Source of the DNA: Halorussus rarus
GTDB taxonomy: Archaea > Halobacteriota > Halobacteria > Halobacteriales > Haladaptataceae
DNA: 64,000 nt
NCBI RefSeq assembly: GCF_003369835.1
Contig: NZ_QPMJ01000002.1
Location: forward strand, 1,116,001 to 1,180,000
Direction: 5' to 3'
Made by a program: the position numbers and the translations under genes. Shown in pieces: positions 1 through 64,000 of this stretch (its first letter is position 1; each line of letters opens with the position of its first letter). The notes beneath the pieces were generated by a model. That model was not told the DNA's origin. It ran no database searches and saw only the letters and a program-made list of their open reading frames with translations.

Positions 1-813
1 GAGAACGGGAACACCGCCATCGTCGACATGGGCAACGACCGGGCGTTCGTCGTCAACGAGTCCGGAGAGATCACGTGGGAGTGGCAGGCCGAGAACCACC
101 TCGGCCGGGGGACCGAGTTCCGCGAGACGTACGGCGGACCGCCGGACCCCGGCGGCGAGGCCGACTGGACCCACATGAACGACATCGACAAACTGGACAA
201 CGGCAACTTCCAGCTCTCGGTCCGGAATTTCGACGTCGTCGTGGAGGTCGACCCCGAGACCAAGGACATCGTGAACGTCGTGGGCGAGCCGGGCAACACC
301 TCGGTCCTCAACCACCAGCACAACCCCTACGAGCTGCGGAACGGGACGGTGTTGGTCGCCGACAGCGAGAACGACCGGGTGGTCGAGCTCAACGCCTCGA
401 CCGACGAGGTCGTCTGGCAGTACGGCGGCCGGGGGCTGCTCCACTGGCCGCGGGACGCCGACCGGCTGCCCAACGGCAACACCCTCATCGTGGACACGTT
501 CAACAACCGGGTCGTCGAGGTCAACGAGCGGGGCGAGGTGGTCTGGCGCTACTCGGGCGTCCGGATGCCCTACACCACCGACCGGCTCTCGGTGCCCGAG
601 GAGGACCACGAGACGGTGCCCGGCACCGAGCTTCGGAGCCGGTACGTCGGCACCGGCACCCTCCGGAGCGCGCTCAAGCAGGCCGAGGCGTACGCCGCGT
701 TCGTGTTCCCGGCGTGGGTGAAGCTGCCGGAGCTCCTGACGCTGGCCGGGATGGCGCTCGGCGCGCTGTGGCTGCTGGCGGAGGGCGGAGTCGCGGTCCT
801 GTTCGGCGAGTAG
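1..813 (+). CDS. Arylsulfotransferase-like beta-propeller protein, 5' end cut by window
   Basis: The frame is open from base 1, so the N-terminus lies outside the window and about 270 residues remain. Repeated propeller blades are visible (DSENDRVVELN, DTFNNRVVEVN, DADRLPNGNT), the pattern of arylsulfotransferase (ASST-type) propellers. A hydrophobic stretch in the last 30 residues probably anchors the protein in the membrane. The protein at 58758-60248 is a paralogue with the same motifs but a different C-terminal anchor. True sulfotransferase activity is not shown; many haloarchaeal members are uncharacterised surface proteins. Confidence 0.75.
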   Translation, partial: ENGNTAIVDMGNDRAFVVNESGEITWEWQAENHLGRGTEFRETYGGPPDPGGEADWTHMNDIDKLDNGNFQLSVRNFDVVVEVDPETKDIVNVVGEPGNTSVLNHQHNPYELRNGTVLVADSENDRVVELNASTDEVVWQYGGRGLLHWPRDADRLPNGNTLIVDTFNNRVVEVNERGEVVWRYSGVRMPYTTDRLSVPEEDHETVPGTELRSRYVGTGTLRSALKQAEAYAAFVFPAWVKLPELLTLAGMALGALWLLAEGGVAVLFGE

Positions 814-844
814 GGCCAGACCAGTCGACTCGCGAGAAATCAGT

Positions 845-1957
845 TCAGACGGGCTGGATCCGGAGCACGCGGTCGTCCTGGGGCGCGGGCGTCCCCCTGC
901 CGTCCCGGTTGCTGGTCGTGACGTAGAGGTGGTCGTCGGGGCCGGTGAAGACGGTCCGGAGCCGGCCGTACTTCCCGTCGAGCAGTCGCTGCTGCTCGAC
1001 CACCTCGTTGTCGTCGTCGATCCGGACCCGGTGGAGGTGCGTGCCGGCGAGCGTCCCGAAGAAGAAGTCCCCCTGCCAGGCCCGGATGGGGCCGTGGTAG
1101 AACGCCGCGCTCCCGGGCGCGATGGTGGGCGTGTACGCCGCGACGGGGTCGGTGAACCGGTCCCCGTCGGACGGGCCGGTCACCGCCGGCCAGCCGTAGT
1201 TGTTCCCGGCCCGGAGGACGTTGATCTCGTCGCCGGTGTCGGGGCCGTGCTCGGTGCTGAACAGCGTCCCGTCGCGCCACGCGAGCCCCTGCGGGTTCCG
1301 GTGGCCGTAGGTGAACACGGCGTCGCCGAAGGGATTGTCCGGGTGGGGCTCACCCTCGGGGGTCAGCCGGAGGACCTTCCCGGCCGGCGACGAGCGGTCC
1401 TGGGCCAGCGACCCCTGGCTCGCGTCGCCGGTCGTCACGTAGAGCGCCCGGTCGGACGCCGAGGAGCCGGCCGGCCCGAAGGCGATGCGGCCGCCGTCGT
1501 GGATGGGTGAGGCGGGAATCCCGTCGACGAGGACCGACTCCCGGGCGAAGTCCTCGGAGACGCGGTGGCGCACCACGCGGTTGGCGAGCCCGTCCTCGCC
1601 CTCGTAGGTCTGGTAGGTGTACGCGAGGTCGGGGTCCGCGGGGTGGAGGGCCAGCCCGAGCAGGCCGCCCTCGCCGCGGGCCGCCACGACGTCGGTGAGG
1701 TCGGCCACCTCCTCCTTGCGGCCGTTCTTCGCGGCGACCCGCTGGACCCGGCCCGGCCGCTCGGTGAGGTAGAGGTCCCCGTCGGGCGCGAACGCCGCAC
1801 CCCACGGCACCTCCAGCTCCATCGTCACCGTCTCGGTGCGGAACCGGGTCCGGTCGGTGGTCGTGGTCGGCAGGTCGCCGGCGGTCCGCAGGCAGCCGGC
1901 CGCGCCGACCGCGCCGACAGCCGCCGTCACCGACCGGAGGTACGCGCGCCGCTCCAT
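845..1957 (-). CDS. PQQ-dependent sugar dehydrogenase family lipoprotein
   Basis: About 370 residues, like soluble glucose/aldose dehydrogenases (Asd/YliI, GSDH family), which oxidise sugars with PQQ in a six-bladed propeller outside the cell. Family motifs seen are YGHRNPQGLAW, STEHGPDTGDEIN and GNNYGWPAVTG. The start at 1957 gives MERRAYLRS, then a hydrophobic segment and the lipobox GAAGC, a plausible Tat-exported lipoprotein. An in-frame start 117 nt upstream exists but would bury this signal. It stands alone, downstream of and on the same strand as the small gene at 2148. Substrate cannot be told from sequence. Confidence 0.85.
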   Translation of the reverse strand: MERRAYLRSVTAAVGAVGAAGCLRTAGDLPTTTTDRTRFRTETVTMELEVPWGAAFAPDGDLYLTERPGRVQRVAAKNGRKEEVADLTDVVAARGEGGLLGLALHPADPDLAYTYQTYEGEDGLANRVVRHRVSEDFARESVLVDGIPASPIHDGGRIAFGPAGSSASDRALYVTTGDASQGSLAQDRSSPAGKVLRLTPEGEPHPDNPFGDAVFTYGHRNPQGLAWRDGTLFSTEHGPDTGDEINVLRAGNNYGWPAVTGPSDGDRFTDPVAAYTPTIAPGSAAFYHGPIRAWQGDFFFGTLAGTHLHRVRIDDDNEVVEQQRLLDGKYGRLRTVFTGPDDHLYVTTSNRDGRGTPAPQDDRVLRIQPV

Positions 1958-2147
1958 GAGTCGAGCAACGGGACCGCGGGAGAAAAGTAGCGTGGTTCCG
2001 CGGTGCGGTCGCTGTGGGGGGAAGCCGAAATCGCGCCGTGCGGACGGGGACCGCACGGCGAGAAAGGACGACACGGGGAGGCGAGCCGTCCGAAAGGGGA
2101 CCAGACGGACGGCGCACGCAACGATTATTCTGGAGTGGAACGGGCGA

Positions 2148-2399
2148 CTACGCGGGGCTGACGCGCCAGGTCGTCGCGGACGTGTACGACCACTTCTCGA
2201 TCTCGAGGTCGGCGGCCGAGTCCTTGAGCTTCACCATCAGCGCGCCGATCTCCTTGGCCGAGAGGTCGACCTCGTCCGCGATGAACTTGCTCTTGAAGTA
2301 CATCTCGCCGTCGTCGGCTTTGCTCCGCAGGAACTGCTTGAGCCGCTGTTCCTTGGACTGCGGTTCGGGAGCGTCGGAGGGCTGCGTTGTTGCGCTCAT
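2148..2399 (-). CDS. Small haloarchaeal conserved protein (DUF7123-like)
   Basis: 83 residues. The core KEQRLKQFLRSKA, followed by KSKFIADEVDLSAKEIGALM, resembles a winged-helix-type fold; from memory this matches the haloarchaeal family DUF7123, not verified. The start at 2399 is chosen because a TATA-like box (TTTATATC on the minus strand, about 2429-2435) lies 30-36 nt upstream, as expected for a leaderless transcript. A longer in-frame start at 2486 would lie upstream of that box. Possibly a small DNA- or RNA-binding protein; function unknown. Confidence 0.75.
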   Translation of the reverse strand: MSATTQPSDAPEPQSKEQRLKQFLRSKADDGEMYFKSKFIADEVDLSAKEIGALMVKLKDSAADLEIEKWSYTSATTWRVSPA

Positions 2400-2809
2400 C
2401 GTCGTTTCCCCGTAGACCTCGGGGGATGATATAAAGGGGAGACGGTTAGGGTCGTTTTCCGCGGATTTGAGTAACGGAGGCGACACGAGCCGCGAAAATC
2501 GGCTAAAATAGACTTTTTACGACGTTTTCTGAGACCTTTTTATCGTTCAAAGCCACTTCTAAGGCTTTGTTTCCGGTTCCGCAAATCGGTCCTGAAACGT
2601 CGTGCGAACGACTGACATTCGGGCGCGTCTGGGCCGAAAGCTAGCCCGTCGCCGGGGCGGTCGGCGGCGGAACCGGATCAGTTTCGCGGCTCGACCGGTG
2701 GGTCGCGGCGACCCACCGGTCGATGCGCGTGGCATGGCCTATGGCCAAAGGGAGGGTAGTAGAGAGCGCTCACAGACGCCCGAATCCGATCATCTCGCAG
2801 GGCTACGCC
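2400..2809. other. Intergenic region with AT-rich promoter and a long palindrome
   Basis: 410 bases without a convincing gene. The left part (2420-2590) is AT-rich for this genome, with the TATA box of the small gene at 2148-2399 and several T-runs (e.g. around 2510-2545). The right part is GC-rich and contains the perfect palindrome at 2691-2723. Short open frames here lack haloarchaeal character. Confidence 0.6.
2691..2723. repeat. 33-bp perfect inverted repeat
   Basis: Two 16-nt arms (TCGACCGGTGGGTCGC and its reverse complement) separated by one G. It lies downstream of moaE, which ends at 2810 on the minus strand. With no T-run after it on either strand it does not look like a simple terminator; an operator or cruciform is possible. 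Confidence 0.7.
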
Positions 2810-3661
2810 TCACTGGCGCTCGTGGACCCAGAACTGCTCGCCGGTGGTGACCTCCTTCTTGAAGATGGGGACCTCGTCCTTGAGGCGGTTGATGCCGTCC
2901 TCGACGGTCCGGAAGGCCTCCTCGCGGTGGCCCGCGAGCACCACGACGAACACGATGTCCTCGCCGTACTCGATGACGCCGGTCCGGTGGTGCATCGCCA
3001 CCTCGTGGACGCCGTCTCGCTCCTCGAGTTCGGACTCGATGGCGGACAGTCGGTCCTCGGCGACGCCCTCGTACTTCTCGAACTCGAGAAACTCGGTCGG
3101 GTCGTCCTCGGGGTCCTCCTTCGCGCGCACCCGGCCGGTGAAGGTGGCGATGGCCCCGGCGTAGGGCGCGTCGTCGGACCGCTTGACCCGAGCGACCAGC
3201 GATTCGAGCGTCTCGTAGGGCTCGGTGTCGTCGAGCAGGCGACGGATCTCGGCCGGGTCGGCATCGGCGGGCGACTCGACGGCGACCAGCGTTTCACCGG
3301 AACTGTCCCCCTCGGCGTCCGCGTCGTCAGAACCGGCCACCGCCTCGTCGTCGGCGTCGACGGCATCGTCGCCGACGACGACCCGCGGGACGTCGGCCTC
3401 GGGGAAGCCCACGAGGAGGGCGTAGTCGTGGTCGGGCGCGAGGTCGTCGAGCAGGTCCGACAGCGACCGGTTGCGCCCGGTCGCCGACCAGCCTTCCTGC
3501 GTGAATTCGAACTGCGCGGCCGCGGGGCCGCCGTGCTGTTCGAAGTCGGCGTCGGTCCGGTGAACCTCGGCGACCCGGCCGTCCTCGCCGAAGCGCTTCG
3601 CCAGCCGGTCGGCGACCGCCCGCGCCGCCGCGTCGGGGCCGACGACGCTCAGTACGTGCAT
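2810..3661 (-). CDS. moaE: Molybdopterin synthase catalytic subunit MoaE with N-terminal MobB-like domain
   Basis: 283 residues. Residues 1-100 resemble MobB (MHVLSVVGPDAAAR, and DYALLVGFPEADVP), the guanine-dinucleotide adapter protein, though a clear P-loop lysine is not evident. Residues 145-283 are MoaE, which transfers sulfur to precursor Z: FTGRVRAKED, HHRTGVIEYGED, AGHREEAF and PIFKKEVTTGEQFWVHE are its conserved blocks, with the KKE lysines. The linker is acidic and low-complexity. The start at 3661 (ATG) begins exactly at the MobB strand. Such fusions are common in haloarchaea. The gene connects with mobA, yqeC, the Mo/W transporter and the AOR homologue further along. Confidence 0.88.
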   Translation of the reverse strand: MHVLSVVGPDAAARAVADRLAKRFGEDGRVAEVHRTDADFEQHGGPAAAQFEFTQEGWSATGRNRSLSDLLDDLAPDHDYALLVGFPEADVPRVVVGDDAVDADDEAVAGSDDADAEGDSSGETLVAVESPADADPAEIRRLLDDTEPYETLESLVARVKRSDDAPYAGAIATFTGRVRAKEDPEDDPTEFLEFEKYEGVAEDRLSAIESELEERDGVHEVAMHHRTGVIEYGEDIVFVVVLAGHREEAFRTVEDGINRLKDEVPIFKKEVTTGEQFWVHERQ

Positions 3662-3834
3662 GGTGGAACGATGGACCGGAGCGCGTTTGTAGGCTTCGGT
3701 GGGGCCGGGAGCGGGGCCGTCCGGGGAGCCGAGCGACCGACGCGTTTCCCCCGGGACGCCGGGTCGCTGCGGCCGGGACCCGCTCCCGACGGTTGGCAAT
3801 CCTTAAGGCCGCGTCGGGGCTACTCGGCGACAGA

Positions 3835-4560
3835 ATGAAAGTAGTCGTCTCCATCGGCGGGAGCGTCCTCGCGCCGGACCTCGGTTCCGAGCGCGTCCGC
3901 GACCACGCCGACGTGATCGAGGACCTCGCCGCGGAAGGCTGCACCATCGGCACCGTCGTCGGGGGCGGCGGCGTCGCCCGCGAGTACATCGGCGCGGCCC
4001 GGGAGCTCGGCGCCAACGAGATCGAACTCGACGACATCGGCATCGACGTGACCCGGCTCAACGCCCGGCTGCTCATCGCGGCGCTGTCCGAGCAGGCCGC
4101 CCCGAGCCCGCCGAAAGACTACGAGTCGGCCGGCGCCGCGATGCACCGCGGCGACATCGCGGTCATGGGCGGGGTGACGCCCGGCCAGACCACCGACGCC
4201 GTGAGCGCCGCGCTCGCGGAGTACGTCAACGCCGACCTGCTGGTGTACGCCACCAGCGTCCCCGGCGTGTTCAGCGACGACCCCAACGAGACCGACGACG
4301 CTCGGAAGTACGACGAGCTCACCGCCGGCGAGCTTGTCGACGTCATCGCGGGGCTGGAGATGAACGCCGGGAGTTCGGCGCCGGTGGACCTGCTGGCGGC
4401 GAAGCTCATCCAGCGGTCGGGCGTGCGCACCATCGTCCTCGACGGCACCGAGCCCGAGCGCATCGCCGACGCGGTCCGGTACGGCGACCACGACGGCACC
4501 GACATCGTCCCCGAGGGCGCGGACGAGCAGATGACCTACTGGGTCGGCGACGAGCGATGA
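3835..4560 (+). CDS. pyrH: UMP kinase
   Basis: 241 residues of the archaeal amino-acid-kinase-fold UMP kinase, which phosphorylates UMP to UDP. Visible motifs are VVSIGGSVLAP at the N-terminus, the glycine-rich VVGGGGVAREYIG, MGGVTPGQTTDAVSA and YATSVPGVFSDDP. The ATG at 3835 follows an AT-rich CCTTAA box about 30 nt upstream, so the transcript is probably leaderless. Its stop overlaps the lysS start (ATGA, 4557-4560), indicating translational coupling. Confidence 0.95.
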   Translation: MKVVVSIGGSVLAPDLGSERVRDHADVIEDLAAEGCTIGTVVGGGGVAREYIGAARELGANEIELDDIGIDVTRLNARLLIAALSEQAAPSPPKDYESAGAAMHRGDIAVMGGVTPGQTTDAVSAALAEYVNADLLVYATSVPGVFSDDPNETDDARKYDELTAGELVDVIAGLEMNAGSSAPVDLLAAKLIQRSGVRTIVLDGTEPERIADAVRYGDHDGTDIVPEGADEQMTYWVGDER

Positions 4561-6419
4561 GCGACGACCCCGAAACCGACGATTCGGACGCGGAGGCGAC
4601 CGACGCCGACCGCGAGATGCACCCCGACGACGACCCGTACGTCCTCCAGGGGCCACAGCCCCGCGCGTTCTGGGCCGAGTCGGTCGCCGAGAAGATCCTG
4701 GCCCGCGACCCCGACGACCCCATCGTCATCAAGGGCGGTATCTCGCCGTCGGGCGTCCCGCACCTCGGCAACATGAACGAGATCGTCCGGGGCTACTTCG
4801 TCGCGGAGGCGCTTCGCGACCGCGGCCGGGAGGTCCGGCAGGTGTTCACCGCCGACGACCGCGACCCCCTGCGGAAGCTCCCCCGGAAGCTCGCGGACCT
4901 CGACGGGAACATCGTCGAGTTGGGCGACGTGAACGCCGGCGCGCTCGGGCGCAACCTCGGCAAGCCCTACACCGCGATTCCGGACCCGTTCGGCTGCTGC
5001 GACTCGTACGGCGAGCACTTCTCGAACCTCATCGAGCGCAGCGCCGAACTGCTGGGTATCCCGGTCGAGATGGTCTCGAACACCGAGCTCTACGAGTCCG
5101 GCGAGTTCGAGGACGCGACCCGGTACGTGCTCGAACACCGCGAGAAGGCCCGCGAGGTGCTCGGCCACTACCAGGACAAGGTCGACGAGGAGTACGTCCC
5201 CTTCAACCCCGTCTGCGAGGAGTGCGGTAAGCTGACCGAGACCGTGACGGCGATTCACCTCGGCGACGAGCCCGCGGACGCCACGGTCGAGTACGTCTGC
5301 ACCGACATGGAGGCCGGCGACCGGACCATCGAGGGCTGCGGCCACGAGGGCACCGCCACCCTCCGGGAGGGCAAGCTCCCGTGGCGCTTCGAGTGGCCCG
5401 CCCAGTGGCGGGTGCTCGGCGTCGACCACGAGCCCTTCGGCAAGGACCACGCCGAGGGCTCGTGGCCCAGCGGGAGCGACGTCGCCCGGAACGTGTTCGA
5501 GATCGAGCCGCCGGTGCCGATGGCCTACGAGTGGTTCACCCTCGACGGCGAGGCGTTCTCGTCGTCGTCGGGCCACGTCATCATGGTCCAGGACGTCCTG
5601 GAGATGATCGAGCCCGAGGTCCTCCGGTACTTCTTCACCAAGGACCCGAGCAAGGCCCGGGACTTCAGCGTCGAGCACCTCGACCACCTCGTCGACGAGT
5701 TCGACGCCTTCGAGCGCGACTATTACGGGGAGCGCGAGACCGACGGCGAGAGCGACGCCGACCGGTCCGACGCCGACGAGAAGGCCGAGGCGGTCGCGGC
5801 GGCGGCGTACCCGCCGACCATCCGGCCGACGGTGGCCGCCCGGTTCGACGAGGACGGCGACCCCGTCCCGGCCCCCGACCGCGCGAGCGTCCCGATAACC
5901 GGCGACGTCCGGCGCGCGCAGGCCGACGACCTCGTCGACGGGCCGTTCCACGAGCGCGTCCGCCTCCCGTACACCTTCGCGGCCGTCCTCGGGATGACCG
6001 ACGACCCCGACCTCCGCGAGGAGATCGCCCGCCGCGAGGGTCACGTTCCCGACGGCGCCCCCGACTGGGTCACGGCGTTCGCGCTCTCGCGCGTTTCGCG
6101 CGCCCGCGAGTGGGCCCGCCGGACCGAGAACGAGTTCGACTACGAGCTCAAGCGGGCCGAGATGCCCGACGTGGACCTCGACCCCGGGACCGAGGCGGCG
6201 CTCGACGAGCTCGCCGACTTCGTGGCCGAGCACGACGACCCCGAGGTCGTCCAGGGCGAAATCTACGAGACGGCCAAGCGCCACGACATCGACATCGGGG
6301 AGTTCTTCGCGGTCGGCTACCGGCTGTTCTTCGACGACGACGAGGGGCCGAAGCTCGGCCCGTTCCTCGCGAAGCTCGACCGGGAGTTCGTGCTGGCGCG
6401 GCTCCGGCGCGAGGGATGA
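4557..6419 (+). CDS. lysS: Class I lysyl-tRNA synthetase
   Basis: 620 residues, typical of the archaeal class I LysRS (Rossmann fold) rather than the class II enzyme. The HIGH-type signature is SPSGVPHLGN near residue 65; CCDSYGEHF, CEECGKLTETV and HAEGSWPSGSDVARNVF are family blocks. The KMSKS loop reads GEAFSSSSGH, with Ala-Phe where Lys-Met is usual. The N-terminus has a short acidic extension. Overlaps pyrH by four bases and is probably co-transcribed with it. Confidence 0.95.
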   Translation: MSDDPETDDSDAEATDADREMHPDDDPYVLQGPQPRAFWAESVAEKILARDPDDPIVIKGGISPSGVPHLGNMNEIVRGYFVAEALRDRGREVRQVFTADDRDPLRKLPRKLADLDGNIVELGDVNAGALGRNLGKPYTAIPDPFGCCDSYGEHFSNLIERSAELLGIPVEMVSNTELYESGEFEDATRYVLEHREKAREVLGHYQDKVDEEYVPFNPVCEECGKLTETVTAIHLGDEPADATVEYVCTDMEAGDRTIEGCGHEGTATLREGKLPWRFEWPAQWRVLGVDHEPFGKDHAEGSWPSGSDVARNVFEIEPPVPMAYEWFTLDGEAFSSSSGHVIMVQDVLEMIEPEVLRYFFTKDPSKARDFSVEHLDHLVDEFDAFERDYYGERETDGESDADRSDADEKAEAVAAAAYPPTIRPTVAARFDEDGDPVPAPDRASVPITGDVRRAQADDLVDGPFHERVRLPYTFAAVLGMTDDPDLREEIARREGHVPDGAPDWVTAFALSRVSRAREWARRTENEFDYELKRAEMPDVDLDPGTEAALDELADFVAEHDDPEVVQGEIYETAKRHDIDIGEFFAVGYRLFFDDDEGPKLGPFLAKLDREFVLARLRREG

Positions 6420-6582
6420 GCTGTCGCCCTCCGTCGGACGGTCGACGCCAGCCGGCCGCCCTCCCCGGCGTAGGCCCTCGATATCTCGAATCAGGCCCAG
6501 CATAACAAAGTGGGCGGCCGTGCTTACTCCGAACGGAGAGTCGGGCGACAACGTTACGTCCGCTCCGACCCAAGAGATTACT

Positions 6583-6903
6583 ATGGCGATAATCGAACTC
6601 AACCTCGAGAAACCCGCGCTGAAGCGAGTCGAATCGGTCGAGGAGAAGCAGGTCGAAGACGAGCAGATCGAGACCGACGTCGAGGCCGAGGAGGCGGCCG
6701 AGTTGGTCGAGTCGACCACCGAGACAGAGGACACCGCCGAGTCGTCCGGCAAGGGCAAGAGCCGCATCCGCAAGTACGGCCGCCGGCTGGCCGTCGTCGG
6801 CGGGACCGCGGCCGGCGCGGCCGCCGTCCGGAAGCTCCGCCAGCGCCGCAAGTCGAAGGGCCAGCAGCAGGAGCTCGAAGAGGACTGGCAGACCGCCGAG
6901 TGA
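6583..6903 (+). CDS. Small haloarchaeal protein, acidic N-half and basic C-half
   Basis: 106 residues, not recognised. The N-terminal half is strongly acidic (EEKQVEDEQIETDVEAEEAA). The C-terminal half has a glycine/alanine-rich hydrophobic stretch (RLAVVGGTAAGAAAVRKL) followed by basic residues, suggesting a single membrane-associated helix with a basic flank. The ATG at 6583 lies at the end of a low-GC leader. Codon use is typically haloarchaeal, supporting a real gene. Confidence 0.65.
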   Translation: MAIIELNLEKPALKRVESVEEKQVEDEQIETDVEAEEAAELVESTTETEDTAESSGKGKSRIRKYGRRLAVVGGTAAGAAAVRKLRQRRKSKGQQQELEEDWQTAE

Positions 6904-7092
6904 CGGCGGACTGTCGGCCTCCGGCAGACCACCGGCGGACTGCAGCGTAACGACAAACTGGCGAGCGACGGACCGTCGCCCGAGCGCCCGCGGCTCGCCG
7001 ACCGGAACCCCGACGGGGGCAGGTCCCGCGAGTCGCCGCACGTTCGGGCGGTTCCCAAACGCCTTTGACCGGCGCGTCCCTTCTTTCGCCCA

Positions 7093-8901
7093 ATGAACAC
7101 GCTCGTGTGGGTCCTCCTCGGCATCGCGATCTACTGGCTGGGGGTGCTCGTCCTCGACTCCCAGGGGCTCCTGCCGTCGTACGTCGGCACCCAGGGCCCG
7201 ATCCTGACGGTTCACACACAGCGCGGCAAGCAGTTCCTGAACTGGCTCTCCGGCCCCAAGCGGTTCTGGCGGGCGTGGGGCAACTTCGGCCTCGGGGTCG
7301 CCCTCGTCGTGATGGCCGGCTCGTTCCTCCTCCTGCTGGTGCAGGCGGTCGCGGTCGTCCAGAATCCGCCCGAGGCCACCGCGGCGACCCAGCCCCGGAA
7401 CGTGCTGGTCATCCCGGGCGTCAACCAGTTCCTCCCGCTGTCGGTCGCGCCCGAGATCCTGCTGGGCCTGCTCGTCGGCCTGGTCGTCCACGAGGGCGGC
7501 CACGGCCTGATGTGCCGGGTCGAGGACATCGAGATCCAGTCGATGGGCATCGCGGCCCTCGCCGTCCTCCCCATCGGCGCGTTCGTCGAACCCGACGAGG
7601 AGAGCCGGGCGAAGGCCGACCGCGGCAGCCAGAGCCGGATGTTCGCCGCGGGGGTCACCAACAACTTCGCCGTGACGCTCGTCACCTTCCTGCTGCTGTT
7701 CGGACCGGTCGTCGGCTCCATCGCGGTCGCGCCCGGCGCGGCGGTCGGCGGCGTCCTGCCGGGGTCGGCGGCCGGCGACGCCGGACTGTCGGCCGGCGAC
7801 CGCATCGTCGCCGTCGACGGTAACGCGGTCGAGAGCAACGAGGACCTCGACGCGACGCTGTCGACCATCGAGGACCGGTCGGTCGAGGTCACGCTGGCCG
7901 GCGGCGACACCCTCACCATCGACCGGTCGCTGCTGGTCACGGCCATCTACCCCGACTCGCCGTTCGCCGCGGGCGACGGCGGGGACCGCGCCTCGCTCGG
8001 GAAGGGCGAGACCATCACCGCGGTCAACGGGACGCCGGTCGGCACCGAGGCGGAGTTCCACCGCGCGGTCGGCGACCGCGTCCTGGTGACCGTCGAGACC
8101 GAGAGCGGCGAGACGGTCACCGGCCCGATCGGCGCGCTGGCCACGGTCCGGCCCGACAGGCCGGCGGCCGCGGCCGGCATGCCGACAGAGGGGACCGTGG
8201 TCGTCACGTCGGTCGGCGACGAGCGCGTCCGCAACGCCTCGGAGTTCAGCGCGGCGCTCGACGGGTACGCGCCCGGCGACACCGTCACCATCGAGGCATG
8301 GGTCAACGGCAGCGTCGAGCCCTACGACGTGACCCTCGGCGGCGAGGACGGCGACGCCATGCTGGGCGTCTACGTCATGCAGGGGACCACCGGCATCTCG
8401 GTCAACGGCTTCGGGGTCCAGCTCTACCCCGCCGGCCAGTTCCTCGACCTGCTCGGCGGCGAGTTCGGCCGGTTCGTCGGCGGCGTGGGCGGCCCGATCG
8501 TCTCGTTCCTCTCGGGGGCGCTCGGCGTCCTGATGCTGCCGTTCGCCAGCGTCTCGCTCGGCGCGACGTACAACTTCGCCGGGTTCGTCGAGTGGAACGC
8601 CGGCTTCTACACCGCCGCGGGCGGTCCCTTCTCGTTCCTCGGCGAGTGGGGGCTGTTCCTGCTGGCGAACGCGCTGTTCTGGACCGGCTGGGTCAACCTC
8701 AACCTCGGGTTCTTCAACTGCATCCCGGCGTTCCCGCTCGACGGCGGCCACATCCTCCGGACGAGCACGGAGGCGGTCATCTCGCGGCTGCCGACCAGCC
8801 AGGGCCGCGAGCTCACGACGATGGTGACGACCACCATCGGGCTGGTGATGCTGGTGAGCCTGCTGGTGATGGTGTTCGGCCCGCAGCTGCTGTCGGGGTA
8901 G
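7093..8901 (+). CDS. Site-2 protease family (M50) membrane metalloprotease with PDZ domains
   Basis: 602 residues. An intramembrane zinc protease: HEGGH (about residue 136) provides two zinc ligands and the glutamate; NCIPAFPLDGGH near residue 550 is the matching second motif carrying the aspartate. Between them lie two or three PDZ-like regions (VGGVLPGSAAGDAGLSAGD, ITAVNGTPVGTEAEF, AAAGMPTEGTVV) that gate substrate entry. There are several hydrophobic segments at both ends. Family members cleave membrane-tethered regulators; the substrate is unknown. Monocistronic. Confidence 0.9.
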   Translation: MNTLVWVLLGIAIYWLGVLVLDSQGLLPSYVGTQGPILTVHTQRGKQFLNWLSGPKRFWRAWGNFGLGVALVVMAGSFLLLLVQAVAVVQNPPEATAATQPRNVLVIPGVNQFLPLSVAPEILLGLLVGLVVHEGGHGLMCRVEDIEIQSMGIAALAVLPIGAFVEPDEESRAKADRGSQSRMFAAGVTNNFAVTLVTFLLLFGPVVGSIAVAPGAAVGGVLPGSAAGDAGLSAGDRIVAVDGNAVESNEDLDATLSTIEDRSVEVTLAGGDTLTIDRSLLVTAIYPDSPFAAGDGGDRASLGKGETITAVNGTPVGTEAEFHRAVGDRVLVTVETESGETVTGPIGALATVRPDRPAAAAGMPTEGTVVVTSVGDERVRNASEFSAALDGYAPGDTVTIEAWVNGSVEPYDVTLGGEDGDAMLGVYVMQGTTGISVNGFGVQLYPAGQFLDLLGGEFGRFVGGVGGPIVSFLSGALGVLMLPFASVSLGATYNFAGFVEWNAGFYTAAGGPFSFLGEWGLFLLANALFWTGWVNLNLGFFNCIPAFPLDGGHILRTSTEAVISRLPTSQGRELTTMVTTTIGLVMLVSLLVMVFGPQLLSG

Positions 8902-9032
8902 CGCGCCGCCGATGCGGTTTTACAGCGCTAATTCAGGCGTTGGACGAGACTGCGGTGCGGTCGTGATTGGTCAGGCGATAGACAGCGACGTCGGACCGTA
9001 TCCACCAACGGTGAGCAACCCAGAGGAGGGAT

Positions 9033-9431
9033 TCAGCGAACGTTCCGGCCCAGCAAGGCGACGACTCCGAGGAACCCGCCGAGGAACGTGAAAGCGGGTA
9101 CGGCAGTCCTTGGATTCGTCCAGTCGTAGGCACTCGTGTATTCGAAGTCGTAGTAAGTGTCGTTGCGTTGGACGCGGTCGGGGAACTCGAAGGGGTCGTC
9201 CGAGACGTACGCCGCGGACTCTCCCGCTTTTTCGAAAATCTGCCGCTGACGCGGAGTGAGACGTTCAAAATCCCTTGCGCGTTCATCCTGCACGATTGAT
9301 ACCGTCGTGTCGGTGTGTCTGAGTCGATAATCCTGGTCGGCAACGGCGAAAAATCCTCCCCCGCCGAGGACCATAATGCTCGTACAAACGAGGAGCGCGA
9401 CGAACCCAGATGATGAAATATTCACAGGCAC
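9033..9431 (-). CDS. Small two-helix membrane protein, unknown
   Basis: 132 residues with an N-terminal hydrophobic helix (FVALLVCTSIMVLGGGGFF), an extracellular-type loop of about 80 residues rich in Asp/Arg/Tyr, and a C-terminal helix (AFTFLGGFLGVVALLG). No family recognised. The start is a GTG at 9431 (alternative GTG at 9425). Base composition is clearly less GC-rich than the flanking genes, which suggests transfer or relaxed selection. Confidence 0.6.
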   Translation of the reverse strand: MPVNISSSGFVALLVCTSIMVLGGGGFFAVADQDYRLRHTDTTVSIVQDERARDFERLTPRQRQIFEKAGESAAYVSDDPFEFPDRVQRNDTYYDFEYTSAYDWTNPRTAVPAFTFLGGFLGVVALLGRNVR

Positions 9432-9648
9432 CCGTTAGGAGGTTTCGATGATAACTGTACGGAGTTCAGTTGTCTCGGCCTCCTGGGTCTTGTATCGAAC
9501 TCGCGCCCTCTATTCATGACTCGGACTCTGACAGCGACTGGTCAAATCGGCACGGTTCGTGCGGGATACGGAGCGTGAGTCTTGCAAGATCATAGAGGAT
9601 TCCCCGAGTGAACCTGTCAGTGGATGAGACGTGCAGTAATGGCTCCGT

Positions 9649-9807
9649 CTACCGTGCCTTCGTGTCCTCGGACTCGGATTCGAAGAGCCAGTATACTCCG
9701 ATTGCCAGAACGGCTTCGAGGGGACCGATAAAGATGGCGACGAGTGACGACAGGAAAAGCACGAGCATCCCCAGATAGTCTGTTATCGTGGTTTCATCGT
9801 CCGTCAT
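9649..9807 (-). CDS. 52-residue membrane protein, unknown
   Basis: A short gene I read directly: start MTDDETTITDYLGML, then continuous hydrophobic sequence (VLFLSSLVAIFIGPL, EAVLAIGVYWLF) and a charged tail ESESEDTKAR. Two tight transmembrane helices or one hairpin are likely. It sits in the same low-GC patch as 9033-9431 and on the same strand, but 217 nt away. Similar short haloarchaeal membrane proteins are common and unstudied. Confidence 0.5.
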   Translation of the reverse strand: MTDDETTITDYLGMLVLFLSSLVAIFIGPLEAVLAIGVYWLFESESEDTKAR

Positions 9808-9942
9808 CGTTACCCGTGAATGTCACGTGAGTAATCTTTAGTTCTTCGGTGAAAGAGTCCCAAATGACCAATTCGCACCACGAATCGAGGGGCGTTCCAC
9901 CGAGTCCCGCAGTAAAACCGAAGCGTCGGCCGAACGCCGACG

Positions 9943-10470
9943 TTACTCGCTCCCGTCGTCCTCGAGTCCCATCCGCTCGGCGAACTCCTCGGGGGTGTCG
10001 GGGATGCGCTCGAAGTCGCCGAAGTCCCGCTCGTAGTGGCGGATGAGCTGCTCGATGATCCAGGCGTTGAACTCCTCGTCGAACCGCCACTCGCCGGGGC
10101 GGCTTCCGACCTCGAAGCGGTCGTCGGTGGCGAACGCCGCGAACACGTGGTAGAAGCCCAGGATGACGTCCGCGAAGTCCTTGGCGTTGCCGCCGGTCTC
10201 CTCGCGCTTGTTCTGGAGTTCCTCGCGGCCCGAGTCGGTCAGCTCGAAGTACTTGCGGTCGGGCTCGTCCTCGCGCTCGATGCGCTCGGCCCAGCCCTCC
10301 TCCTCGAACTTGTAGAGGATGGGGTAGACCGACCCGTAGGAGGGCTCCCAGTGCCCGCCGCTGATGGACCGTATTTCCTTGAGAATCTCGTACCCGTAGC
10401 GAGGCTTCTCGTCGAGCAGTTCGAGCACGAGATACGCGATGAGGCCTTTCGGCGGGCCGCTTTTCCGCAT
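9943..10470 (-). CDS. PadR family transcriptional regulator
   Basis: 175 residues. The N-terminal winged helix is of the PadR type: GLIAYLVLELLDEKPRYGYEIL, with a break after GLIA, then WEPSYGSVYPILYKFEEEGW and RKYFELTDSGREEL. The C-terminal half is helical and would dimerise. No obvious effector-binding motif. The neighbouring divergent gene is the PitA-like protein at 10629, a possible target. Start ATG at 10470. Confidence 0.85.
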   Translation of the reverse strand: MRKSGPPKGLIAYLVLELLDEKPRYGYEILKEIRSISGGHWEPSYGSVYPILYKFEEEGWAERIEREDEPDRKYFELTDSGREELQNKREETGGNAKDFADVILGFYHVFAAFATDDRFEVGSRPGEWRFDEEFNAWIIEQLIRHYERDFGDFERIPDTPEEFAERMGLEDDGSE

Positions 10471-10628
10471 TAGCCGAAAATTCAGACCGTGATTTTGAAA
10501 GGCTTTCGGTCGGGGAAACGAACGGAGACGCTCCGCGAGACGCGAGAGCAGTCCGGACGAGGGCCGATAGCTCCGGGTCGCGGGTGCGACTCAAAAACCT
10601 ATTGTCGCCTCGGTCCCCACTTCCCGAT

Positions 10629-12161
10629 ATGACGAGAGAGCCTCCGGCGACGAACGAGGGATGGTACGCGCTGCACGACTTCCGGACGGTCGACTGGGAC
10701 GCGTGGCGGGCCGCGCCCGAGCGCGAGCGCGAGGCCGCCCTCGAGGAGGGCGTCTCGTTCCTGCGCGAGCGCGTCGACGTGACAGACGCCGAGGACGGCT
10801 CCACGGCCGTGTTCTCGATGCTGGGCCACAAGGCCGACCTGCTGGTCCTCCACTTCCGGCCGACGGTGGCCGCCCTCGACACCGCCGAGCGGGCGTTCGA
10901 GGGCACCGCGTTCGCCGAGTACACCGAGCGGTCGGCCTCGTACGTCTCGGTCACGGAGGTCGGCGGCTACACCTCCGAGGAGATGACCAAGGAGCCCGAG
11001 GAGATCGAGGACACGGGCCTGGCGCGCTACGCCGAGAGCAAGCTCTACCCCGAGATCCCCGACAGCGAGTTCGCCTGCTTCTACCCGATGGACAAGCGCC
11101 GCGCCCCCGGCCAGAACTGGTACGACCTCCCGTTCGACGAGCGGGCCGAGATGATGGACACCCACGGCGAGATCGGCAAGACCTACGCCGGGCAGGTCAA
11201 GCAGATCATCACGGGCTCCATCGGGATGGACGACTTCGAGTGGGGCGTCGACCTGTTCGGCAACGACCCGACCGCCATCAAGGACCTGCTGTACGAGCTC
11301 CGGTTCGACGAGAGCAGCTCGAAGTACGCCGACTTCGGCTCGTTCTACTTCGGCCGGCAGTTCCCGCCCGAGGACCTGCCGGCGTTCATGGCGGGCGAGG
11401 CCGTGCCCGCCGACGAGGCGGCTGACGACGAGACAGATTCAGGTCACCCTCACGGCGAGGCCGAGAGCCACCACGGTCACGGCTCGGGCGAGGGCGGACA
11501 CGCCCACGGTAAAGGCGAGCAGCACGGAGAGAGCGGCCAGCACGGCCCGGACGGCACCGCGGACGACGGCGACGAGTCCGATGGCATCCGCGGCGAACTC
11601 GAGGACCTCGACATCTACGCGGGCCAGCCCCACGGCGAGGACGTGTACGCGATGGTGCTCTACTCGGAGGCCGACCCCGAGGCGCTGTTCGAGGAGGTCG
11701 ACGGCCTCCGGAGCAACTTCGAGCACTACGACACCCACGTGAAGACGGCGGTCTACGAGAACCCGCACGGCGGCCGGTCGGCGGTCGTGAGCGTCTGGGA
11801 GACCCAGAGCGCGGCCGACACCGCAGGCGGGTTCCTCGCGGACCTGCCGGGCATCGTCGCTCGCGCGGGCGAACGCAGCGGGTTCGGCACGATGGGGATG
11901 TTCTACACCGTCAAGCCCGAGCACCGCGAGGACTTCGTCGAGAAGTTCGAGACGGTCGGCGACGTGCTCGCGGAGACCGAGGGCCACCTCGAGACCGACC
12001 TGCTGGCGAACCGCGAGGACGAGAACGACATGTTCATCGCCAGCCAGTGGGAGTCGAAGGAGGACGCCATGGGCTTCTTCCGGAGCGACGCCTTCTCGGA
12101 CACCGTCGACTGGGGCCGCGACGTGCTGGCCGACCGGCCGCGCCACGTCTTCCTGGCCTGA
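10629..12161 (+). CDS. pitA: PitA-like fusion: chlorite-dismutase/HemQ-type domain plus ABM monooxygenase-like domain
   Basis: 510 residues. Residues 1-260 resemble chlorite dismutase-family heme-binding proteins (EGWYALHDFRTVDWDAW, PTVAALDTAERAF, CFYPMDKRR, WYDLPFDERAEMM). A linker at roughly 265-315 is rich in His-Gly (HPHGEAESHHGHG, HAHGKGEQHGESGQHG). The C-terminal part (DIYAGQPHGEDVYAMVLY to the end) is an antibiotic-biosynthesis-monooxygenase-like ferredoxin fold (GMFYTVKPEHREDFVEKF, ASQWESKEDAMGFF). This architecture is that of PitA in Haloferax volcanii. A role in coproheme decarboxylation is possible for the first domain. Start chosen at ATG 10629 because upstream sequence is non-coding in character. 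Confidence 0.85.
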   Translation: MTREPPATNEGWYALHDFRTVDWDAWRAAPEREREAALEEGVSFLRERVDVTDAEDGSTAVFSMLGHKADLLVLHFRPTVAALDTAERAFEGTAFAEYTERSASYVSVTEVGGYTSEEMTKEPEEIEDTGLARYAESKLYPEIPDSEFACFYPMDKRRAPGQNWYDLPFDERAEMMDTHGEIGKTYAGQVKQIITGSIGMDDFEWGVDLFGNDPTAIKDLLYELRFDESSSKYADFGSFYFGRQFPPEDLPAFMAGEAVPADEAADDETDSGHPHGEAESHHGHGSGEGGHAHGKGEQHGESGQHGPDGTADDGDESDGIRGELEDLDIYAGQPHGEDVYAMVLYSEADPEALFEEVDGLRSNFEHYDTHVKTAVYENPHGGRSAVVSVWETQSAADTAGGFLADLPGIVARAGERSGFGTMGMFYTVKPEHREDFVEKFETVGDVLAETEGHLETDLLANREDENDMFIASQWESKEDAMGFFRSDAFSDTVDWGRDVLADRPRHVFLA

Positions 12162-12279
12162 AGTCGGGTCGCAGCGCTTCCTGCCGGGCCGTAGCGGGGT
12201 CCCGGCGGTTCCCACCACAACCAAAACCCCCATCAAGACGGGCTGACAACTATCGATAACTGACCACAGAGGACCCAGT

Positions 12280-13200
12280 ATGACCAAACGACACGTGACC
12301 CTCCCCGACGAGATGGACGAGTCGCTGGAGGCGTTCCTCGCGGAGGTAGACGAGCGGCTCTCGAACGCGGGGCCCGACGAGCCCGAGCGGACCTGCGAGG
12401 TGGTCGAGGAGGTGCTGGTCGACCTCCACGGCGACCGGGACGCCTACGAGCGGTGGCAGAGCGGCGAGCGGGTCTCGCCCGCCGAGACGGTGCGCCTGCA
12501 GAGCTACGACCCGTGCAACGCCACCCTCGAGAGCGAGTACTACGCCGAGAAGGACGAGGAGAAGTTCCGGCGGTCGAAGCACCTCCAGTGGCTCTGGCGG
12601 CAGTTCGACGCCACGCCGATGGCCGACAACGTCGAGTTCGCGCTCCGGTTCCGCCGGATGCTCGCCGACCACCTGTTCGCCGACTGCGGCGAGGGCTGCC
12701 GGTTCTTCAAGGGCATCTCGTTCACCTACGGTCACAACATCTCGGTGGGGGACAACGTGGTGGTCCACGACGACGTCCACCTCGACGACCGCGGCGAACT
12801 GGTCGTCGGCGACCGGGTGTCCATCTCGGACTCGGCGCACGTCTACAGCCACGACCACGACGTGGTCGACCAGACCGAGGTGTCGAACTACCGGACCGTC
12901 ATCGAGGACGACGCCCGCGTCACCTACGACTCGATGGTCCGAGCGGGCGTCCGCGTGGGCGAGAACGCCATCGTCGGCGCGAAGTCGGTGGTCCAGAGCG
13001 ACGTGCCCGCCCACCACATCGCGGTGGGCCAGCCCGCCCGGAGCGTGAAGATAAAACCCGGATGGGAGGACGTCGCACAACCGGTCGACGCCGACGTCGA
13101 GACCGACAAGGAGGCACGGCGCATCGAGTACGACCTGCCCGAGGACCTCGACGACTTCGACGAGTTCCAGCGGGACCTGACCCCGCCGGGCGAGGAGTAA
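12280..13200 (+). CDS. Hexapeptide-repeat acyltransferase (maltose/galactoside acetyltransferase-like)
   Basis: 306 residues. After a helical N-terminal region, residues 110-260 form a left-handed beta-helix: GEGCRFFKGISFTYGHNISVG, broken after GCRFF, then NVVVHDDVHLDDRGELVVGD, YSHDHDVV (catalytic-type histidines), RAGVRVGENAIVGAKSVV and HIAVGQPARSV. This is the CoA-dependent O- or N-acetyltransferase fold; the acceptor is unknown. The C-terminal 45 residues are acidic. ATG at 12280. Confidence 0.85.
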   Translation: MTKRHVTLPDEMDESLEAFLAEVDERLSNAGPDEPERTCEVVEEVLVDLHGDRDAYERWQSGERVSPAETVRLQSYDPCNATLESEYYAEKDEEKFRRSKHLQWLWRQFDATPMADNVEFALRFRRMLADHLFADCGEGCRFFKGISFTYGHNISVGDNVVVHDDVHLDDRGELVVGDRVSISDSAHVYSHDHDVVDQTEVSNYRTVIEDDARVTYDSMVRAGVRVGENAIVGAKSVVQSDVPAHHIAVGQPARSVKIKPGWEDVAQPVDADVETDKEARRIEYDLPEDLDDFDEFQRDLTPPGEE

Positions 13201-13354
13201 GGTCGGTCCGGTCGGCCGTCTCGGTCGCGCCGAGAACTCCACTCTCGTTCACGCCGGGAAGCGCACGATCGTTCGTGGACGATACGCGCCCGAAATCCCT
13301 CGCAAGTAGCCGGGTCCGACACCTTTGTAACGCCGAACCGCCACCGTCCGAGAC

Positions 13355-14314
13355 GTGTCACTCGTCTCCGCGCTCGGGTCGGCGATACTGCCGGTGCTGT
13401 CGGTGTCGGCGGTCGGCTTCCTGCTCGGGAAGCTCCGGGAGATCGACGTCGACGCGCTCGGGACGATCACCATCTACGTCCTCACGCCGGCGCTCATCTT
13501 CCACAGCCTCGCCACGTCCGAGATATCGGGCGAGGTAGCCGCGAAGCTGCTGGCGGGCGTCGCGGTGTTCACGGTGGCGATGGTCGTCCTGGCCGAGGCG
13601 GTGGGTCGGCTGCTCGGCGAGACCGAGCCCGCGCTGAGCGCGCTGGTCCTCACCTCGGCGTTCCCCAACGCGGGCAACTACGGTATCCCGCTGTCGGCGT
13701 TCGCGTTCGGCGCGGTCGGGGAGTCGACCGCGGTGCTGTTCATCGCGGGCCAGTCGGTCCTGATGTACACCGTCGGCGTCTACCTGGCCTCCCGCGGCGG
13801 CGAGACCGACCTCCGGTCGTCGTTCGCCGAGGTGTTCCGGCTGCCGCTGGTGTACGCCGTGGTCGCGGCGTGGGTCGCGCGCTGGCTCGGGGTCGTCCCG
13901 GCCGCCGGTACCCCGGCGATGGAGACGCTCCGGCTGGTCGGCGACGCGTCGATCCCCGTCATGCTGCTGATGCTGGGCATCCAGCTCGCCAACACCCAGC
14001 ACGGCGCGGCGCTCTCGAGGGTCGGCGTCTCGAACGGGCTGAAGCTGGTCGTCGCGCCGCTGGTCGGCGTCGGGGTGGCGCTGGCGCTCGGGCTCGGCGC
14101 GAACCCGGCGGTGGCGCGGGTGTTCGTGCTGGAGTGCGGGATGCCCGCCGCGGTCACGCCGCTCATCCTCTCCATCGAGTACCGGTCGGGCGAGGAGGTC
14201 GGGGGCCTCACCGGCCCGGAGTACGTCAGCACGGCCATCTTCGCGAGCACCCTCGGGAGCGTGGTCACGCTGACCGGTCTCATCGCGCTCTTGCAGGCCG
14301 GAATGGTCATCTGA
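13355..14314 (+). CDS. AEC (auxin efflux carrier) family transporter
   Basis: 319 residues, about ten hydrophobic segments. Family hallmarks include the N-terminal VSAVGFLLGKLREID and SAFPNAGNYGIPLSAFAFG (the asparagine-glycine kink motif), and VMLLMLGIQLAN in the second half. AEC proteins export small organic acids or related compounds; the substrate is unknown. The start codon is GTG at 13355. Convergent with the enoyl-CoA hydratase gene, 19 nt apart. Confidence 0.88.
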   Translation: MSLVSALGSAILPVLSVSAVGFLLGKLREIDVDALGTITIYVLTPALIFHSLATSEISGEVAAKLLAGVAVFTVAMVVLAEAVGRLLGETEPALSALVLTSAFPNAGNYGIPLSAFAFGAVGESTAVLFIAGQSVLMYTVGVYLASRGGETDLRSSFAEVFRLPLVYAVVAAWVARWLGVVPAAGTPAMETLRLVGDASIPVMLLMLGIQLANTQHGAALSRVGVSNGLKLVVAPLVGVGVALALGLGANPAVARVFVLECGMPAAVTPLILSIEYRSGEEVGGLTGPEYVSTAIFASTLGSVVTLTGLIALLQAGMVI

Positions 14315-14333
14315 GGCCGGCGGGCCAGCAGTG

Positions 14334-15035
14334 TCAGGAGTCGCGCTCGTCGGCGATGGCGCCGGCGTGGCGCGCCACCAGGTCGCCGAACACGTCCGCC
14401 TCGCGGCGCTCCTGGACCTCGCGCGGCGAGTCGTCGCGCAGTCGCCCCTTGACGGCGCGGAGGGTCTCGGGGTCGTTGGCGGCGAGTTCGTCGGCGACCG
14501 CCCGCGGGTCGTCGGTCACCCGCGAGACGAGTCCCATCCGGAGCGCGGCCTCGGCGTCGACGGTCCGCCCCGAGAGCGCGAGGTCCAGCGCCTCCCCCTC
14601 GCCGACGACGCGGGGGAGTCGGACCGTCCCGCCCCAGGCGCCGAACAGTCCGAGCGTCACGCCGGGCTCCGCGAAGGTGGCGTCGGGCGTGGCGACCCGG
14701 ACGTCCGCCGCGAGCGCCAGCTCGACGCCGCCGCCCCGAGCCGGGCCGTCGACGCCCGTGACGACGATGCTGTCCGCGTTCTCGACGGCGTTCGCGACGC
14801 GCTGGCCCTGTTCGGCGAAGGCCTCGGCGCCCTCGCGGTCGAGCCCCGCCACCACGTCGAGGTCGGCCCCGGCGCAGAACGCCGGGCCGGCGCCCCGGAG
14901 GTAGACGACCGACTGCTCGGCGCCGGTCACGGCTGCTTCGAGCGCGTCGAGGCCGTCGGGCGTGAGCGCGTTGCGTCGGTCGGGCCGGTCGAGCGTCACG
15001 ACCCGGACGCACTCCTCGTCCTCGGTTCGGATCAC
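14334..15035 (-). CDS. Enoyl-CoA hydratase/isomerase family protein
   Basis: 233 residues, a little shorter than canonical crotonases (about 260). Seen: LDRPDRRNALTPDGLDALEA, then GAGPAFCAGADLDVVAGLDRE (split after GADLD), GGGVELALAADVRVA, FAEPGVTLGLFGAWGGTVRLP. The oxyanion-hole GADL and GGG motifs are intact. The start is probably GTG at 15035, giving VIRTEDEECVRV; an upstream in-frame ATG would overlap the divergent gene at 15107. Specific substrate not predictable. Confidence 0.85.
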   Translation of the reverse strand: MIRTEDEECVRVVTLDRPDRRNALTPDGLDALEAAVTGAEQSVVYLRGAGPAFCAGADLDVVAGLDREGAEAFAEQGQRVANAVENADSIVVTGVDGPARGGGVELALAADVRVATPDATFAEPGVTLGLFGAWGGTVRLPRVVGEGEALDLALSGRTVDAEAALRMGLVSRVTDDPRAVADELAANDPETLRAVKGRLRDDSPREVQERREADVFGDLVARHAGAIADERDS

Positions 15036-15106
15036 GGTCGCATCACGTTCGCCCCTCGGAGTCGGTTTCCAAAGGTCTTTGGCGATTCCGTCGTAAGGGT
15101 CGGCCA

Positions 15107-15841
15107 ATGGAAGCGGCCGTCCGGGCACGAGAGGCAGGACGACAGGCGGTGCGAGACGTCGCGCCCGACCCACTCCGCGAACGCATCCGCGCCCTCCTCG
15201 AGGAGTCCGCGATGGTGCCGGGCGTGCTGGCGCTGACGTCCGCGACCGCCGTCGAGGACGACGCGACCGGCGGCGCGACGACCGGTACGCCCGACAGCGA
15301 CGATGTCGGCGGCGGGACCGCCGGCGCCGGCCGCGGCCCGGTCGGCGTCGAGGAGCGGGCCGCCGGCGTCCAGCTCATCTACGAGGGGCTCCGACTCACC
15401 CGGGCTCTGGCCGACGACCCGCCGTGGGAGCGCGACCCGCCCCACACCGACAGCAACATCGACATCCTCGCGGCGGACGTGATGGTCGCCCGCGGGTTCT
15501 CGCTGCTCGCCCGGACTGAAGCCGCCGACAAGGCGGTCGAGACCGTCCAGTCGTTCGGCCGCGACGAGACCGACGGCCAGCAGGGCCGTCCGGCCGCCCC
15601 GCACGCGCTTGAGACCGACGTGTTCGAGCTCGCGGTGGTCGCGGGCACGACCGCGTTCGGCGCCGACCCCTCGGAGGCGCTGCGTTCGTACGCCGCGGAC
15701 CTGGCGGCCTCGGTCGACGGCGACCACCCCGAACCGCCCGAGCCGGTGGCCGAGGCGGTCGAACAGGCGGTGGCCGACGTGCCGAACCCCCGGCAGCTCG
15801 GGCCGGCCGAGGACCCCCGGTCGTCGGCGACCGACCCGTGA
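15107..15841 (+). CDS. Haloarchaeal conserved protein (DUF7114-like), prenyl-synthase-like helices
   Basis: 244 residues. I recall this as the haloarchaeal family DUF7114 (not verified). The segment GVQLIYEGLRLTRALA and later NIDILAADVMVARGFSLLART recall the all-helical fold of polyprenyl diphosphate synthase small subunits, but no DDxxD is present, so a catalytic role is unlikely. An Ala/Gly/Thr-rich insertion lies around residues 50-75. Divergently transcribed from the crotonase gene with a 71-nt gap. Confidence 0.65.
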   Translation: MEAAVRAREAGRQAVRDVAPDPLRERIRALLEESAMVPGVLALTSATAVEDDATGGATTGTPDSDDVGGGTAGAGRGPVGVEERAAGVQLIYEGLRLTRALADDPPWERDPPHTDSNIDILAADVMVARGFSLLARTEAADKAVETVQSFGRDETDGQQGRPAAPHALETDVFELAVVAGTTAFGADPSEALRSYAADLAASVDGDHPEPPEPVAEAVEQAVADVPNPRQLGPAEDPRSSATDP

Positions 15842-15955
15842 CCCGGCTCCGCGTGGTGGGCCCTACCGCGGCACGACCCGGCCTCCCTGGCGCGAATCGA
15901 AACGCCTAAAGAGGTTTCCGGGCATACCATGAAACGCGTCCCAGCGACGTACTGC

Positions 15956-16027
15956 GCCTGGGTAGCTTAGCGGTAAAGCGCGTCCTTGGTAAGGACGAGA
16001 GCCCGGGTTCAAATCCCGGCCTAGGCT
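15956..16027 (+). tRNA. trnT: tRNA-Thr (anticodon GGT)
   Basis: 72 nt including the discriminator base. The acceptor stem pairs GCCTGGG (15956-15962) with CCTAGGC (16020-16026). D-arm GCTT/AAGC; anticodon stem CGTCC/GGACG with loop TTGGTAA, anticodon GGT at 15988-15990, reading ACC/ACU threonine codons; T-arm CCGGGTTCAAATCCCGG. No intron and no encoded CCA. Confidence 0.96.
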
Positions 16028-16191
16028 TCTCTCGCTGCACCTACAGTCCCGTAAGAGATCGTCATCCGCGCCGATACCGGGACCCGAAGAGAATCCAGTT
16101 TTCACCTCGCGGAGTCGGCGTGCTCTCCACTTCCGGGAGACAGCCACCAATCGTTGATGAGGTCGGCGACCGAACGGGGTACTGTCCAACG

Positions 16192-17052
16192 ATGTTCGAC
16201 GACATCCTCGTCCCCACCGACGGCAGCCCCTGTGCAGAAGTGGCCGCCGAGTACGCCGAGGACCTGGCGACGCGGTACGATGCGACCGTTCACGCACTCT
16301 GCGTCGTCGATTCTCGCGCGCTCGAGAACGCACCGGAGTACGACCGGCTCAAAGCGGAGCGGACCGAGATCGCGGAACGGACATGCGCGAACCTCTCCGT
16401 AACGGGGATCGAGACCGAACAGGCCGTCCGCACCGACGTCCCCCATACCGCGATTCTACGGTACGCAGCGGACAACGGGATCGACCTCGTCGTAATGGGG
16501 ACTCACGGGCGGACCGGCGTCGAGCGATACCTGCTCGGGAGTGTCACCGAGAAGGTCGTTCGGCGCTCGGACGTGCCGGTGTTGACAGTCAAAGCGGACG
16601 ATGACGCCGGCGCCACGTACCCCTACACCGACATCCTGGTGCCGACCGACGGAAGCGAGGGGGCTGCGGCCGCTGTCGGCCCCGCCGTCGATATTGCCGG
16701 CACTTACGATGCCCGCGTACACGCGCTCTCCGTCGTCGATACGATGGCGACGGGAGTCGACGTTGGCTCCGACGCGATCCTCGATGCGCTCGAAGAAGCG
16801 GCGCGAGCAGCGGTGAGTAGCGTCGAAGAGCGCGCTACAGCGGCCTCCGCCTCCGCGGTCGAAACGAGCGTCGAGTACGGCACTCCGTATCGAGAGATCC
16901 GGTCCTACGTGGACGCACACGAGATCGACCTCGTCGTGATGGGAACCCGGGGACGCAGCGGGATCGAGCGGTATCTCCTCGGTAGCGTCGCCGAAAAGAC
17001 GGTGCGTACGTCGCCAGTCCCCGTGATGACCGTCCGGCAGTCCGACTCGTAG
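16192..17052 (+). CDS. Tandem universal stress protein (two UspA domains)
   Basis: 286 residues made of two UspA domains, each starting DDILVPTDGS or TDILVPTDGS and each ending with the ATP-binding pattern VVMGTHGRTGVERYLLGSV or VVMGTRGRSGIERYLLGSV. The G-2x-G-9x-G(S/T) phosphate loop is intact in both, so ATP binding is likely. The ATG at 16192 is chosen because the domain begins immediately. GC content is lower than average for the window. Confidence 0.92.
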   Translation: MFDDILVPTDGSPCAEVAAEYAEDLATRYDATVHALCVVDSRALENAPEYDRLKAERTEIAERTCANLSVTGIETEQAVRTDVPHTAILRYAADNGIDLVVMGTHGRTGVERYLLGSVTEKVVRRSDVPVLTVKADDDAGATYPYTDILVPTDGSEGAAAAVGPAVDIAGTYDARVHALSVVDTMATGVDVGSDAILDALEEAARAAVSSVEERATAASASAVETSVEYGTPYREIRSYVDAHEIDLVVMGTRGRSGIERYLLGSVAEKTVRTSPVPVMTVRQSDS

Positions 17053-17098
17053 CGCAGGATCGGGTGACCGCGGCCACGACGCGGCGGAAGCTACCCGT

Positions 17099-17731
17099 TC
17101 AGGTCGAAGTTTCGCGCTCGCCGTCGAGATACAGCGAGTCGAGGATGAACTCGTCGATGGCCCGCCGGGCCTCCTCGGGGGCGTCGTCGTGGCCGAGCGA
17201 GATCTTCCGGGACCGCGCGACGTGGATGACGTCGGTGACGAGCTGGCCCATCCGCTCGGCGTCGACGTCGCGGAAGACGCCCCGCTCGATGCCGTCCTCC
17301 ACGACCTCGACGATGCTCCCGCGGATCTTCTCGTAGTGGTCGTTGAACATCTCGCGGTGGCGCTCGTCGCGCTGGGCCTGGGCGAACAGCTCGTGGTACA
17401 CCTTCATCCGGTCCCAGTGGGTGAACTTCTCGAACTCCGGGCCGAACAGGCACTGGTCGATGCGGGCGTCGAGCTCCGTCGCCGGGTCGGCGTCCGCGTC
17501 GAGCTCGACGCTCCCCTCGTACTGGTCGATGATGTACTCGAGGAACGACGACATCAGGTCGTACTTCCCGTCGAAGTGGTAGTGGATGACCTGGCGAGTC
17601 AGCTCCATCTCCTCGCCGATGTCGCGCATCCGGAGGTCCTTGTACCCGTGCTTGCTCAGCGCGCGGAACGTCGCCTCCATGATGACCTCGCGCGTCTCGC
17701 GCTGGGAGACCTCGTCGTCGGACTTGCTCAT
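17099..17731 (-). CDS. TetR/AcrR family transcriptional regulator
   Basis: 210 residues. The N-terminal helix-turn-helix is clear: TREVIMEATFRALSKHGYKD, then LRMRDIGEEMELTRQVIHYHF and DGKYDLMSSFLEYI. The remaining 140 residues are the variable ligand-binding domain. ATG at 17731, with a TATATATGG box on the minus strand 24-29 nt upstream, so the message is leaderless. It lies 196 nt downstream of nirK on the same strand. Confidence 0.88.
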   Translation of the reverse strand: MSKSDDEVSQRETREVIMEATFRALSKHGYKDLRMRDIGEEMELTRQVIHYHFDGKYDLMSSFLEYIIDQYEGSVELDADADPATELDARIDQCLFGPEFEKFTHWDRMKVYHELFAQAQRDERHREMFNDHYEKIRGSIVEVVEDGIERGVFRDVDAERMGQLVTDVIHVARSRKISLGHDDAPEEARRAIDEFILDSLYLDGERETST

Positions 17732-17927
17732 ACGCCTACTCCGGCTGAACGCCATATATAATGATTGCCGTGCCGGTTCCGTCGGTCAGTCGCCGACGCC
17801 GGATGTCCCGTCAAGAACGGAACCGTCGTGTCGCTCGACACGAAGTCGGAAGGGCGACCTGACCGCCGAAGCCAGCCAACTCCCCCGAAATACCGTGTAG
17901 CCCGGTCACGGCCGGTGTGGGGCGGCC

Positions 17928-18998
17928 TCACTGCGTCGGCTCGGGGTCGAATATCTCGGGCTTCTCCTGGCCGTCGGCCTGCACGATGGCCATGCAGCCC
18001 TTGCGGGCGACCCGGGTGAGCGAGTGGTCGACCAGCTTGAACGGTCCGGGCACCGGGAAGCCCATCGTCGCGATGGTAGTGCTGCCCGGCGCGACCTGCT
18101 TGGTCTGGATGTGGGTCTGGGGGCGGGTCGTCAGCGACCCCTCGGGCCAGAGCTGCTCGAAGACGTTGCCGATGGGGTGGAAGCTGCTGGTGAGGTTGGG
18201 CCCGCCGGTGACGAAGAACACCCGGGCGGTCTCGCCGGTCTCGACCTTGGCCGGGCCGTACTTGTTCGGCGTGGCGGCGTACTTCTCGCCGTTCATCACG
18301 ACGTAGGTCGGCTCCTCGCGCTTCATCGACTCGACGTCGAAGTTGTGCTGGCCCTTCTCGCCCGGGCGCTTGTCGGTGTAGAGCTCGTGCTGGCCGAAGT
18401 AAAATTCGTGGTCCACTTCGGGGAGCCCGTCCTCGGGCTCGACGAGGATGATGCCGAACATGCCTGCCGAGATGTGCATGTCCATGTTCGGGACCGCGCA
18501 GTGGTAGATGTACGCGCCGGGGTAGGTCGCCTGGAACCGGAGGTGGGCCGTCTCGCCGGGCGCGGTCATCGTGGCCTCGGCGCCGCCGCCCGGCCCCGCG
18601 GCCGCGTGGAAGTCGACGTTGTGGGGCATGTCGTTCTCGGCCGGGTTCTCGAAGGTGAGGTCGACGGTGTCGCCCTTCCGGACCCGGATCATCGGGCCGG
18701 GAACCTGGCCGTTGTACGTCATGTAGTTGAACGTGACCCCGTCCTCGATCTCGGCGGTGACCTCCTCGGGCCGCAGCGTGAACTCGACCGTCTTCGGCTC
18801 GCTGCGGTCAATCGGGTCCGGGACGTCCGCCGGGTCGGCGGCGACGCGGTCGACGATCTGCTGTTTCTGCTGGTTCATGGCTTTCTGGGTCTGGGTCCGG
18901 GTGGCCTGGGGGGCCGATTCGGTCGCGCATCCGGCGAGCGTGGCAGCGCCGCCGAGGCCGATACCTTGGAGCACCGTTCGTCGGTTGGTTCGAGGCAT
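17928..18998 (-). CDS. nirK: Copper-containing nitrite reductase (NirK)
   Basis: 356 residues. Reduces nitrite to NO on the outer membrane face. Tat lipoprotein signal NRRTVLQGIGLGGAATLAGC with the lipobox cysteine at 24. Two cupredoxin domains. Type 1 copper ligands: His126, Cys167, His175, Met180. Type 2 ligands: His131, His166 and His325. The catalytic Asp129 and His274 are present. A CGAAC-N2-GTTCG palindrome lies 81 nt upstream of the start. norB is 1.7 kb away and halocyanin, the likely electron donor, at 29115. Confidence 0.96.
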   Translation of the reverse strand: MPRTNRRTVLQGIGLGGAATLAGCATESAPQATRTQTQKAMNQQKQQIVDRVAADPADVPDPIDRSEPKTVEFTLRPEEVTAEIEDGVTFNYMTYNGQVPGPMIRVRKGDTVDLTFENPAENDMPHNVDFHAAAGPGGGAEATMTAPGETAHLRFQATYPGAYIYHCAVPNMDMHISAGMFGIILVEPEDGLPEVDHEFYFGQHELYTDKRPGEKGQHNFDVESMKREEPTYVVMNGEKYAATPNKYGPAKVETGETARVFFVTGGPNLTSSFHPIGNVFEQLWPEGSLTTRPQTHIQTKQVAPGSTTIATMGFPVPGPFKLVDHSLTRVARKGCMAIVQADGQEKPEIFDPEPTQ

Positions 18999-19078
18999 TG
19001 GGAGTCACCTTACAGTTACAGATAGTGCCCTACCCACCTTCAATCGGGAATACGATTCTCAGGCCGCAGGAAGGCTAT

Positions 19079-19090
19079 CGAACGTGTTCG
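19079..19090. promoter_or_regulatory. Palindrome CGAAC-GT-GTTCG upstream of nirK
   Basis: CGAACGTGTTCG, perfectly symmetric. It lies 81 nt before the nirK start codon, farther than most other copies. Confidence 0.7.
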
Positions 19091-19093
19091 CGG

Positions 19094-19114
19094 CGTTCTC
19101 AGGGTCCGGGAATC
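19094..19114. promoter_or_regulatory. TTYYC-N9-GAAYC element next to the nirK palindrome
   Basis: Reads TTCTC, nine bases, GAATC on the plus strand, three bases beyond the palindrome on the side away from nirK. The same pair of elements occurs before halocyanin (29035-29072). Its orientation and distance from nirK make direct action there uncertain; it may mark a decayed divergent promoter. Confidence 0.4.
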
Positions 19115-19417
19115 GGCCGTCGTTCGGACCGACGCCCGATCGGAAGTTCCCGGGGCTCGGCCGGAGATTAGCACCGAGCAACCGCGCTAAACGATGGCGA
19201 AACCACCCTCTCGACGGATCTGGAAAGGTCAGTCCGACGAGGGGAGCCGCGGACGTCCGGCTCGCGGCGCCCGTCCGACCGTCTTGGGAGTCGCGTATCA
19301 GCGCCTCCGGCACTCCGAAATCGGATTCCTAGCGCGTGCCCGATGTCGAGCATATCGTAGACAAGGGCGCCTGACAGGCCAACGAGCCCACCGACGAGGA
19401 GTCCCCGTCCTTCCCCG

Positions 19418-19876
19418 TCACGACCGAACGACGACCGTATCACCGAGTCTGTCGCCCAACCGCTTGCGTCGGTCCGAGGTCGACACCAGGACGATGCCGA
19501 CGAGGTAGAAGAACGGCAGGAAGTCGACGAGGCGCGAGACGTTACGCACCAGTGACGACCGTAGCGTCAGCGGGGAGCCGTCGCCATCAGTCGCCCGGAT
19601 GCTCACGAGGTGCTTGCCGATGGTTCTCCCGAAGCGCCACTCCAGGAGCGTGTGGTAGCCGAGGGCGAGCCCGAGCCAGAGTAGCAACGCCACCGTCGCG
19701 GGGGTACCCGTCAGGTCGGCGTTCGTCGTTCCGCCGGTGGTCTGAACGTCACCGGTAACTGCCGCGATCGGAAAGATCGCGACGAAGAGGAGCGCGAACC
19801 AGACCGCCGAGTCGATCGCCATCGCTACGCCGCGGATACCGACTCCGCACTCCGTCGGAGGGTCAGCGTCGTTCAT
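19418..19876 (-). CDS. RDD family membrane protein
   Basis: 152 residues. The family's RDD region here reads GIRGVAMAIDSAVWFALLFV, with three to four transmembrane segments, and EWRFGRTIGKHLVSIRATD is the characteristic G-(K/R)-x-(V/L)-x-x-(I/L)-R-x-x loop. LTLRSSLVRNVSRLVDFLPF and RKRLGDRLGDTVVV complete the pattern. Function of RDD proteins is poorly defined (ion transport suggested for a few). ATG at 19876. Confidence 0.85.
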   Translation of the reverse strand: MNDADPPTECGVGIRGVAMAIDSAVWFALLFVAIFPIAAVTGDVQTTGGTTNADLTGTPATVALLLWLGLALGYHTLLEWRFGRTIGKHLVSIRATDGDGSPLTLRSSLVRNVSRLVDFLPFFYLVGIVLVSTSDRRKRLGDRLGDTVVVRS

Positions 19877-20102
19877 ACAGTCCGGTGAATCGACCCCGGA
19901 AATATAAGTCTTCTAATTCTTCTCGGCTGTCCTTTCGGCCATTCGGGTCCACCCCTGACCGCACTCCACGCTCGGACCTTCTCGCTCGGCATTCCACGCT
20001 CGGGGAGAATCACAGTACTGATCGAACTTCGGTTCGTGTCGAAGACGTTCAGTCGCTCCCACTGCGTTCGTTCTGCGGCGGCGCGAGGGGGAACTGGCGT
20101 CG

Positions 20103-20510
20103 TTACTGGTCCGACAGCCAGTCCAGTGCCTCCTCCTGGGTCCCGAACACGCGGTACTCGAATCCCGGGTCGATCGAGCTCAGCATCTCCTCGACGCGCT
20201 GCATCTCCATGTCCGCGATGGTGGAGTCGGCGTACACGCCGGCGCCGGCCCGGACGCCCCGGTCGATGAGGCCCGGAACCCACGTGTCGGCGAGCCACTT
20301 CTTGTCCGCGTCGTCGTGGGCGGCGATCTCCTCGGTGTTCACGAGGTACTGCTTGGCGCCCTCCTCCTCGATGACCTCGGCCCATCGGTTGGCGATCTCC
20401 CGGAGGTTCTCGCCCGAGGCGAACTCGTCGTAGACGAAGATCGGGATGCCGTGCTCGGTGTCCTTCTCGATCGTGTACTCGCTCGTCTGCTCCATCACTT
20501 CTGTCGACAT
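20103..20510 (-). CDS. STAS/SpoIIAA-like domain protein
   Basis: 135 residues. The alternating pattern and C-terminus (GFEYRVFGTQEEALDWLSD) resemble stand-alone SpoIIAA-like STAS proteins, in which such a segment forms the last helix; the assignment is by pattern only. The start at 20510 (MSTEVMEQTSEY) is preceded by a GTTATCAA box about 25-30 nt upstream and by a 14-bp palindrome at 20556-20569. It lies directly downstream of norB, same strand, but with its own promoter. Confidence 0.6.
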   Translation of the reverse strand: MSTEVMEQTSEYTIEKDTEHGIPIFVYDEFASGENLREIANRWAEVIEEEGAKQYLVNTEEIAAHDDADKKWLADTWVPGLIDRGVRAGAGVYADSTIADMEMQRVEEMLSSIDPGFEYRVFGTQEEALDWLSDQ

Positions 20511-20555
20511 GTACCGTAACTCCAGATGGCCGGTTGATAACTGTTCGGTCGCGGT

Positions 20556-20569
20556 TATCATCGATGATA
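20556..20569. promoter_or_regulatory. Palindrome TATCATCGATGATA before the STAS-like gene
   Basis: Perfect 14-bp palindrome 46-59 nt upstream of the start at 20510, just upstream of the presumed TATA box. It is unrelated in sequence to the CGAAC palindrome but occupies the same position relative to a start codon. Confidence 0.5.
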
Positions 20570-20718
20570 CCACGATTCACCGACTACAGTCGCGAAACAT
20601 CAACAAAAATCGGATGGAACTGTCGGAAACTGAATCCTCGTTGTGGCCGGTCGACGGAGCCGTCTCGGTCGGCCCGCGAAACGCGACAGTGGACGCGAGC
20701 CGACGGCCCGACCGGGGT

Positions 20719-23019
20719 TCAGTCGTCGTCGGATTCGACGACCGAGCCGGCCGCGACCGGGGAGTCCGTCGGGTCGTCGACGGACGCGGTCTCGCCGCGG
20801 TTCAGCACCTTCTTCGTCGCGTCGTACCCGAAGATGACGGTGCCGAGGATGACCAGGGTGTCGCCGGGCATCCTGAGCCAGAACAGCAGCTGGACCAGGT
20901 CGCCCTCGTAGAACGCCAGGCTCCGGGCGGCGTCGTAGCTCTGCGTGAACGCGACCTCGAGCTGGAGGAACCCGACCGGCAGCAGGCTGATGCCGACCAT
21001 CAGCGCGAGGCCGAGGTTCCACGCCCAGAACGCCCGCCGGAGGTTGGTGTCGTCCCACCGGCGCTCTGGCACCGCGATGCGGAGCATGTAGGTCACCATG
21101 CCCAGCGCGAGGAAGCCGAACGCGCCGAACATCGCGGCGTGGGCGTGGGCCACCGTGAGGTAGGTGCCGTGCTCGAAGTAGTTGATGAACGGTAGATTGA
21201 TGAAGAACCCGAGGACGCCCGCGCCGACGAAGTTCCAGACGCCGCTGGCGATGATGAACATGAACGGCAGGGTGTAGGGGAACGACTCCCCGCTGCCGGA
21301 CATCGCGCGGTACTGGCCGAGCGCCTCGTAGAGGATGAACACGAGGGGGATGAGCTCGAGCGTCGAGAACGCGCTCCCGATGGGCACCCAGAAGTCGGGC
21401 TGGCCGACCCACCAGTAGTGGTGCGAGACGCCGATGACGCCGGTCCCCATCACGAGCAGGGCCTGGACCATCACGGCCTTCTCGGCCGAGCGCTTCGAGA
21501 GGAGGTTCATGCTGACCAGCGTGACGCCGACCAGCGCGACGATGAAGAACTCGAAGGCGCCCTCGACCCACATGTGGACGACCCACCAGCGCCAGAACTC
21601 CGTGACGACGATGTTGGTCTGCGGGGTGTAGAGGAAGCCCGCGCAGAACAGCAGGGCGATTGAGCCGCCCGCGTACAGGATCATGTGCGCGAGACCCCAC
21701 TTTGGCTCGCGGTCGAGCAGCGGCTTGAGTCCCCGCGCGACCAGCGCGGCCCACGCGAGGAAGCCGACGAGGATGCCGACCTGCCAGAGCCGACCGACTT
21801 CGAGGTACTCCAGGCCCTCGTTGCCGACGATCCACCAGAGCGCGTCGCCGAAGTACCCCTTCGCGCCGAGCCAGATGCCGGCCATGGCGCCGACCACGAC
21901 CACGACGAGGACGCCGAGCAGGCGGTTTATCCACTTGCCCTGCTTGCGGGGTTCGTGGCCGGTCAACAGCGGCGGGAGGAACAGGCCCGCCCCGAGCCAC
22001 AGCGTCGCGATCCAGAGGATGCCGAGGTCGATGTGCCACGTCTTGGCGATGGCGAACGGCAGCAGCTGGAGGATGTCGAAGCCCAGCATCTCGCCGAGAC
22101 CGAAGAAGGCGTCGCGCTCGATGTAGAAGTGCGCGAGCAGGCCGCCGAGCAGGACCTGCGCGAGGAAGAGTCCGGCGCCGACGACGGCGAACCGGAGCGC
22201 CGCGGCCTGTCCGGGGAACAGGTCCACCTCGTCGGGCCGGGGCACCGTGACGCCCTCCGTCTCGGGTTCGGGGAGTTCGATGGACTTGTAGAGCCAGACG
22301 CCGAACCCGGCCCCAGCGACGAGCAGGATCATGGCGACGACGCTCCAGGTCATCGACGCGCCGGTCGCGTCGTTACCGGCCGCCGGGTTGTACGGCCACT
22401 CGTTGGTGTAACTGTGGTCCGACCCCGGTCGGTCGGTGTGGGAGACCCACGCCGTCCAGAGCGCGAAGTCGGCGAACCGCTCGGCCTCCTCCTCGCTGTC
22501 GATCATGTTCGCGGGGACGCCGCGCTCGTGGCTCCCCTCGTGGTAGCGCTCGACGTACACCTGCGTCACCTGCTCGTGGGCGTACGCCTCCGCGGCGGAG
22601 TACTCGATGTCGGACGCGGGGTCGCCGTCGGTCAGGTCCGACTTCACCGCCACGTCCACGGTGGCCCGCTCGCCGGCCGAGAGGCCGTCGTACGAGTCGG
22701 CGCCGTACTGTTCGCCGGCGTAGAACTGGCGCATGAACTGCACCTTCAGGTCGAGCGCGTCGGCGGTGTAGTCCTCGCCGTAGTACGCGCCGTTCCCGAG
22801 TATCGACCCGTGGTTCATCATGCCGTCCGACTGGAACACCGTCTTGCCGTCTCGGACTTGCTCGGCGGTCACGATAACCCGGCCGTCGGGCCCCTCGACC
22901 TGCTTGGGGATGGGCGGGGCCTCCTGGTAGGAGTACCACGCGCCGACGCCCATCACGGCCAGATTGAGGACGAAGACGACCGCGAGTATCTTGCCGAGCG
23001 TGCTACGTTTGACTCTCAT
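20719..23019 (-). CDS. norB: Quinol-dependent nitric oxide reductase (qNorB)
   Basis: 766 residues. Reduces NO to N2O with quinol electrons in the membrane. The N-terminal 230 residues are the extra-membrane domain of qNOR (NHGSILGNGAYYGEDYTADAL), with no CxxCH heme c motif, then about 12 helices of the heme-copper oxidase type. Heme and metal histidines appear in WHIDLGILWIATLWLGA, VSHHYWWVGQPDFW and TVAHAHAAMFGAFGF; ELIPLVFILYEALG carries the conserved glutamates. A TATA-like AATAAAAG at 23046-23053 lies 30 nt upstream; both regulatory elements occur beyond it. Confidence 0.96.
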   Translation of the reverse strand: MRVKRSTLGKILAVVFVLNLAVMGVGAWYSYQEAPPIPKQVEGPDGRVIVTAEQVRDGKTVFQSDGMMNHGSILGNGAYYGEDYTADALDLKVQFMRQFYAGEQYGADSYDGLSAGERATVDVAVKSDLTDGDPASDIEYSAAEAYAHEQVTQVYVERYHEGSHERGVPANMIDSEEEAERFADFALWTAWVSHTDRPGSDHSYTNEWPYNPAAGNDATGASMTWSVVAMILLVAGAGFGVWLYKSIELPEPETEGVTVPRPDEVDLFPGQAAALRFAVVGAGLFLAQVLLGGLLAHFYIERDAFFGLGEMLGFDILQLLPFAIAKTWHIDLGILWIATLWLGAGLFLPPLLTGHEPRKQGKWINRLLGVLVVVVVGAMAGIWLGAKGYFGDALWWIVGNEGLEYLEVGRLWQVGILVGFLAWAALVARGLKPLLDREPKWGLAHMILYAGGSIALLFCAGFLYTPQTNIVVTEFWRWWVVHMWVEGAFEFFIVALVGVTLVSMNLLSKRSAEKAVMVQALLVMGTGVIGVSHHYWWVGQPDFWVPIGSAFSTLELIPLVFILYEALGQYRAMSGSGESFPYTLPFMFIIASGVWNFVGAGVLGFFINLPFINYFEHGTYLTVAHAHAAMFGAFGFLALGMVTYMLRIAVPERRWDDTNLRRAFWAWNLGLALMVGISLLPVGFLQLEVAFTQSYDAARSLAFYEGDLVQLLFWLRMPGDTLVILGTVIFGYDATKKVLNRGETASVDDPTDSPVAAGSVVESDDD

Positions 23020-23061
23020 ACAGGTCGGGGTTGACCGTCGTGGGGCTTTTATTGGGAGACC

Positions 23062-23082
23062 GGTTCCTGCTCGCCGGGAAGG
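23062..23082 (-). promoter_or_regulatory. TTYYC-N9-GAAYC element before norB
   Basis: On the minus strand TTCCC, nine bases, GAACC, 43-63 nt upstream of the norB ATG and eight bases upstream of its TATA box. This is the same position as in the uspA gene at 34642 and in halocyanin. Confidence 0.5.
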
Positions 23083-23086
23083 CGCC

Positions 23087-23098
23087 CGAACACGTTCG
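23087..23098. promoter_or_regulatory. Palindrome CGAAC-AC-GTTCG upstream of norB
   Basis: CGAACACGTTCG, 68 nt before the norB start and four bases beyond the TTYYC-type element. Confidence 0.7.
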
Positions 23099-23206
23099 GA
23101 CAGCAGGGGACACCGATACCGGATTGCGATTCCCCGTTATGAAGCAACGTACCACGGCCATGGAGACGGAATCAGTTGAGGTCGTCGGCCAACTGGGCGT
23201 CCGTCG

Positions 23207-23212
23207 AAAAAA
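23207..23212 (-). terminator. T-run after the DUF2249-cupin transcript
   Basis: Six T residues on the minus strand (CTCTTTTTTCGACGG context) 118 nt downstream of the cupin stop. Archaeal termination needs only such T-runs; no hairpin is obvious. Confidence 0.35.
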
Positions 23213-23329
23213 GAGGGGAGTACGTGCGATACTAACGGACGGCACAATCCCGGTCTCGAGGCGTCTGCGCGCGATTCGAGAGCCATCTGGCGTTCGGCCC
23301 TACCGGGACGTCCGGGTCGGTGCGGCGAG

Positions 23330-23638
23330 TCAGTCCTCGTCGGCCCGCGGCGCGAGCACGAGCAGCGCGGTGCTGTCGGCCTCGGCCCTCGGAGACACCT
23401 CCTGCCGGCCGTCGAACCGCAGGAGGTCGCCGGGTTCGAGCACGTTCGACTCGCCGTCGACGCGGACGTCGAGGCGACCCGAGACGAGGTGGACCACGAT
23501 CTGGCGCTCGGGGTGGCGGTGGGCCGGCACCGACTCGCCCGCGTCGAGCGAGAGCCGGACCGTCTTGGGTTCCGACCCCGGGAACGCAACCTCGCGGGGG
23601 CGCTCGGTCAGGTCGTCGAGTGCGACAGTGTCGGTCAT
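23330..23638 (-). CDS. Small cupin-domain protein
   Basis: 102 residues, a single conserved beta-barrel. Cupin motif 1 (SVPAHRHPERQIVVHLVSG) offers metal ligands His-x-His and a more distant His; motif 2 is LEPGDLLRFDGRQEVSPRA, where the usual histidine is missing. It follows the DUF2249 gene at 23660 by 21 nt and is probably in the same operon under the palindrome at 23928. May sense or bind a metal or small ligand in the denitrification response; inference only. Confidence 0.8.
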   Translation of the reverse strand: MTDTVALDDLTERPREVAFPGSEPKTVRLSLDAGESVPAHRHPERQIVVHLVSGRLDVRVDGESNVLEPGDLLRFDGRQEVSPRAEADSTALLVLAPRADED

Positions 23639-23659
23639 GGCAGTGACGGTCTCCGAGTG

Positions 23660-23887
23660 CTACTGCTTGGGGAATCGGGCGACGAACTTCTCGCTGCCCT
23701 CGCGCTCGACCTCGTACGCGTCGGCGTCGAACGACTCGACCTCGGCCTGCATCTCGTAGAACAGCGGCTTGGGCTCGTGGTCGTTGACGATTTCGAGCAC
23801 CTCGCCGCTGTCTAGGTTCTCGAACTCCTCGTGTATCTTGGGGTGTCGCTCCGGCGGCGGAATCTCGCGGACGTCTAATCGGGACAT
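23660..23887 (-). CDS. DUF2249 domain protein
   Basis: 75 residues, essentially one DUF2249 domain: LDVREIPPPERHPKIHEEFE, then LEIVNDHEPKPLFYEM, and the end KFVARFP. The Asn-Asp-His-x-Pro-x-Pro-Leu motif is intact. DUF2249 domains share a TusA-like fold and frequently accompany hemerythrins and nitrogen-oxide metabolism genes. Three copies occur in this cluster. ATG at 23887 with the palindrome 41 nt upstream. Confidence 0.85.
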   Translation of the reverse strand: MSRLDVREIPPPERHPKIHEEFENLDSGEVLEIVNDHEPKPLFYEMQAEVESFDADAYEVEREGSEKFVARFPKQ

Positions 23888-23927
23888 GCGGATGGAGATT
23901 CGCGGACGCGACGCTTCGGGGTTGCCC

Positions 23928-23939
23928 CGAACGTGTTCG
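23928..23939. promoter_or_regulatory. Palindrome CGAAC-GT-GTTCG before the DUF2249-cupin operon
   Basis: CGAACGTGTTCG, 41 nt upstream of the ATG at 23887. It also lies just beyond the stop of the cupin gene at 23952. Confidence 0.7.
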
Positions 23940-23951
23940 GGATCGGGGGGC

Positions 23952-24332
23952 TCACCCGTCCCCGCGAGGCTCGAACTCCCCCTTCTTCAGGCCCTCCCGC
24001 ACTGGACCGTGCTCGGCGTCGGTCGGCGGCGGCGCGGTCACCAGCGTCGCCTCCAGACGCCGGTCGCCGGCCTTCACGCCGCGGTCCTCGCCGGCGGGCA
24101 CGACCACCACGTCGCCCGGCCCGACCGCGTGCTCGTCGTCGCCGTCCCGGACGACGCCCCGTCCCTCCCGGACAGTGATCGCCACGTCGCTGTCCGGGGC
24201 GTGGACCGGGATGAACTGGCCGGGCTCGAAGTAGCCCAAGACTACCTTCATCCGGTCGCTCCGGAAGACGGATTGCGCGGAGAACCGCTCGTCGTCGTAC
24301 GCGCGCTCGGCGTCGAAGTCGGTCGCGACCAT
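23952..24332 (-). CDS. Cupin-domain protein
   Basis: 126 residues. Cupin motif 1 reads GQFIPVHAPDSDVAITVREG, motif 2 VGPGDVVVVPAGEDRGVKAG; only some canonical metal ligands remain. The front half (RFSAQSVFRSDRMKVVLGYFEPG) is typical of stand-alone cupins in denitrification and hemerythrin neighbourhoods. The start at 24332 is preferred over an in-frame upstream one because the palindrome at 24371 then lies at the 39-nt spacing seen elsewhere. Confidence 0.8.
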   Translation of the reverse strand: MVATDFDAERAYDDERFSAQSVFRSDRMKVVLGYFEPGQFIPVHAPDSDVAITVREGRGVVRDGDDEHAVGPGDVVVVPAGEDRGVKAGDRRLEATLVTAPPPTDAEHGPVREGLKKGEFEPRGDG

Positions 24333-24370
24333 GTCGGAACCGAGGGGCGAGGCGGTCGTGGTGGCTTCGG

Positions 24371-24382
24371 CGAACGTGTTCG
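24371..24382. promoter_or_regulatory. Palindrome CGAAC-GT-GTTCG before the cupin gene
   Basis: CGAACGTGTTCG, 39 nt upstream of the ATG at 24332 (minus strand) and about 100 nt upstream of the divergent gene at 24481. Confidence 0.7.
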
Positions 24383-24480
24383 GCGGGCCGGGCGAGCGCC
24401 GGGAGCGGGACCGGAGCGGGCGGGTCCGGGACGTCCCCACCGCCACGCTTAGTGGCGTCGGTCACGTCAGGAGAACGAGA

Positions 24481-24702
24481 ATGGGCCGAACGCAAGCGCG
24501 TCGCTGGGAGTACAAGACGCTCAGGCCGCCGCGGGGCGAGACCAGGAAGGAGGCCGAGGACCCGGAGGCGGAACTGAACGACTACGGCGCCGACGGCTGG
24601 GAGCTGGTCGCGTCCGTCGACTACACCGGCGGCGGGACCAAGTACCTCGTGTTCAAGCGCCCCGCCGAGCCGGCCGGCGAGAACGACGGTGACTCCCCGT
24701 GA
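24481..24702 (+). CDS. DUF4177-like small protein
   Basis: 73 residues. WEYKTLRPPRGETRKEAEDP followed by LNDYGADGWELVASVDYTGGGTKYLVFKRP matches the DUF4177 pattern (W-E-Y-K ... L-N-x-x-G-x-x-G-W-E-L-V ... F-K-R). ATG at 24481 preceded at about 9 nt by AGGAG. The stop overlaps the GTG of the next gene (GTGA), implying coupled translation. The domain's function is unknown. Confidence 0.75.
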   Translation: MGRTQARRWEYKTLRPPRGETRKEAEDPEAELNDYGADGWELVASVDYTGGGTKYLVFKRPAEPAGENDGDSP

Positions 24703-25724
24703 GCGAGAACGCCGAGGGGCAGGACATCAGCACCGCGAACACGATGCGCGAGCGCGCGGGCGAGAGCCGGGTCAAGATCTGGCTGCTGCTCGCGGCGAAC
24801 CGGCTCCAGGTGACCGGCGTGCTCGCGTTGGCCGTGTTCGTCGCGTTCGTCGTCGGGGTCACCCTCCTGCCCCAGCCCGTGGTGCCCCAGCTCCGGTCGG
24901 GCGACACCATCGAGACGATGTTCTCGACGATGACCGGCGCCATCATCACCGGCACGACGCTGGTCGTCACCATCGGTCAGTTGGTGATCTCCCAGGAGAA
25001 CGGTCCGCTGGGCGACCAGCGCGACCGGATGGAGGGAGCGATGGACTTCCGGGAGTACAGCGAGGAGCTCATCGGGTCGCCGAGCCCGGCCGACCCGTCG
25101 GCGTTCCTCGGGGAGCTCGTCGGCGTGGCCCAGCGGCGGGCCGAGGACCTCCGCGACGGGCTGTCGGACAACGACGACCCCGAACTCCGCGACGAGATCG
25201 GGGAGTTCACCGACAGCCTGATCGGCAACGCCGAGACGGTCCGCGACCAGCTCGACGGCGCGAAGTTCGGCACCTTCGACGTGGTGTTCGCCGCGCTCGA
25301 CTTCAACTACGGCTGGAAGATATTCCAGGTCGAGCGCATCGCCAGCGAGTACGAGGACAGCCTCGGCGACGAGGAGGTCGGCATGCTGGAGGACCTGAAG
25401 AGCGCGCTCAGCATGTTCGGCCCGGCCCGCGAGCACGTCAAGACGCTGTACTTCGAGTGGGAACTGGTCAGCCTCTCGCAGATGATCCTCTACGCCGCGA
25501 TTCCCGCGCTCGTCGTCGCCGGCGTCATGCTCACGGTCGGCGAACCGGGCGCGTTCCCCGGCACCACGCTCGCTGTGCCGAACGTGACCTGGGTGGTCGG
25601 CGCGGCGTTCACGGTGACGCTGGTGCCGTTCCTGCTGTTCACCTCCTACGTTCTGCGCATCGTGACGGTCGCCAAGCGGACGCTCGCCATCGGACCGCTC
25701 ATCCTCCGGGACTCCCAGCGGTAG
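24699..25724 (+). CDS. Haloarchaeal membrane protein, four transmembrane segments, unknown
   Basis: 341 residues. Two helices near the N-terminus (VLALAVFVAFVVGVTLL and GAIITGTTLVVTIGQLVIS), a soluble middle of about 150 residues with acidic helices, then two C-terminal helices (ILYAAIPALVVAGVMLTV and VTLVPFLLFTSYVLRIV). No enzymatic motif. GTG start at 24699, overlapping the previous stop. Its plus-strand orientation interrupts a minus-strand stretch of the denitrification cluster, and no palindrome lies upstream, so it may be unrelated to it. Confidence 0.7.
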   Translation: MSENAEGQDISTANTMRERAGESRVKIWLLLAANRLQVTGVLALAVFVAFVVGVTLLPQPVVPQLRSGDTIETMFSTMTGAIITGTTLVVTIGQLVISQENGPLGDQRDRMEGAMDFREYSEELIGSPSPADPSAFLGELVGVAQRRAEDLRDGLSDNDDPELRDEIGEFTDSLIGNAETVRDQLDGAKFGTFDVVFAALDFNYGWKIFQVERIASEYEDSLGDEEVGMLEDLKSALSMFGPAREHVKTLYFEWELVSLSQMILYAAIPALVVAGVMLTVGEPGAFPGTTLAVPNVTWVVGAAFTVTLVPFLLFTSYVLRIVTVAKRTLAIGPLILRDSQR

Positions 25725-25769
25725 GCCCGGAGGCGGGCCGTCAGGGGCGACCCCGCGCCGGCGGGGCGC

Positions 25770-27173
25770 TCACGGGACCCGGTCGTCGGGGTCGCCGTCG
25801 CCCGACGCCGGCGGCGCGGCGCTCAGCGCGTCGACGCGGAGCGACTCGGGGCCGTGACGGACCACGACGCCCGCGAGGTTGACGGCGAAGACGCCGAAGC
25901 CGAGGGTCGCGGCGACGCCGCCGACGAGGCGGGCGAACCCGGAACCCCAGACCTCGCCGGCGACCAAGAGTCCGATTCCCCCGAGCGCGAGCCGGAAGTC
26001 GACCGCGGCCAGCCGGTCGTCGTAGAGGTCGTCGATCATCGGCACCGGTTCGAGACCCACGCGGTCGCTGTACTGCCTGACCCAGACGATGAACGGGACG
26101 ACGTGGTAGAGCGTCCCCAGCAGGACGAACCCCACCACCCCGGCCGCGAGCAGGTGGCCCGCGGCGGGGTGGCCGAAGGTGGCCGCGGGGTCGGTCGGGT
26201 CGGCGACCCACGCCGGGGCCGCCGCGAGAGCCCACGCCGGGAGCGCCAGCGCGACCACCCAGTACCGCGAGAGCATCGGGGTCCGCTCGACCCGGGTCTC
26301 GGCGAGCTTCCGGGCGAGGACCGCGGCGAACGCGAGCAGGCCGACAAGCACCCCGGCCGCGCCCAGGCGGGCCAGCCACTCGCCGCCGACCAGCCGGCCG
26401 GCGGCGAGCGCGAGCACGCCCGCGGGGTAGGCCAACTCCTCGACGCGCTGAAGCGTCGCGTCGCGGTCGCCGAGCTCGGTCTGGGTGAACATCGTCGCCA
26501 GCTGGTAGAGCGCCCCGAGCACCGTCGTGAGGACGATACCGAACACCGCGAGCGTGGCGTGGGCCGCGACGACCCGCGGCCGGGCGAGCCCCGCCGGGGC
26601 CAGCGTCGGCCGGACGAAGTCGAGCGCGAGCAGCAAGCCGAGCGCGGTGACCGGCACGACGAACCCGAGCGCGAGCGCGAAGTGGCGCTCGGTCGGGTCG
26701 AGCGCGATGCCGGCGAGACGGGGAGCCCCGTCGGTCTCGTCCGTATCGTCCGGGAGCGCCGCGCTCCAGAGCGTCCGGCCGACGTTGTAGACGAACGCCC
26801 AGAACCCCGCGAGCATCGCGGCGCCGGCGACCGGCAGCCAGTCGAGCCGACCCGCGAGGAGCAGGCCCGCGAACCCCGCGACCCCGCCGGCCACCAGCGC
26901 CAGCTGGGCCGCCGCGAGCCGCCGGGAGTGGAGGTCGACGCCCGACCAGACCGGGACGAACTGGGTCATCGCGCCCAGGATGGTGAGACAGACCCACCCG
27001 ACCAGCAGGAGGTGGAGGTGGGCGAGTCGGGCCATGCCGGGCGCGCGGCCGAGCGCGTCCAGGACGCCGAGCGCGGCGCCCGCCAGCAGGAAGCCGAACC
27101 CCGCGAGGAAGTGCGCGAGCGGGACGACCATCGGCGGGCCGCGGTCGGCGTCGACGCCGGCGGGAACGCTCAT
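25770..27173 (-). CDS. Polytopic membrane protein related to heme-copper oxidase subunit I/NnrS
   Basis: 467 residues, about 12 hydrophobic helices. Three similar segments stand out: LAHLHLLLVGWVCLTILGAM (residue ~50), VAAHATLAVFGIVLTTVLGA (~205) and GHLLAAGVVGFVLLGTLYHV (~345). Each has a His followed by Gly-rich helix, recalling the heme-binding helices of NorB/cytochrome oxidase subunit I and NnrS. Not a full oxidase: it is short, and the Cu-B HYW motif is missing. Overlaps the upstream DUF2249 gene by four bases (ATGA) and is therefore coupled to it. A role in NO handling or heme b transfer is inferred from context. Confidence 0.7.
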   Translation of the reverse strand: MSVPAGVDADRGPPMVVPLAHFLAGFGFLLAGAALGVLDALGRAPGMARLAHLHLLLVGWVCLTILGAMTQFVPVWSGVDLHSRRLAAAQLALVAGGVAGFAGLLLAGRLDWLPVAGAAMLAGFWAFVYNVGRTLWSAALPDDTDETDGAPRLAGIALDPTERHFALALGFVVPVTALGLLLALDFVRPTLAPAGLARPRVVAAHATLAVFGIVLTTVLGALYQLATMFTQTELGDRDATLQRVEELAYPAGVLALAAGRLVGGEWLARLGAAGVLVGLLAFAAVLARKLAETRVERTPMLSRYWVVALALPAWALAAAPAWVADPTDPAATFGHPAAGHLLAAGVVGFVLLGTLYHVVPFIVWVRQYSDRVGLEPVPMIDDLYDDRLAAVDFRLALGGIGLLVAGEVWGSGFARLVGGVAATLGFGVFAVNLAGVVVRHGPESLRVDALSAAPPASGDGDPDDRVP

Positions 27174-27490
27174 CGCGGTGCGATCTCCACCCGCCACTCG
27201 TCGGGGGCGACCCGCTCGGCCTCGTGGTCGAAGCCGCGCCGGTCGAGCACCCCGTAGAGCGGTTCGGGCTCGAAGCCGTTGTAGAGCACCAGCGTCTCGT
27301 CGGTCCCCAGGTCGTCGAGCGCCGACATGATGGCCCCGAACGGCTCGCCGTCGATCTCGCGGGCGTCGAGTTCGCGGGCGGTTCGGTCAGTGTCGTCGGT
27401 CGCGGTGTCGTTGTGAGTGTCGTCGGTCGCGGTGTCGTTGTGAGTGTCGTCGGTCGCGGCGTCGTCGTGAGTGTAGTCGCGCGCGGTCAT
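27170..27490 (-). CDS. DUF2249 domain protein with repeat-containing N-terminal linker
   Basis: 106 residues. The first 40 are a low-complexity Asp/Thr/His linker built on a nine-residue repeat (DDTHNDTAT). The rest is a DUF2249 domain: LDAREIDGEPFGAIMSALDD, LVLYNGFEPEPLYGVLDRRG. Start ATG at 27490; a palindrome copy with one mismatch lies 39 nt upstream. Translationally coupled to the NnrS/HCO-like membrane protein at 25770. Confidence 0.8.
   Translation of the reverse strand: MTARDYTHDDAATDDTHNDTATDDTHNDTATDDTDRTARELDAREIDGEPFGAIMSALDDLGTDETLVLYNGFEPEPLYGVLDRRGFDHEAERVAPDEWRVEIAPR
27390..27470 (-). repeat. Three tandem 27-bp repeats inside the DUF2249 gene
   Basis: Units at 27390-27416, 27417-27443 and 27444-27470; the first two are identical and the third differs slightly. 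The period of 27 preserves the frame and encodes a nine-residue repeat of Asp, Thr, His, Asn and Ala. Not a CRISPR array, as there are no spacers. Confidence 0.85.
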
Positions 27491-27528
27491 GATTAAATCT
27501 GCGACCGTGCGCCGCCTATCGGTTGTCC

Positions 27529-27540
27529 CGACCATGTTCG
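27529..27540. promoter_or_regulatory. Imperfect palindrome CGACC-AT-GTTCG before the DUF2249/NnrS-like operon
   Basis: CGACCATGTTCG, one mismatch to the perfect palindrome, exactly 39 nt upstream of the ATG at 27490. The spacing supports it despite the mismatch. Confidence 0.55.
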
Positions 27541-27762
27541 ACGGTCGCCTCGACCGATGGCCCGCCGCGTGCGAAGACGGTATCCGCCCGTACTCGTCGC
27601 TACGGGAGCACTGACGCACTGCGAGAAGTCCTTCGTATCTATCCCTTGTCGCCAGAAGCACTTAAAGCGCCGACCGGACGAGGCACCCCGTCGAGATAGT
27701 CCCGGGTTACGTCGGGTTAGCCACTTTACTACAAAGGCGGTCCGGGTGGTCGAACCGGCACG

Positions 27763-28395
27763 ATGTCGAGGCGAGAGCACACCAGACGCGCGCTCCTTCG
27801 GAGCGGCCTCGCGGCGGGGGTCGGCGCCGTCGCGGTCGGCCGTGCGGGGGCACGCGAACCGGAGCACGTCCCTACGTTCGAGAGCGAGGGCGGCGGCCTC
27901 GCCGGCTACAAGTTCACGGCGAGCGGTCGAATCGAGCAGACCGACCGCGGCGACACGGTCGACCGCGACTGGGCGCGGGGGTACGTCGGGCCGGTGCGGG
28001 GCGTCGACACGTTCCGGTACTCGGGGGAGCTGACCGGGCTCACCGTCGCCGGCCCCGTCGCGGCGTACCGGGACGGCGAGCTGCTGGACCGCGACGCGGT
28101 CGACCAGACGTCCGGGTCGATCCAGCTGCAGTTCGCCGACACCCCGCCGACCGGCAACGTCGTCCGAATCGAGGGCGGCGGCGGCCGGCCGAGCGTCTAC
28201 GAGTTCCGCGCGAGCGGAGCGGTCGAGCAGCGCGACGCCGGCGACTTCGCTCGGGACGGCCGCGCGGTCGGCCACGTCGGAGCCGAGCGGGGGACCGACG
28301 TCTTCGAGTACGCGGGGGACATCACGGAGTTCCGCTTCGTCGGTCCGGGCCGGGTCGTCCACAACGGTACCGTCCACGAAACCGTCTACGACTGA
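27763..28395 (+). CDS. Tat-exported protein with internal duplication, unknown
   Basis: 210 residues. A twin-arginine signal (HTRRALLRSGLAAGVGAVAV) is followed by two homologous halves of about 75 residues: YKFTASGRIEQTDRGDTVDR and YEFRASGAVEQRDAGDFARD start each repeat, and both contain a GxVGxxRGxDxFxYxG motif. Beta-rich and without cysteines. A TTTACTA box lies about 35-40 nt upstream. Found between denitrification genes; partners unknown. Confidence 0.7.
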   Translation: MSRREHTRRALLRSGLAAGVGAVAVGRAGAREPEHVPTFESEGGGLAGYKFTASGRIEQTDRGDTVDRDWARGYVGPVRGVDTFRYSGELTGLTVAGPVAAYRDGELLDRDAVDQTSGSIQLQFADTPPTGNVVRIEGGGGRPSVYEFRASGAVEQRDAGDFARDGRAVGHVGAERGTDVFEYAGDITEFRFVGPGRVVHNGTVHETVYD

Positions 28396-28429
28396 CGGCG
28401 ACCGTGTGGTCCGACCCGAGCCGAGGCCG

Positions 28430-28996
28430 CTAGAACGGGAGGCCGGCGTCGTCCGGGTCGGAGTTCGTCGCCGGTCGGTCGTCGGCTGCCAGCTCCTCGA
28501 CGGTGGCGCCGTCGTCGAGCCGGCCCTCCAGGTCCCGCAGCTTCTCGTTGATGGCGGCGCTCTGGTGGTGCATCGGCGCGACGGCGACCCGCACCCGCTC
28601 GTAGTCGTGGCGGTCGGCCAGGCCGTTCCACGCCCGGAGCGCCCCGATGGTGAGGCTCTCGCTCTGCGGGCAGAACTTCGTCGTCGGGGTGAACTCCGCG
28701 AGCAGCGCGCCGGGGTCGTCGGGCGCCCGGGCGTACCGGAATCCGGCGTCGGGGTGGCGCGCGTCGAGGTTGAGCCGCGCGAGGTTGTAGCCGAAGGTGG
28801 CGTCGTAGACGCCCCGTTCCTCGAAGACGTCGCGAGTGAGCCGGTGGAACGCGCAGTGGTCGTCGCCGGTCAGCACGTCCGCGCCGGCGAGGAACGGACC
28901 GGGCTCGGGCAGGTGGTCGGGTCGGAACGCGTCGTACGCGTCGAACGTCTCGTCGTCGCCGTCTTCGGTGGCGAAGGGGCGGGGAAATCCGGACAT
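28430..28996 (-). CDS. Uncharacterised soluble protein of the denitrification cluster
   Basis: 188 residues, family not recognised. It has one strikingly conserved-looking region, TTKFCPQSESLTIGALRAWN, and GDDHCAFHRLTRDVFEERGV, giving two cysteines and histidines that could bind a metal or cluster. AVAPMHHQSAAINEKLRDLE near residue 145 is helical. ATG at 28996, with the palindrome exactly 39 nt upstream and halocyanin divergent on the other side. An accessory role in nitrogen-oxide respiration is inferred from context only. Confidence 0.65.
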   Translation of the reverse strand: MSGFPRPFATEDGDDETFDAYDAFRPDHLPEPGPFLAGADVLTGDDHCAFHRLTRDVFEERGVYDATFGYNLARLNLDARHPDAGFRYARAPDDPGALLAEFTPTTKFCPQSESLTIGALRAWNGLADRHDYERVRVAVAPMHHQSAAINEKLRDLEGRLDDGATVEELAADDRPATNSDPDDAGLPF

Positions 28997-29034
28997 GCGA
29001 GTAGGTACCGGCGTGCGCCGGGAAGCCGTGACCC

Positions 29035-29046
29035 CGAACACGTTCG
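29035..29046. promoter_or_regulatory. Palindrome CGAAC-AC-GTTCG in the divergent halocyanin promoter
   Basis: CGAACACGTTCG, 39 nt upstream of the minus-strand gene at 28996 and 69 nt upstream of the halocyanin start at 29115. Confidence 0.72.
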
Positions 29047-29051
29047 CGGCG

Positions 29052-29072
29052 CGTTTTCAGCTCGCGGGAATC
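29052..29072 (+). promoter_or_regulatory. TTYYC-N9-GAAYC element before halocyanin
   Basis: TTTTC, nine bases, GAATC, at positions -63 to -43 relative to the halocyanin ATG. A TATA-like CATTTATG follows at 29084-29091, 24-31 nt before the start, so the message is leaderless. Confidence 0.55.
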
Positions 29073-29114
29073 ATGGCTACCCCCATTTATGAAGCCCACG
29101 AAGCCGAGAACGTG

Positions 29115-29627
29115 ATGGACCGAGATACCCTCGACCGACGGACGGTGCTGAAGACGATGGCCGCCGGCGCGGCCGCGGCGACGATCGCGGGCTGTTCGAG
29201 CGGCGGCGGCTCGGGAGACGACGGTTCGGGCGGGTCGGACACGACGGCCGACGGTGGCGACTCCGGCGGGAGCAGTGACTCCGTCAGCTTCGACGGCTGG
29301 TTCGACGGCGTCTCGAACTTCGACGGCGTGGTCGACGAGACCGGCAAATCCGAGGTCACGGTGAAGGTCGGCTCGAAGGGCAACAACGGCAACTACGCGT
29401 TCGGCCCCGCCGCGGTGAAGGTCTCGACCGGCACGAAGGTCGTCTGGGAGTGGACCGGGAAGGGGAGCCTCCACAACGTCGTCGCGGACAACGGCGACTT
29501 CGAGAGCGAACAGAAGATGAAGGAGGGCTTCACCTTCTCGCACACGTTCGACAGCGCGGGCACGTACAAGTACTACTGCACGCCCCACAAGACGATGGGG
29601 ATGAAGGGCGCAATCGTCGTGGAGTGA
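29115..29627 (+). CDS. hcy: Halocyanin (blue copper lipoprotein)
   Basis: 170 residues. Membrane-anchored type 1 copper electron carrier, probable donor to NirK. The Tat lipoprotein signal DRRTVLKTMAAG ends in lipobox IAGC (Cys27). A Gly/Ser/Asp-rich linker to residue 55 precedes a plastocyanin-like domain with ligands His120, Cys155, His158 and Met163 (YYCTPHKTMGM). The start at 29115 lies 28 nt below the TATA box. First gene of a likely operon with the radical SAM gene four bases downstream. Confidence 0.93.
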   Translation: MDRDTLDRRTVLKTMAAGAAAATIAGCSSGGGSGDDGSGGSDTTADGGDSGGSSDSVSFDGWFDGVSNFDGVVDETGKSEVTVKVGSKGNNGNYAFGPAAVKVSTGTKVVWEWTGKGSLHNVVADNGDFESEQKMKEGFTFSHTFDSAGTYKYYCTPHKTMGMKGAIVVE

Positions 29628-29631
29628 GCCG

Positions 29632-30777
29632 ATGTCCAAGCCAGCGAGTCGCTCGGGTGGCCCGCCCCGCCGGGTCGACACCGACGAGCGGCCCTTCGTG
29701 CTCATCTGGGAGCTGACGCGGGCCTGCGAGCTGACCTGCGAGCACTGCCGGGCCGACGCCCAGCCCGACCGCCACCCCGACGAGCTCACCACCGCCGAAG
29801 CGAAGACGCTGCTCGACCGGACCGCCGAGTTCGGCGAGAACCAGCTGGTGGTGTTCTCGGGCGGCGACCCCCTCAAGCGCGGCGACGCGGTCGAGCTGGT
29901 GGAGTACGGCACCGACGTCGGCCTCCACGTCACGATGACCCCCAGCGGGACCGCCTCGCTCACCCGGGAGGCGGTCGGCGACCTGGCGGACGCGGGCCTG
30001 CGCCGGATGGCGGTCAGCATCGACGGCGCGACCCCGGAGCGCCACGACGCCTTCCGGGGCGAGGAGGGGAGCTTCCGGGAGACGGTGTCGGCCGCGCAGG
30101 CCGCCGACGCCGGGCTGCCACTGCAGGTCAACACCACCGTCTGCCGCCAGACCATCGCGGACCTGCCCGACATCGCCGACCTGGTGGCCGACATCGGCGC
30201 GGTGCTGTGGAGCGTCTTCTTCCTCGTGCCGGTCGGCCGGGGCGCGGCGCTCGACCCGATTTCGCCCGACCGGGCCGAGCGCGTGATGGAGTGGCTGGTC
30301 GACCGACGCGGCGAGTGGCCCTTCGGCGTCAAGACGACCGAGGCGCCCCACTACCGCCGGGTCGCGGTCCAGCGGACCGAGGCCCCGCCCGACCGCCAGA
30401 TGGGCATCACCGCGGGCGACGGCTTCGCCTTCGTGAGCCACGTCGGCGAGGTGTACCCATCGGGGTTCCTGCCCGAGTCGGCGGGCAACGTCCGGGACCG
30501 GAGCGTCGTCGACATCTACCGGAACGCGGAGCTCTTCGAGAAGCTGCGAGACGGGGACGCGCTCCGCGGGAAGTGCGGGGCCTGCCCCTACCGGAACGTC
30601 TGCGGCGGCAGCCGGTCGCGGGCCTACGCCACGACCGGCGACCCGCTCGAAGCCGACCCGCTCTGCTCGTTCGTCCCCGAGGGCTACGACGGTCCGCTCC
30701 CGTGGGACGACGCCGGGCGAGGCGGCGACGCGGGACCGAACGACGCCGACCCGAACCGGGTCGCCGAATCGCCGTGA
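29632..30777 (+). CDS. Radical SAM/SPASM protein of the NirJ/AhbD type
   Basis: 381 residues. The radical SAM cluster motif is Cys32-x3-Cys36-x2-Cys39 (ACELTCEHCRAD); FSGGDPLKR is the SAM-binding GGE-like motif. A C-terminal SPASM-type region carries cysteines (GKCGACPYRNVCGGSRSRA, then DPLCSF). AhbD makes heme b by decarboxylating iron-coproporphyrin III in the siroheme-dependent archaeal route, and NirJ works in heme d1 synthesis; which reaction this protein performs is not decided by sequence. Adjacent genes for a GluTR-like domain and a HemY-type oxidase support a tetrapyrrole role. Confidence 0.8.
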   Translation: MSKPASRSGGPPRRVDTDERPFVLIWELTRACELTCEHCRADAQPDRHPDELTTAEAKTLLDRTAEFGENQLVVFSGGDPLKRGDAVELVEYGTDVGLHVTMTPSGTASLTREAVGDLADAGLRRMAVSIDGATPERHDAFRGEEGSFRETVSAAQAADAGLPLQVNTTVCRQTIADLPDIADLVADIGAVLWSVFFLVPVGRGAALDPISPDRAERVMEWLVDRRGEWPFGVKTTEAPHYRRVAVQRTEAPPDRQMGITAGDGFAFVSHVGEVYPSGFLPESAGNVRDRSVVDIYRNAELFEKLRDGDALRGKCGACPYRNVCGGSRSRAYATTGDPLEADPLCSFVPEGYDGPLPWDDAGRGGDAGPNDADPNRVAESP

Positions 30778-30793
30778 GCCCCGTGTCCCGACC

Positions 30794-31135
30794 ATGAACG
30801 CCGCGAACGCCGAAGCGGTCGACGCGGGCGATGGCGGCGGCCCAGGTGACGACGAGGCGACCCGGCCACTGCAGCGAGGCGCCGCCGACCCCGATTCCGA
30901 CTCCGAAGCGGCGGCGGCCGACCGCCTCCGCGACCGTGCCGAGCGCGTCCGCCGCCGAGAACTCGACACCGCCGTGAACCGGCTGGCGGCCGACGGCGAG
31001 GTGACGGCCGCCGAGCGCCAGGCTCTCGCCGCCCTCGCGGCAAACATCACCGACGCGCTGGTCGAGCAGTGGGCGTCCCGGCTGACCGGCGACGAGGTGG
31101 ACGCCGAAGCGGTGCTCGCGCTGCTGTCGGAGTGA
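30794..31135 (+). CDS. Stand-alone glutamyl-tRNA reductase dimerisation-domain-like protein
   Basis: 113 residues. The first 40 are low complexity. Residues 44-113 (DRLRDRAERVRRRELDTAVN onward, then LAADGEVTAAERQALAALAA, then ITDALVEQWASRL) resemble the C-terminal dimerisation helices of HemA (R-R-x-E-L-x-x-A ... L ... I/L ... L-x-x-x-L). The catalytic Cys and NADPH domains of GluTR are absent. It follows the radical SAM gene by 16 nt and precedes the HemY-type gene. Perhaps a regulator of HemA or a scaffold; inference. Confidence 0.6.
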   Translation: MNAANAEAVDAGDGGGPGDDEATRPLQRGAADPDSDSEAAAADRLRDRAERVRRRELDTAVNRLAADGEVTAAERQALAALAANITDALVEQWASRLTGDEVDAEAVLALLSE

Positions 31136-31160
31136 GGGGGTTGGCGCCTCGCCGGCGAGC

Positions 31161-31172
31161 CGAACGCGTTCG
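31161..31172. promoter_or_regulatory. Palindrome CGAAC-GC-GTTCG before the HemY-type gene
   Basis: CGAACGCGTTCG, exactly 39 nt upstream of the ATG at 31211. Confidence 0.7.
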
Positions 31173-31210
31173 GGAGGAGGGGTAACGATGCGGGCTTCGA
31201 AGGTCGAACC

Positions 31211-32536
31211 ATGAGCGTCGGCATCGTCGGCGGCGGCATCACGGGACTGTCGACACACCACTACCTCCGCGAGGCGGGCGTCGAGAGCGTCGTCTTCGAG
31301 GCCGGCGACGAGCCCGGCGGCGTGATCCGGAGCCGGACGGTCGAGGGCCGGGTGCTGGACTTCGGCCCGCAGCGCACTCGCCTGACGCCGTCCATCCGGA
31401 AGCTGGTCGAGGCGGTCGGGCTCGGCTCGGAGCTCCGGGAGGCGGCGGACCCGCCGCTGTACGTCTACCACCACGGGAAGCTCCGGCGGGTGCCACAGAC
31501 CCCGCGCGAGGCGGTGACGACCGACCTGCTCTCGTGGCGGGGGAAGCTCCGGGCGCTGGCCGAACCCCTGACCGGGCCGGCCCGCCACGGGGAGACCGTC
31601 GAGGCGTTCCTGACCCGGAAGTTCGGGTCGGAGGTGGCGCGCTACTACTTCGGCCCGCTGTACGGCGGCATCTACGGCTCGCATCCCGACGAGATGCCGG
31701 TCGAACGCTCGCTGGCGAAGGCGCTCGACGGGGCGGGCATCGAAGGGAGCGTGCTGACGTCGGTCGCCCGGAAGGTGCTGGCCGGCCGGGAGGCCCCGCC
31801 CATCGTCTCGTTCGACGATGGGCTCCAGCGGCTCCCCGAGGCGCTGGCCGCGGCCCACGCGGAGACGGTCCGGCTCGGAACGCCGATCCGGGAGATCCGG
31901 CGCGACGAAACAGGCGGTGACCGTCCGGGAGAGGATTCGCAATTCGTCCTCGAAACGCCGGACGGGGAGACCGCCGTCGACGACCTCGTCGTGACCACGC
32001 CGGCGGACGTGACCGCCGACCTGCTCGCCGGCCTCGCGCCCGAGTCGGCCGACGCGCTCCGGGAGCTCAACTACAACCCGCAGGCGGTCGTCCACCTCCA
32101 CTCGGACGCCGACCTGACCGGCGCGGGCTACCAGGTCCAGTACGACGAGGACTTCTACACGCTCGGCGCGACGTGGAACGCCAGCATGCTCGACCGCGAC
32201 GGCGTCTACACCTGCTACCTCGGCGGGTCGCGGAACCCCGGCCTGGTCGAGCGGAGCGACGACCGACTGGCATCGGTGGCAGCGGCGGAGTTCGAGGAGA
32301 TTACGGGAGCGTCCGCACGTCCGTTGTCCGTCCACCGGCTCCGGCGGGGGATGCCGGCCTACGACCGCAGTTGGGCGGCGCTCGACCGGGTGTCGACGCC
32401 CGAGGGGATTCGGCTCGCCACGAACTACACCGCGCGGGCCGGGATTCCGGGCAGAGTTCGGGAGGCGAAGCGGATGGCCGAGGAGCTGGCCGAACGCGGA
32501 GACGAGCGCGCCGCGGCGTCGAGAGCGGCGGTTTGA
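31211..32536 (+). CDS. hemY: Protoporphyrinogen/coproporphyrinogen oxidase (HemY type)
   Basis: 441 residues. FAD-binding Rossmann motif GIVGGGITGLSTHHYLREAG at the N-terminus, then FEAGDEPGGVIRS and the PPOX-type FGPLYGGIYGSHPDEMPVER; the closing flavin-contact segment is RRGMPAYDRSW and NYTARAGIPGRVREA. It oxidises a porphyrinogen with oxygen or another acceptor. Being placed in an anaerobic-respiration regulon and beside an AhbD/NirJ-like protein is unusual, since the AhbABCD route does not need this step. It may act on coproporphyrinogen. Own promoter with palindrome. Confidence 0.88.
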   Translation: MSVGIVGGGITGLSTHHYLREAGVESVVFEAGDEPGGVIRSRTVEGRVLDFGPQRTRLTPSIRKLVEAVGLGSELREAADPPLYVYHHGKLRRVPQTPREAVTTDLLSWRGKLRALAEPLTGPARHGETVEAFLTRKFGSEVARYYFGPLYGGIYGSHPDEMPVERSLAKALDGAGIEGSVLTSVARKVLAGREAPPIVSFDDGLQRLPEALAAAHAETVRLGTPIREIRRDETGGDRPGEDSQFVLETPDGETAVDDLVVTTPADVTADLLAGLAPESADALRELNYNPQAVVHLHSDADLTGAGYQVQYDEDFYTLGATWNASMLDRDGVYTCYLGGSRNPGLVERSDDRLASVAAAEFEEITGASARPLSVHRLRRGMPAYDRSWAALDRVSTPEGIRLATNYTARAGIPGRVREAKRMAEELAERGDERAAASRAAV

Positions 32537-32571
32537 GTCGCAATCCGAACCCGGTCCCGGACGCGGGGCGA

Positions 32572-33120
32572 TCAGCAGTCGTACGACCGCGAGCCGTTCT
32601 CGACGGTGACTTCCCGGGTCGCGTCGGCGAGTACCGACTCGTCGGTGCGAACCCGGACGTCGACCCTCGCGGCGTCGCCGACCGAGAGCGTCTCGTCGTC
32701 CTCGAGCACTCGAAACACGTCGTGGGTCGTTCGTCCCGTGTGCTCGACGGATTTCACGACGGTCTCCCCGGTGGGCGCGAGACGGACGACGACCCGCAGA
32801 CGCCGGTCGTCGACGGCGTCCTCGTACCCCTCGACCGGGACCGCGACCGTGACGTCGCCGAGCACGCTGATGCGGTCGCCGGGCGTCCCGCTCGCGAGAC
32901 AGGTCTGCACGGTGCCGTTGCCGACGTCCGGAATGGTCCCGTCGTCGTTGAGCCGAACGGTGAGGTCGACCGCCTCGACCGTGACGTTCTCCCCGGTCAT
33001 CTCGTCCGTGACGCCGCCGAACAGCGCCAGGGTCCCGGCGCTGAACGCCGTCAGGAGGAGGAAGGCGACGACGGTGGCGGGGCGCGGCGGCCAGTCGAGA
33101 AGCCAGGGCAGCACGTTCAT
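32572..33120 (-). CDS. Membrane-anchored beta-rich protein, unknown
   Basis: 182 residues: one N-terminal helix (ATVVAFLLLTAFSAGTLALF) and a 140-residue extracellular beta-rich domain (VTVEAVDLTVRLNDDGTIPD, RLRVVVRLAPTGETVVKSVE) with two cysteines, one at the very C-terminus (SYDC). No family recognised. ATG at 33120. Convergent with hemY and 65 nt downstream of the regulator gene. Confidence 0.6.
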   Translation of the reverse strand: MNVLPWLLDWPPRPATVVAFLLLTAFSAGTLALFGGVTDEMTGENVTVEAVDLTVRLNDDGTIPDVGNGTVQTCLASGTPGDRISVLGDVTVAVPVEGYEDAVDDRRLRVVVRLAPTGETVVKSVEHTGRTTHDVFRVLEDDETLSVGDAARVDVRVRTDESVLADATREVTVENGSRSYDC

Positions 33121-33184
33121 CGCGGTGTAGTTGGGAGTCTCGACCGTCCGTAATAAATGTGAGAGGCCGAGCCGTCGGCCGGAC

Positions 33185-33808
33185 CTACCCCTCGACGTAC
33201 TCCTTGACGATCTTCTCCTCGACGCGGTGGAGCGTCTCGCTCGCGGTCGACTTCGCCACGCCGGCCTCCTCGGCGAGTTCGGTCAGCGAGCACTCCCGCG
33301 GGGTGTCGTAGTACCCCTCATCGACCGCGGCGTTGAGCAGTTCGCGCTGGCGGTCGGTCAGCAGGCTCTCGGAGTTGACCAGCTCCCGGACGTACTCGAC
33401 GTCGAACGACATGCCGAACGCCTCCAGCTGGGCGGTGAACGCCGAGAGCCGGTCGCGCGAGGCGGTGAGTTCGACCTCCGCGACGCCGTCGACGATGGTG
33501 AACGGGAGTTCGAGCGGCAGTCCCGACTCCTGAACCGAGAACAGCAGCAGCGGCGCGGTGGTCTCGAACTCGACCAGCGCGCTCTCCTCGGAGGCCTGCT
33601 GGAGGTCGAGCCGCACGATGTCCTCGCGGTCGTCCATCGCGCCGACGACCGCCGGCAGGTCCGACGACGTGACTTCCAGCAGGCCGACGCCGGTCTCCTC
33701 GGCCGGGAACGCCGCCAGCACCCGGAACTCGGCGTCGGGGTGTGCGGTCGACACCTCGGATATCCAGATTCCCTCGGGGAGCGTGATGTGGAGCTTCGCG
33801 GTGGGCAT
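33185..33808 (-). CDS. Bat-type (HTH-10) transcriptional regulator
   Basis: 207 residues. Residues 1-145 are the alpha-beta sensory region common to bacterio-opsin-activator relatives (LHITLPEGIWISEVSTAHPD). The C-terminal HTH-10 reads LLTDRQRELLNAAVDEGYYD, TPRECSLTELAEEAGVAKST and ASETLHRVEEKIVKEYV. No cysteine cluster is seen in this frame, unlike what I recall for NarO/DmsR. Start at 33808 preferred: a TTATG box and palindrome lie at -30 and -43; an in-frame ATG at 33841 is less likely. Best candidate regulator of the cluster. Confidence 0.82.
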   Translation of the reverse strand: MPTAKLHITLPEGIWISEVSTAHPDAEFRVLAAFPAEETGVGLLEVTSSDLPAVVGAMDDREDIVRLDLQQASEESALVEFETTAPLLLFSVQESGLPLELPFTIVDGVAEVELTASRDRLSAFTAQLEAFGMSFDVEYVRELVNSESLLTDRQRELLNAAVDEGYYDTPRECSLTELAEEAGVAKSTASETLHRVEEKIVKEYVEG

Positions 33809-41369: not shown

Positions 41370-42569
41370 TCAATCGCTCTTCGACAGCGTCTGGAGCACC
41401 CCGTGGACGAACGGCCGGGGGTCGTCGAGCCGGAGGAAGTCGAACCGGGGCTGGCGGGCCATCGACTCGCCGATCTCCCAGGCGGTCTCCCGGAGCGTCG
41501 GGCGCTCGACGAACGGCGACTCGTCGCGGAGCACGCTGGCGACGTAGCCGAGTTCGCCGTACAGCAGGTGGCTCCCGACCCCGAGGTCGAAGTCGGGGTC
41601 GACCTGGTCGGCCCGGCCCCGCGACTGGAGCCAGTAGTAGTGGGGGAAGTCCGCGCCCGCCCGGACCGTCGAGGGCAGCGACTGCCACATCCGGGGGTTG
41701 ATCTCGGTCAGGTAGTACTCGCCGGTCTCGGCGTGCTCCATGTACTCGATGCAGGCCAGCCCGTGCCAGTCGAGTTCTGCGAGCAGGTCGCGGGCCACTC
41801 GTTCGAGTTCCGGGTCGTACGTCGACTCGCGGTAGACCCCGCCGCCGCCGGTGTAGGAGTTGCCCCGGATCTGGCGGTGCTGGAAGGTGGCGACCGGTTC
41901 GCCCTCGTCGTACAGCCCCGCGAACATGTACTCGTCGCTCGACGGGACGTACTCCTGGACGATGGGCGCGTGGCGCATCTCGTCTAACACCTCCTCGCGG
42001 TCCGGGACCTCGCCGGGCCGGACGTGGGTGACGCTGTTGACCTCCTCGGCCTCGGTCGGCCCGTGGGTGTCGACGTACGCGTCGGCCAGCAGATTGTACC
42101 GGGACTTGACGACGTGCTCGCCGTCCCAGTCGTCGACCGCGTCGAACCGGCGGGTGTCGGGGACCGGCACCCCTGCCGCCTCGGCCGCTTCGGCGAGTTT
42201 CACCCGGTCGTGGACCCGCTCCAGCGCGTCGATAGGGGGGACCTCCACGGCGACGTGCTCCGTGAACTCCTCGCGGTACTTCGAGAGCACGTAGACGTCG
42301 TACTCCCGAATCGGTATCACGGTCTTCACGTCCTCGCGGGCGGCGAGGTCGAGCAGCGCGTCCTTGTACGCCACCAGGTTCTCGTCCGGCGCCGGCAGCG
42401 CGGCGGTCTCGTCGCAGAACCGCGAGGCGAACACCGGGACGTGGTCGCGCTCGGAGGCCGCGACGGTGCGGACTCCGCGCCGGCCCAGCGACCGCAGGCA
42501 GGGGTAGCTGTAGGGCGCGACGCCTGTGGGTACGAGGACCGACGGGGAATCGTCGTCAGCCGGAGACAT
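41370..42569 (-). CDS. ATP-grasp domain carboxylate-amine ligase-like protein
   Basis: 399 residues. The ATP-grasp core spans 100-320: VKLAEAAEAAGVPVPDTRRF, EHVVKSRYNLLADA (ATP lysine), IVQEYVPSSDEYMFAGLYDE, and the metal-binding TGEYYLTEINPRMWQSLP with Glu and Asn. Related to ligases that join an acid to an amine, used in surface or cofactor chemistry; substrate unknown. Start ATG at 42569, chosen over an upstream in-frame start because the nucleotide-binding strand (VLVPTGVAPYSYPCLRSLG) begins soon after. Confidence 0.82.
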   Translation of the reverse strand: MSPADDDSPSVLVPTGVAPYSYPCLRSLGRRGVRTVAASERDHVPVFASRFCDETAALPAPDENLVAYKDALLDLAAREDVKTVIPIREYDVYVLSKYREEFTEHVAVEVPPIDALERVHDRVKLAEAAEAAGVPVPDTRRFDAVDDWDGEHVVKSRYNLLADAYVDTHGPTEAEEVNSVTHVRPGEVPDREEVLDEMRHAPIVQEYVPSSDEYMFAGLYDEGEPVATFQHRQIRGNSYTGGGGVYRESTYDPELERVARDLLAELDWHGLACIEYMEHAETGEYYLTEINPRMWQSLPSTVRAGADFPHYYWLQSRGRADQVDPDFDLGVGSHLLYGELGYVASVLRDESPFVERPTLRETAWEIGESMARQPRFDFLRLDDPRPFVHGVLQTLSKSD

Positions 42570-42746
42570 GTCCGGACGTTGGCCACTGACGGTGTTTAGT
42601 ATTGACCGGCAAACGTCGGCGGAGGTGCGCGTAGGACGTTCCTTCGGGTCGTAAGGGCAGTTTACGGCCGCGTCCTCGCGGCGGCCGGGGACTGTTCGGA
42701 CGAGCAAAACCGTTATGTCCTACGGGGTAGAACGGTGGTTGTATCC

Positions 42747-43835
42747 ATGAGGGAACAACGCTCGCGCAGGGACCTGCTGAAGGTGACAGGCGGGCTCGGA
42801 GTGGCGGGACTCGCGGGGTGTGTCGGCGGGCAGTCGACCGACGGCCAGGGAACCACGACCGACGACGGGGAGACGACGACCGGGGGCGACGGAACCACGA
42901 CCACCGAGGGAGCCGACGACACGCCGACTCCCTCGTCGGACTCGATGACCGTCTTCCACGCCGGCAGCCTCGCGCCGCCGTTCAGTGCGGCCGAGCCGAA
43001 GGTCGAGGAGAAGTACGGCGTGACGGTCAATCGCGAGGCCAAGGGGTCGGTGGGCTCCACCAAGAAGATCACCGCCCAGGGCCGGAGCGCCGACGTGCTG
43101 GGCGTCTCGGACTTCCGGCTCATCAGAGACATGGTCGTACCCGACTACGGCAGCTGGTACGCCGTCTTCGCGACCAACGCGATGTCGCTGCAGTACCGCG
43201 ATGACTCGCCCGGCGCCGACGAGATCGGCCCGGACAACTGGTGGGAGGTGCTCTCCCGCGACGACGTGACGGTCGGCCACAGCGACCCCGCCATCGACCC
43301 CGGCGGCTACCGCGCCGTGATGGCGATGCAGCTCGGCAAGGAGCAGTTCGAGGGCGAGCGGCTCTACGACGAGCAGACGTTCGAGAAGATCCGGGACAAC
43401 ATGACCGTGCCGACCGGGACCGAGACCAAACTGGAGGGCCAGCTCAAGTCCGGCAAGCTCGACTACGCGCTCTACTACCGGTCGATCGCCTCCCAGTCGG
43501 GGCTGCCGTACGTCGACCTCCAGCCCCACGTCGACCTCTCGAAGCTGAACGAGACGTACGCCCAGCACTACGCGAAGGCCGAGGTGGAGGCGGGCGGCAA
43601 CACCTACGTCGGCGCGCCCATCGCCTACGGCATCACGGTGCCGAGCGTGGCCGAGGCCCCGGTCCGGGGCGCCCAGTGGGTCCAGTACATGATCACCGAG
43701 CCGGGTCGGAAGATCCTGAAGAGCAAGGGGCTCATCCCGAAGACGCCCGCGGTCGTCACGGAGGACGGCGACGTGCCCGACCGGGTGGCCGAGCACGCGG
43801 AGGCAAAGACTTCAGTGGGTCCCCTCCAACTCTGA
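42747..43835 (+). CDS. wtpA: Tungstate/molybdate ABC transporter substrate-binding lipoprotein
   Basis: 362 residues. Tat lipoprotein signal RRDLLKVTGGLGVAGLAGC, Thr/Gly-rich linker to residue 60, then an oxyanion-binding fold: TVFHAGSLAPPFSAAEPKVE, NREAKGSVGSTKKI, FRLIRDMVVPDYGSWYAVFA, GHSDPAIDPGGYRAVMAMQL, APIAYGITVPSVA. These match WtpA/ModA-type archaeal binding proteins more than sulfate or phosphate binders. The window's AOR homologue and molybdopterin genes need such a transporter. First gene of a three-gene operon. Confidence 0.88.
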   Translation: MREQRSRRDLLKVTGGLGVAGLAGCVGGQSTDGQGTTTDDGETTTGGDGTTTTEGADDTPTPSSDSMTVFHAGSLAPPFSAAEPKVEEKYGVTVNREAKGSVGSTKKITAQGRSADVLGVSDFRLIRDMVVPDYGSWYAVFATNAMSLQYRDDSPGADEIGPDNWWEVLSRDDVTVGHSDPAIDPGGYRAVMAMQLGKEQFEGERLYDEQTFEKIRDNMTVPTGTETKLEGQLKSGKLDYALYYRSIASQSGLPYVDLQPHVDLSKLNETYAQHYAKAEVEAGGNTYVGAPIAYGITVPSVAEAPVRGAQWVQYMITEPGRKILKSKGLIPKTPAVVTEDGDVPDRVAEHAEAKTSVGPLQL

Positions 43836-43839
43836 GCCC

Positions 43840-44946
43840 GTGAGCACTGACACCGAGTCGGGACGCGAGACCGCACGGGGCGAGACCGGCCGGCGGGGCG
43901 ACGCCGCCGGCCGACAGGCGGACGGCTCGACCGCCTCGGCCCGGACCCCGGCCGACGAGCGCCGCCTCGCGTCACGGGTCGGCACCGGCACCGCCGTCCT
44001 CGCGGTCCTCGTCGTCCAACTGGTCGCGTTCGCGGTCGCGTTCCGCGCCGGCTATCCGGGTGCGTACGCCGGCTTCGCGGTCTTCTCGGCGGGCGCCGTC
44101 GCGGCCTACCGCCGGCGGGGCGCCTTCGGCGTCCTCGCGGCGACGCTCGGCACCACACTGCTCGTGGCGCTCGGCCTGCCGCTGCTGATGCTGGTCGCCC
44201 GGCAGGACCCCGCGCTCGTCGCCGAGATGGCCGCCGATCCCGGAGTCCAGCAGGCGCTGTACCTCTCGGTGTACGCGCCCCTGCTGGCCGCCGGCGCAAG
44301 CGTCGCGCTCGGCGTCCCGCTGGCGCTCGTCCTCGCCCGCGGCTTCCCGGGGCAGCAGCTTGTCGAGAGCCTCGTCGACCTCCCGCTGGTGGTCCCCCAC
44401 AGCGTCGCCGGCCTCGCCATCCTCTTCGGCTTCGGGGAGGGCGGCGCGTTCGGGGGCGTGGAGTTCACGATTCCGATCATCGACTTCACGTTCGAGTTCG
44501 CGGTCCTCCAGACCATGCTCGGGATGGTGCTGGCGATGACGTTCGTCTCGGCGCCGTTCGCCGTCAACGCGGCCCGGGAGGCGTTCGAGTCGGTGCCGAC
44601 CCGGGTCGAGTGGGCCGCCCGCACACTGGGCGCGAACCGGTTCGAGACGTTCCGGCGGGTGACCGCGCCGCTGGCCTGGCGGGGCGTGCTGACCGGCGGC
44701 GTGCTGGCGTGGGCCCGGGCGGTCTCGGAGTTCGGCGCGGTCGCCATCGTGGCCTACAGCGTCGAGTTCTTCTACCCTCCGAAAGGGGAGATCACGGCCC
44801 AGCACGCCCCCGTCTTCATCTACAACACGTACCTGTCGTCGGGGCTGGACCGGTCGGGCGCGGTCGCCGTCCTGCTGCTGGCGCTGTCGGCGCTCATCTT
44901 CCTGCTGGTCCGGACCGTCGCGTACGACGAGGGGGGCTGGCCGTGA
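43840..44946 (+). CDS. wtpB: Tungstate/molybdate ABC transporter permease
   Basis: 368 residues, start GTG at 43840, four bases after the binding-protein stop. A disordered N-terminus of 45 residues precedes about eight helices. The binding-protein-dependent permease motif is EAFESVPTRVEWAARTLGAN followed by FRRVTAPLAWRGVLTGGVLA, i.e. the EAA loop that contacts the ATPase. DLPLVVPHSVAGLAILFGFG is typical of ModB/WtpB. Its stop overlaps the ATPase start (GTGA). Confidence 0.88.
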   Translation: MSTDTESGRETARGETGRRGDAAGRQADGSTASARTPADERRLASRVGTGTAVLAVLVVQLVAFAVAFRAGYPGAYAGFAVFSAGAVAAYRRRGAFGVLAATLGTTLLVALGLPLLMLVARQDPALVAEMAADPGVQQALYLSVYAPLLAAGASVALGVPLALVLARGFPGQQLVESLVDLPLVVPHSVAGLAILFGFGEGGAFGGVEFTIPIIDFTFEFAVLQTMLGMVLAMTFVSAPFAVNAAREAFESVPTRVEWAARTLGANRFETFRRVTAPLAWRGVLTGGVLAWARAVSEFGAVAIVAYSVEFFYPPKGEITAQHAPVFIYNTYLSSGLDRSGAVAVLLLALSALIFLLVRTVAYDEGGWP

Positions 44947-46049
44947 CTCTGGACGTTTCCGTCAGCGCCGCCTTCACCGCCGCGGGCGCCGACCGGTTCG
45001 AGGTGACCGCGGACCTCTCGGTCGACGACGGCGAGACCCTGGTCGTGCTCGGCCCCAGCGGGTCGGGCAAGAGCCTGCTGCTGGAGACCGTCGCGGGCTT
45101 CCACGACCACGAGGGCCGGATCGCGCTCGACGGCCGGGACCTGACCGACGCGCCGCCCGAGGACCGAGGACTCGGCTTCGTCTTCCAGGACTACGCGCTG
45201 TTCCCCCACATGACGGTCCGGCGGAACGTCGCCTTCGGCCGGAAGTACCACGACGCGCGCGACCCCGACGACCTGCTGGCGGAGTTCGGCGTGGCCGACC
45301 TCGCCGACCGCTACCCGCCGACCCTCTCTGGCGGGGAGTCCCAGCGGGTCGCGCTCGCCCGCGCGCTCGCGGTCCGGCCCGACGCCTTCCTGCTCGACGA
45401 ACCCCTCTCGGCGCTCGACGTGCCGACCCGCCAGACGCTGCGGGAGGTGCTGGCCGACGTGCTGGCCGACCAGACCGCGGTGTACGTCACCCACAACCGG
45501 ACGACCGCCCGGGCCGTCGCCGACCGGGTGGCGGTCATCCGCGGCGGCGAGATCGTGCAGACCGGCACGCCCGAGGCCGTCTTCGAGCGCCCCGACTCGC
45601 CGTTCGTCGCCCGGTTCACGGGCGCGAACTGCCTCGAACTCGACGACGGCGCGCTCGCGGTGCCCGGCGGTCGCCTCGAACTCGACGGGACTCGCGAGGC
45701 AGACCCCCGAGACGAGCCCGGTGGGACCGGGGACGAAACGGCCACGGCCGACGATGGCGGGACCCCGGGCGGGCCGGCCACCCACCTCGCCGTCCGGCCC
45801 GAGCACGTGGCGCTCGACCCCGCGGATCCGGACTTCGCGGCGCCGGTGACCCGGGTCGTCCGCGAGGACGGCCGGAGCCGGGTCGCGCTCGACGTGGCGG
45901 GCCAGCGACTCGACGCCTACGCCGACGCGCCGCCCGCGAACGCGGCGCCGACCGCCGACCCCTCGGCCGCGGAGGACTCCCGGATCGCCGAGGGCTCGCA
46001 GGTCGGGGTCGCGCTCCCCCGAAACCGACTGACCGTGCTCTCGGAGTGA
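44943..46049 (+). CDS. wtpC: Tungstate/molybdate ABC transporter ATPase
   Basis: 368 residues. Start GTG at 44943 overlapping the permease stop. Walker A GPSGSGKS, Q-loop VFQDYALFPHM, signature LSGGESQRVALARAL, Walker B FLLDEPLSALD, H-loop VTHN. The C-terminal 130 residues form a TOBE/MOP-like domain (HLAVRPEHVALDPADPDF), interrupted by an acidic insertion (residues 245-285). Closes the operon. Confidence 0.92.
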   Translation: MTLDVSVSAAFTAAGADRFEVTADLSVDDGETLVVLGPSGSGKSLLLETVAGFHDHEGRIALDGRDLTDAPPEDRGLGFVFQDYALFPHMTVRRNVAFGRKYHDARDPDDLLAEFGVADLADRYPPTLSGGESQRVALARALAVRPDAFLLDEPLSALDVPTRQTLREVLADVLADQTAVYVTHNRTTARAVADRVAVIRGGEIVQTGTPEAVFERPDSPFVARFTGANCLELDDGALAVPGGRLELDGTREADPRDEPGGTGDETATADDGGTPGGPATHLAVRPEHVALDPADPDFAAPVTRVVREDGRSRVALDVAGQRLDAYADAPPANAAPTADPSAAEDSRIAEGSQVGVALPRNRLTVLSE

Positions 46050-46172
46050 TCCGACTGTCGAGCCGTCCCCGCCGACGCTCCGTGCGAGATAACTGAAAGG
46101 TCAGTAGCATTGATCATTCTGTCGTCCCGTCGGCGAGAAAATTACTTAGGGACAGGTTCGAAACCACCTCCC

Positions 46173-46208
46173 ATGGCACGCGAACAGCGGAACGGGGTGG
46201 TACGGTGA
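46173..46208 (+). CDS. 11-codon upstream ORF overlapping the LEA-protein start
   Basis: ATG GCA CGC ... CGG TGA encodes MAREQRNGVVR. Its TGA overlaps the GTG of the next gene (GTGA). An AAAATTACTTA box at 46137-46147 lies 26-36 nt upstream of this ATG, placing the expected leaderless transcript start at the mini-ORF. It may feed ribosomes to the downstream GTG or be the remnant of a longer N-terminus after a frameshift. Confidence 0.4.
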   Translation: MAREQRNGVVR

Positions 46209-48016
46209 GCATCGTCGGCGGGACGCTCGGGAAGGTGGCGGCCGTCCTGGCGGTCGGACTGGTCGTCTCGGCGGTCGGGGTCGGCGCGGCCCTCTCGACG
46301 GGGGTCGTGAGCCTCGAGTCGCCGACGGTCGAATCGGTCGACAACGAGTGGGGCGAGGTCACGGCCGAGCGGACGGGTATCGAGACCCGCCTCGTCGTGA
46401 ACAACCCCAACGGCGTCGGCGTCCCGGGCGTGGCGAAGGTGAAGTACGACGTGGCGATGAACGACGTGACGGTCGCCAAGGGCTCGAGCGGCCTCTCGCT
46501 GTCGCCCGGCCGGAACGAACTGGCGCTCCGGACCCACATCGACAACGGGAAGATACCGGCGTGGTGGGCCAGCCACATCAACAACGGCGAGGAGACGACG
46601 CTCTCGGTCCGGCCGTCGGTGTCGGCGGCGTTCCTCTCGCGGGACCTGCCCGCCTACGACCGGACGTTCGAGACAGACATGCTCTCGTCGTTCGACAGCG
46701 ACGCCGCCCAGTCGGTCGAGGTGGGCGGCCGGACGCTGCTGACGGTCGCGGGCACCGACGCCTCCTGGGGGACGGCGACCGAGAACCGGACCCCGCTCCG
46801 GTTCGCCGCCACCGTCCGGAACCCCAACGGCGCGCCGGTCACGTTCTCGAAGCTCGGCTACGAGGTGTCGATGAACGACGTGACCGTCGCCGAGGGAACA
46901 GCCGAAGGCGGCGTCGAGATCCCGGCGAACGCGACCGACACCATCGACGTGAACGCGACGCTCGACAACCGGAAGCTCGACGAGTGGTGGGTCAGCCACC
47001 TCCGGAACGACGAGACGACGACGCTCGACGTGTCGGTGTACGCGGTCGACGAGACCGGCGAGGAGACCCGGCGCGTTCCGCTGTCGTTCATGAGCAAGCA
47101 GGTCGTCTTCGAGACCGACGTGCTCGGCGGCGGAAAGCCGAGCACGCGCGCGGTCGACGCCGGCGAGGGCTTCGACTTCGCGCCCCCGACCGTCGCGTCG
47201 GTCGAGCGCGACTGGTCGGCGACCGACGCGGGCACCCGGTTCTCGAACACCGTGGTCGTGGACAACCCCAACGGCGCGAACTCGACGCTGTCGGACGTCG
47301 CGCTCGACGCCGAGTACCGGGTGGCGCTCAACGACGTGACGCTGGTCGAGGACGGCACCGAGGCGACGCTCGCGCCCGGCCGGACCGAACTGGAGTTCGG
47401 CGGGAACGTCGGCGACCGGACCATCAAGCGGTGGTGGGTGAGCCACGTCGAGAACGGCGAGCGCACCGCGCTGACCACCGAGAGCCGGGCGGTCGCCGAC
47501 CTGGGCTTCGCCCGACTGCCGGTCGGGCTCCCCGCGGAGAACCGGACGTTCGAGACCGACATGCTCGGCGGGTTCGCGTCGGGCGACGAGGCGGTCACGG
47601 TCCGGGGCCGGACGGTCGCCAGGCTCCACGACGTGAACGCCACCTGGGGAGACGCCACGCTGGCCCGGTCGCCGATGGTCATCGCCGGTAAGGTCACCAA
47701 CGAGCGGTCCCGGCCGCTGACCGTCGTGAAGTTCGGCTACGAGATCACGGCCAACGACGTGGTGCTGGCGGACAACGAGAGCCGGGTCGGCACGACGATC
47801 CCCGGCGGGACGACCCAGGACATCGAGACCACGGGCTACCTGGACAACGACCGGATTCCCGAGTGGTGGGTCAGCCACCTCGAGCGCGGTGAACAGTCCG
47901 AACTCGACGTCTCCTACTACGCCGTCGTCGAGTACCGCGGCCAGCAGAAGCGGATCGCGCTCGACTCGATGAGCTACACCGACACCATCGAGACGAACGC
48001 CTTCGGCGGCCAGTAG
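46205..48016 (+). CDS. LEA/WHy-domain protein with four repeats
   Basis: 603 residues. An N-terminal helix (GKVAAVLAVGLVVSAVGVGA) anchors four successive LEA-14/WHy-type beta domains of about 130 residues. Each contains a conserved block of the type NPNG(V/A), YxVxMNDVTVA, and WWxSHxxNxE (e.g. AMNDVTVAKG, SMNDVTVAEG, ALNDVTLVED). WHy/LEA_2 domains are linked to desiccation and osmotic tolerance. Single-domain forms are the rule; four in tandem is unusual. Start GTG at 46205, coupled to the mini-ORF. Confidence 0.8.
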   Translation: MSIVGGTLGKVAAVLAVGLVVSAVGVGAALSTGVVSLESPTVESVDNEWGEVTAERTGIETRLVVNNPNGVGVPGVAKVKYDVAMNDVTVAKGSSGLSLSPGRNELALRTHIDNGKIPAWWASHINNGEETTLSVRPSVSAAFLSRDLPAYDRTFETDMLSSFDSDAAQSVEVGGRTLLTVAGTDASWGTATENRTPLRFAATVRNPNGAPVTFSKLGYEVSMNDVTVAEGTAEGGVEIPANATDTIDVNATLDNRKLDEWWVSHLRNDETTTLDVSVYAVDETGEETRRVPLSFMSKQVVFETDVLGGGKPSTRAVDAGEGFDFAPPTVASVERDWSATDAGTRFSNTVVVDNPNGANSTLSDVALDAEYRVALNDVTLVEDGTEATLAPGRTELEFGGNVGDRTIKRWWVSHVENGERTALTTESRAVADLGFARLPVGLPAENRTFETDMLGGFASGDEAVTVRGRTVARLHDVNATWGDATLARSPMVIAGKVTNERSRPLTVVKFGYEITANDVVLADNESRVGTTIPGGTTQDIETTGYLDNDRIPEWWVSHLERGEQSELDVSYYAVVEYRGQQKRIALDSMSYTDTIETNAFGGQ

Positions 48017-48224
48017 GCGACTCTTCTCTCCGCCTCTCGTTATCTGGTGACACACCACCGGTACCGCTTTCAGCCGGCCGGCACACGGCCGCGACATGAC
48101 CGACGCCCGCGACGACGATTCGTAGCCCGCGGCGGTCGGGCGACCACATTGGAGCGTGGCGTCTGGCGGCGGAATCCCCCCAGACAAAACTGTTTTCAAC
48201 GGCTTACGACTACGAATCACCAGG

Positions 48225-48845
48225 ATGACCGACGAATCGGAGTCGGCGGGCTCGCACCGGCGGAGCAAGGTCGGGCGGGTGATCGCCGACCGGGAGCTCG
48301 ACGGGCTGGGCGAGGAGCTCGAGCGGTACTGGACCGGCGAGTGCGACGAGCGCCGGAGCCTCCGGGAGCTGGCCGACTACTTCAACGAGCGGGTCCTCCA
48401 GTCGGCGATGGCCGAGGCCGACATGGAGGTCCTCGACGGCGAGGTCGAGAACTTCTACGAGCTGCTGACCGACGACGACGTCACCGGCGGGATGCGCGTC
48501 CAGACCGAGCGCCGACTCGAGCGCGGGGGCATCGACCCGGACGGGCTCACGCGGGACTTCGTCTCCCACCAGGCAATCCACACCTACCTCACCAAGTACC
48601 GGGAGGTCGAGCGCGAGCCCGACGAGCCCGAGAGCAAGACCGAGAAGGCCCGCCGGACCGTCGAGCAGCTGCGCAACCGCGTCCAGGCCGTCACGCGGAC
48701 GTCCGTCGAGTCGCTCCGGAACGCGGGCGCGCTGTCCATCGGCGACTTCAACGTCTTCGTCGACGTCCGGATCACGTGCACCGACTGCCACACGCAGTAC
48801 ACGATCGGCGAACTCGTCGACGACGGCGGCTGCCAGTGCGACTGA
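48225..48845 (+). CDS. rdfA: Rod-determining factor RdfA
   Basis: 206 residues. Strong match in pattern to the haloarchaeal RdfA family that affects rod versus disk cell shape: KVGRVIADRELDGLGEELER, RSLRELADYFNERVLQSAMA, LDGEVENFYELLTDDDVTGG, RDFVSHQAIHTYLTKYR. The C-terminus has four cysteines (CTDCH ... CQCD) that could bind zinc. ATG at 48225. Followed 63 nt later by the dehydrogenase gene. Confidence 0.88.
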   Translation: MTDESESAGSHRRSKVGRVIADRELDGLGEELERYWTGECDERRSLRELADYFNERVLQSAMAEADMEVLDGEVENFYELLTDDDVTGGMRVQTERRLERGGIDPDGLTRDFVSHQAIHTYLTKYREVEREPDEPESKTEKARRTVEQLRNRVQAVTRTSVESLRNAGALSIGDFNVFVDVRITCTDCHTQYTIGELVDDGGCQCD

Positions 48846-48908
48846 CGTTCGACCCCGACACGGCGTGACGACGGCTTTAAGCCGTCGGTCGGGGACCAAA
48901 GGAACAGA

Positions 48909-49979
48909 ATGACGCAGTCGTTGCTCGACTGGAATCCGCGGGATTGGCAGACCACCACGGACGGCACGCTCCGGTTCGCACTCGTCGGCGTGGGCTGGTG
49001 GACTCGGGAGTTCGTGCTGCCGGCCGTCGAGTCGAGCGACCTGTGCGAGACCACCGCGGTCGTGAGCAGTTCGAGCGAGAAGGTCGAGCGCGTCCGCGAG
49101 GAGTACGACACGGTCGAGCGCGGACTGACCTACGAGGAGTTCGTCGACGGCGAGGCGACCGACGCCTACGACGCTGCGTACGTCTGCACGCCGAACGCGA
49201 CCCACCTCGAGTACGCCGAGGCCGCCGCCGACCACGGCAAGGACGTGCTCTGCGAGAAGCCGATGGAGGCGACGGTCGAGCGCGCCGAGGACCTGGTCGC
49301 GGCCTGCGACGAGGCCGGCGTGACGCTGATGGTCGCCTACCGGATGCACATCGAGCCGACGGTGCGGCGGGCGCGCCAACTCGTCCGGGACGGAGTCGTC
49401 GGCGAGCCCCGGCTCGTCCACGGCGAGAACTCCCAGCCGCTGCTCGAGATGATCGAGGACCCCGACCAGTGGCGGCTGAACCCCGACCTGGCCGGCTACG
49501 GCGCGTCCGTGATGGACCTGGGCATCTACCCGCTGAACACGGCCCGGTTCGTCATCGACGCCGACCCGGTGGCGGTCCAGTCGATGATGCGGTCGGACCA
49601 CGAGGCGTTCGACGAGGTGCCCGACGAACTCGCGTCGTTCACCGTCGAGTTCGACGACGGAACGTTCGCCTCGTGCACGTCGAGCCAGAACGCCCACGAC
49701 CACACCCGCCTCGAGATCGTCGGGACCGAGGGCCGGATCGAGCTCGAACCCGCGTTCCACATGGAGACCGGGCTGACTGTCGAGACTGACGGGACGACCG
49801 TCGAGGTCGACGCCGAGCAGGTCGACCAGATGGAGGTGGAGTTCGACTACTTCGCCGACCGCGTGCTGAGCGGGACGGACGTGTACGCCGACGGCGAGCA
49901 CGGGCTGGTCGACATGCGGACCATCCGGGCGATCCACGAGGCGGCCGAGACCGGCGAGACGGTCGAGGTGTCGGAGTAG
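48909..49979 (+). CDS. gfo6: D-xylose 1-dehydrogenase (Gfo/Idh/MocA family, Gfo6)
   Basis: 356 residues. NADP-binding Rossmann motif ALVGVGWWTREFVLPAVE, then CTPNATHLEYAEAAADHGKD and the active-site LCEKPMEAT with the catalytic lysine of this superfamily. LLEMIEDPDQWRLNPDLAGY, then MDLGIYPLNTARF match haloarchaeal xylose dehydrogenases, first step of the Weimberg-type pentose pathway. Other Gfo/Idh/MocA substrates cannot be excluded. Confidence 0.82.
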   Translation: MTQSLLDWNPRDWQTTTDGTLRFALVGVGWWTREFVLPAVESSDLCETTAVVSSSSEKVERVREEYDTVERGLTYEEFVDGEATDAYDAAYVCTPNATHLEYAEAAADHGKDVLCEKPMEATVERAEDLVAACDEAGVTLMVAYRMHIEPTVRRARQLVRDGVVGEPRLVHGENSQPLLEMIEDPDQWRLNPDLAGYGASVMDLGIYPLNTARFVIDADPVAVQSMMRSDHEAFDEVPDELASFTVEFDDGTFASCTSSQNAHDHTRLEIVGTEGRIELEPAFHMETGLTVETDGTTVEVDAEQVDQMEVEFDYFADRVLSGTDVYADGEHGLVDMRTIRAIHEAAETGETVEVSE

Positions 49980-50100
49980 CCTCGGCTGGTCGGTCGAGTC
50001 GTCGGAAGAGTGGGTAACGGGTCGAGATACGAGGTAGCGAGACGTGACGCGGGGCATCGACCGCGGTGCGTCGGCCGCTCCGCCGCGGTCGGGCCACGGG

Positions 50101-50778
50101 TCACTCCGGGACGGTTCCGGTCACGAGGTAGTAGTCGTGGCGGGGTTCGCGCACCCACAGCACCGGGTCCGCCAGCGGTTCGTGTTCCACCTCCCGCAGC
50201 CCCTCCCGGACGAGGAACTCGCGCAGTCCGTCGGGCGGTCGCCCGTCGTACAGCGGCAGGTCGTCGTGCATCTCCTCGTACTCGTCCCAGGGCTCGTCGT
50301 GGTCCCAGTACCCCTCGACGAGGAGGACGCGACCGCCGGGTTCGACGATCCGTCGCCACTCGCGAAGCGCCTTCGCGGGGTTCGGGAGCGTCCAGACGAG
50401 GTGCCGGGCCGCGACCAGTCCGAACGCGTCGTCCGGCACCGCGAGCGCCTCCGCGTCGCCGCGCAGGAAGGCGATTTCGCGGTCGGCCCGCCGGGCCTTC
50501 GCCCGGGCGCGGTCGAGCATCGCCGGCGCCAAATCGACGCCGACGACGTCGTGGCCGAGTCGGGCGAGCAGCAGCGAGACGACGCCGGTCCCGCACCCGA
50601 CGTCGAGCACCCGACTGGAATCGTCACCGGTATGCTCGCGTAGCGCGCGCAGCCAGCGCTCGCGCTGGGCGTCGGTGTGGACGCCGTGGTGGCTCGCGTC
50701 GTCGAACGTCTCAGCGCGGTCGTTCCAGTGCCGGCGGACCAGGTCCTTCGCGGTCTCGTCGTCCGGTGAGTCGGTCAC
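50101..50778 (-). CDS. Class I SAM-dependent methyltransferase
   Basis: 225 residues. Motif I VLDVGCGTGVVSLLLARLG, motif II VVGVDLAPAMLDRAR, then AFLRGDAEALAVPDDAFGLV and the ARHLVWTLPNPAKALREWRR region of methyltransferase-11 type enzymes. The C-terminal part (LLVEGYWDHDEPWDEY) is variable. Both candidate starts are GTG (50778 and 50817); 50778 gives the compact form MTDSPDDETAKDLVR. Substrate unknown. Confidence 0.85.
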   Translation of the reverse strand: MTDSPDDETAKDLVRRHWNDRAETFDDASHHGVHTDAQRERWLRALREHTGDDSSRVLDVGCGTGVVSLLLARLGHDVVGVDLAPAMLDRARAKARRADREIAFLRGDAEALAVPDDAFGLVAARHLVWTLPNPAKALREWRRIVEPGGRVLLVEGYWDHDEPWDEYEEMHDDLPLYDGRPPDGLREFLVREGLREVEHEPLADPVLWVREPRHDYYLVTGTVPE

Positions 50779-50931
50779 GAGTGAATCGCTCCGGTGTTCG
50801 TACCGAGTACGTGCCACCGATCCGGCATAGGCTTGTGGGAGGAGAGACGACCCGCGGACTGCGGTCCGGCGCTCGGCGACGACCGGAGAGAGTCGAGCAG
50901 ACTTTTCACCGCCCGACGCCCACCTTCCGAC

Positions 50932-51063
50932 ATGGACTGGGGCGACCTCTTCGAGCGGGCCGAGACGGACGAGACCGACGTGGAGACGATACGCGCCGCG
51001 CTCGCCGAACGGCGAGCGGGCAGCAACGACGGCGACGCCGACCGGGAGGGCGAGGATGCCTGA
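50932..51063 (+). CDS. 43-residue acidic protein upstream of a PIN-like gene
   Basis: MDWGDLFERAETDETDVETI continues RAALAERR and an acidic tail. The N-terminal helix-forming part is well structured in pattern; the tail is charged. ATG at 50932, with a TTTTCACC region about 30 nt upstream. It overlaps the next gene by eight bases (51056-51063), so the two are translated together. It resembles in size and position an antitoxin, but no DNA-binding motif is visible. Confidence 0.6.
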   Translation: MDWGDLFERAETDETDVETIRAALAERRAGSNDGDADREGEDA

Positions 51064-51550
51064 GGCGCCCGAGACGAACCCGGAGCGGGTCGTCGCGGAC
51101 GCCGACGTGCTGGCCGCCGACCTGCTCGCGGGCGCGGCCGATGCGGGGAACGCGGCCCGCGAGGCGATGGACGAGATCCGGCGTCACTCGTGGGTCGAAC
51201 TGGTCGCCAGCGACGCCCTGCTCGACGACGCCGAGGCCGTGGTCCGAGACCTCGCGGACGCCGACCTCGCGGCGGCCTGGCGCGAGCGCATCGAGGACCT
51301 GCGTGTTCCGGTCGACCAGCCCGAGGGCGACCACCCGGCGCTGGCGAGCGCGTACCGCGGAGGGGCCGCCCACGTCCTGAGCTACGACGAGGGCCTCACC
51401 GGCGCGGAGGCGGGCGCAACGTTCGGCTCGCGGCTGAACGTGAGCGTCAAGACGCCCGAGGGGTTCGCGGCGCTGTTCGACGCGGCGTCCCTGTACGAGG
51501 CGGTCGAGGGCGGCGACTACCCGGGGCCGGACCGCGACCCCCGGACCTAG
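51056..51550 (+). CDS. PIN-like domain protein (DUF7384-like)
   Basis: 164 residues. PIN-type spacing of acidic residues: VVADADVLAADLLAG (first Asp), WVELVASDALLDDAEAVVRD, EGDHPALASAYRGGAAHVLS followed by YDEGL (late aspartates). I recall the haloarchaeal family name DUF7384, unverified. PIN domains are Mg-dependent ribonucleases, often toxins. The overlapping small acidic gene upstream would be the partner. Activity is inference. Confidence 0.65.
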   Translation: MPEAPETNPERVVADADVLAADLLAGAADAGNAAREAMDEIRRHSWVELVASDALLDDAEAVVRDLADADLAAAWRERIEDLRVPVDQPEGDHPALASAYRGGAAHVLSYDEGLTGAEAGATFGSRLNVSVKTPEGFAALFDAASLYEAVEGGDYPGPDRDPRT

Positions 51551-51672
51551 GCCTCCAGCGCGCGCAGGAGCACTCCTGCCGACGCGCCGAAGGCGACGGC
51601 CGCGCCGGCGACGAACGCGAGCGAGCCGACCGCCGGACCGAGTCCGCGGGTCGCGGTGTTCGCGTCGTTCAT
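51547..51672 (-). CDS. 41-residue membrane protein
   Basis: MNDANTATRGLGPAVGSLAF followed by VAGAAVAFGASAGVLLRALEA: a single transmembrane helix or hairpin. The stop shares a CTAG with the convergent PIN-like gene. ATG at 51672. Compositionally typical; function unknown. Confidence 0.5.
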   Translation of the reverse strand: MNDANTATRGLGPAVGSLAFVAGAAVAFGASAGVLLRALEA

Positions 51673-51989
51673 GCCGAGGCCTGTTCGGGCCTCGGGCGTC
51701 ACTCTTTCGCTCTCGCCCGCGTCGCGTGGCGGCCACTCGGATTCACCCCAGGAACCCCGCGCAGCGGTCCTCGCAGCGCACCGGCGTCGGCTCGCCCCCG
51801 TCACTGGGTGCCATGCACGACAGTAGGTGACTGCGAGAATTGTGATCTCGGACGACGGGGAAACGTACAGCCCCGGCCGGACGTGACATCTGAATCACAG
51901 AATCGGATTCCAGTAACGTCGGCTACAGAAATATTGTTCAGATTACACTTTAGGGGTCGGGGTCCCTACGTTCAGACGAGGACAGACCG
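51673..51989. other. Intergenic region, one possible micro-ORF
   Basis: 317 bases. The right part (51830-51960) is AT-rich and includes the promoter of the gene at 51990. A minus-strand 23-codon frame at 51743-51814 (MAPSDGGEPTPVRCEDRCAG, then FLG) has two cysteines but no other support. Nothing else is recognised. Confidence 0.5.
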
Positions 51990-52271
51990 ATGAAGCTGAA
52001 CACGAGACTCCGCCGGGCCGCTCCGTCGGTCCGGACTCGGCGCGGGCGCATCGCCTCGGGATTCACTCGCACCGCGGTCCCCGTCGCCACCCTGCTGGCG
52101 CTCGCGGCCTCGGCGCTGCTGGCGGTCGGCGCGTTCGCCGCCGCGGCGGCCTTCGTCCCCGTCACGATTCCGGTCCTGCTGGCGAGCTGGGCCGTCGGCG
52201 TCGCCCTGGTCGTCGCGCTCCCGCTGGCCGTCGTCCGCGCGGCGGTCGCGGTGATCGAACGGACCCAGTAG
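51990..52271 (+). CDS. Two-helix membrane protein, unknown
   Basis: 93 residues. A basic N-terminus (MKLNTRLRRAAPSVRTRRGR) precedes two long hydrophobic helices (TLLALAASALLAVGAFAAAA and IPVLLASWAVGVALVVALPL), with a short C-terminal tail. ATG at 51990. A T-rich terminator follows directly. No family recognised. Confidence 0.65.
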   Translation: MKLNTRLRRAAPSVRTRRGRIASGFTRTAVPVATLLALAASALLAVGAFAAAAAFVPVTIPVLLASWAVGVALVVALPLAVVRAAVAVIERTQ

Positions 52272-52275
52272 GTAG

Positions 52276-52284
52276 TTTTCTTTT
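52276..52284 (+). terminator. T-rich terminator
   Basis: TTTTCTTTT five bases after the stop at 52271, the typical archaeal intrinsic terminator form. Confidence 0.55.
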
Positions 52285-52358
52285 CCGCGGACGACCTATC
52301 GCCGTACGTCGAAAATCGTTAACAGAACGCGGGATGCATGGCCACGTGGGGAGATAGC

Positions 52359-52655
52359 ATGTGTCACAGGCGCGGCGACTGGTCACGAACGTCCAGCAGA
52401 GCCAGCGAATCGGACGAGGAGGACGAGCGCGAGCGGAGGCCCGGTTGGGTACGCACCAAGGACCGGCTCGTGGAGCTGGTCTCCCGCGACGAGACCGAGC
52501 CGAACCGCGAGACGCCCGAGCGGCCGGCGACGGAGGCCGAATCGACGTCGGTGCCCGAGACTGCGACCGAGAGTGAGGTCGAGACGGAGCCGGCCGAGAG
52601 CGACGGGACCGAGGACGGCGAGCGCGAGGAGGAGCCGATTCCGGCGGACGACTAG
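52359..52655 (+). CDS. Small acidic haloarchaeal protein
   Basis: 98 residues. A short N-terminal motif MCHRRGDWSRTSSRASESDE is followed by a predicted amphipathic stretch (GWVRTKDRLVELVSRDE) and a long Glu/Thr/Ser-rich, probably disordered tail. ATG at 52359. Family not assigned; the Cys-His-Arg opening recurs in haloarchaeal small proteins as I recall. A T-run follows the stop. Confidence 0.55.
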   Translation: MCHRRGDWSRTSSRASESDEEDERERRPGWVRTKDRLVELVSRDETEPNRETPERPATEAESTSVPETATESEVETEPAESDGTEDGEREEEPIPADD

Positions 52656-52661
52656 CGACGC

Positions 52662-52669
52662 TTCTTTTT
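52662..52669 (+). terminator. T-rich terminator
   Basis: TTCTTTTT seven bases after the stop at 52655. Confidence 0.5.
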
Positions 52670-52746
52670 AGAGGGCCAGGAAGGCAAGCTCGCCTACTGA
52701 CCCAAGCTCGCCAGACTGGCCGATAGCGGTAGGGCAGTTTCTTTTC

Positions 52747-52923
52747 CGAAAGCCCCCGGTCGCTGCATCCGCCGGGTCTCGCTGTCGTTCGAAAGGCGCT
52801 TCGCGCCTTTCGTGATGACGAGAGAGCGAAGCTCTCTCGAACCACGCTCCTCGTCACTCCGCTCCTGCGGTGCTTGCGTCGTCCGGGCGGAATGCAGCGA
52901 CCGGCCCCTTTCAGTCCACCCGG
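52747..52923 (-). repeat. Structured intergenic element, copy 2
   Basis: Read on the minus strand it starts with the same 22-bp box as copy 1 (52923 down to 52902), contains two perfect hairpins, CGAGAGAGC/GCTCTCTCG (52819-52839) and CGAAAGGCGC/GCGCCTTTCG (52790-52812), and ends with GGGGGCTTTCG (52757-52747). Near-terminal inverted repeats (52756-52773 and 52886-52904) would close it into one large stem. The rest of the 52656-53065 gap is GC-rich non-coding sequence plus the promoter region of the next gene. Confidence 0.72.
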
Positions 52924-53065
52924 ACAGTCGGCTGATCCACCGGCTGCTTCCCGGCGAACTGTGTCACCAGGCGTTCACTGGTGGATTCGTCAGCCGACGT
53001 CAGGGCTGGCATTCCGACGGGGGCGACCAGAGGGATTTTTCGTGCCGGGCCACCGAGGGGGAGGC

Positions 53066-54028
53066 GTGCGCGAGTACCCCTTCGAGTTGGCGCTGTGCGC
53101 GCACCTCGAAGCCGCCGAGGAGGTCGTCGTCGCCCGCCAGCTGGGCGGCGGCGTCCGCGCGCCCGCCAACCGCGTCCTCGACGTGGTCTGCGTCGAGCCC
53201 GGCCCGGAGTTCGACGCCCGGGCGAACCTGACGCCCGCGACGATCCCCGACGCCGCCATCGAGAGCGACGTCGGCGTCGGGCGGGCGAGCGACCCCCGAG
53301 AGGCCGTCGACGCGCCGCCCGAGCGCGCCCGCCGCGTCGCCGAGGCGGCGGTCGAGATCGGCTTCTTCGAGCGCGCGGTCGGCGGGGGCGTCCGCCGGGT
53401 CGCTCGCTACCCCGACGACTGGTTCGGCCGGCTGGTCGCCATCGAGAACAAGCCCGACCTCGGCGAGCCCGGCGACCTGCAGCTCCAGCTCCGGAAGGAC
53501 GCCGCGCTCGCGCTGGCCGACGAGGTGGTGCTGGCGACCGAGAGCTACGTGACCGGCGCCCACCTCAACCGCATCCCCGACGCGGTCGGCGTCTGGCGGT
53601 TCGACCCCGAGACCGGCGACCGCGAGGTGGTCCGGGCGGCCGACCGCCTGCCGAGCGACGGCTGGGGCGTCGAACTCCTCGACGAGCATCCGCTCCGGAC
53701 GGACGTGGCGACGGTCACGCCCGAAGAGAAGGCCCGCCGGCGCCGGAAGATCGCCGAGCGCGCCTACGGGAAGGGATGGCGGTCCGACGCGTTCCCGGCC
53801 TGCGGCGAAATCGAGGTCGCCGAGCGCGAAGGGAGCCTCGGACTCCCGTACTGCTCCTGGAAGGACCGCGTCGTCGACCCCGCGAACTGCGGGCCGGACT
53901 GTCCGGGCCACGACCCCGCCGACCCGCCCGAGTTCGACGTACCGGAGGCGCGGGACGGCCGGACGCCGTGGGTCGCCGAGCCGGAGGGCGAGGCCAGGCG
54001 CCAGGCCGGCCTCGACCGGTTCGGGTAA
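53066..54028 (+). CDS. DUF5787 family haloarchaeal protein
   Basis: 320 residues. Start GTG at 53066 (VREYPFELALCAHLEA). The middle has nuclease-like features: NRVLDVVCVEPGPEF, FGRLVAIENKPDLGEPGDLQ with Asp and Glu-x-Lys in the arrangement seen in PD-(D/E)xK folds. The C-terminus has a cysteine set (FPACGE, YCSWKD, NCGPDCPGHDP) that may bind a metal or cluster. DUF5787 from memory. Possibly a DNA-repair nuclease; inference. Confidence 0.75.
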   Translation: MREYPFELALCAHLEAAEEVVVARQLGGGVRAPANRVLDVVCVEPGPEFDARANLTPATIPDAAIESDVGVGRASDPREAVDAPPERARRVAEAAVEIGFFERAVGGGVRRVARYPDDWFGRLVAIENKPDLGEPGDLQLQLRKDAALALADEVVLATESYVTGAHLNRIPDAVGVWRFDPETGDREVVRAADRLPSDGWGVELLDEHPLRTDVATVTPEEKARRRRKIAERAYGKGWRSDAFPACGEIEVAEREGSLGLPYCSWKDRVVDPANCGPDCPGHDPADPPEFDVPEARDGRTPWVAEPEGEARRQAGLDRFG

Positions 54029-54059
54029 GGATGCGGCCCGTCGACCGGTTCACGCGCGC

Positions 54060-55892
54060 TCACCCGACCGGCGTCTCGTCGTCCACCGCGTCCAGCAGGT
54101 CGAGGCGGGCCAGCAGGTCCCGCGTGGGTCGACCGCGCTCGTCCCACTCCCGGCGGTCGTAGTAGGCCGAGAGCAGCGCGTCGAACTCCTCGGGGTCGAT
54201 GGCCTCGCCCTCTCGCGGGCCGCTTTCGAGGGGGTCGGTCAGCTTCGCCGGAAGCTCGTCGTCGCTCCGGTCGAACCCCTCTCGGACGTTGAACAGCCGG
54301 GTCAGCGTCCAGATGCGCTCGCCCGCGGTCCGGAGCTCCGCCCGGGTGTAGTCGAGACCGACCGCCGCGAGCCACGCCGCGCCGAGGTCCTCGAACGCCT
54401 CGCCCGCGAAGTCGTCGGCGACCAGGCTCCAGAGCAGCGACCGGGCGTCCTGCTCGGCGATCACCGCCTCGGCCCGGCGTTCGCGGCCCCACGACTCGGC
54501 GGCGAACACCTCCTCGACCACCGGTCGGGCCCGGCGGTGGCAAGCGCCCCGGTCGCTGGTGGCGTAGGCCAGCGCCATCGACGCCGCGCCCCGCGGGTCG
54601 TAGGTCGGCAGCTCCATCGCCTTCACGGTCGGCACCAGGTCGGCGCCGCCGTAGCGGTCGGCCGCGGCGTCGACGCCCCGGGCCAGCAAGTCGCCGAGTT
54701 CGGTGTCGCGGCGAGCGATTTCGCCGAGGAGTTCGCGGGCCGCGTTCTCGTCGCCGAACGAGAGGTCGCGGTCGAGGACGCCCTCCTCGCTCGCCCGGAT
54801 GGCCCACGCCACGGCGTTGCCCGCGCTGATGACGTCGACGCCCAGGCGGTCGCAGGTCTCGCCGAGCGCGGCGACCGCGTCGAAGTCGGCGATGCCCAGC
54901 CCCGACCCGAGCGAGATGGCGGTCGCGCCCCGCGGGACGCTCTCGCGGGGCCCGTCGGCGTCGGAATCGTCTCGTTCTGGTCCGATGTCGTCACCTCCGA
55001 CACTCCCGTCCCTCGCCGTCTCGACCCGGAAGCCGCCCGGAATCTCGCCCTCGCGCTCGCGGGCGACCGCGGCCCGGCGGACCGCCTCGATGCCGACCGC
55101 GCCCGCGCCGTCGAACGCGCCGGCCTGCCAGCCCCGGGTCGGGAGCACGCCCACCGCGTCGGCGAAGTCGACGGTCTCGACGGTCTCGCTGGCGGCCTGC
55201 CACCGGCCGGTGTCGCCCGCCGCGAACCGGGCCTCGGCGTCGGCCCGTCGGTCGGCGAGGTCGGCCGGCGGGTCGGGCGGGTCGCCCTCGGCGACGACCG
55301 CCTTCAGGCGCTTGGCGCCCAAGACCGCGCCGGCGCCGCCCCGGCCCGCCTGGTGGTCGCCGCCGTCCGAGGCGATGGTCGCGTACCGGACCCGGCGCTC
55401 GCCGGCGGGCCCGATGCACGCGGCGGGCGCGTCGAGCGCCGCGTCGGTCGCCGCGGCGTCGGCACCCCAGAGGTTCTCCGCGGGTTCGAGGGCGGCGCCG
55501 CCGTCCCGGATGCGGAGCATCGTCGGCTCGTCGGCCGCGCCCTCGACCAGCACCGCGACGACGTCGTCCAGCGCGCCGGCGAGTGCGCCGGCGAAGTCGC
55601 CGCCGGCGTACGAGTCGAGGAAGGCACCGGTCAGCGGTGACTTCGTGACCGCGGCGTAGCGCTGCTCGCCCGGCGTGAGTCCCGACAGGGGGCCGAGCGC
55701 GAACAACAGGACGTTCTCGGGTCCGAGCGAATCGGTGCCCGGGTCGAGTTCCTCGTAGAGGTAGCGGGCCGCCAGGCCCTTGCCGCCGAGGTAGCGGCGA
55801 CGCCACGCCCCGGGGACGGGTTCGCGCTCGACGCTGCCGTCGCTCAGGTCCACCCGGAGGAGCCGGTCCGGCGGTTCGTAACCCCCATCCAT
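54060..55892 (-). CDS. Aldehyde ferredoxin oxidoreductase homologue lacking Fe-S cysteines
   Basis: 610 residues, all AOR regions recognisable: RRYLGGKGLAARYLYEE, TKSPLTGAFLDSYAGGDFAG, GGAGAVLGAKRLKAVV, AWAIRASEEGVLD, ELPTYDPRGAASMALAYATS. Yet the Cys-x2-Cys-x3-Cys motif expected around residues 280-300 is replaced by REREGEIPGGFRVETARDG, and the distal fourth cysteine (ARSLLWSLVAD region) is also absent. The bis-pterin tungsten site may persist without the [4Fe-4S] cluster, or the protein is non-catalytic. No ferredoxin gene is adjacent. ATG at 55892. Confidence 0.85.
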   Translation of the reverse strand: MDGGYEPPDRLLRVDLSDGSVEREPVPGAWRRRYLGGKGLAARYLYEELDPGTDSLGPENVLLFALGPLSGLTPGEQRYAAVTKSPLTGAFLDSYAGGDFAGALAGALDDVVAVLVEGAADEPTMLRIRDGGAALEPAENLWGADAAATDAALDAPAACIGPAGERRVRYATIASDGGDHQAGRGGAGAVLGAKRLKAVVAEGDPPDPPADLADRRADAEARFAAGDTGRWQAASETVETVDFADAVGVLPTRGWQAGAFDGAGAVGIEAVRRAAVAREREGEIPGGFRVETARDGSVGGDDIGPERDDSDADGPRESVPRGATAISLGSGLGIADFDAVAALGETCDRLGVDVISAGNAVAWAIRASEEGVLDRDLSFGDENAARELLGEIARRDTELGDLLARGVDAAADRYGGADLVPTVKAMELPTYDPRGAASMALAYATSDRGACHRRARPVVEEVFAAESWGRERRAEAVIAEQDARSLLWSLVADDFAGEAFEDLGAAWLAAVGLDYTRAELRTAGERIWTLTRLFNVREGFDRSDDELPAKLTDPLESGPREGEAIDPEEFDALLSAYYDRREWDERGRPTRDLLARLDLLDAVDDETPVG

Positions 55893-56013
55893 CTGGACTC
55901 AGGTACGGCTCGCACGTTGGTAACGGTTCGGGTGCCGGGATGGGTCGGGTGAGCGGCGCGAGGGTCGGAGCGCGACGGGGACACTTTTGGGTCTCACCGC
56001 CGAAACGTCGAGT

Positions 56014-56658
56014 ATGTACGACCGCATCCTGGTTCCGACAGACGGCAGCGACCAGCCGTCCGTGGTCCGCCACGCGCTGAACGTCGCCGAGCTCGCCGGC
56101 GCGACCGTCCACGCCCTCTACGTGGTCGACGAGAAGGCGCTGGACTACCAGCCCTCCGAGTCGGGCCGGAAGGAGACCCGCGAGGCCCGCCGCGAGGAGG
56201 GCGAGGCGGCCGTCGCGGACATCTCCGAGGCCGCCGAGGAGCGGGGCCTCGACGCGGTCACCGCCATCGAGGAGGGGTCGCCCGCCGAGACCGTCGTCGA
56301 CTACGCCGACGAGGTCGACGCGGAGATGGTCGTGATGGGCACCCGCGGCCGGTCGGGCGTCGACCGCTACGTCCTCGGGAGCGTCACCGAGCAGGTGGTC
56401 CGCAGCAGCGAGGTGCCGGTGCTGACGGTCAACCTCGAGCGCCAGCGCCGGGCGGTCCGCGACGACGAGACCGCCGTCGAGCGCGCGAAGGAGGTGCTCG
56501 CCGACGAGGGCCACGAGGTCGCGGAGGTGCCCGAGCAGCCCTACCGCGAGAGCAACACCTGGATCGTCCGGGCGGTCACCGCGGACGGTGACACCTTCAA
56601 CGTCCACCTCGACGCCGCCTCCGGCGAGTCGCGGGTCGCCCGCATCCGGAGCGAGTGA
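56014..56658 (+). CDS. UspA with C-terminal PepSY-like extension
   Basis: 214 residues. Residues 1-145 are UspA (YDRILVPTDGSDQPSVVRHA; VVMGTRGRSGVDRYVLGSVT with an intact ATP loop). The extra 65 residues (VERAKEVLADEGHEVAEVPE, RESNTWIVRAVTADGDTFNV, HLDAASGESRVARI) resemble a PepSY-like small domain with its W-x-V ... V-x-x-D-x-x-x-G-x-V/x pattern. Start at ATG 56014, shortly after an AT-rich ACTTTTGG. The fusion is unusual. Confidence 0.82.
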   Translation: MYDRILVPTDGSDQPSVVRHALNVAELAGATVHALYVVDEKALDYQPSESGRKETREARREEGEAAVADISEAAEERGLDAVTAIEEGSPAETVVDYADEVDAEMVVMGTRGRSGVDRYVLGSVTEQVVRSSEVPVLTVNLERQRRAVRDDETAVERAKEVLADEGHEVAEVPEQPYRESNTWIVRAVTADGDTFNVHLDAASGESRVARIRSE

Positions 56659-56747
56659 CGACGCGCGACGGCGAGGTTTGATCGCCGTTCGGGCCCGGAA
56701 CGCCGACCCCCGCGAGCTATTTCCCGCTGGCCGCCCAACTCCGGAGC

Positions 56748-57407
56748 ATGCCCGCCGGAGTCGTCATCGCGGGGGGTCGCTCGACCCGGTTCGGCGACGC
56801 GGACAAGGCGGTCGCCGACCTCGCCGGCGCGCCGATGATACGCCGGGTCGCCGACCGGCTCGCGCCCGCGGTGGACGTCCTCGTCGTCAACTGCCGGGCC
56901 GACCAGCGCGAGCCGATAACCGACGCGCTGACCGGCTACGACCGGCCGGTCCGGTTCGCGGTCGACCCCGACCCCGACCGGGGACCGATGGCCGGCATCC
57001 GGACCGGCCTCCGGGAGGTCGAGTCGACCGACTCGGCGTACGCCTTCGTCGCGGCCTGCGACATGCCCTTCCTCGACGCGAACCTCGTGGAGTACCTGTT
57101 CGAGCGCGCCCGGGGTCGTGCAGAAAGAGGTGATGAGTCGGGAGATGGAGCGGCGGAGTCCCACGACGCCGCGGTCCCGCGACCGACCGAGTGGTTCGAG
57201 ACCACCCACGCCGTCTACCGGGCGGCGCCGATGGCCGACGCCTGCGACCGCGCGCTGGCGCGGGGCGACCACAAGATAATCGAACCCCTGTTCGAGCTCG
57301 ACTACGTCGTGGTCGAGGGCGACGAACTCGCCGACTTCGACCCCGACAGCTTCGAGAACGTCAACACCCGCGAGGAGTTCGAGGCCGCCGAAGAGCGCTA
57401 TCGCTGA
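56748..57407 (+). CDS. mobA: Molybdenum cofactor guanylyltransferase MobA
   Basis: 219 residues. Nucleotidyltransferase motif AGVVIAGGRSTRFGDADKAV (the GGxSxRxGxDK-type signature), PDRGPMAGIRTGLREVES, FVAACDMPFLDANLVEYL. Attaches GMP to molybdopterin, giving the MGD cofactor. A segment at 121-150 is an acidic insertion. ATG at 56748. With moaE and yqeC it shows that the cell makes dinucleotide forms of the cofactor. Confidence 0.88.
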   Translation: MPAGVVIAGGRSTRFGDADKAVADLAGAPMIRRVADRLAPAVDVLVVNCRADQREPITDALTGYDRPVRFAVDPDPDRGPMAGIRTGLREVESTDSAYAFVAACDMPFLDANLVEYLFERARGRAERGDESGDGAAESHDAAVPRPTEWFETTHAVYRAAPMADACDRALARGDHKIIEPLFELDYVVVEGDELADFDPDSFENVNTREEFEAAEERYR

Positions 57408-57445
57408 GTTCGGTCCACCGCGGCGCTTCACGCGAGACCGATTCT

Positions 57446-58183
57446 CTAAGACCGCTCGACCACCGCGACCACCGGGTCGTCGGCGACCATCCGGGTCAGC
57501 ACCACGCGGGGCACCGAGTCGGGCGCGCGAGCCAGCACCCCCTCCGCGATTTCTCGACCGACAGCCTCCAGCTGCGAATCATCGACCATGTTGACGACCG
57601 GAATCGCGGTCGCGCCCTCGGGGACGCCCTTCAGGCCCGCCTCCTCGCTGGCGAGCACCGCGCCCACGTCCTCGGTGCGAACCTCCTCGCCGACCTTCCG
57701 GCCAGTGACCGCGGCCACGCGCTCGGGCCGGTGGATCCGCTCGTCGGTGAGCGGCTTTCCGACGATCCGGGCGCTGGCGAGGGGAATCACGGTGTCGGCC
57801 GCAGCGGGAATCCGGGGTTCGCGCTCGTTCGGGGCCTTCAGCCACCGGGTGCGCGCGCCGTCGGCCTTGACGAGCACCGGCCCGTCGTGAGCCGCCGCGA
57901 GGTCGGCCACCGTCTCGGGGTCGTAGCCGCGGTAGCGGTCCTCGCGCTCGCGCTCGGGGACGAGTCCCAGCGGGAAGCGGTCGGCCGCGGCGGCGGACCC
58001 GATAGGGTCGTCGGTGACGACCACCGCCGCGACCTCCTCGTCGAAGATGGGGATGCGGACCGTCGCGGTGACGACCGCGCGGTCGAGGCGACCGGCCAGC
58101 GCGTAGAGGGTGGTCTTCTTCCCGCCGGCGCCGACGACGCAGGTCAGCCCGGTCGCGGCGTCGAGCGCGTCGGGGAGGTTCAT
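57446..58183 (-). CDS. yqeC: YqeC-like selenium/molybdenum hydroxylase accessory protein
   Basis: 245 residues. P-loop-like start CVVGAGGKKTTLYALAGRLD and the later LVKADGARTRWLKAPNEREP and PVVNMVDDSQLE match YqeC, described near selenium-dependent molybdenum hydroxylases; its reaction is not known. ATG at 58183, overlapping the previous gene's stop by four bases (58180-58183). Beside mobA, in convergent orientation to it. Confidence 0.8.
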   Translation of the reverse strand: MNLPDALDAATGLTCVVGAGGKKTTLYALAGRLDRAVVTATVRIPIFDEEVAAVVVTDDPIGSAAAADRFPLGLVPEREREDRYRGYDPETVADLAAAHDGPVLVKADGARTRWLKAPNEREPRIPAAADTVIPLASARIVGKPLTDERIHRPERVAAVTGRKVGEEVRTEDVGAVLASEEAGLKGVPEGATAIPVVNMVDDSQLEAVGREIAEGVLARAPDSVPRVVLTRMVADDPVVAVVERS

Positions 58184-58638
58184 GCCGCCTCCTCCGCCGC
58201 CGGTCGGCCGGTCTCCCGGTCGTAGAGCCTCGCCATCTCGTTGACGAACGCCAGCTTCAGCGACATCGTCAGTGCGGTGAAGACCGCGGTCCGGCCGGGC
58301 TTTCGGCGGACGGCCGAGTAGAGCGCGTACAGGAAGACCGGGGCGTTGACCACGTTCAGGAGGTTGGCCCGACCGGCGTCGGCGCCCTCGACCCACAATC
58401 GCTCGCCGCGGACGCCGCGGGTCATCCAGCCCTCGTCGGACTCGGGGTCGGGTTCCGGGAAGAGGACTGGGTTGACGACGACGAACGCGACCGTCGCGGC
58501 GAGCAGCTTCCAGTTGCGGGCGTAGAGCGCGTACACCAGCAGCGGGCCGGTCGGAACCCGAGTCCATCCGCTCGCGGGGTTCTCGTGGCGGTCCCAGAAG
58601 TCGGCCTCGGCGAGCCGGCGGCGAAGCGTCGCGGCCAT
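58180..58638 (-). CDS. DUF6653-like membrane protein
   Basis: 152 residues. Two to three hydrophobic segments (LLAATVAFVVVNPVLFPEP, LLNVVNAPVFLYALYSAVRR, AVFTALTMSLKLAFVNEMAR) and an N-terminal motif FWDRHENPASGWTR; recalled as DUF6653. ATG at 58638 is chosen because upstream sequence is GC-poor and non-coding. Overlaps yqeC, probably one operon. Confidence 0.72.
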   Translation of the reverse strand: MAATLRRRLAEADFWDRHENPASGWTRVPTGPLLVYALYARNWKLLAATVAFVVVNPVLFPEPDPESDEGWMTRGVRGERLWVEGADAGRANLLNVVNAPVFLYALYSAVRRKPGRTAVFTALTMSLKLAFVNEMARLYDRETGRPAAEEAA

Positions 58639-58757
58639 ACTCCCGGGGCGTACGCGGGGCGCACACAAAATCTTCACGTCGGAACCGGGCCGTTGTCGAC
58701 CGGGTAGGCACACGCTAACCAGTAGCTAAAAACCGGACGCCGGTGATACCTGGCTCC

Positions 58758-60248
58758 ATGCACGACACCTCCCGGCGGTGGCTGGCCGCCGCGCTGGCGC
58801 TGGCGTGTTGCCTCTCGATGGCGACGCCGCTGGTCGCCGCGTCGAACGGGACGAACGCGAGTGGAACCGCACAGAACGCGACCGACGCAGGAGCCGCCCA
58901 GAACGCGACTCCGAACCCCTGCGCGGGGACGATAACCGCACCCGCGAACGGGACGACGGTCATCAGCGTCCAGGGGTTCCGGTTCGGCGAGCAGGGCGGC
59001 AAGCGCCCCGCGAAACTCGTCGGGGTCGGCCCGCGCGGCCAGGTCGAGTGGGTCCACCAGAACGGCGAGCGGTACGACGTGGTGTGGGGCTACGACGTCG
59101 ACCCGATGGACAACGGGAACCTCTTCATCACCGCCACGGTGAAGGGCCACCAGACGCTCGTCTACGAGTTCGACCCCGAGACCCAGGAGCGCGTCTGGTC
59201 GAAGACCTTCGACGAGGCCGACACCCACGACGCCGACCTCATCAACAACGGCACGGAGATTCTGGTCGCGAACATGCGCAACTACAACGAGTCGGCCGAC
59301 CGCAACGACGACCGCCTCTTCGTCTACAACCGGACGACCGACGAAATCACGTGGGAGTGGCGGTTCGCCGACCACTACGACCCCGGGAACCTCGAGGAGA
59401 ACTACACCGACGACTGGACCCACGTCAACGACGTCGACAAGATCGGCGAGGGGCTCTACCTGGCGTCGCCTCGCAACTTCGACCAGGCCGTCGTGGTGAA
59501 CCGCTCGACGAACGAGATCGTCATGAAGCTCGGCGAGGACGGGAAGACGGACATCCTCAACGAGCAGCACAACCCCGACTACCTCGAGAGCGAGAACGGC
59601 ACGCCCACCCTGCTGGTCGGCGACAGCGAGAACGACCGCATCGTCGAGTACGCGAACCCCGACGGCGACCTCACGGACGGCACTGGCTGGAACCGGACCT
59701 GGACGCTGACCGGCGACCTCGCGTGGCCGCGGGACGCAGACCGCCTCCCGAGCGGCAACACCCTGGTCTCCGACTCCAGCAACCACCGCGTGCTGGAGGT
59801 CACGCCCGAGGGCGAGGTCGTCTGGGAGTTCTACGCGCCGTGGCTGGTGTACGACGCGGCCCGGCTCCCGGCGGGCGAACACGGCGGCCCGACCATGACC
59901 GACCTGAACGCCACCGGGACCCACGAGGTCCACGGTGACGCCGACATCCACCAGAACGCGACGCGGCTGGAGGCGTGCCACGAGCTGCTGGCGAACGTGA
60001 GCGGACTGGCCGACGGCGGAGCGACGGCCGGCGAGACGACCGACGGAGCGAGCGCCGGGGAGACGACAGAGCGCGCGATGGAGGACGGGACCACCGAGAG
60101 CGATGCCGGCGAGACGGACGACGAGCAGGCCGAGCCGGCGGGCGCCCACACCGAAGTGCCCGGCTTCGGTCCCCTCGAGGGCGTCGCGGGACTGCTCGGA
60201 TCCCTCGCGCTGCTGTTCGTCGGAATCGGAGTCTCGCGGCGTCGATAG
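58758..60248 (+). CDS. Arylsulfotransferase-like surface protein with PGF-CTERM-like tail
   Basis: 496 residues. A secretion signal (WLAAALALACCLSMATPLVA), a Thr/Asn-rich stretch, then propeller repeats of the ASST type (YDVVWGYDVDPMDNGNLFIT; TDDWTHVNDVDKIGEGLYLA; LAWPRDADRLPSGNTLVSDS). The C-terminus is Thr/Glu-rich followed by EVPGFGPLEGVAGLL, a hydrophobic helix and arginines, i.e. an archaeosortase-processed PGF-CTERM-like tail. Probably anchored to the cell surface. Paralogue of the partial gene at the window start. ATG at 58758. Confidence 0.85.
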   Translation: MHDTSRRWLAAALALACCLSMATPLVAASNGTNASGTAQNATDAGAAQNATPNPCAGTITAPANGTTVISVQGFRFGEQGGKRPAKLVGVGPRGQVEWVHQNGERYDVVWGYDVDPMDNGNLFITATVKGHQTLVYEFDPETQERVWSKTFDEADTHDADLINNGTEILVANMRNYNESADRNDDRLFVYNRTTDEITWEWRFADHYDPGNLEENYTDDWTHVNDVDKIGEGLYLASPRNFDQAVVVNRSTNEIVMKLGEDGKTDILNEQHNPDYLESENGTPTLLVGDSENDRIVEYANPDGDLTDGTGWNRTWTLTGDLAWPRDADRLPSGNTLVSDSSNHRVLEVTPEGEVVWEFYAPWLVYDAARLPAGEHGGPTMTDLNATGTHEVHGDADIHQNATRLEACHELLANVSGLADGGATAGETTDGASAGETTERAMEDGTTESDAGETDDEQAEPAGAHTEVPGFGPLEGVAGLLGSLALLFVGIGVSRRR

Positions 60249-60269
60249 CCCGCTCGACGGACTCCTTCT

Positions 60270-61094
60270 TCAGAGCCGGTACTGTTCGCCGTCGAGCGCC
60301 AGCGGTTCCTCGAACGCCTCTTCGGCGGGATAGAAGTGCGAGACGTGGACGAGCCGGGTCTCGTCGGCGTCGAGGTCGTCGGCCAGCGCCAGCGCTCCCT
60401 CGCGGGTCATGTGCTTGGTGCCGAACGTCCGGGCGACGCCGTCCGGACCGTGGTGGTCGCCCCCGACGGGGTGGTGCTCGCAGAGGTGGGCGGGGACGAT
60501 GCCGTCGGCCAGCAGCAGGTCGGGGTCGGAAAGCGCCTCGCGGCTCGCCTCGGGAATCGCGTAGCTGGTGTCGCCGGTCAGAGAGAGCTTCGCGCCGGTC
60601 TCGGGGTCCTCGACGACGACGCCGTAGCAGACCAGCGGCGGGTGCTCGACCGGCACCAGCGTCACGTCGAGCCCGCAGACCGAGAAGGGTTCGAGCGGCG
60701 GGTGGTCGCTGACGGTCACCCGGTCGAGGTAGTCGTACTTCGAGCGGATCGTGCCCGCGACGCTCTCGTCGGTGATCGGGTCGACCTCGTCGGCGGCGTG
60801 GACCGGCAGGTCGTCGAACAGCCGGTACGCATTTCCTAGGCCGTCGAGGTGGTCGAAATGTATATGGGTGATTATCGCCTCGTCGGGGAGGCCCACGTGC
60901 CGGGTCAGAAACTGGTGGCGGAAGTCGGGGCTGGCGTCGATCAGGAGCGACCCGCCGGTGCGCTCGTTCCGGACGTGGACCGAGAACCGCGAGCGCTCGA
61001 CGCCCCGTTCCCTGGCTTCTTCGCAGGTGTCGCAGTCGCAGTCCGGCGTGGGCGTCCCGGTCGTGTCGCCGGTGCCGAGGAGGGTGACCTGCAT
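60270..61094 (-). CDS. Metallo-beta-lactamase fold hydrolase (PhnP-like)
   Basis: 274 residues. Zinc ligands: ITHIHFDHLDGLGNAY (HxHxDH), HPPLVCYGVVV, LSLTGDTSYAIPEA (Asp), and late histidines (VHVSHFYPA). The N-terminal CDCDTCEEARERGVERSRFS loop with clustered cysteines is a PhnP-type zinc site. Family members hydrolyse cyclic phosphodiesters. ATG at 61094. Convergent with the propeller gene, 21 nt apart. Confidence 0.85.
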   Translation of the reverse strand: MQVTLLGTGDTTGTPTPDCDCDTCEEARERGVERSRFSVHVRNERTGGSLLIDASPDFRHQFLTRHVGLPDEAIITHIHFDHLDGLGNAYRLFDDLPVHAADEVDPITDESVAGTIRSKYDYLDRVTVSDHPPLEPFSVCGLDVTLVPVEHPPLVCYGVVVEDPETGAKLSLTGDTSYAIPEASREALSDPDLLLADGIVPAHLCEHHPVGGDHHGPDGVARTFGTKHMTREGALALADDLDADETRLVHVSHFYPAEEAFEEPLALDGEQYRL

Positions 61095-61238
61095 CTGGTT
61101 CCGGGTAGTCGCTTCGGGTACAAAGCTTTCCGGGACGCGCCCGCGAACGGGCGGCCGACGCGGGTCAGGCGTCGCCACTGTGACGCTCGCGTCGGCCCGC
61201 AGTCACATTTGGATGGAGCGCGAACCACCGATGGTTCC

Positions 61239-61538
61239 ATGAGCACGCCTGAGCAGAACCTCGAGACCGCGATGGACGGGTCCAGCGACGACGAGGCCCG
61301 CGAGCGAGCGATAGACGAACTCGAGACCGCCAACGAGTGCGACGCGCTCGCGGACCTGGCCCGGTCGGCCGACCTGGCCGAGCGGTATCGCGAGCGGGCG
61401 CTGGAAAAGCTGGCGACCCCGCAGTGCGATTCGAAGCTGGCGGAACTCGTCGACGGCGGGGAGCTGCCGGGGTCGCTGCGCGAGCGCGCCGAGTCGCTGC
61501 TCGAAGAGACGCCCGAGGACGCCGGGGCGGGTCCGTAG
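61239..61538 (+). CDS. Small all-helical haloarchaeal protein
   Basis: 99 residues, wholly helical, with two hydrophilic repeats: ECDALADLARSADLAERYRE and QCDSKLAELVDGGELPGSLR each followed by RAxExL. HEAT-repeat-like pattern, so protein-binding is possible; not recognised otherwise. ATG at 61239. Confidence 0.7.
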   Translation: MSTPEQNLETAMDGSSDDEARERAIDELETANECDALADLARSADLAERYRERALEKLATPQCDSKLAELVDGGELPGSLRERAESLLEETPEDAGAGP

Positions 61539-61580
61539 AGCGCGAGCGGAGAGGCGGACGCAGGCGCGGTCGGACCGCGG

Positions 61581-62975
61581 TCAGTGGTCGTGGTCGTGGC
61601 TGTGCCCGCCGTCGGCGCTCGCGCCGCCCGAGCCCGAGATGTCGCCGCCGGCGACCAGCGCGTCGTGGTCGCCCTCGATCATGTCGAGGTCCTTGAGGTT
61701 GTCCCGCTCCTCGAAGTCCTGGACGGCGTCGACGAAGTCCTCCTGGGTCAGCGCGGTCCGCTCCTCGGTCAGCGCGTCGAGCACCGCCTCGCGCAGCACC
61801 ATCCGGAGGTCGCTGCCGGTCAGCCCCTCGGTCTCCTCGGCGAGCTCGTCGGGGTCGAAGTCGACGATCTCCATCGGCCGGGTGATGAGCCGGAGGATGT
61901 CCGAGCGCATCTGGCGGTCGGGCTTCGGGAAGTTGACGATCTCGTCGAAGCGCCGCCAGGCCGCGGCGTCGAGCTGGTCGGGGTGGTTGGTCGCGCCGAT
62001 GAGCAGCACGTCGTCCTGGATGAGGCTGATGTTGTCGATGGACTTGAGCAGGGTGTTGACCGCGCGCTTGATGGCGGCGTGCTCGTCGCTCGCGCGGGTC
62101 TTGGCCACGAAGTCGAACTCGTCCATGAACAGGATGCACGGCGAGAGCCGCTTGGCCACCTCGAACACCTTCTCGACGTTCTTGGCGGTCTCGCCGAGGT
62201 ACTGGCTGGTGATCATCGACAGCTTGACCTCCACGAACGGGAGGTCGAGATCGTAGGCCAGCGCCCGGGCGGTCGAGGTCTTCCCGGTGCCCGGCGGGCC
62301 GACGAACAGCAGCTTGCCGATCTCCCGCAGGCCGATCTCCGCGAGGTACTCGCGGTGCTCGATCGCCTTGACGATCTTGTGTATCTCGGCCTCCTGGTCC
62401 TGGGTCAGTACCAGGTCGTCGAGCGTGGTCTCGATCTCCTCGGGCGCCCGGATGTCCACGAGGTCGAGCATCTCCTCCTCCTCCTCGTCGGCGAAGTACT
62501 GGGCGAGCAGCCCGTCGATCCACGCCCGGTCGGCCTGCACCGGTCGGTTGGCGTCGCGGGCCGCCTCGTAGTCGGCGCCCTCGACCTCGTCCTCGAAGGC
62601 GTCGGCCAGCACCGGGTTGTGGAGCACCCGGTCCTCGCCGCGCTGGAGGAACCACTCCTCGGCCATGTCGGGCTGGGTGAGCTCGAGCGACCCCGAGAAC
62701 TCGTCGCGGTCGGTGAACATCAGCTCGGAGATGGCGCTCCAGGGGTTCTCGACCCCGGTCGCCCGGCGCGCGTTCTCGATCGTCGGGCGGATGGGGCGCT
62801 CGATGCCCAGCGGCGAGTCGTCGCCGCCGGACCGGTCGGTCGCATCGGTCGCGCCGTCGGGCCAGAACACCTGCCGGTAGCGCGGGGGAAGGTCGTTCTC
62901 GTCAAGCGCTCGGTTGTCGTTGTAGCGGCTCGCGGTGAGCAGAAATTCGACGACGTCCAGTGCCGCGTCGCTCAT
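61581..62975 (-). CDS. AAA+ ATPase
   Basis: 464 residues. The AAA domain spans about 180-400: Walker A LLFVGPPGTGKTSTARAL, Walker B CILFMDEFDFV, sensor 1 LLIGATNHPDQLD, arginine finger region WRRFDEIVNFPKPD, C-terminal LTGSDLRMVLREAVLDALTE. The N-terminal 180 residues are unknown. The C-terminus is Gly/Ser-rich and ends in a short His-Asp tail (HSHDHDH), perhaps metal-binding. ATG at 62975, substrate unknown. Confidence 0.85.
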   Translation of the reverse strand: MSDAALDVVEFLLTASRYNDNRALDENDLPPRYRQVFWPDGATDATDRSGGDDSPLGIERPIRPTIENARRATGVENPWSAISELMFTDRDEFSGSLELTQPDMAEEWFLQRGEDRVLHNPVLADAFEDEVEGADYEAARDANRPVQADRAWIDGLLAQYFADEEEEEMLDLVDIRAPEEIETTLDDLVLTQDQEAEIHKIVKAIEHREYLAEIGLREIGKLLFVGPPGTGKTSTARALAYDLDLPFVEVKLSMITSQYLGETAKNVEKVFEVAKRLSPCILFMDEFDFVAKTRASDEHAAIKRAVNTLLKSIDNISLIQDDVLLIGATNHPDQLDAAAWRRFDEIVNFPKPDRQMRSDILRLITRPMEIVDFDPDELAEETEGLTGSDLRMVLREAVLDALTEERTALTQEDFVDAVQDFEERDNLKDLDMIEGDHDALVAGGDISGSGGASADGGHSHDHDH

Positions 62976-63047
62976 TCCCGGGAGTTTTGACGCCAAAGGT
63001 GCTTAAGCGCGTCGAAGCCGCCCCGGTCCGGGCGGGAGAGCAGTCGA

Positions 63048-64000
63048 TCACGTCGCGGTCGCGTTGCCGTCCACCGCGGTCTCGTCGACGTAGATGACCG
63101 TGCTGCTGATGACGCAGCCGCTGTCGTGGAGGTACCGCTGGACCTCGTAGCGGTGGTAGCCCGACATGTACTGGTCGATGTCGGCGGCGCTGTCGTACTC
63201 CTTCGCGCAGGAGTCGGCGTCGCCGAGCGCGATGACGACCGGGGGCTTGTCGCCCTCGAGCAGTGAGGCCCGCTTCACGCTGTCGGTCTCGGCGCCGTAC
63301 AGCTCCATGTACCACGCGAACGGTAGCCGGGCGAACCAGCCGTCGCCCGCCGGCGGTGCGGCGTGCGAGTCGGGGTTCGGCGCGTGGAGGTTGTCGCCGT
63401 CGAAGCCCGGGTCGTCGCCGTAGTACATCACGTCGATGCCCTCGTTCGACTGCGCGACATCCCGGATCTGGTCGAGGACGGGCTTCATCTCGCTGGAGGA
63501 CTGGGCGTACTGGACCAGTTCGTTGTCCGGGCTCTGGGAGTCGAGGTACGACGTGCTGACCGCGGTGGCGCCGACCTGTCCGGCGACGAGCAGCAGGACC
63601 AGCGCGGCCGCGGTCGCCGCGACAGCGTCGCCGTCCGCCACGCTCTCGAGGCCGAGGCGGGCGATGAGCGCGAGGCCGACCGCGGCCGGGACGACCAGCG
63701 GGACGATCATGTGGATGGTCTCCCACGGGAAGGGGTTGTCCACGATGACCGGGTAGCCGAGCACGCTGGCGAAGCCCCAGTAGGCGCCGAACGACACGAC
63801 GTCCCGGGGCAGGTCGTCGGCGTACCGGTCGACCACGAAGCCGATGACGGCGAGCGCGACCAGCGCGATGGCGCCCGCCCCCAGGATCACCATCAGCGGT
63901 TTGAACGCCGAGAGGTACGACCCCTCGTTGCCGGCGCCCCACTGGCCGACGAACGCGTTCCACGACCCGAAGATGGCCTCGTCGACGACGGCCGGCAGCA
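63048..64000 (-). CDS. Agl23-like (TIGR03663 family) membrane protein, 5' end outside window
   Basis: The frame stays open to base 64000, so only the C-terminal 317 residues are present. Two to three helices (IALVALAVIGFVVDRY, MIVPLVVPAAVGLALIA, AALVLLLVAGQVGATA) precede a soluble domain (YAQSSSEMKPVLDQIRDVAQ, YGDDPGFDGDNL, GYHRYEVQRYLHDSGCVISS). This matches the flippase-associated family Agl23/TIGR03663 in the N-glycosylation region of haloarchaea, as I recall it. Confidence 0.72.
   Translation of the reverse strand, partial: LPAVVDEAIFGSWNAFVGQWGAGNEGSYLSAFKPLMVILGAGAIALVALAVIGFVVDRYADDLPRDVVSFGAYWGFASVLGYPVIVDNPFPWETIHMIVPLVVPAAVGLALIARLGLESVADGDAVAATAAALVLLLVAGQVGATAVSTSYLDSQSPDNELVQYAQSSSEMKPVLDQIRDVAQSNEGIDVMYYGDDPGFDGDNLHAPNPDSHAAPPAGDGWFARLPFAWYMELYGAETDSVKRASLLEGDKPPVVIALGDADSCAKEYDSAADIDQYMSGYHRYEVQRYLHDSGCVISSTVIYVDETAVDGNATAT

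Follow-up and report, generated by a model that had tools for sequence, protein, structure and literature searches.

What could an aldehyde ferredoxin oxidoreductase (AOR) homologue do without the cysteines that ligate the [4Fe-4S] cluster? The question is raised by one gene in a 64,000-nucleotide stretch of the Halorussus rarus genome (the window, meaning the whole stretch of DNA analysed). A sequence-only reading had described its product as an AOR homologue with all fold motifs present and the iron-sulfur cysteines missing.

Fold and residues of the Cys-less AOR homologue

The gene and the parts of it discussed below are as follows.

54060..55892, minus strand: Cys-less AOR homologue, 610 aa (stop included), ATG start
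54924..55061, minus strand: residues 278-323, which replace the CxxCxxxC loop and the E-Y/F-E(313) motif
54414..54431, minus strand: residues 488-493, where W488 corresponds to Asp489 and D493 to Cys494 of Pyrococcus furiosus AOR (PfAOR), each invariant (78/78)
54537..54539, minus strand: His452, corresponding to the active-site His448 of PfAOR, invariant

Two Pfam domains, AFOR_N (6e-63) and AFOR_C (8.7e-93), cover nearly the whole protein, and all structures matched by phmmer at E <0.001 were AOR-family. The AlphaFold model built from a 58-row alignment (mean pLDDT 93.1, pTM 0.93) was overlaid on 1b25 with a Z score of 50.2 over 581 residues at 2.0 Å and on PfAOR (1aor) with a Z score of 48.7; 9mqx and others were overlaid as well. 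Both AFOR domains and the AOR fold confirmed homology to the AOR superfamily. The pLDDT fell below 50 at residues 296-303, in the region found in place of the Fe-S loop, and a conserved PRG[AGS] closes this region. RefSeq names the members of the clade only 'aldehyde ferredoxin oxidoreductase C-terminal domain-containing protein'. Fusion proteins were rejected, as five long stop-to-stop frames contain AFOR domains only.

The fate of the cluster ligands was read from an alignment of 78 clade members including the query, from which the Cys-containing paralogue L118 had been dropped (counts over 79 rows include it). Columns are numbered by alignment to PfAOR, in which the [4Fe-4S] ligands occupy columns 288, 291, 295 and 494. 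Cysteine was found at none of these columns in any of the 78 members, and the Cys494 column is Asp in all of them, so the claim that the Fe-S cysteines are missing was borne out. The query has three cysteines in all and none in residues 262-335 or 483-500; C347 and C451 align with C337 and C447 of PfAOR, which are non-ligand cysteines. Across the clade, the only widely conserved Cys columns are 347 and 451, both invariant, and 159 (76/79 rows). A search of the same alignment for shifted cysteines gave none: query residues 262-335 are free of Cys in 78/78 members, and although 21 of the 78 have one Cys within residues 483-500, it never falls in the Cys494 column but lies at query column 489 in 20 of them and at 487 in the other. 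Shifted ligands are thus excluded as far as the alignment can tell.

The active-site region was altered selectively. The Glu313 column is occupied by Ala in 62, Gly in nine and Ser in seven of the 78 members, and the second pterin Asp, at column 489, is Trp in all. Thr243, Asp343, His448 and an Arg at column 450 (Lys450 in PfAOR) are kept in 79/79 rows, and Tyr427 (78/79, with one Phe) and Arg76 (76/79) nearly so. Of the two pterin Asp motifs, located around 338-343 and 489-494, the first is kept (D/N338 and D343 in 79/79 rows), and the second reads W489 and D494 in 78/78. Compared with P. furiosus AOR (1aor) and FOR (1b25), the Cys-less protein has in common the full-length fold, Thr243, Asp343, Tyr427 and His448, whereas it lacks the [4Fe-4S] ligands and Glu313 and has exchanged Asp489 for Trp and Cys494 for Asp. 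The statement that all fold motifs are present accordingly stands for the fold and its two domains and fails for Glu313 and Asp489.

In PMC13328260, the WOR large subunit (WorL, Class I) is defined by one [4Fe-4S] cluster with ligands that vary little, and Glu313 is listed with the residues that form the cofactor site in most aldehyde-oxidising members. Thr243, Tyr427 and His448 of these enzymes are present in the Cys-less protein; the four Cys ligands and Glu313 are absent. Since two features of the published class definition are lacking, we did not class it with the AOR/WOR enzymes.

Origin and distribution of the clade

An IQ-TREE tree was computed from 51 rows. Its 16 Cys-less rows (the query entered twice, as QUERY and L001) grouped in one clade with 100/100 support. 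Its sister group comprised five Cys-containing haloarchaeal rows (100/100), and both were nested within Cys-containing relatives. This tree fits a single loss of the cluster ligands and of the catalytic Glu, as judged from sequence. The sister group (L036-L039; L166 from Haloferax marinum) shares Tyr93, His182, His183 and the loss of Asp489, whose column is already Tyr or Phe there, but keeps all four Cys and Glu313. Being common to a Cys-containing group, the changes at Asp489, Tyr93, His182 and His183 probably predate the loss of the cluster.

The query was further compared with WOR83 of Haloferax volcanii (9q1t; Clade 83, Class I WOR), a member of the same superfamily in which the Cys ligands and Glu313 are intact. 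The query scored 242 bits to 9q1t, and the WOR83 orthologue of the window genome is a different gene (C2:833491-835320, 1086.8 bits). The 51-row tree holds no row for that WOR83 gene; similar haloarchaeal AORs (for example L055) lie outside the query clade. A full AOR elsewhere in the genome, which the sequence-only reading had advised looking for, was thus found in the WOR83 orthologue, together with a second Cys-containing AOR. This second paralogue (G000:C2:1183085-1184635, about position 67085 in window numbering) lies outside the window, some 11 kb from the query.

The Cys-less clade was called present at E<=1e-100, with four sister-group genomes left out (G032, G163, G245 and G263), and was found in 159 of 292 Halobacteria genomes; all 12 genomes inspected singly also carry another AOR-family gene. 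Haloarcula species are among the carriers of the clade. Among the best 80 of at least 552 relatives from a search with the alignment, eight were Cys-less, all of them haloarchaeal, 69 had four Cys and three had two or three. A contig search with the query protein alone gave no confirmed match. Furthermore, dN/dS ranged from 0.074 to 0.145 in 21 pairs among seven Haloarcula-like members, indicating that the gene is maintained under purifying selection.

Genomic linkage to formate dehydrogenase, MobA and YqeC

The genes beside the AOR homologue in the window are as follows.

55987..56658, plus strand: UspA-family protein, divergent from the AOR homologue, with a Usp domain at residues 10-148 and a C-terminal tail of ~70 aa
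56748..57407, plus strand: MobA-like nucleotidyltransferase, of a family found in 20/58 loci
57446..58711, minus strand: YqeC (TIGR03172, 155.5 bits; curated cut-off 73)

The MobA, YqeC and UspA neighbours named by the sequence-only reading are all there, but its 'UspA fusion' turned out to be a single ordinary Usp domain with a tail, as no second Pfam domain was found in that protein. UspA occurs in only 4 of 58 loci (cluster 22), so this neighbour is probably incidental. In the YqeC gene, homology begins at residue 190 of a 421-aa ORF and the nine other listed members are 241-253 aa long, which places the true start probably near 58180.

To describe the neighbourhood across the class, we used 58 loci, namely the window locus and 57 picked by gene presence and spread over genera, each reaching about 8-9 kb to either side of the Cys-less AOR and less at contig ends. 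Formate dehydrogenase (FDH) alpha was present in 38/58 loci (three of these being fragments at the locus edge), and a representative matched TIGR01591. YqeC was present in 27 of the 58, MobA in 20, a FlpD/Fe-S protein in 20, DUF7124 in 17, a TorD-like protein in 14 and a NuoF-like protein in eight. At least one of FDH, YqeC and MobA occurred in 44 loci and none in 14; in 11 loci MobA lay directly upstream of the Cys-less AOR and divergent from it. Five loci around Cys-containing relatives were inspected as well, four from the sister group and one from a more distant gene, and none of the neighbours listed above was found there. The absence of FDH, MobA and YqeC (4/4 loci) sets the sister group apart from the Cys-less clade.

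The linked FDHs were of three architectures: a 700-aa type, a NuoG-type with a NuoF-like partner, and a ~1000-aa type with FlpD, TorD and Fer4, some with NrfD. All 35 linked FDHs that span the active site contain Arg-x-Cys-His. This variety of architecture with a common active-site motif favours a general role for FDH over that of a subunit of one complex. In the RefSeq annotation, fdhF and a NuoF-like gene lie beside the Cys-less AOR on plasmids of Haloterrigena turkmenica and H. salifodinae, and formate-tetrahydrofolate ligase is encoded in 5/58 loci.

Several other neighbours were recorded. In 17/58 loci, the gene directly downstream of the Cys-less AOR, in the same orientation, encodes DUF7124 (cluster 5). 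A Pfam-unmatched protein of ~185-220 aa (cluster c8, for example L134:11261-11893) adjoins the 700-aa FDH type in 10/58 loci, and it also lies beside this FDH in genomes without the Cys-less AOR. In the two Haloterrigena plasmid loci (L238 and L239), the Cys-less AOR lies between an FAD oxidoreductase and an NAD-type FDH, and the same stretch encodes a Rieske-type dioxygenase, BCCT transporters and glyA. This gene set resembles one for betaine/sarcosine demethylation, a formaldehyde source.

The phyletic pattern was examined in the same 292 genomes, which are related and share ancestry. The counts carry no phylogenetic correction, and Fisher P values calculated from them cannot be taken as true probabilities. 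FDH alpha (E<=1e-150) was found in 211/292 genomes, comprising 153 of the 159 with the clade and 58 of the 133 without it; four of the six clade genomes below this threshold have an FDH-family gene in the locus itself (L091, L104, L114 and L126). YqeC was found in 201/292 genomes, including 159/159 with the Cys-less clade and 126/126 with the closest FDH type (E=0). Twenty of these 126 genomes lack the Cys-less clade yet keep the FDH, which usually has YqeC and MobA beside it. Moreover, all 126 carry some AOR-family protein, a hint that tungsten is available. In the window genome, the FDH is on another contig. The AOR-fold clade is thus linked to FDH, MobA and YqeC by neighbourhood and by phyletic pattern.

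FdhD is the usual cofactor sulfurtransferase and cofactor-delivery factor of FDH. It was found in 0/292 Halobacteria genomes, whereas 8 of 14 control genomes were positive, and the Cys-less AOR gave no Pfam match to the FdhD-NarQ domain (PF02634). FDH-alpha-type proteins are nevertheless present in 211 of these genomes, with a Cys-His active site where inspected. Selenocysteine FDHs, considered for rows with 'one TGA', were rejected: all ten that were fetched have a Cys active site, with the TGAs near the frame ends. YqeC is known as a selenium-cofactor accessory protein. In the window genome, a search for SelD gave weaker matches only and nothing above the cut-off, making selenium use by YqeC unlikely there. 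YqeC is a candidate for the sulfur-step factor of haloarchaeal FDH.

A possible accessory role in FDH maturation

We tentatively propose that, in organisms with FDH and without FdhD, the Cys-less AOR is a metal-bis-pterin-binding accessory factor for FDH and not an aldehyde oxidase, a role in which we infer both the binding and the hand-over of the cofactor. The former active-site cavity would hold a metal-bis-molybdopterin containing W or Mo, with Asp343, Arg450 (Lys450 in PfAOR), Arg76, Thr243, Tyr427 and His448 as putative contacts. The protein may then protect the cofactor, pass it to MobA for guanylylation or direct it towards apo-FDH, and YqeC would be a candidate for the terminal-sulfur step on the FDH cofactor. 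Loss of the cluster and of Glu313 would remove the electron exit and catalysis, as expected for a carrier. FdhD, which is unrelated in sequence, may have an analogous role in binding the cofactor before its insertion into FDH. A more specific version seems possible and somewhat less probable: in haloarchaea, none of which was found to have FdhD in the genomes searched, a tungsten oxidoreductase would have become a non-redox protein that carries or inserts the metal-bis-pterin of FDH, acting with MobA and with a YqeC that serves outside selenium metabolism.

The sequence-only reading had offered three options, namely a different path for the electrons, the need for a partner, and a non-redox role, for example the binding of tungsten-pterin. 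Of these, the last two are favoured by the loss of ligands and Glu, the retention of the pocket and the linkage to MobA, YqeC and FDH. Several observations weaken the proposal. The Cys-less AOR is not strictly required for FDH, given the 20 of 126 closest-type FDH genomes without it, and these genomes also weaken the idea that it replaces FdhD on its own. The strong form of an accessory role is weakened by these 20 genomes, by the YqeC and MobA that usually still accompany their FDH, and by the location of the window genome's FDH on another contig. In addition, 14/58 loci are without FDH, YqeC or MobA, Trp takes the place of the pterin-contacting Asp489, and the cofactor of AOR is bis-MPT, whereas that required by FDH is bis-MGD.

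The main alternative is a cluster-free C1 enzyme, in which the metal-pterin would turn formaldehyde or another aldehyde into formate for FDH and the electrons would be taken up by a partner protein bound close to the metal. Thr243, Tyr427 and His448 are kept, the top structural match is a formaldehyde oxidoreductase (tied with other AORs), formate-tetrahydrofolate ligase appears in five loci, and the Haloterrigena turkmenica and H. salifodinae loci look like betaine demethylation. However, Glu313 is missing in 78/78 members, no internal electron exit is left, and the MobA and YqeC neighbours suit maturation better; we consider such an enzyme unlikely. A fold that is retained and linked to FDH but has lost Glu313, Asp489 and the cluster ligands could also point to a cofactor-free pseudoenzyme, whose AOR fold would offer FDH or its maturation proteins a surface to dock on, in a structural or regulatory capacity. 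The invariance of many pocket residues would, however, be needless in a simple scaffold, and the linkage extends to three FDH architectures, leaving this reading doubtful as well. By analogy with acetylene hydratase, the retained His448 and Tyr427 pocket without its electron-transfer parts might instead serve a non-redox W/Mo enzyme of the hydratase type, acting on a small molecule of formate or C1 metabolism; we regard this as improbable, as the neighbourhood suggests no substrate and MobA, YqeC and TorD would be left unexplained. A decaying pseudogene or sequencing artefact, which the lost catalytic residues might suggest, was ruled out by the agreement of 78/78 members and a dN/dS of 0.07-0.15.

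In the open-licence PMC literature searched, we found neither a description of a cluster-less AOR clade nor one of YqeC in connection with FDH in haloarchaea. A class-wide clade without cluster ligands or the catalytic Glu is an exception to the WOR classification set out in PMC13328260. If the clade does serve FDH, it would raise the question of how maturation of the FDH cofactor is completed where FdhD is missing, and a catalytic fold would have been turned into a carrier or chaperone for its own cofactor. Genetic systems in haloarchaea make such an FDH accessory role testable.
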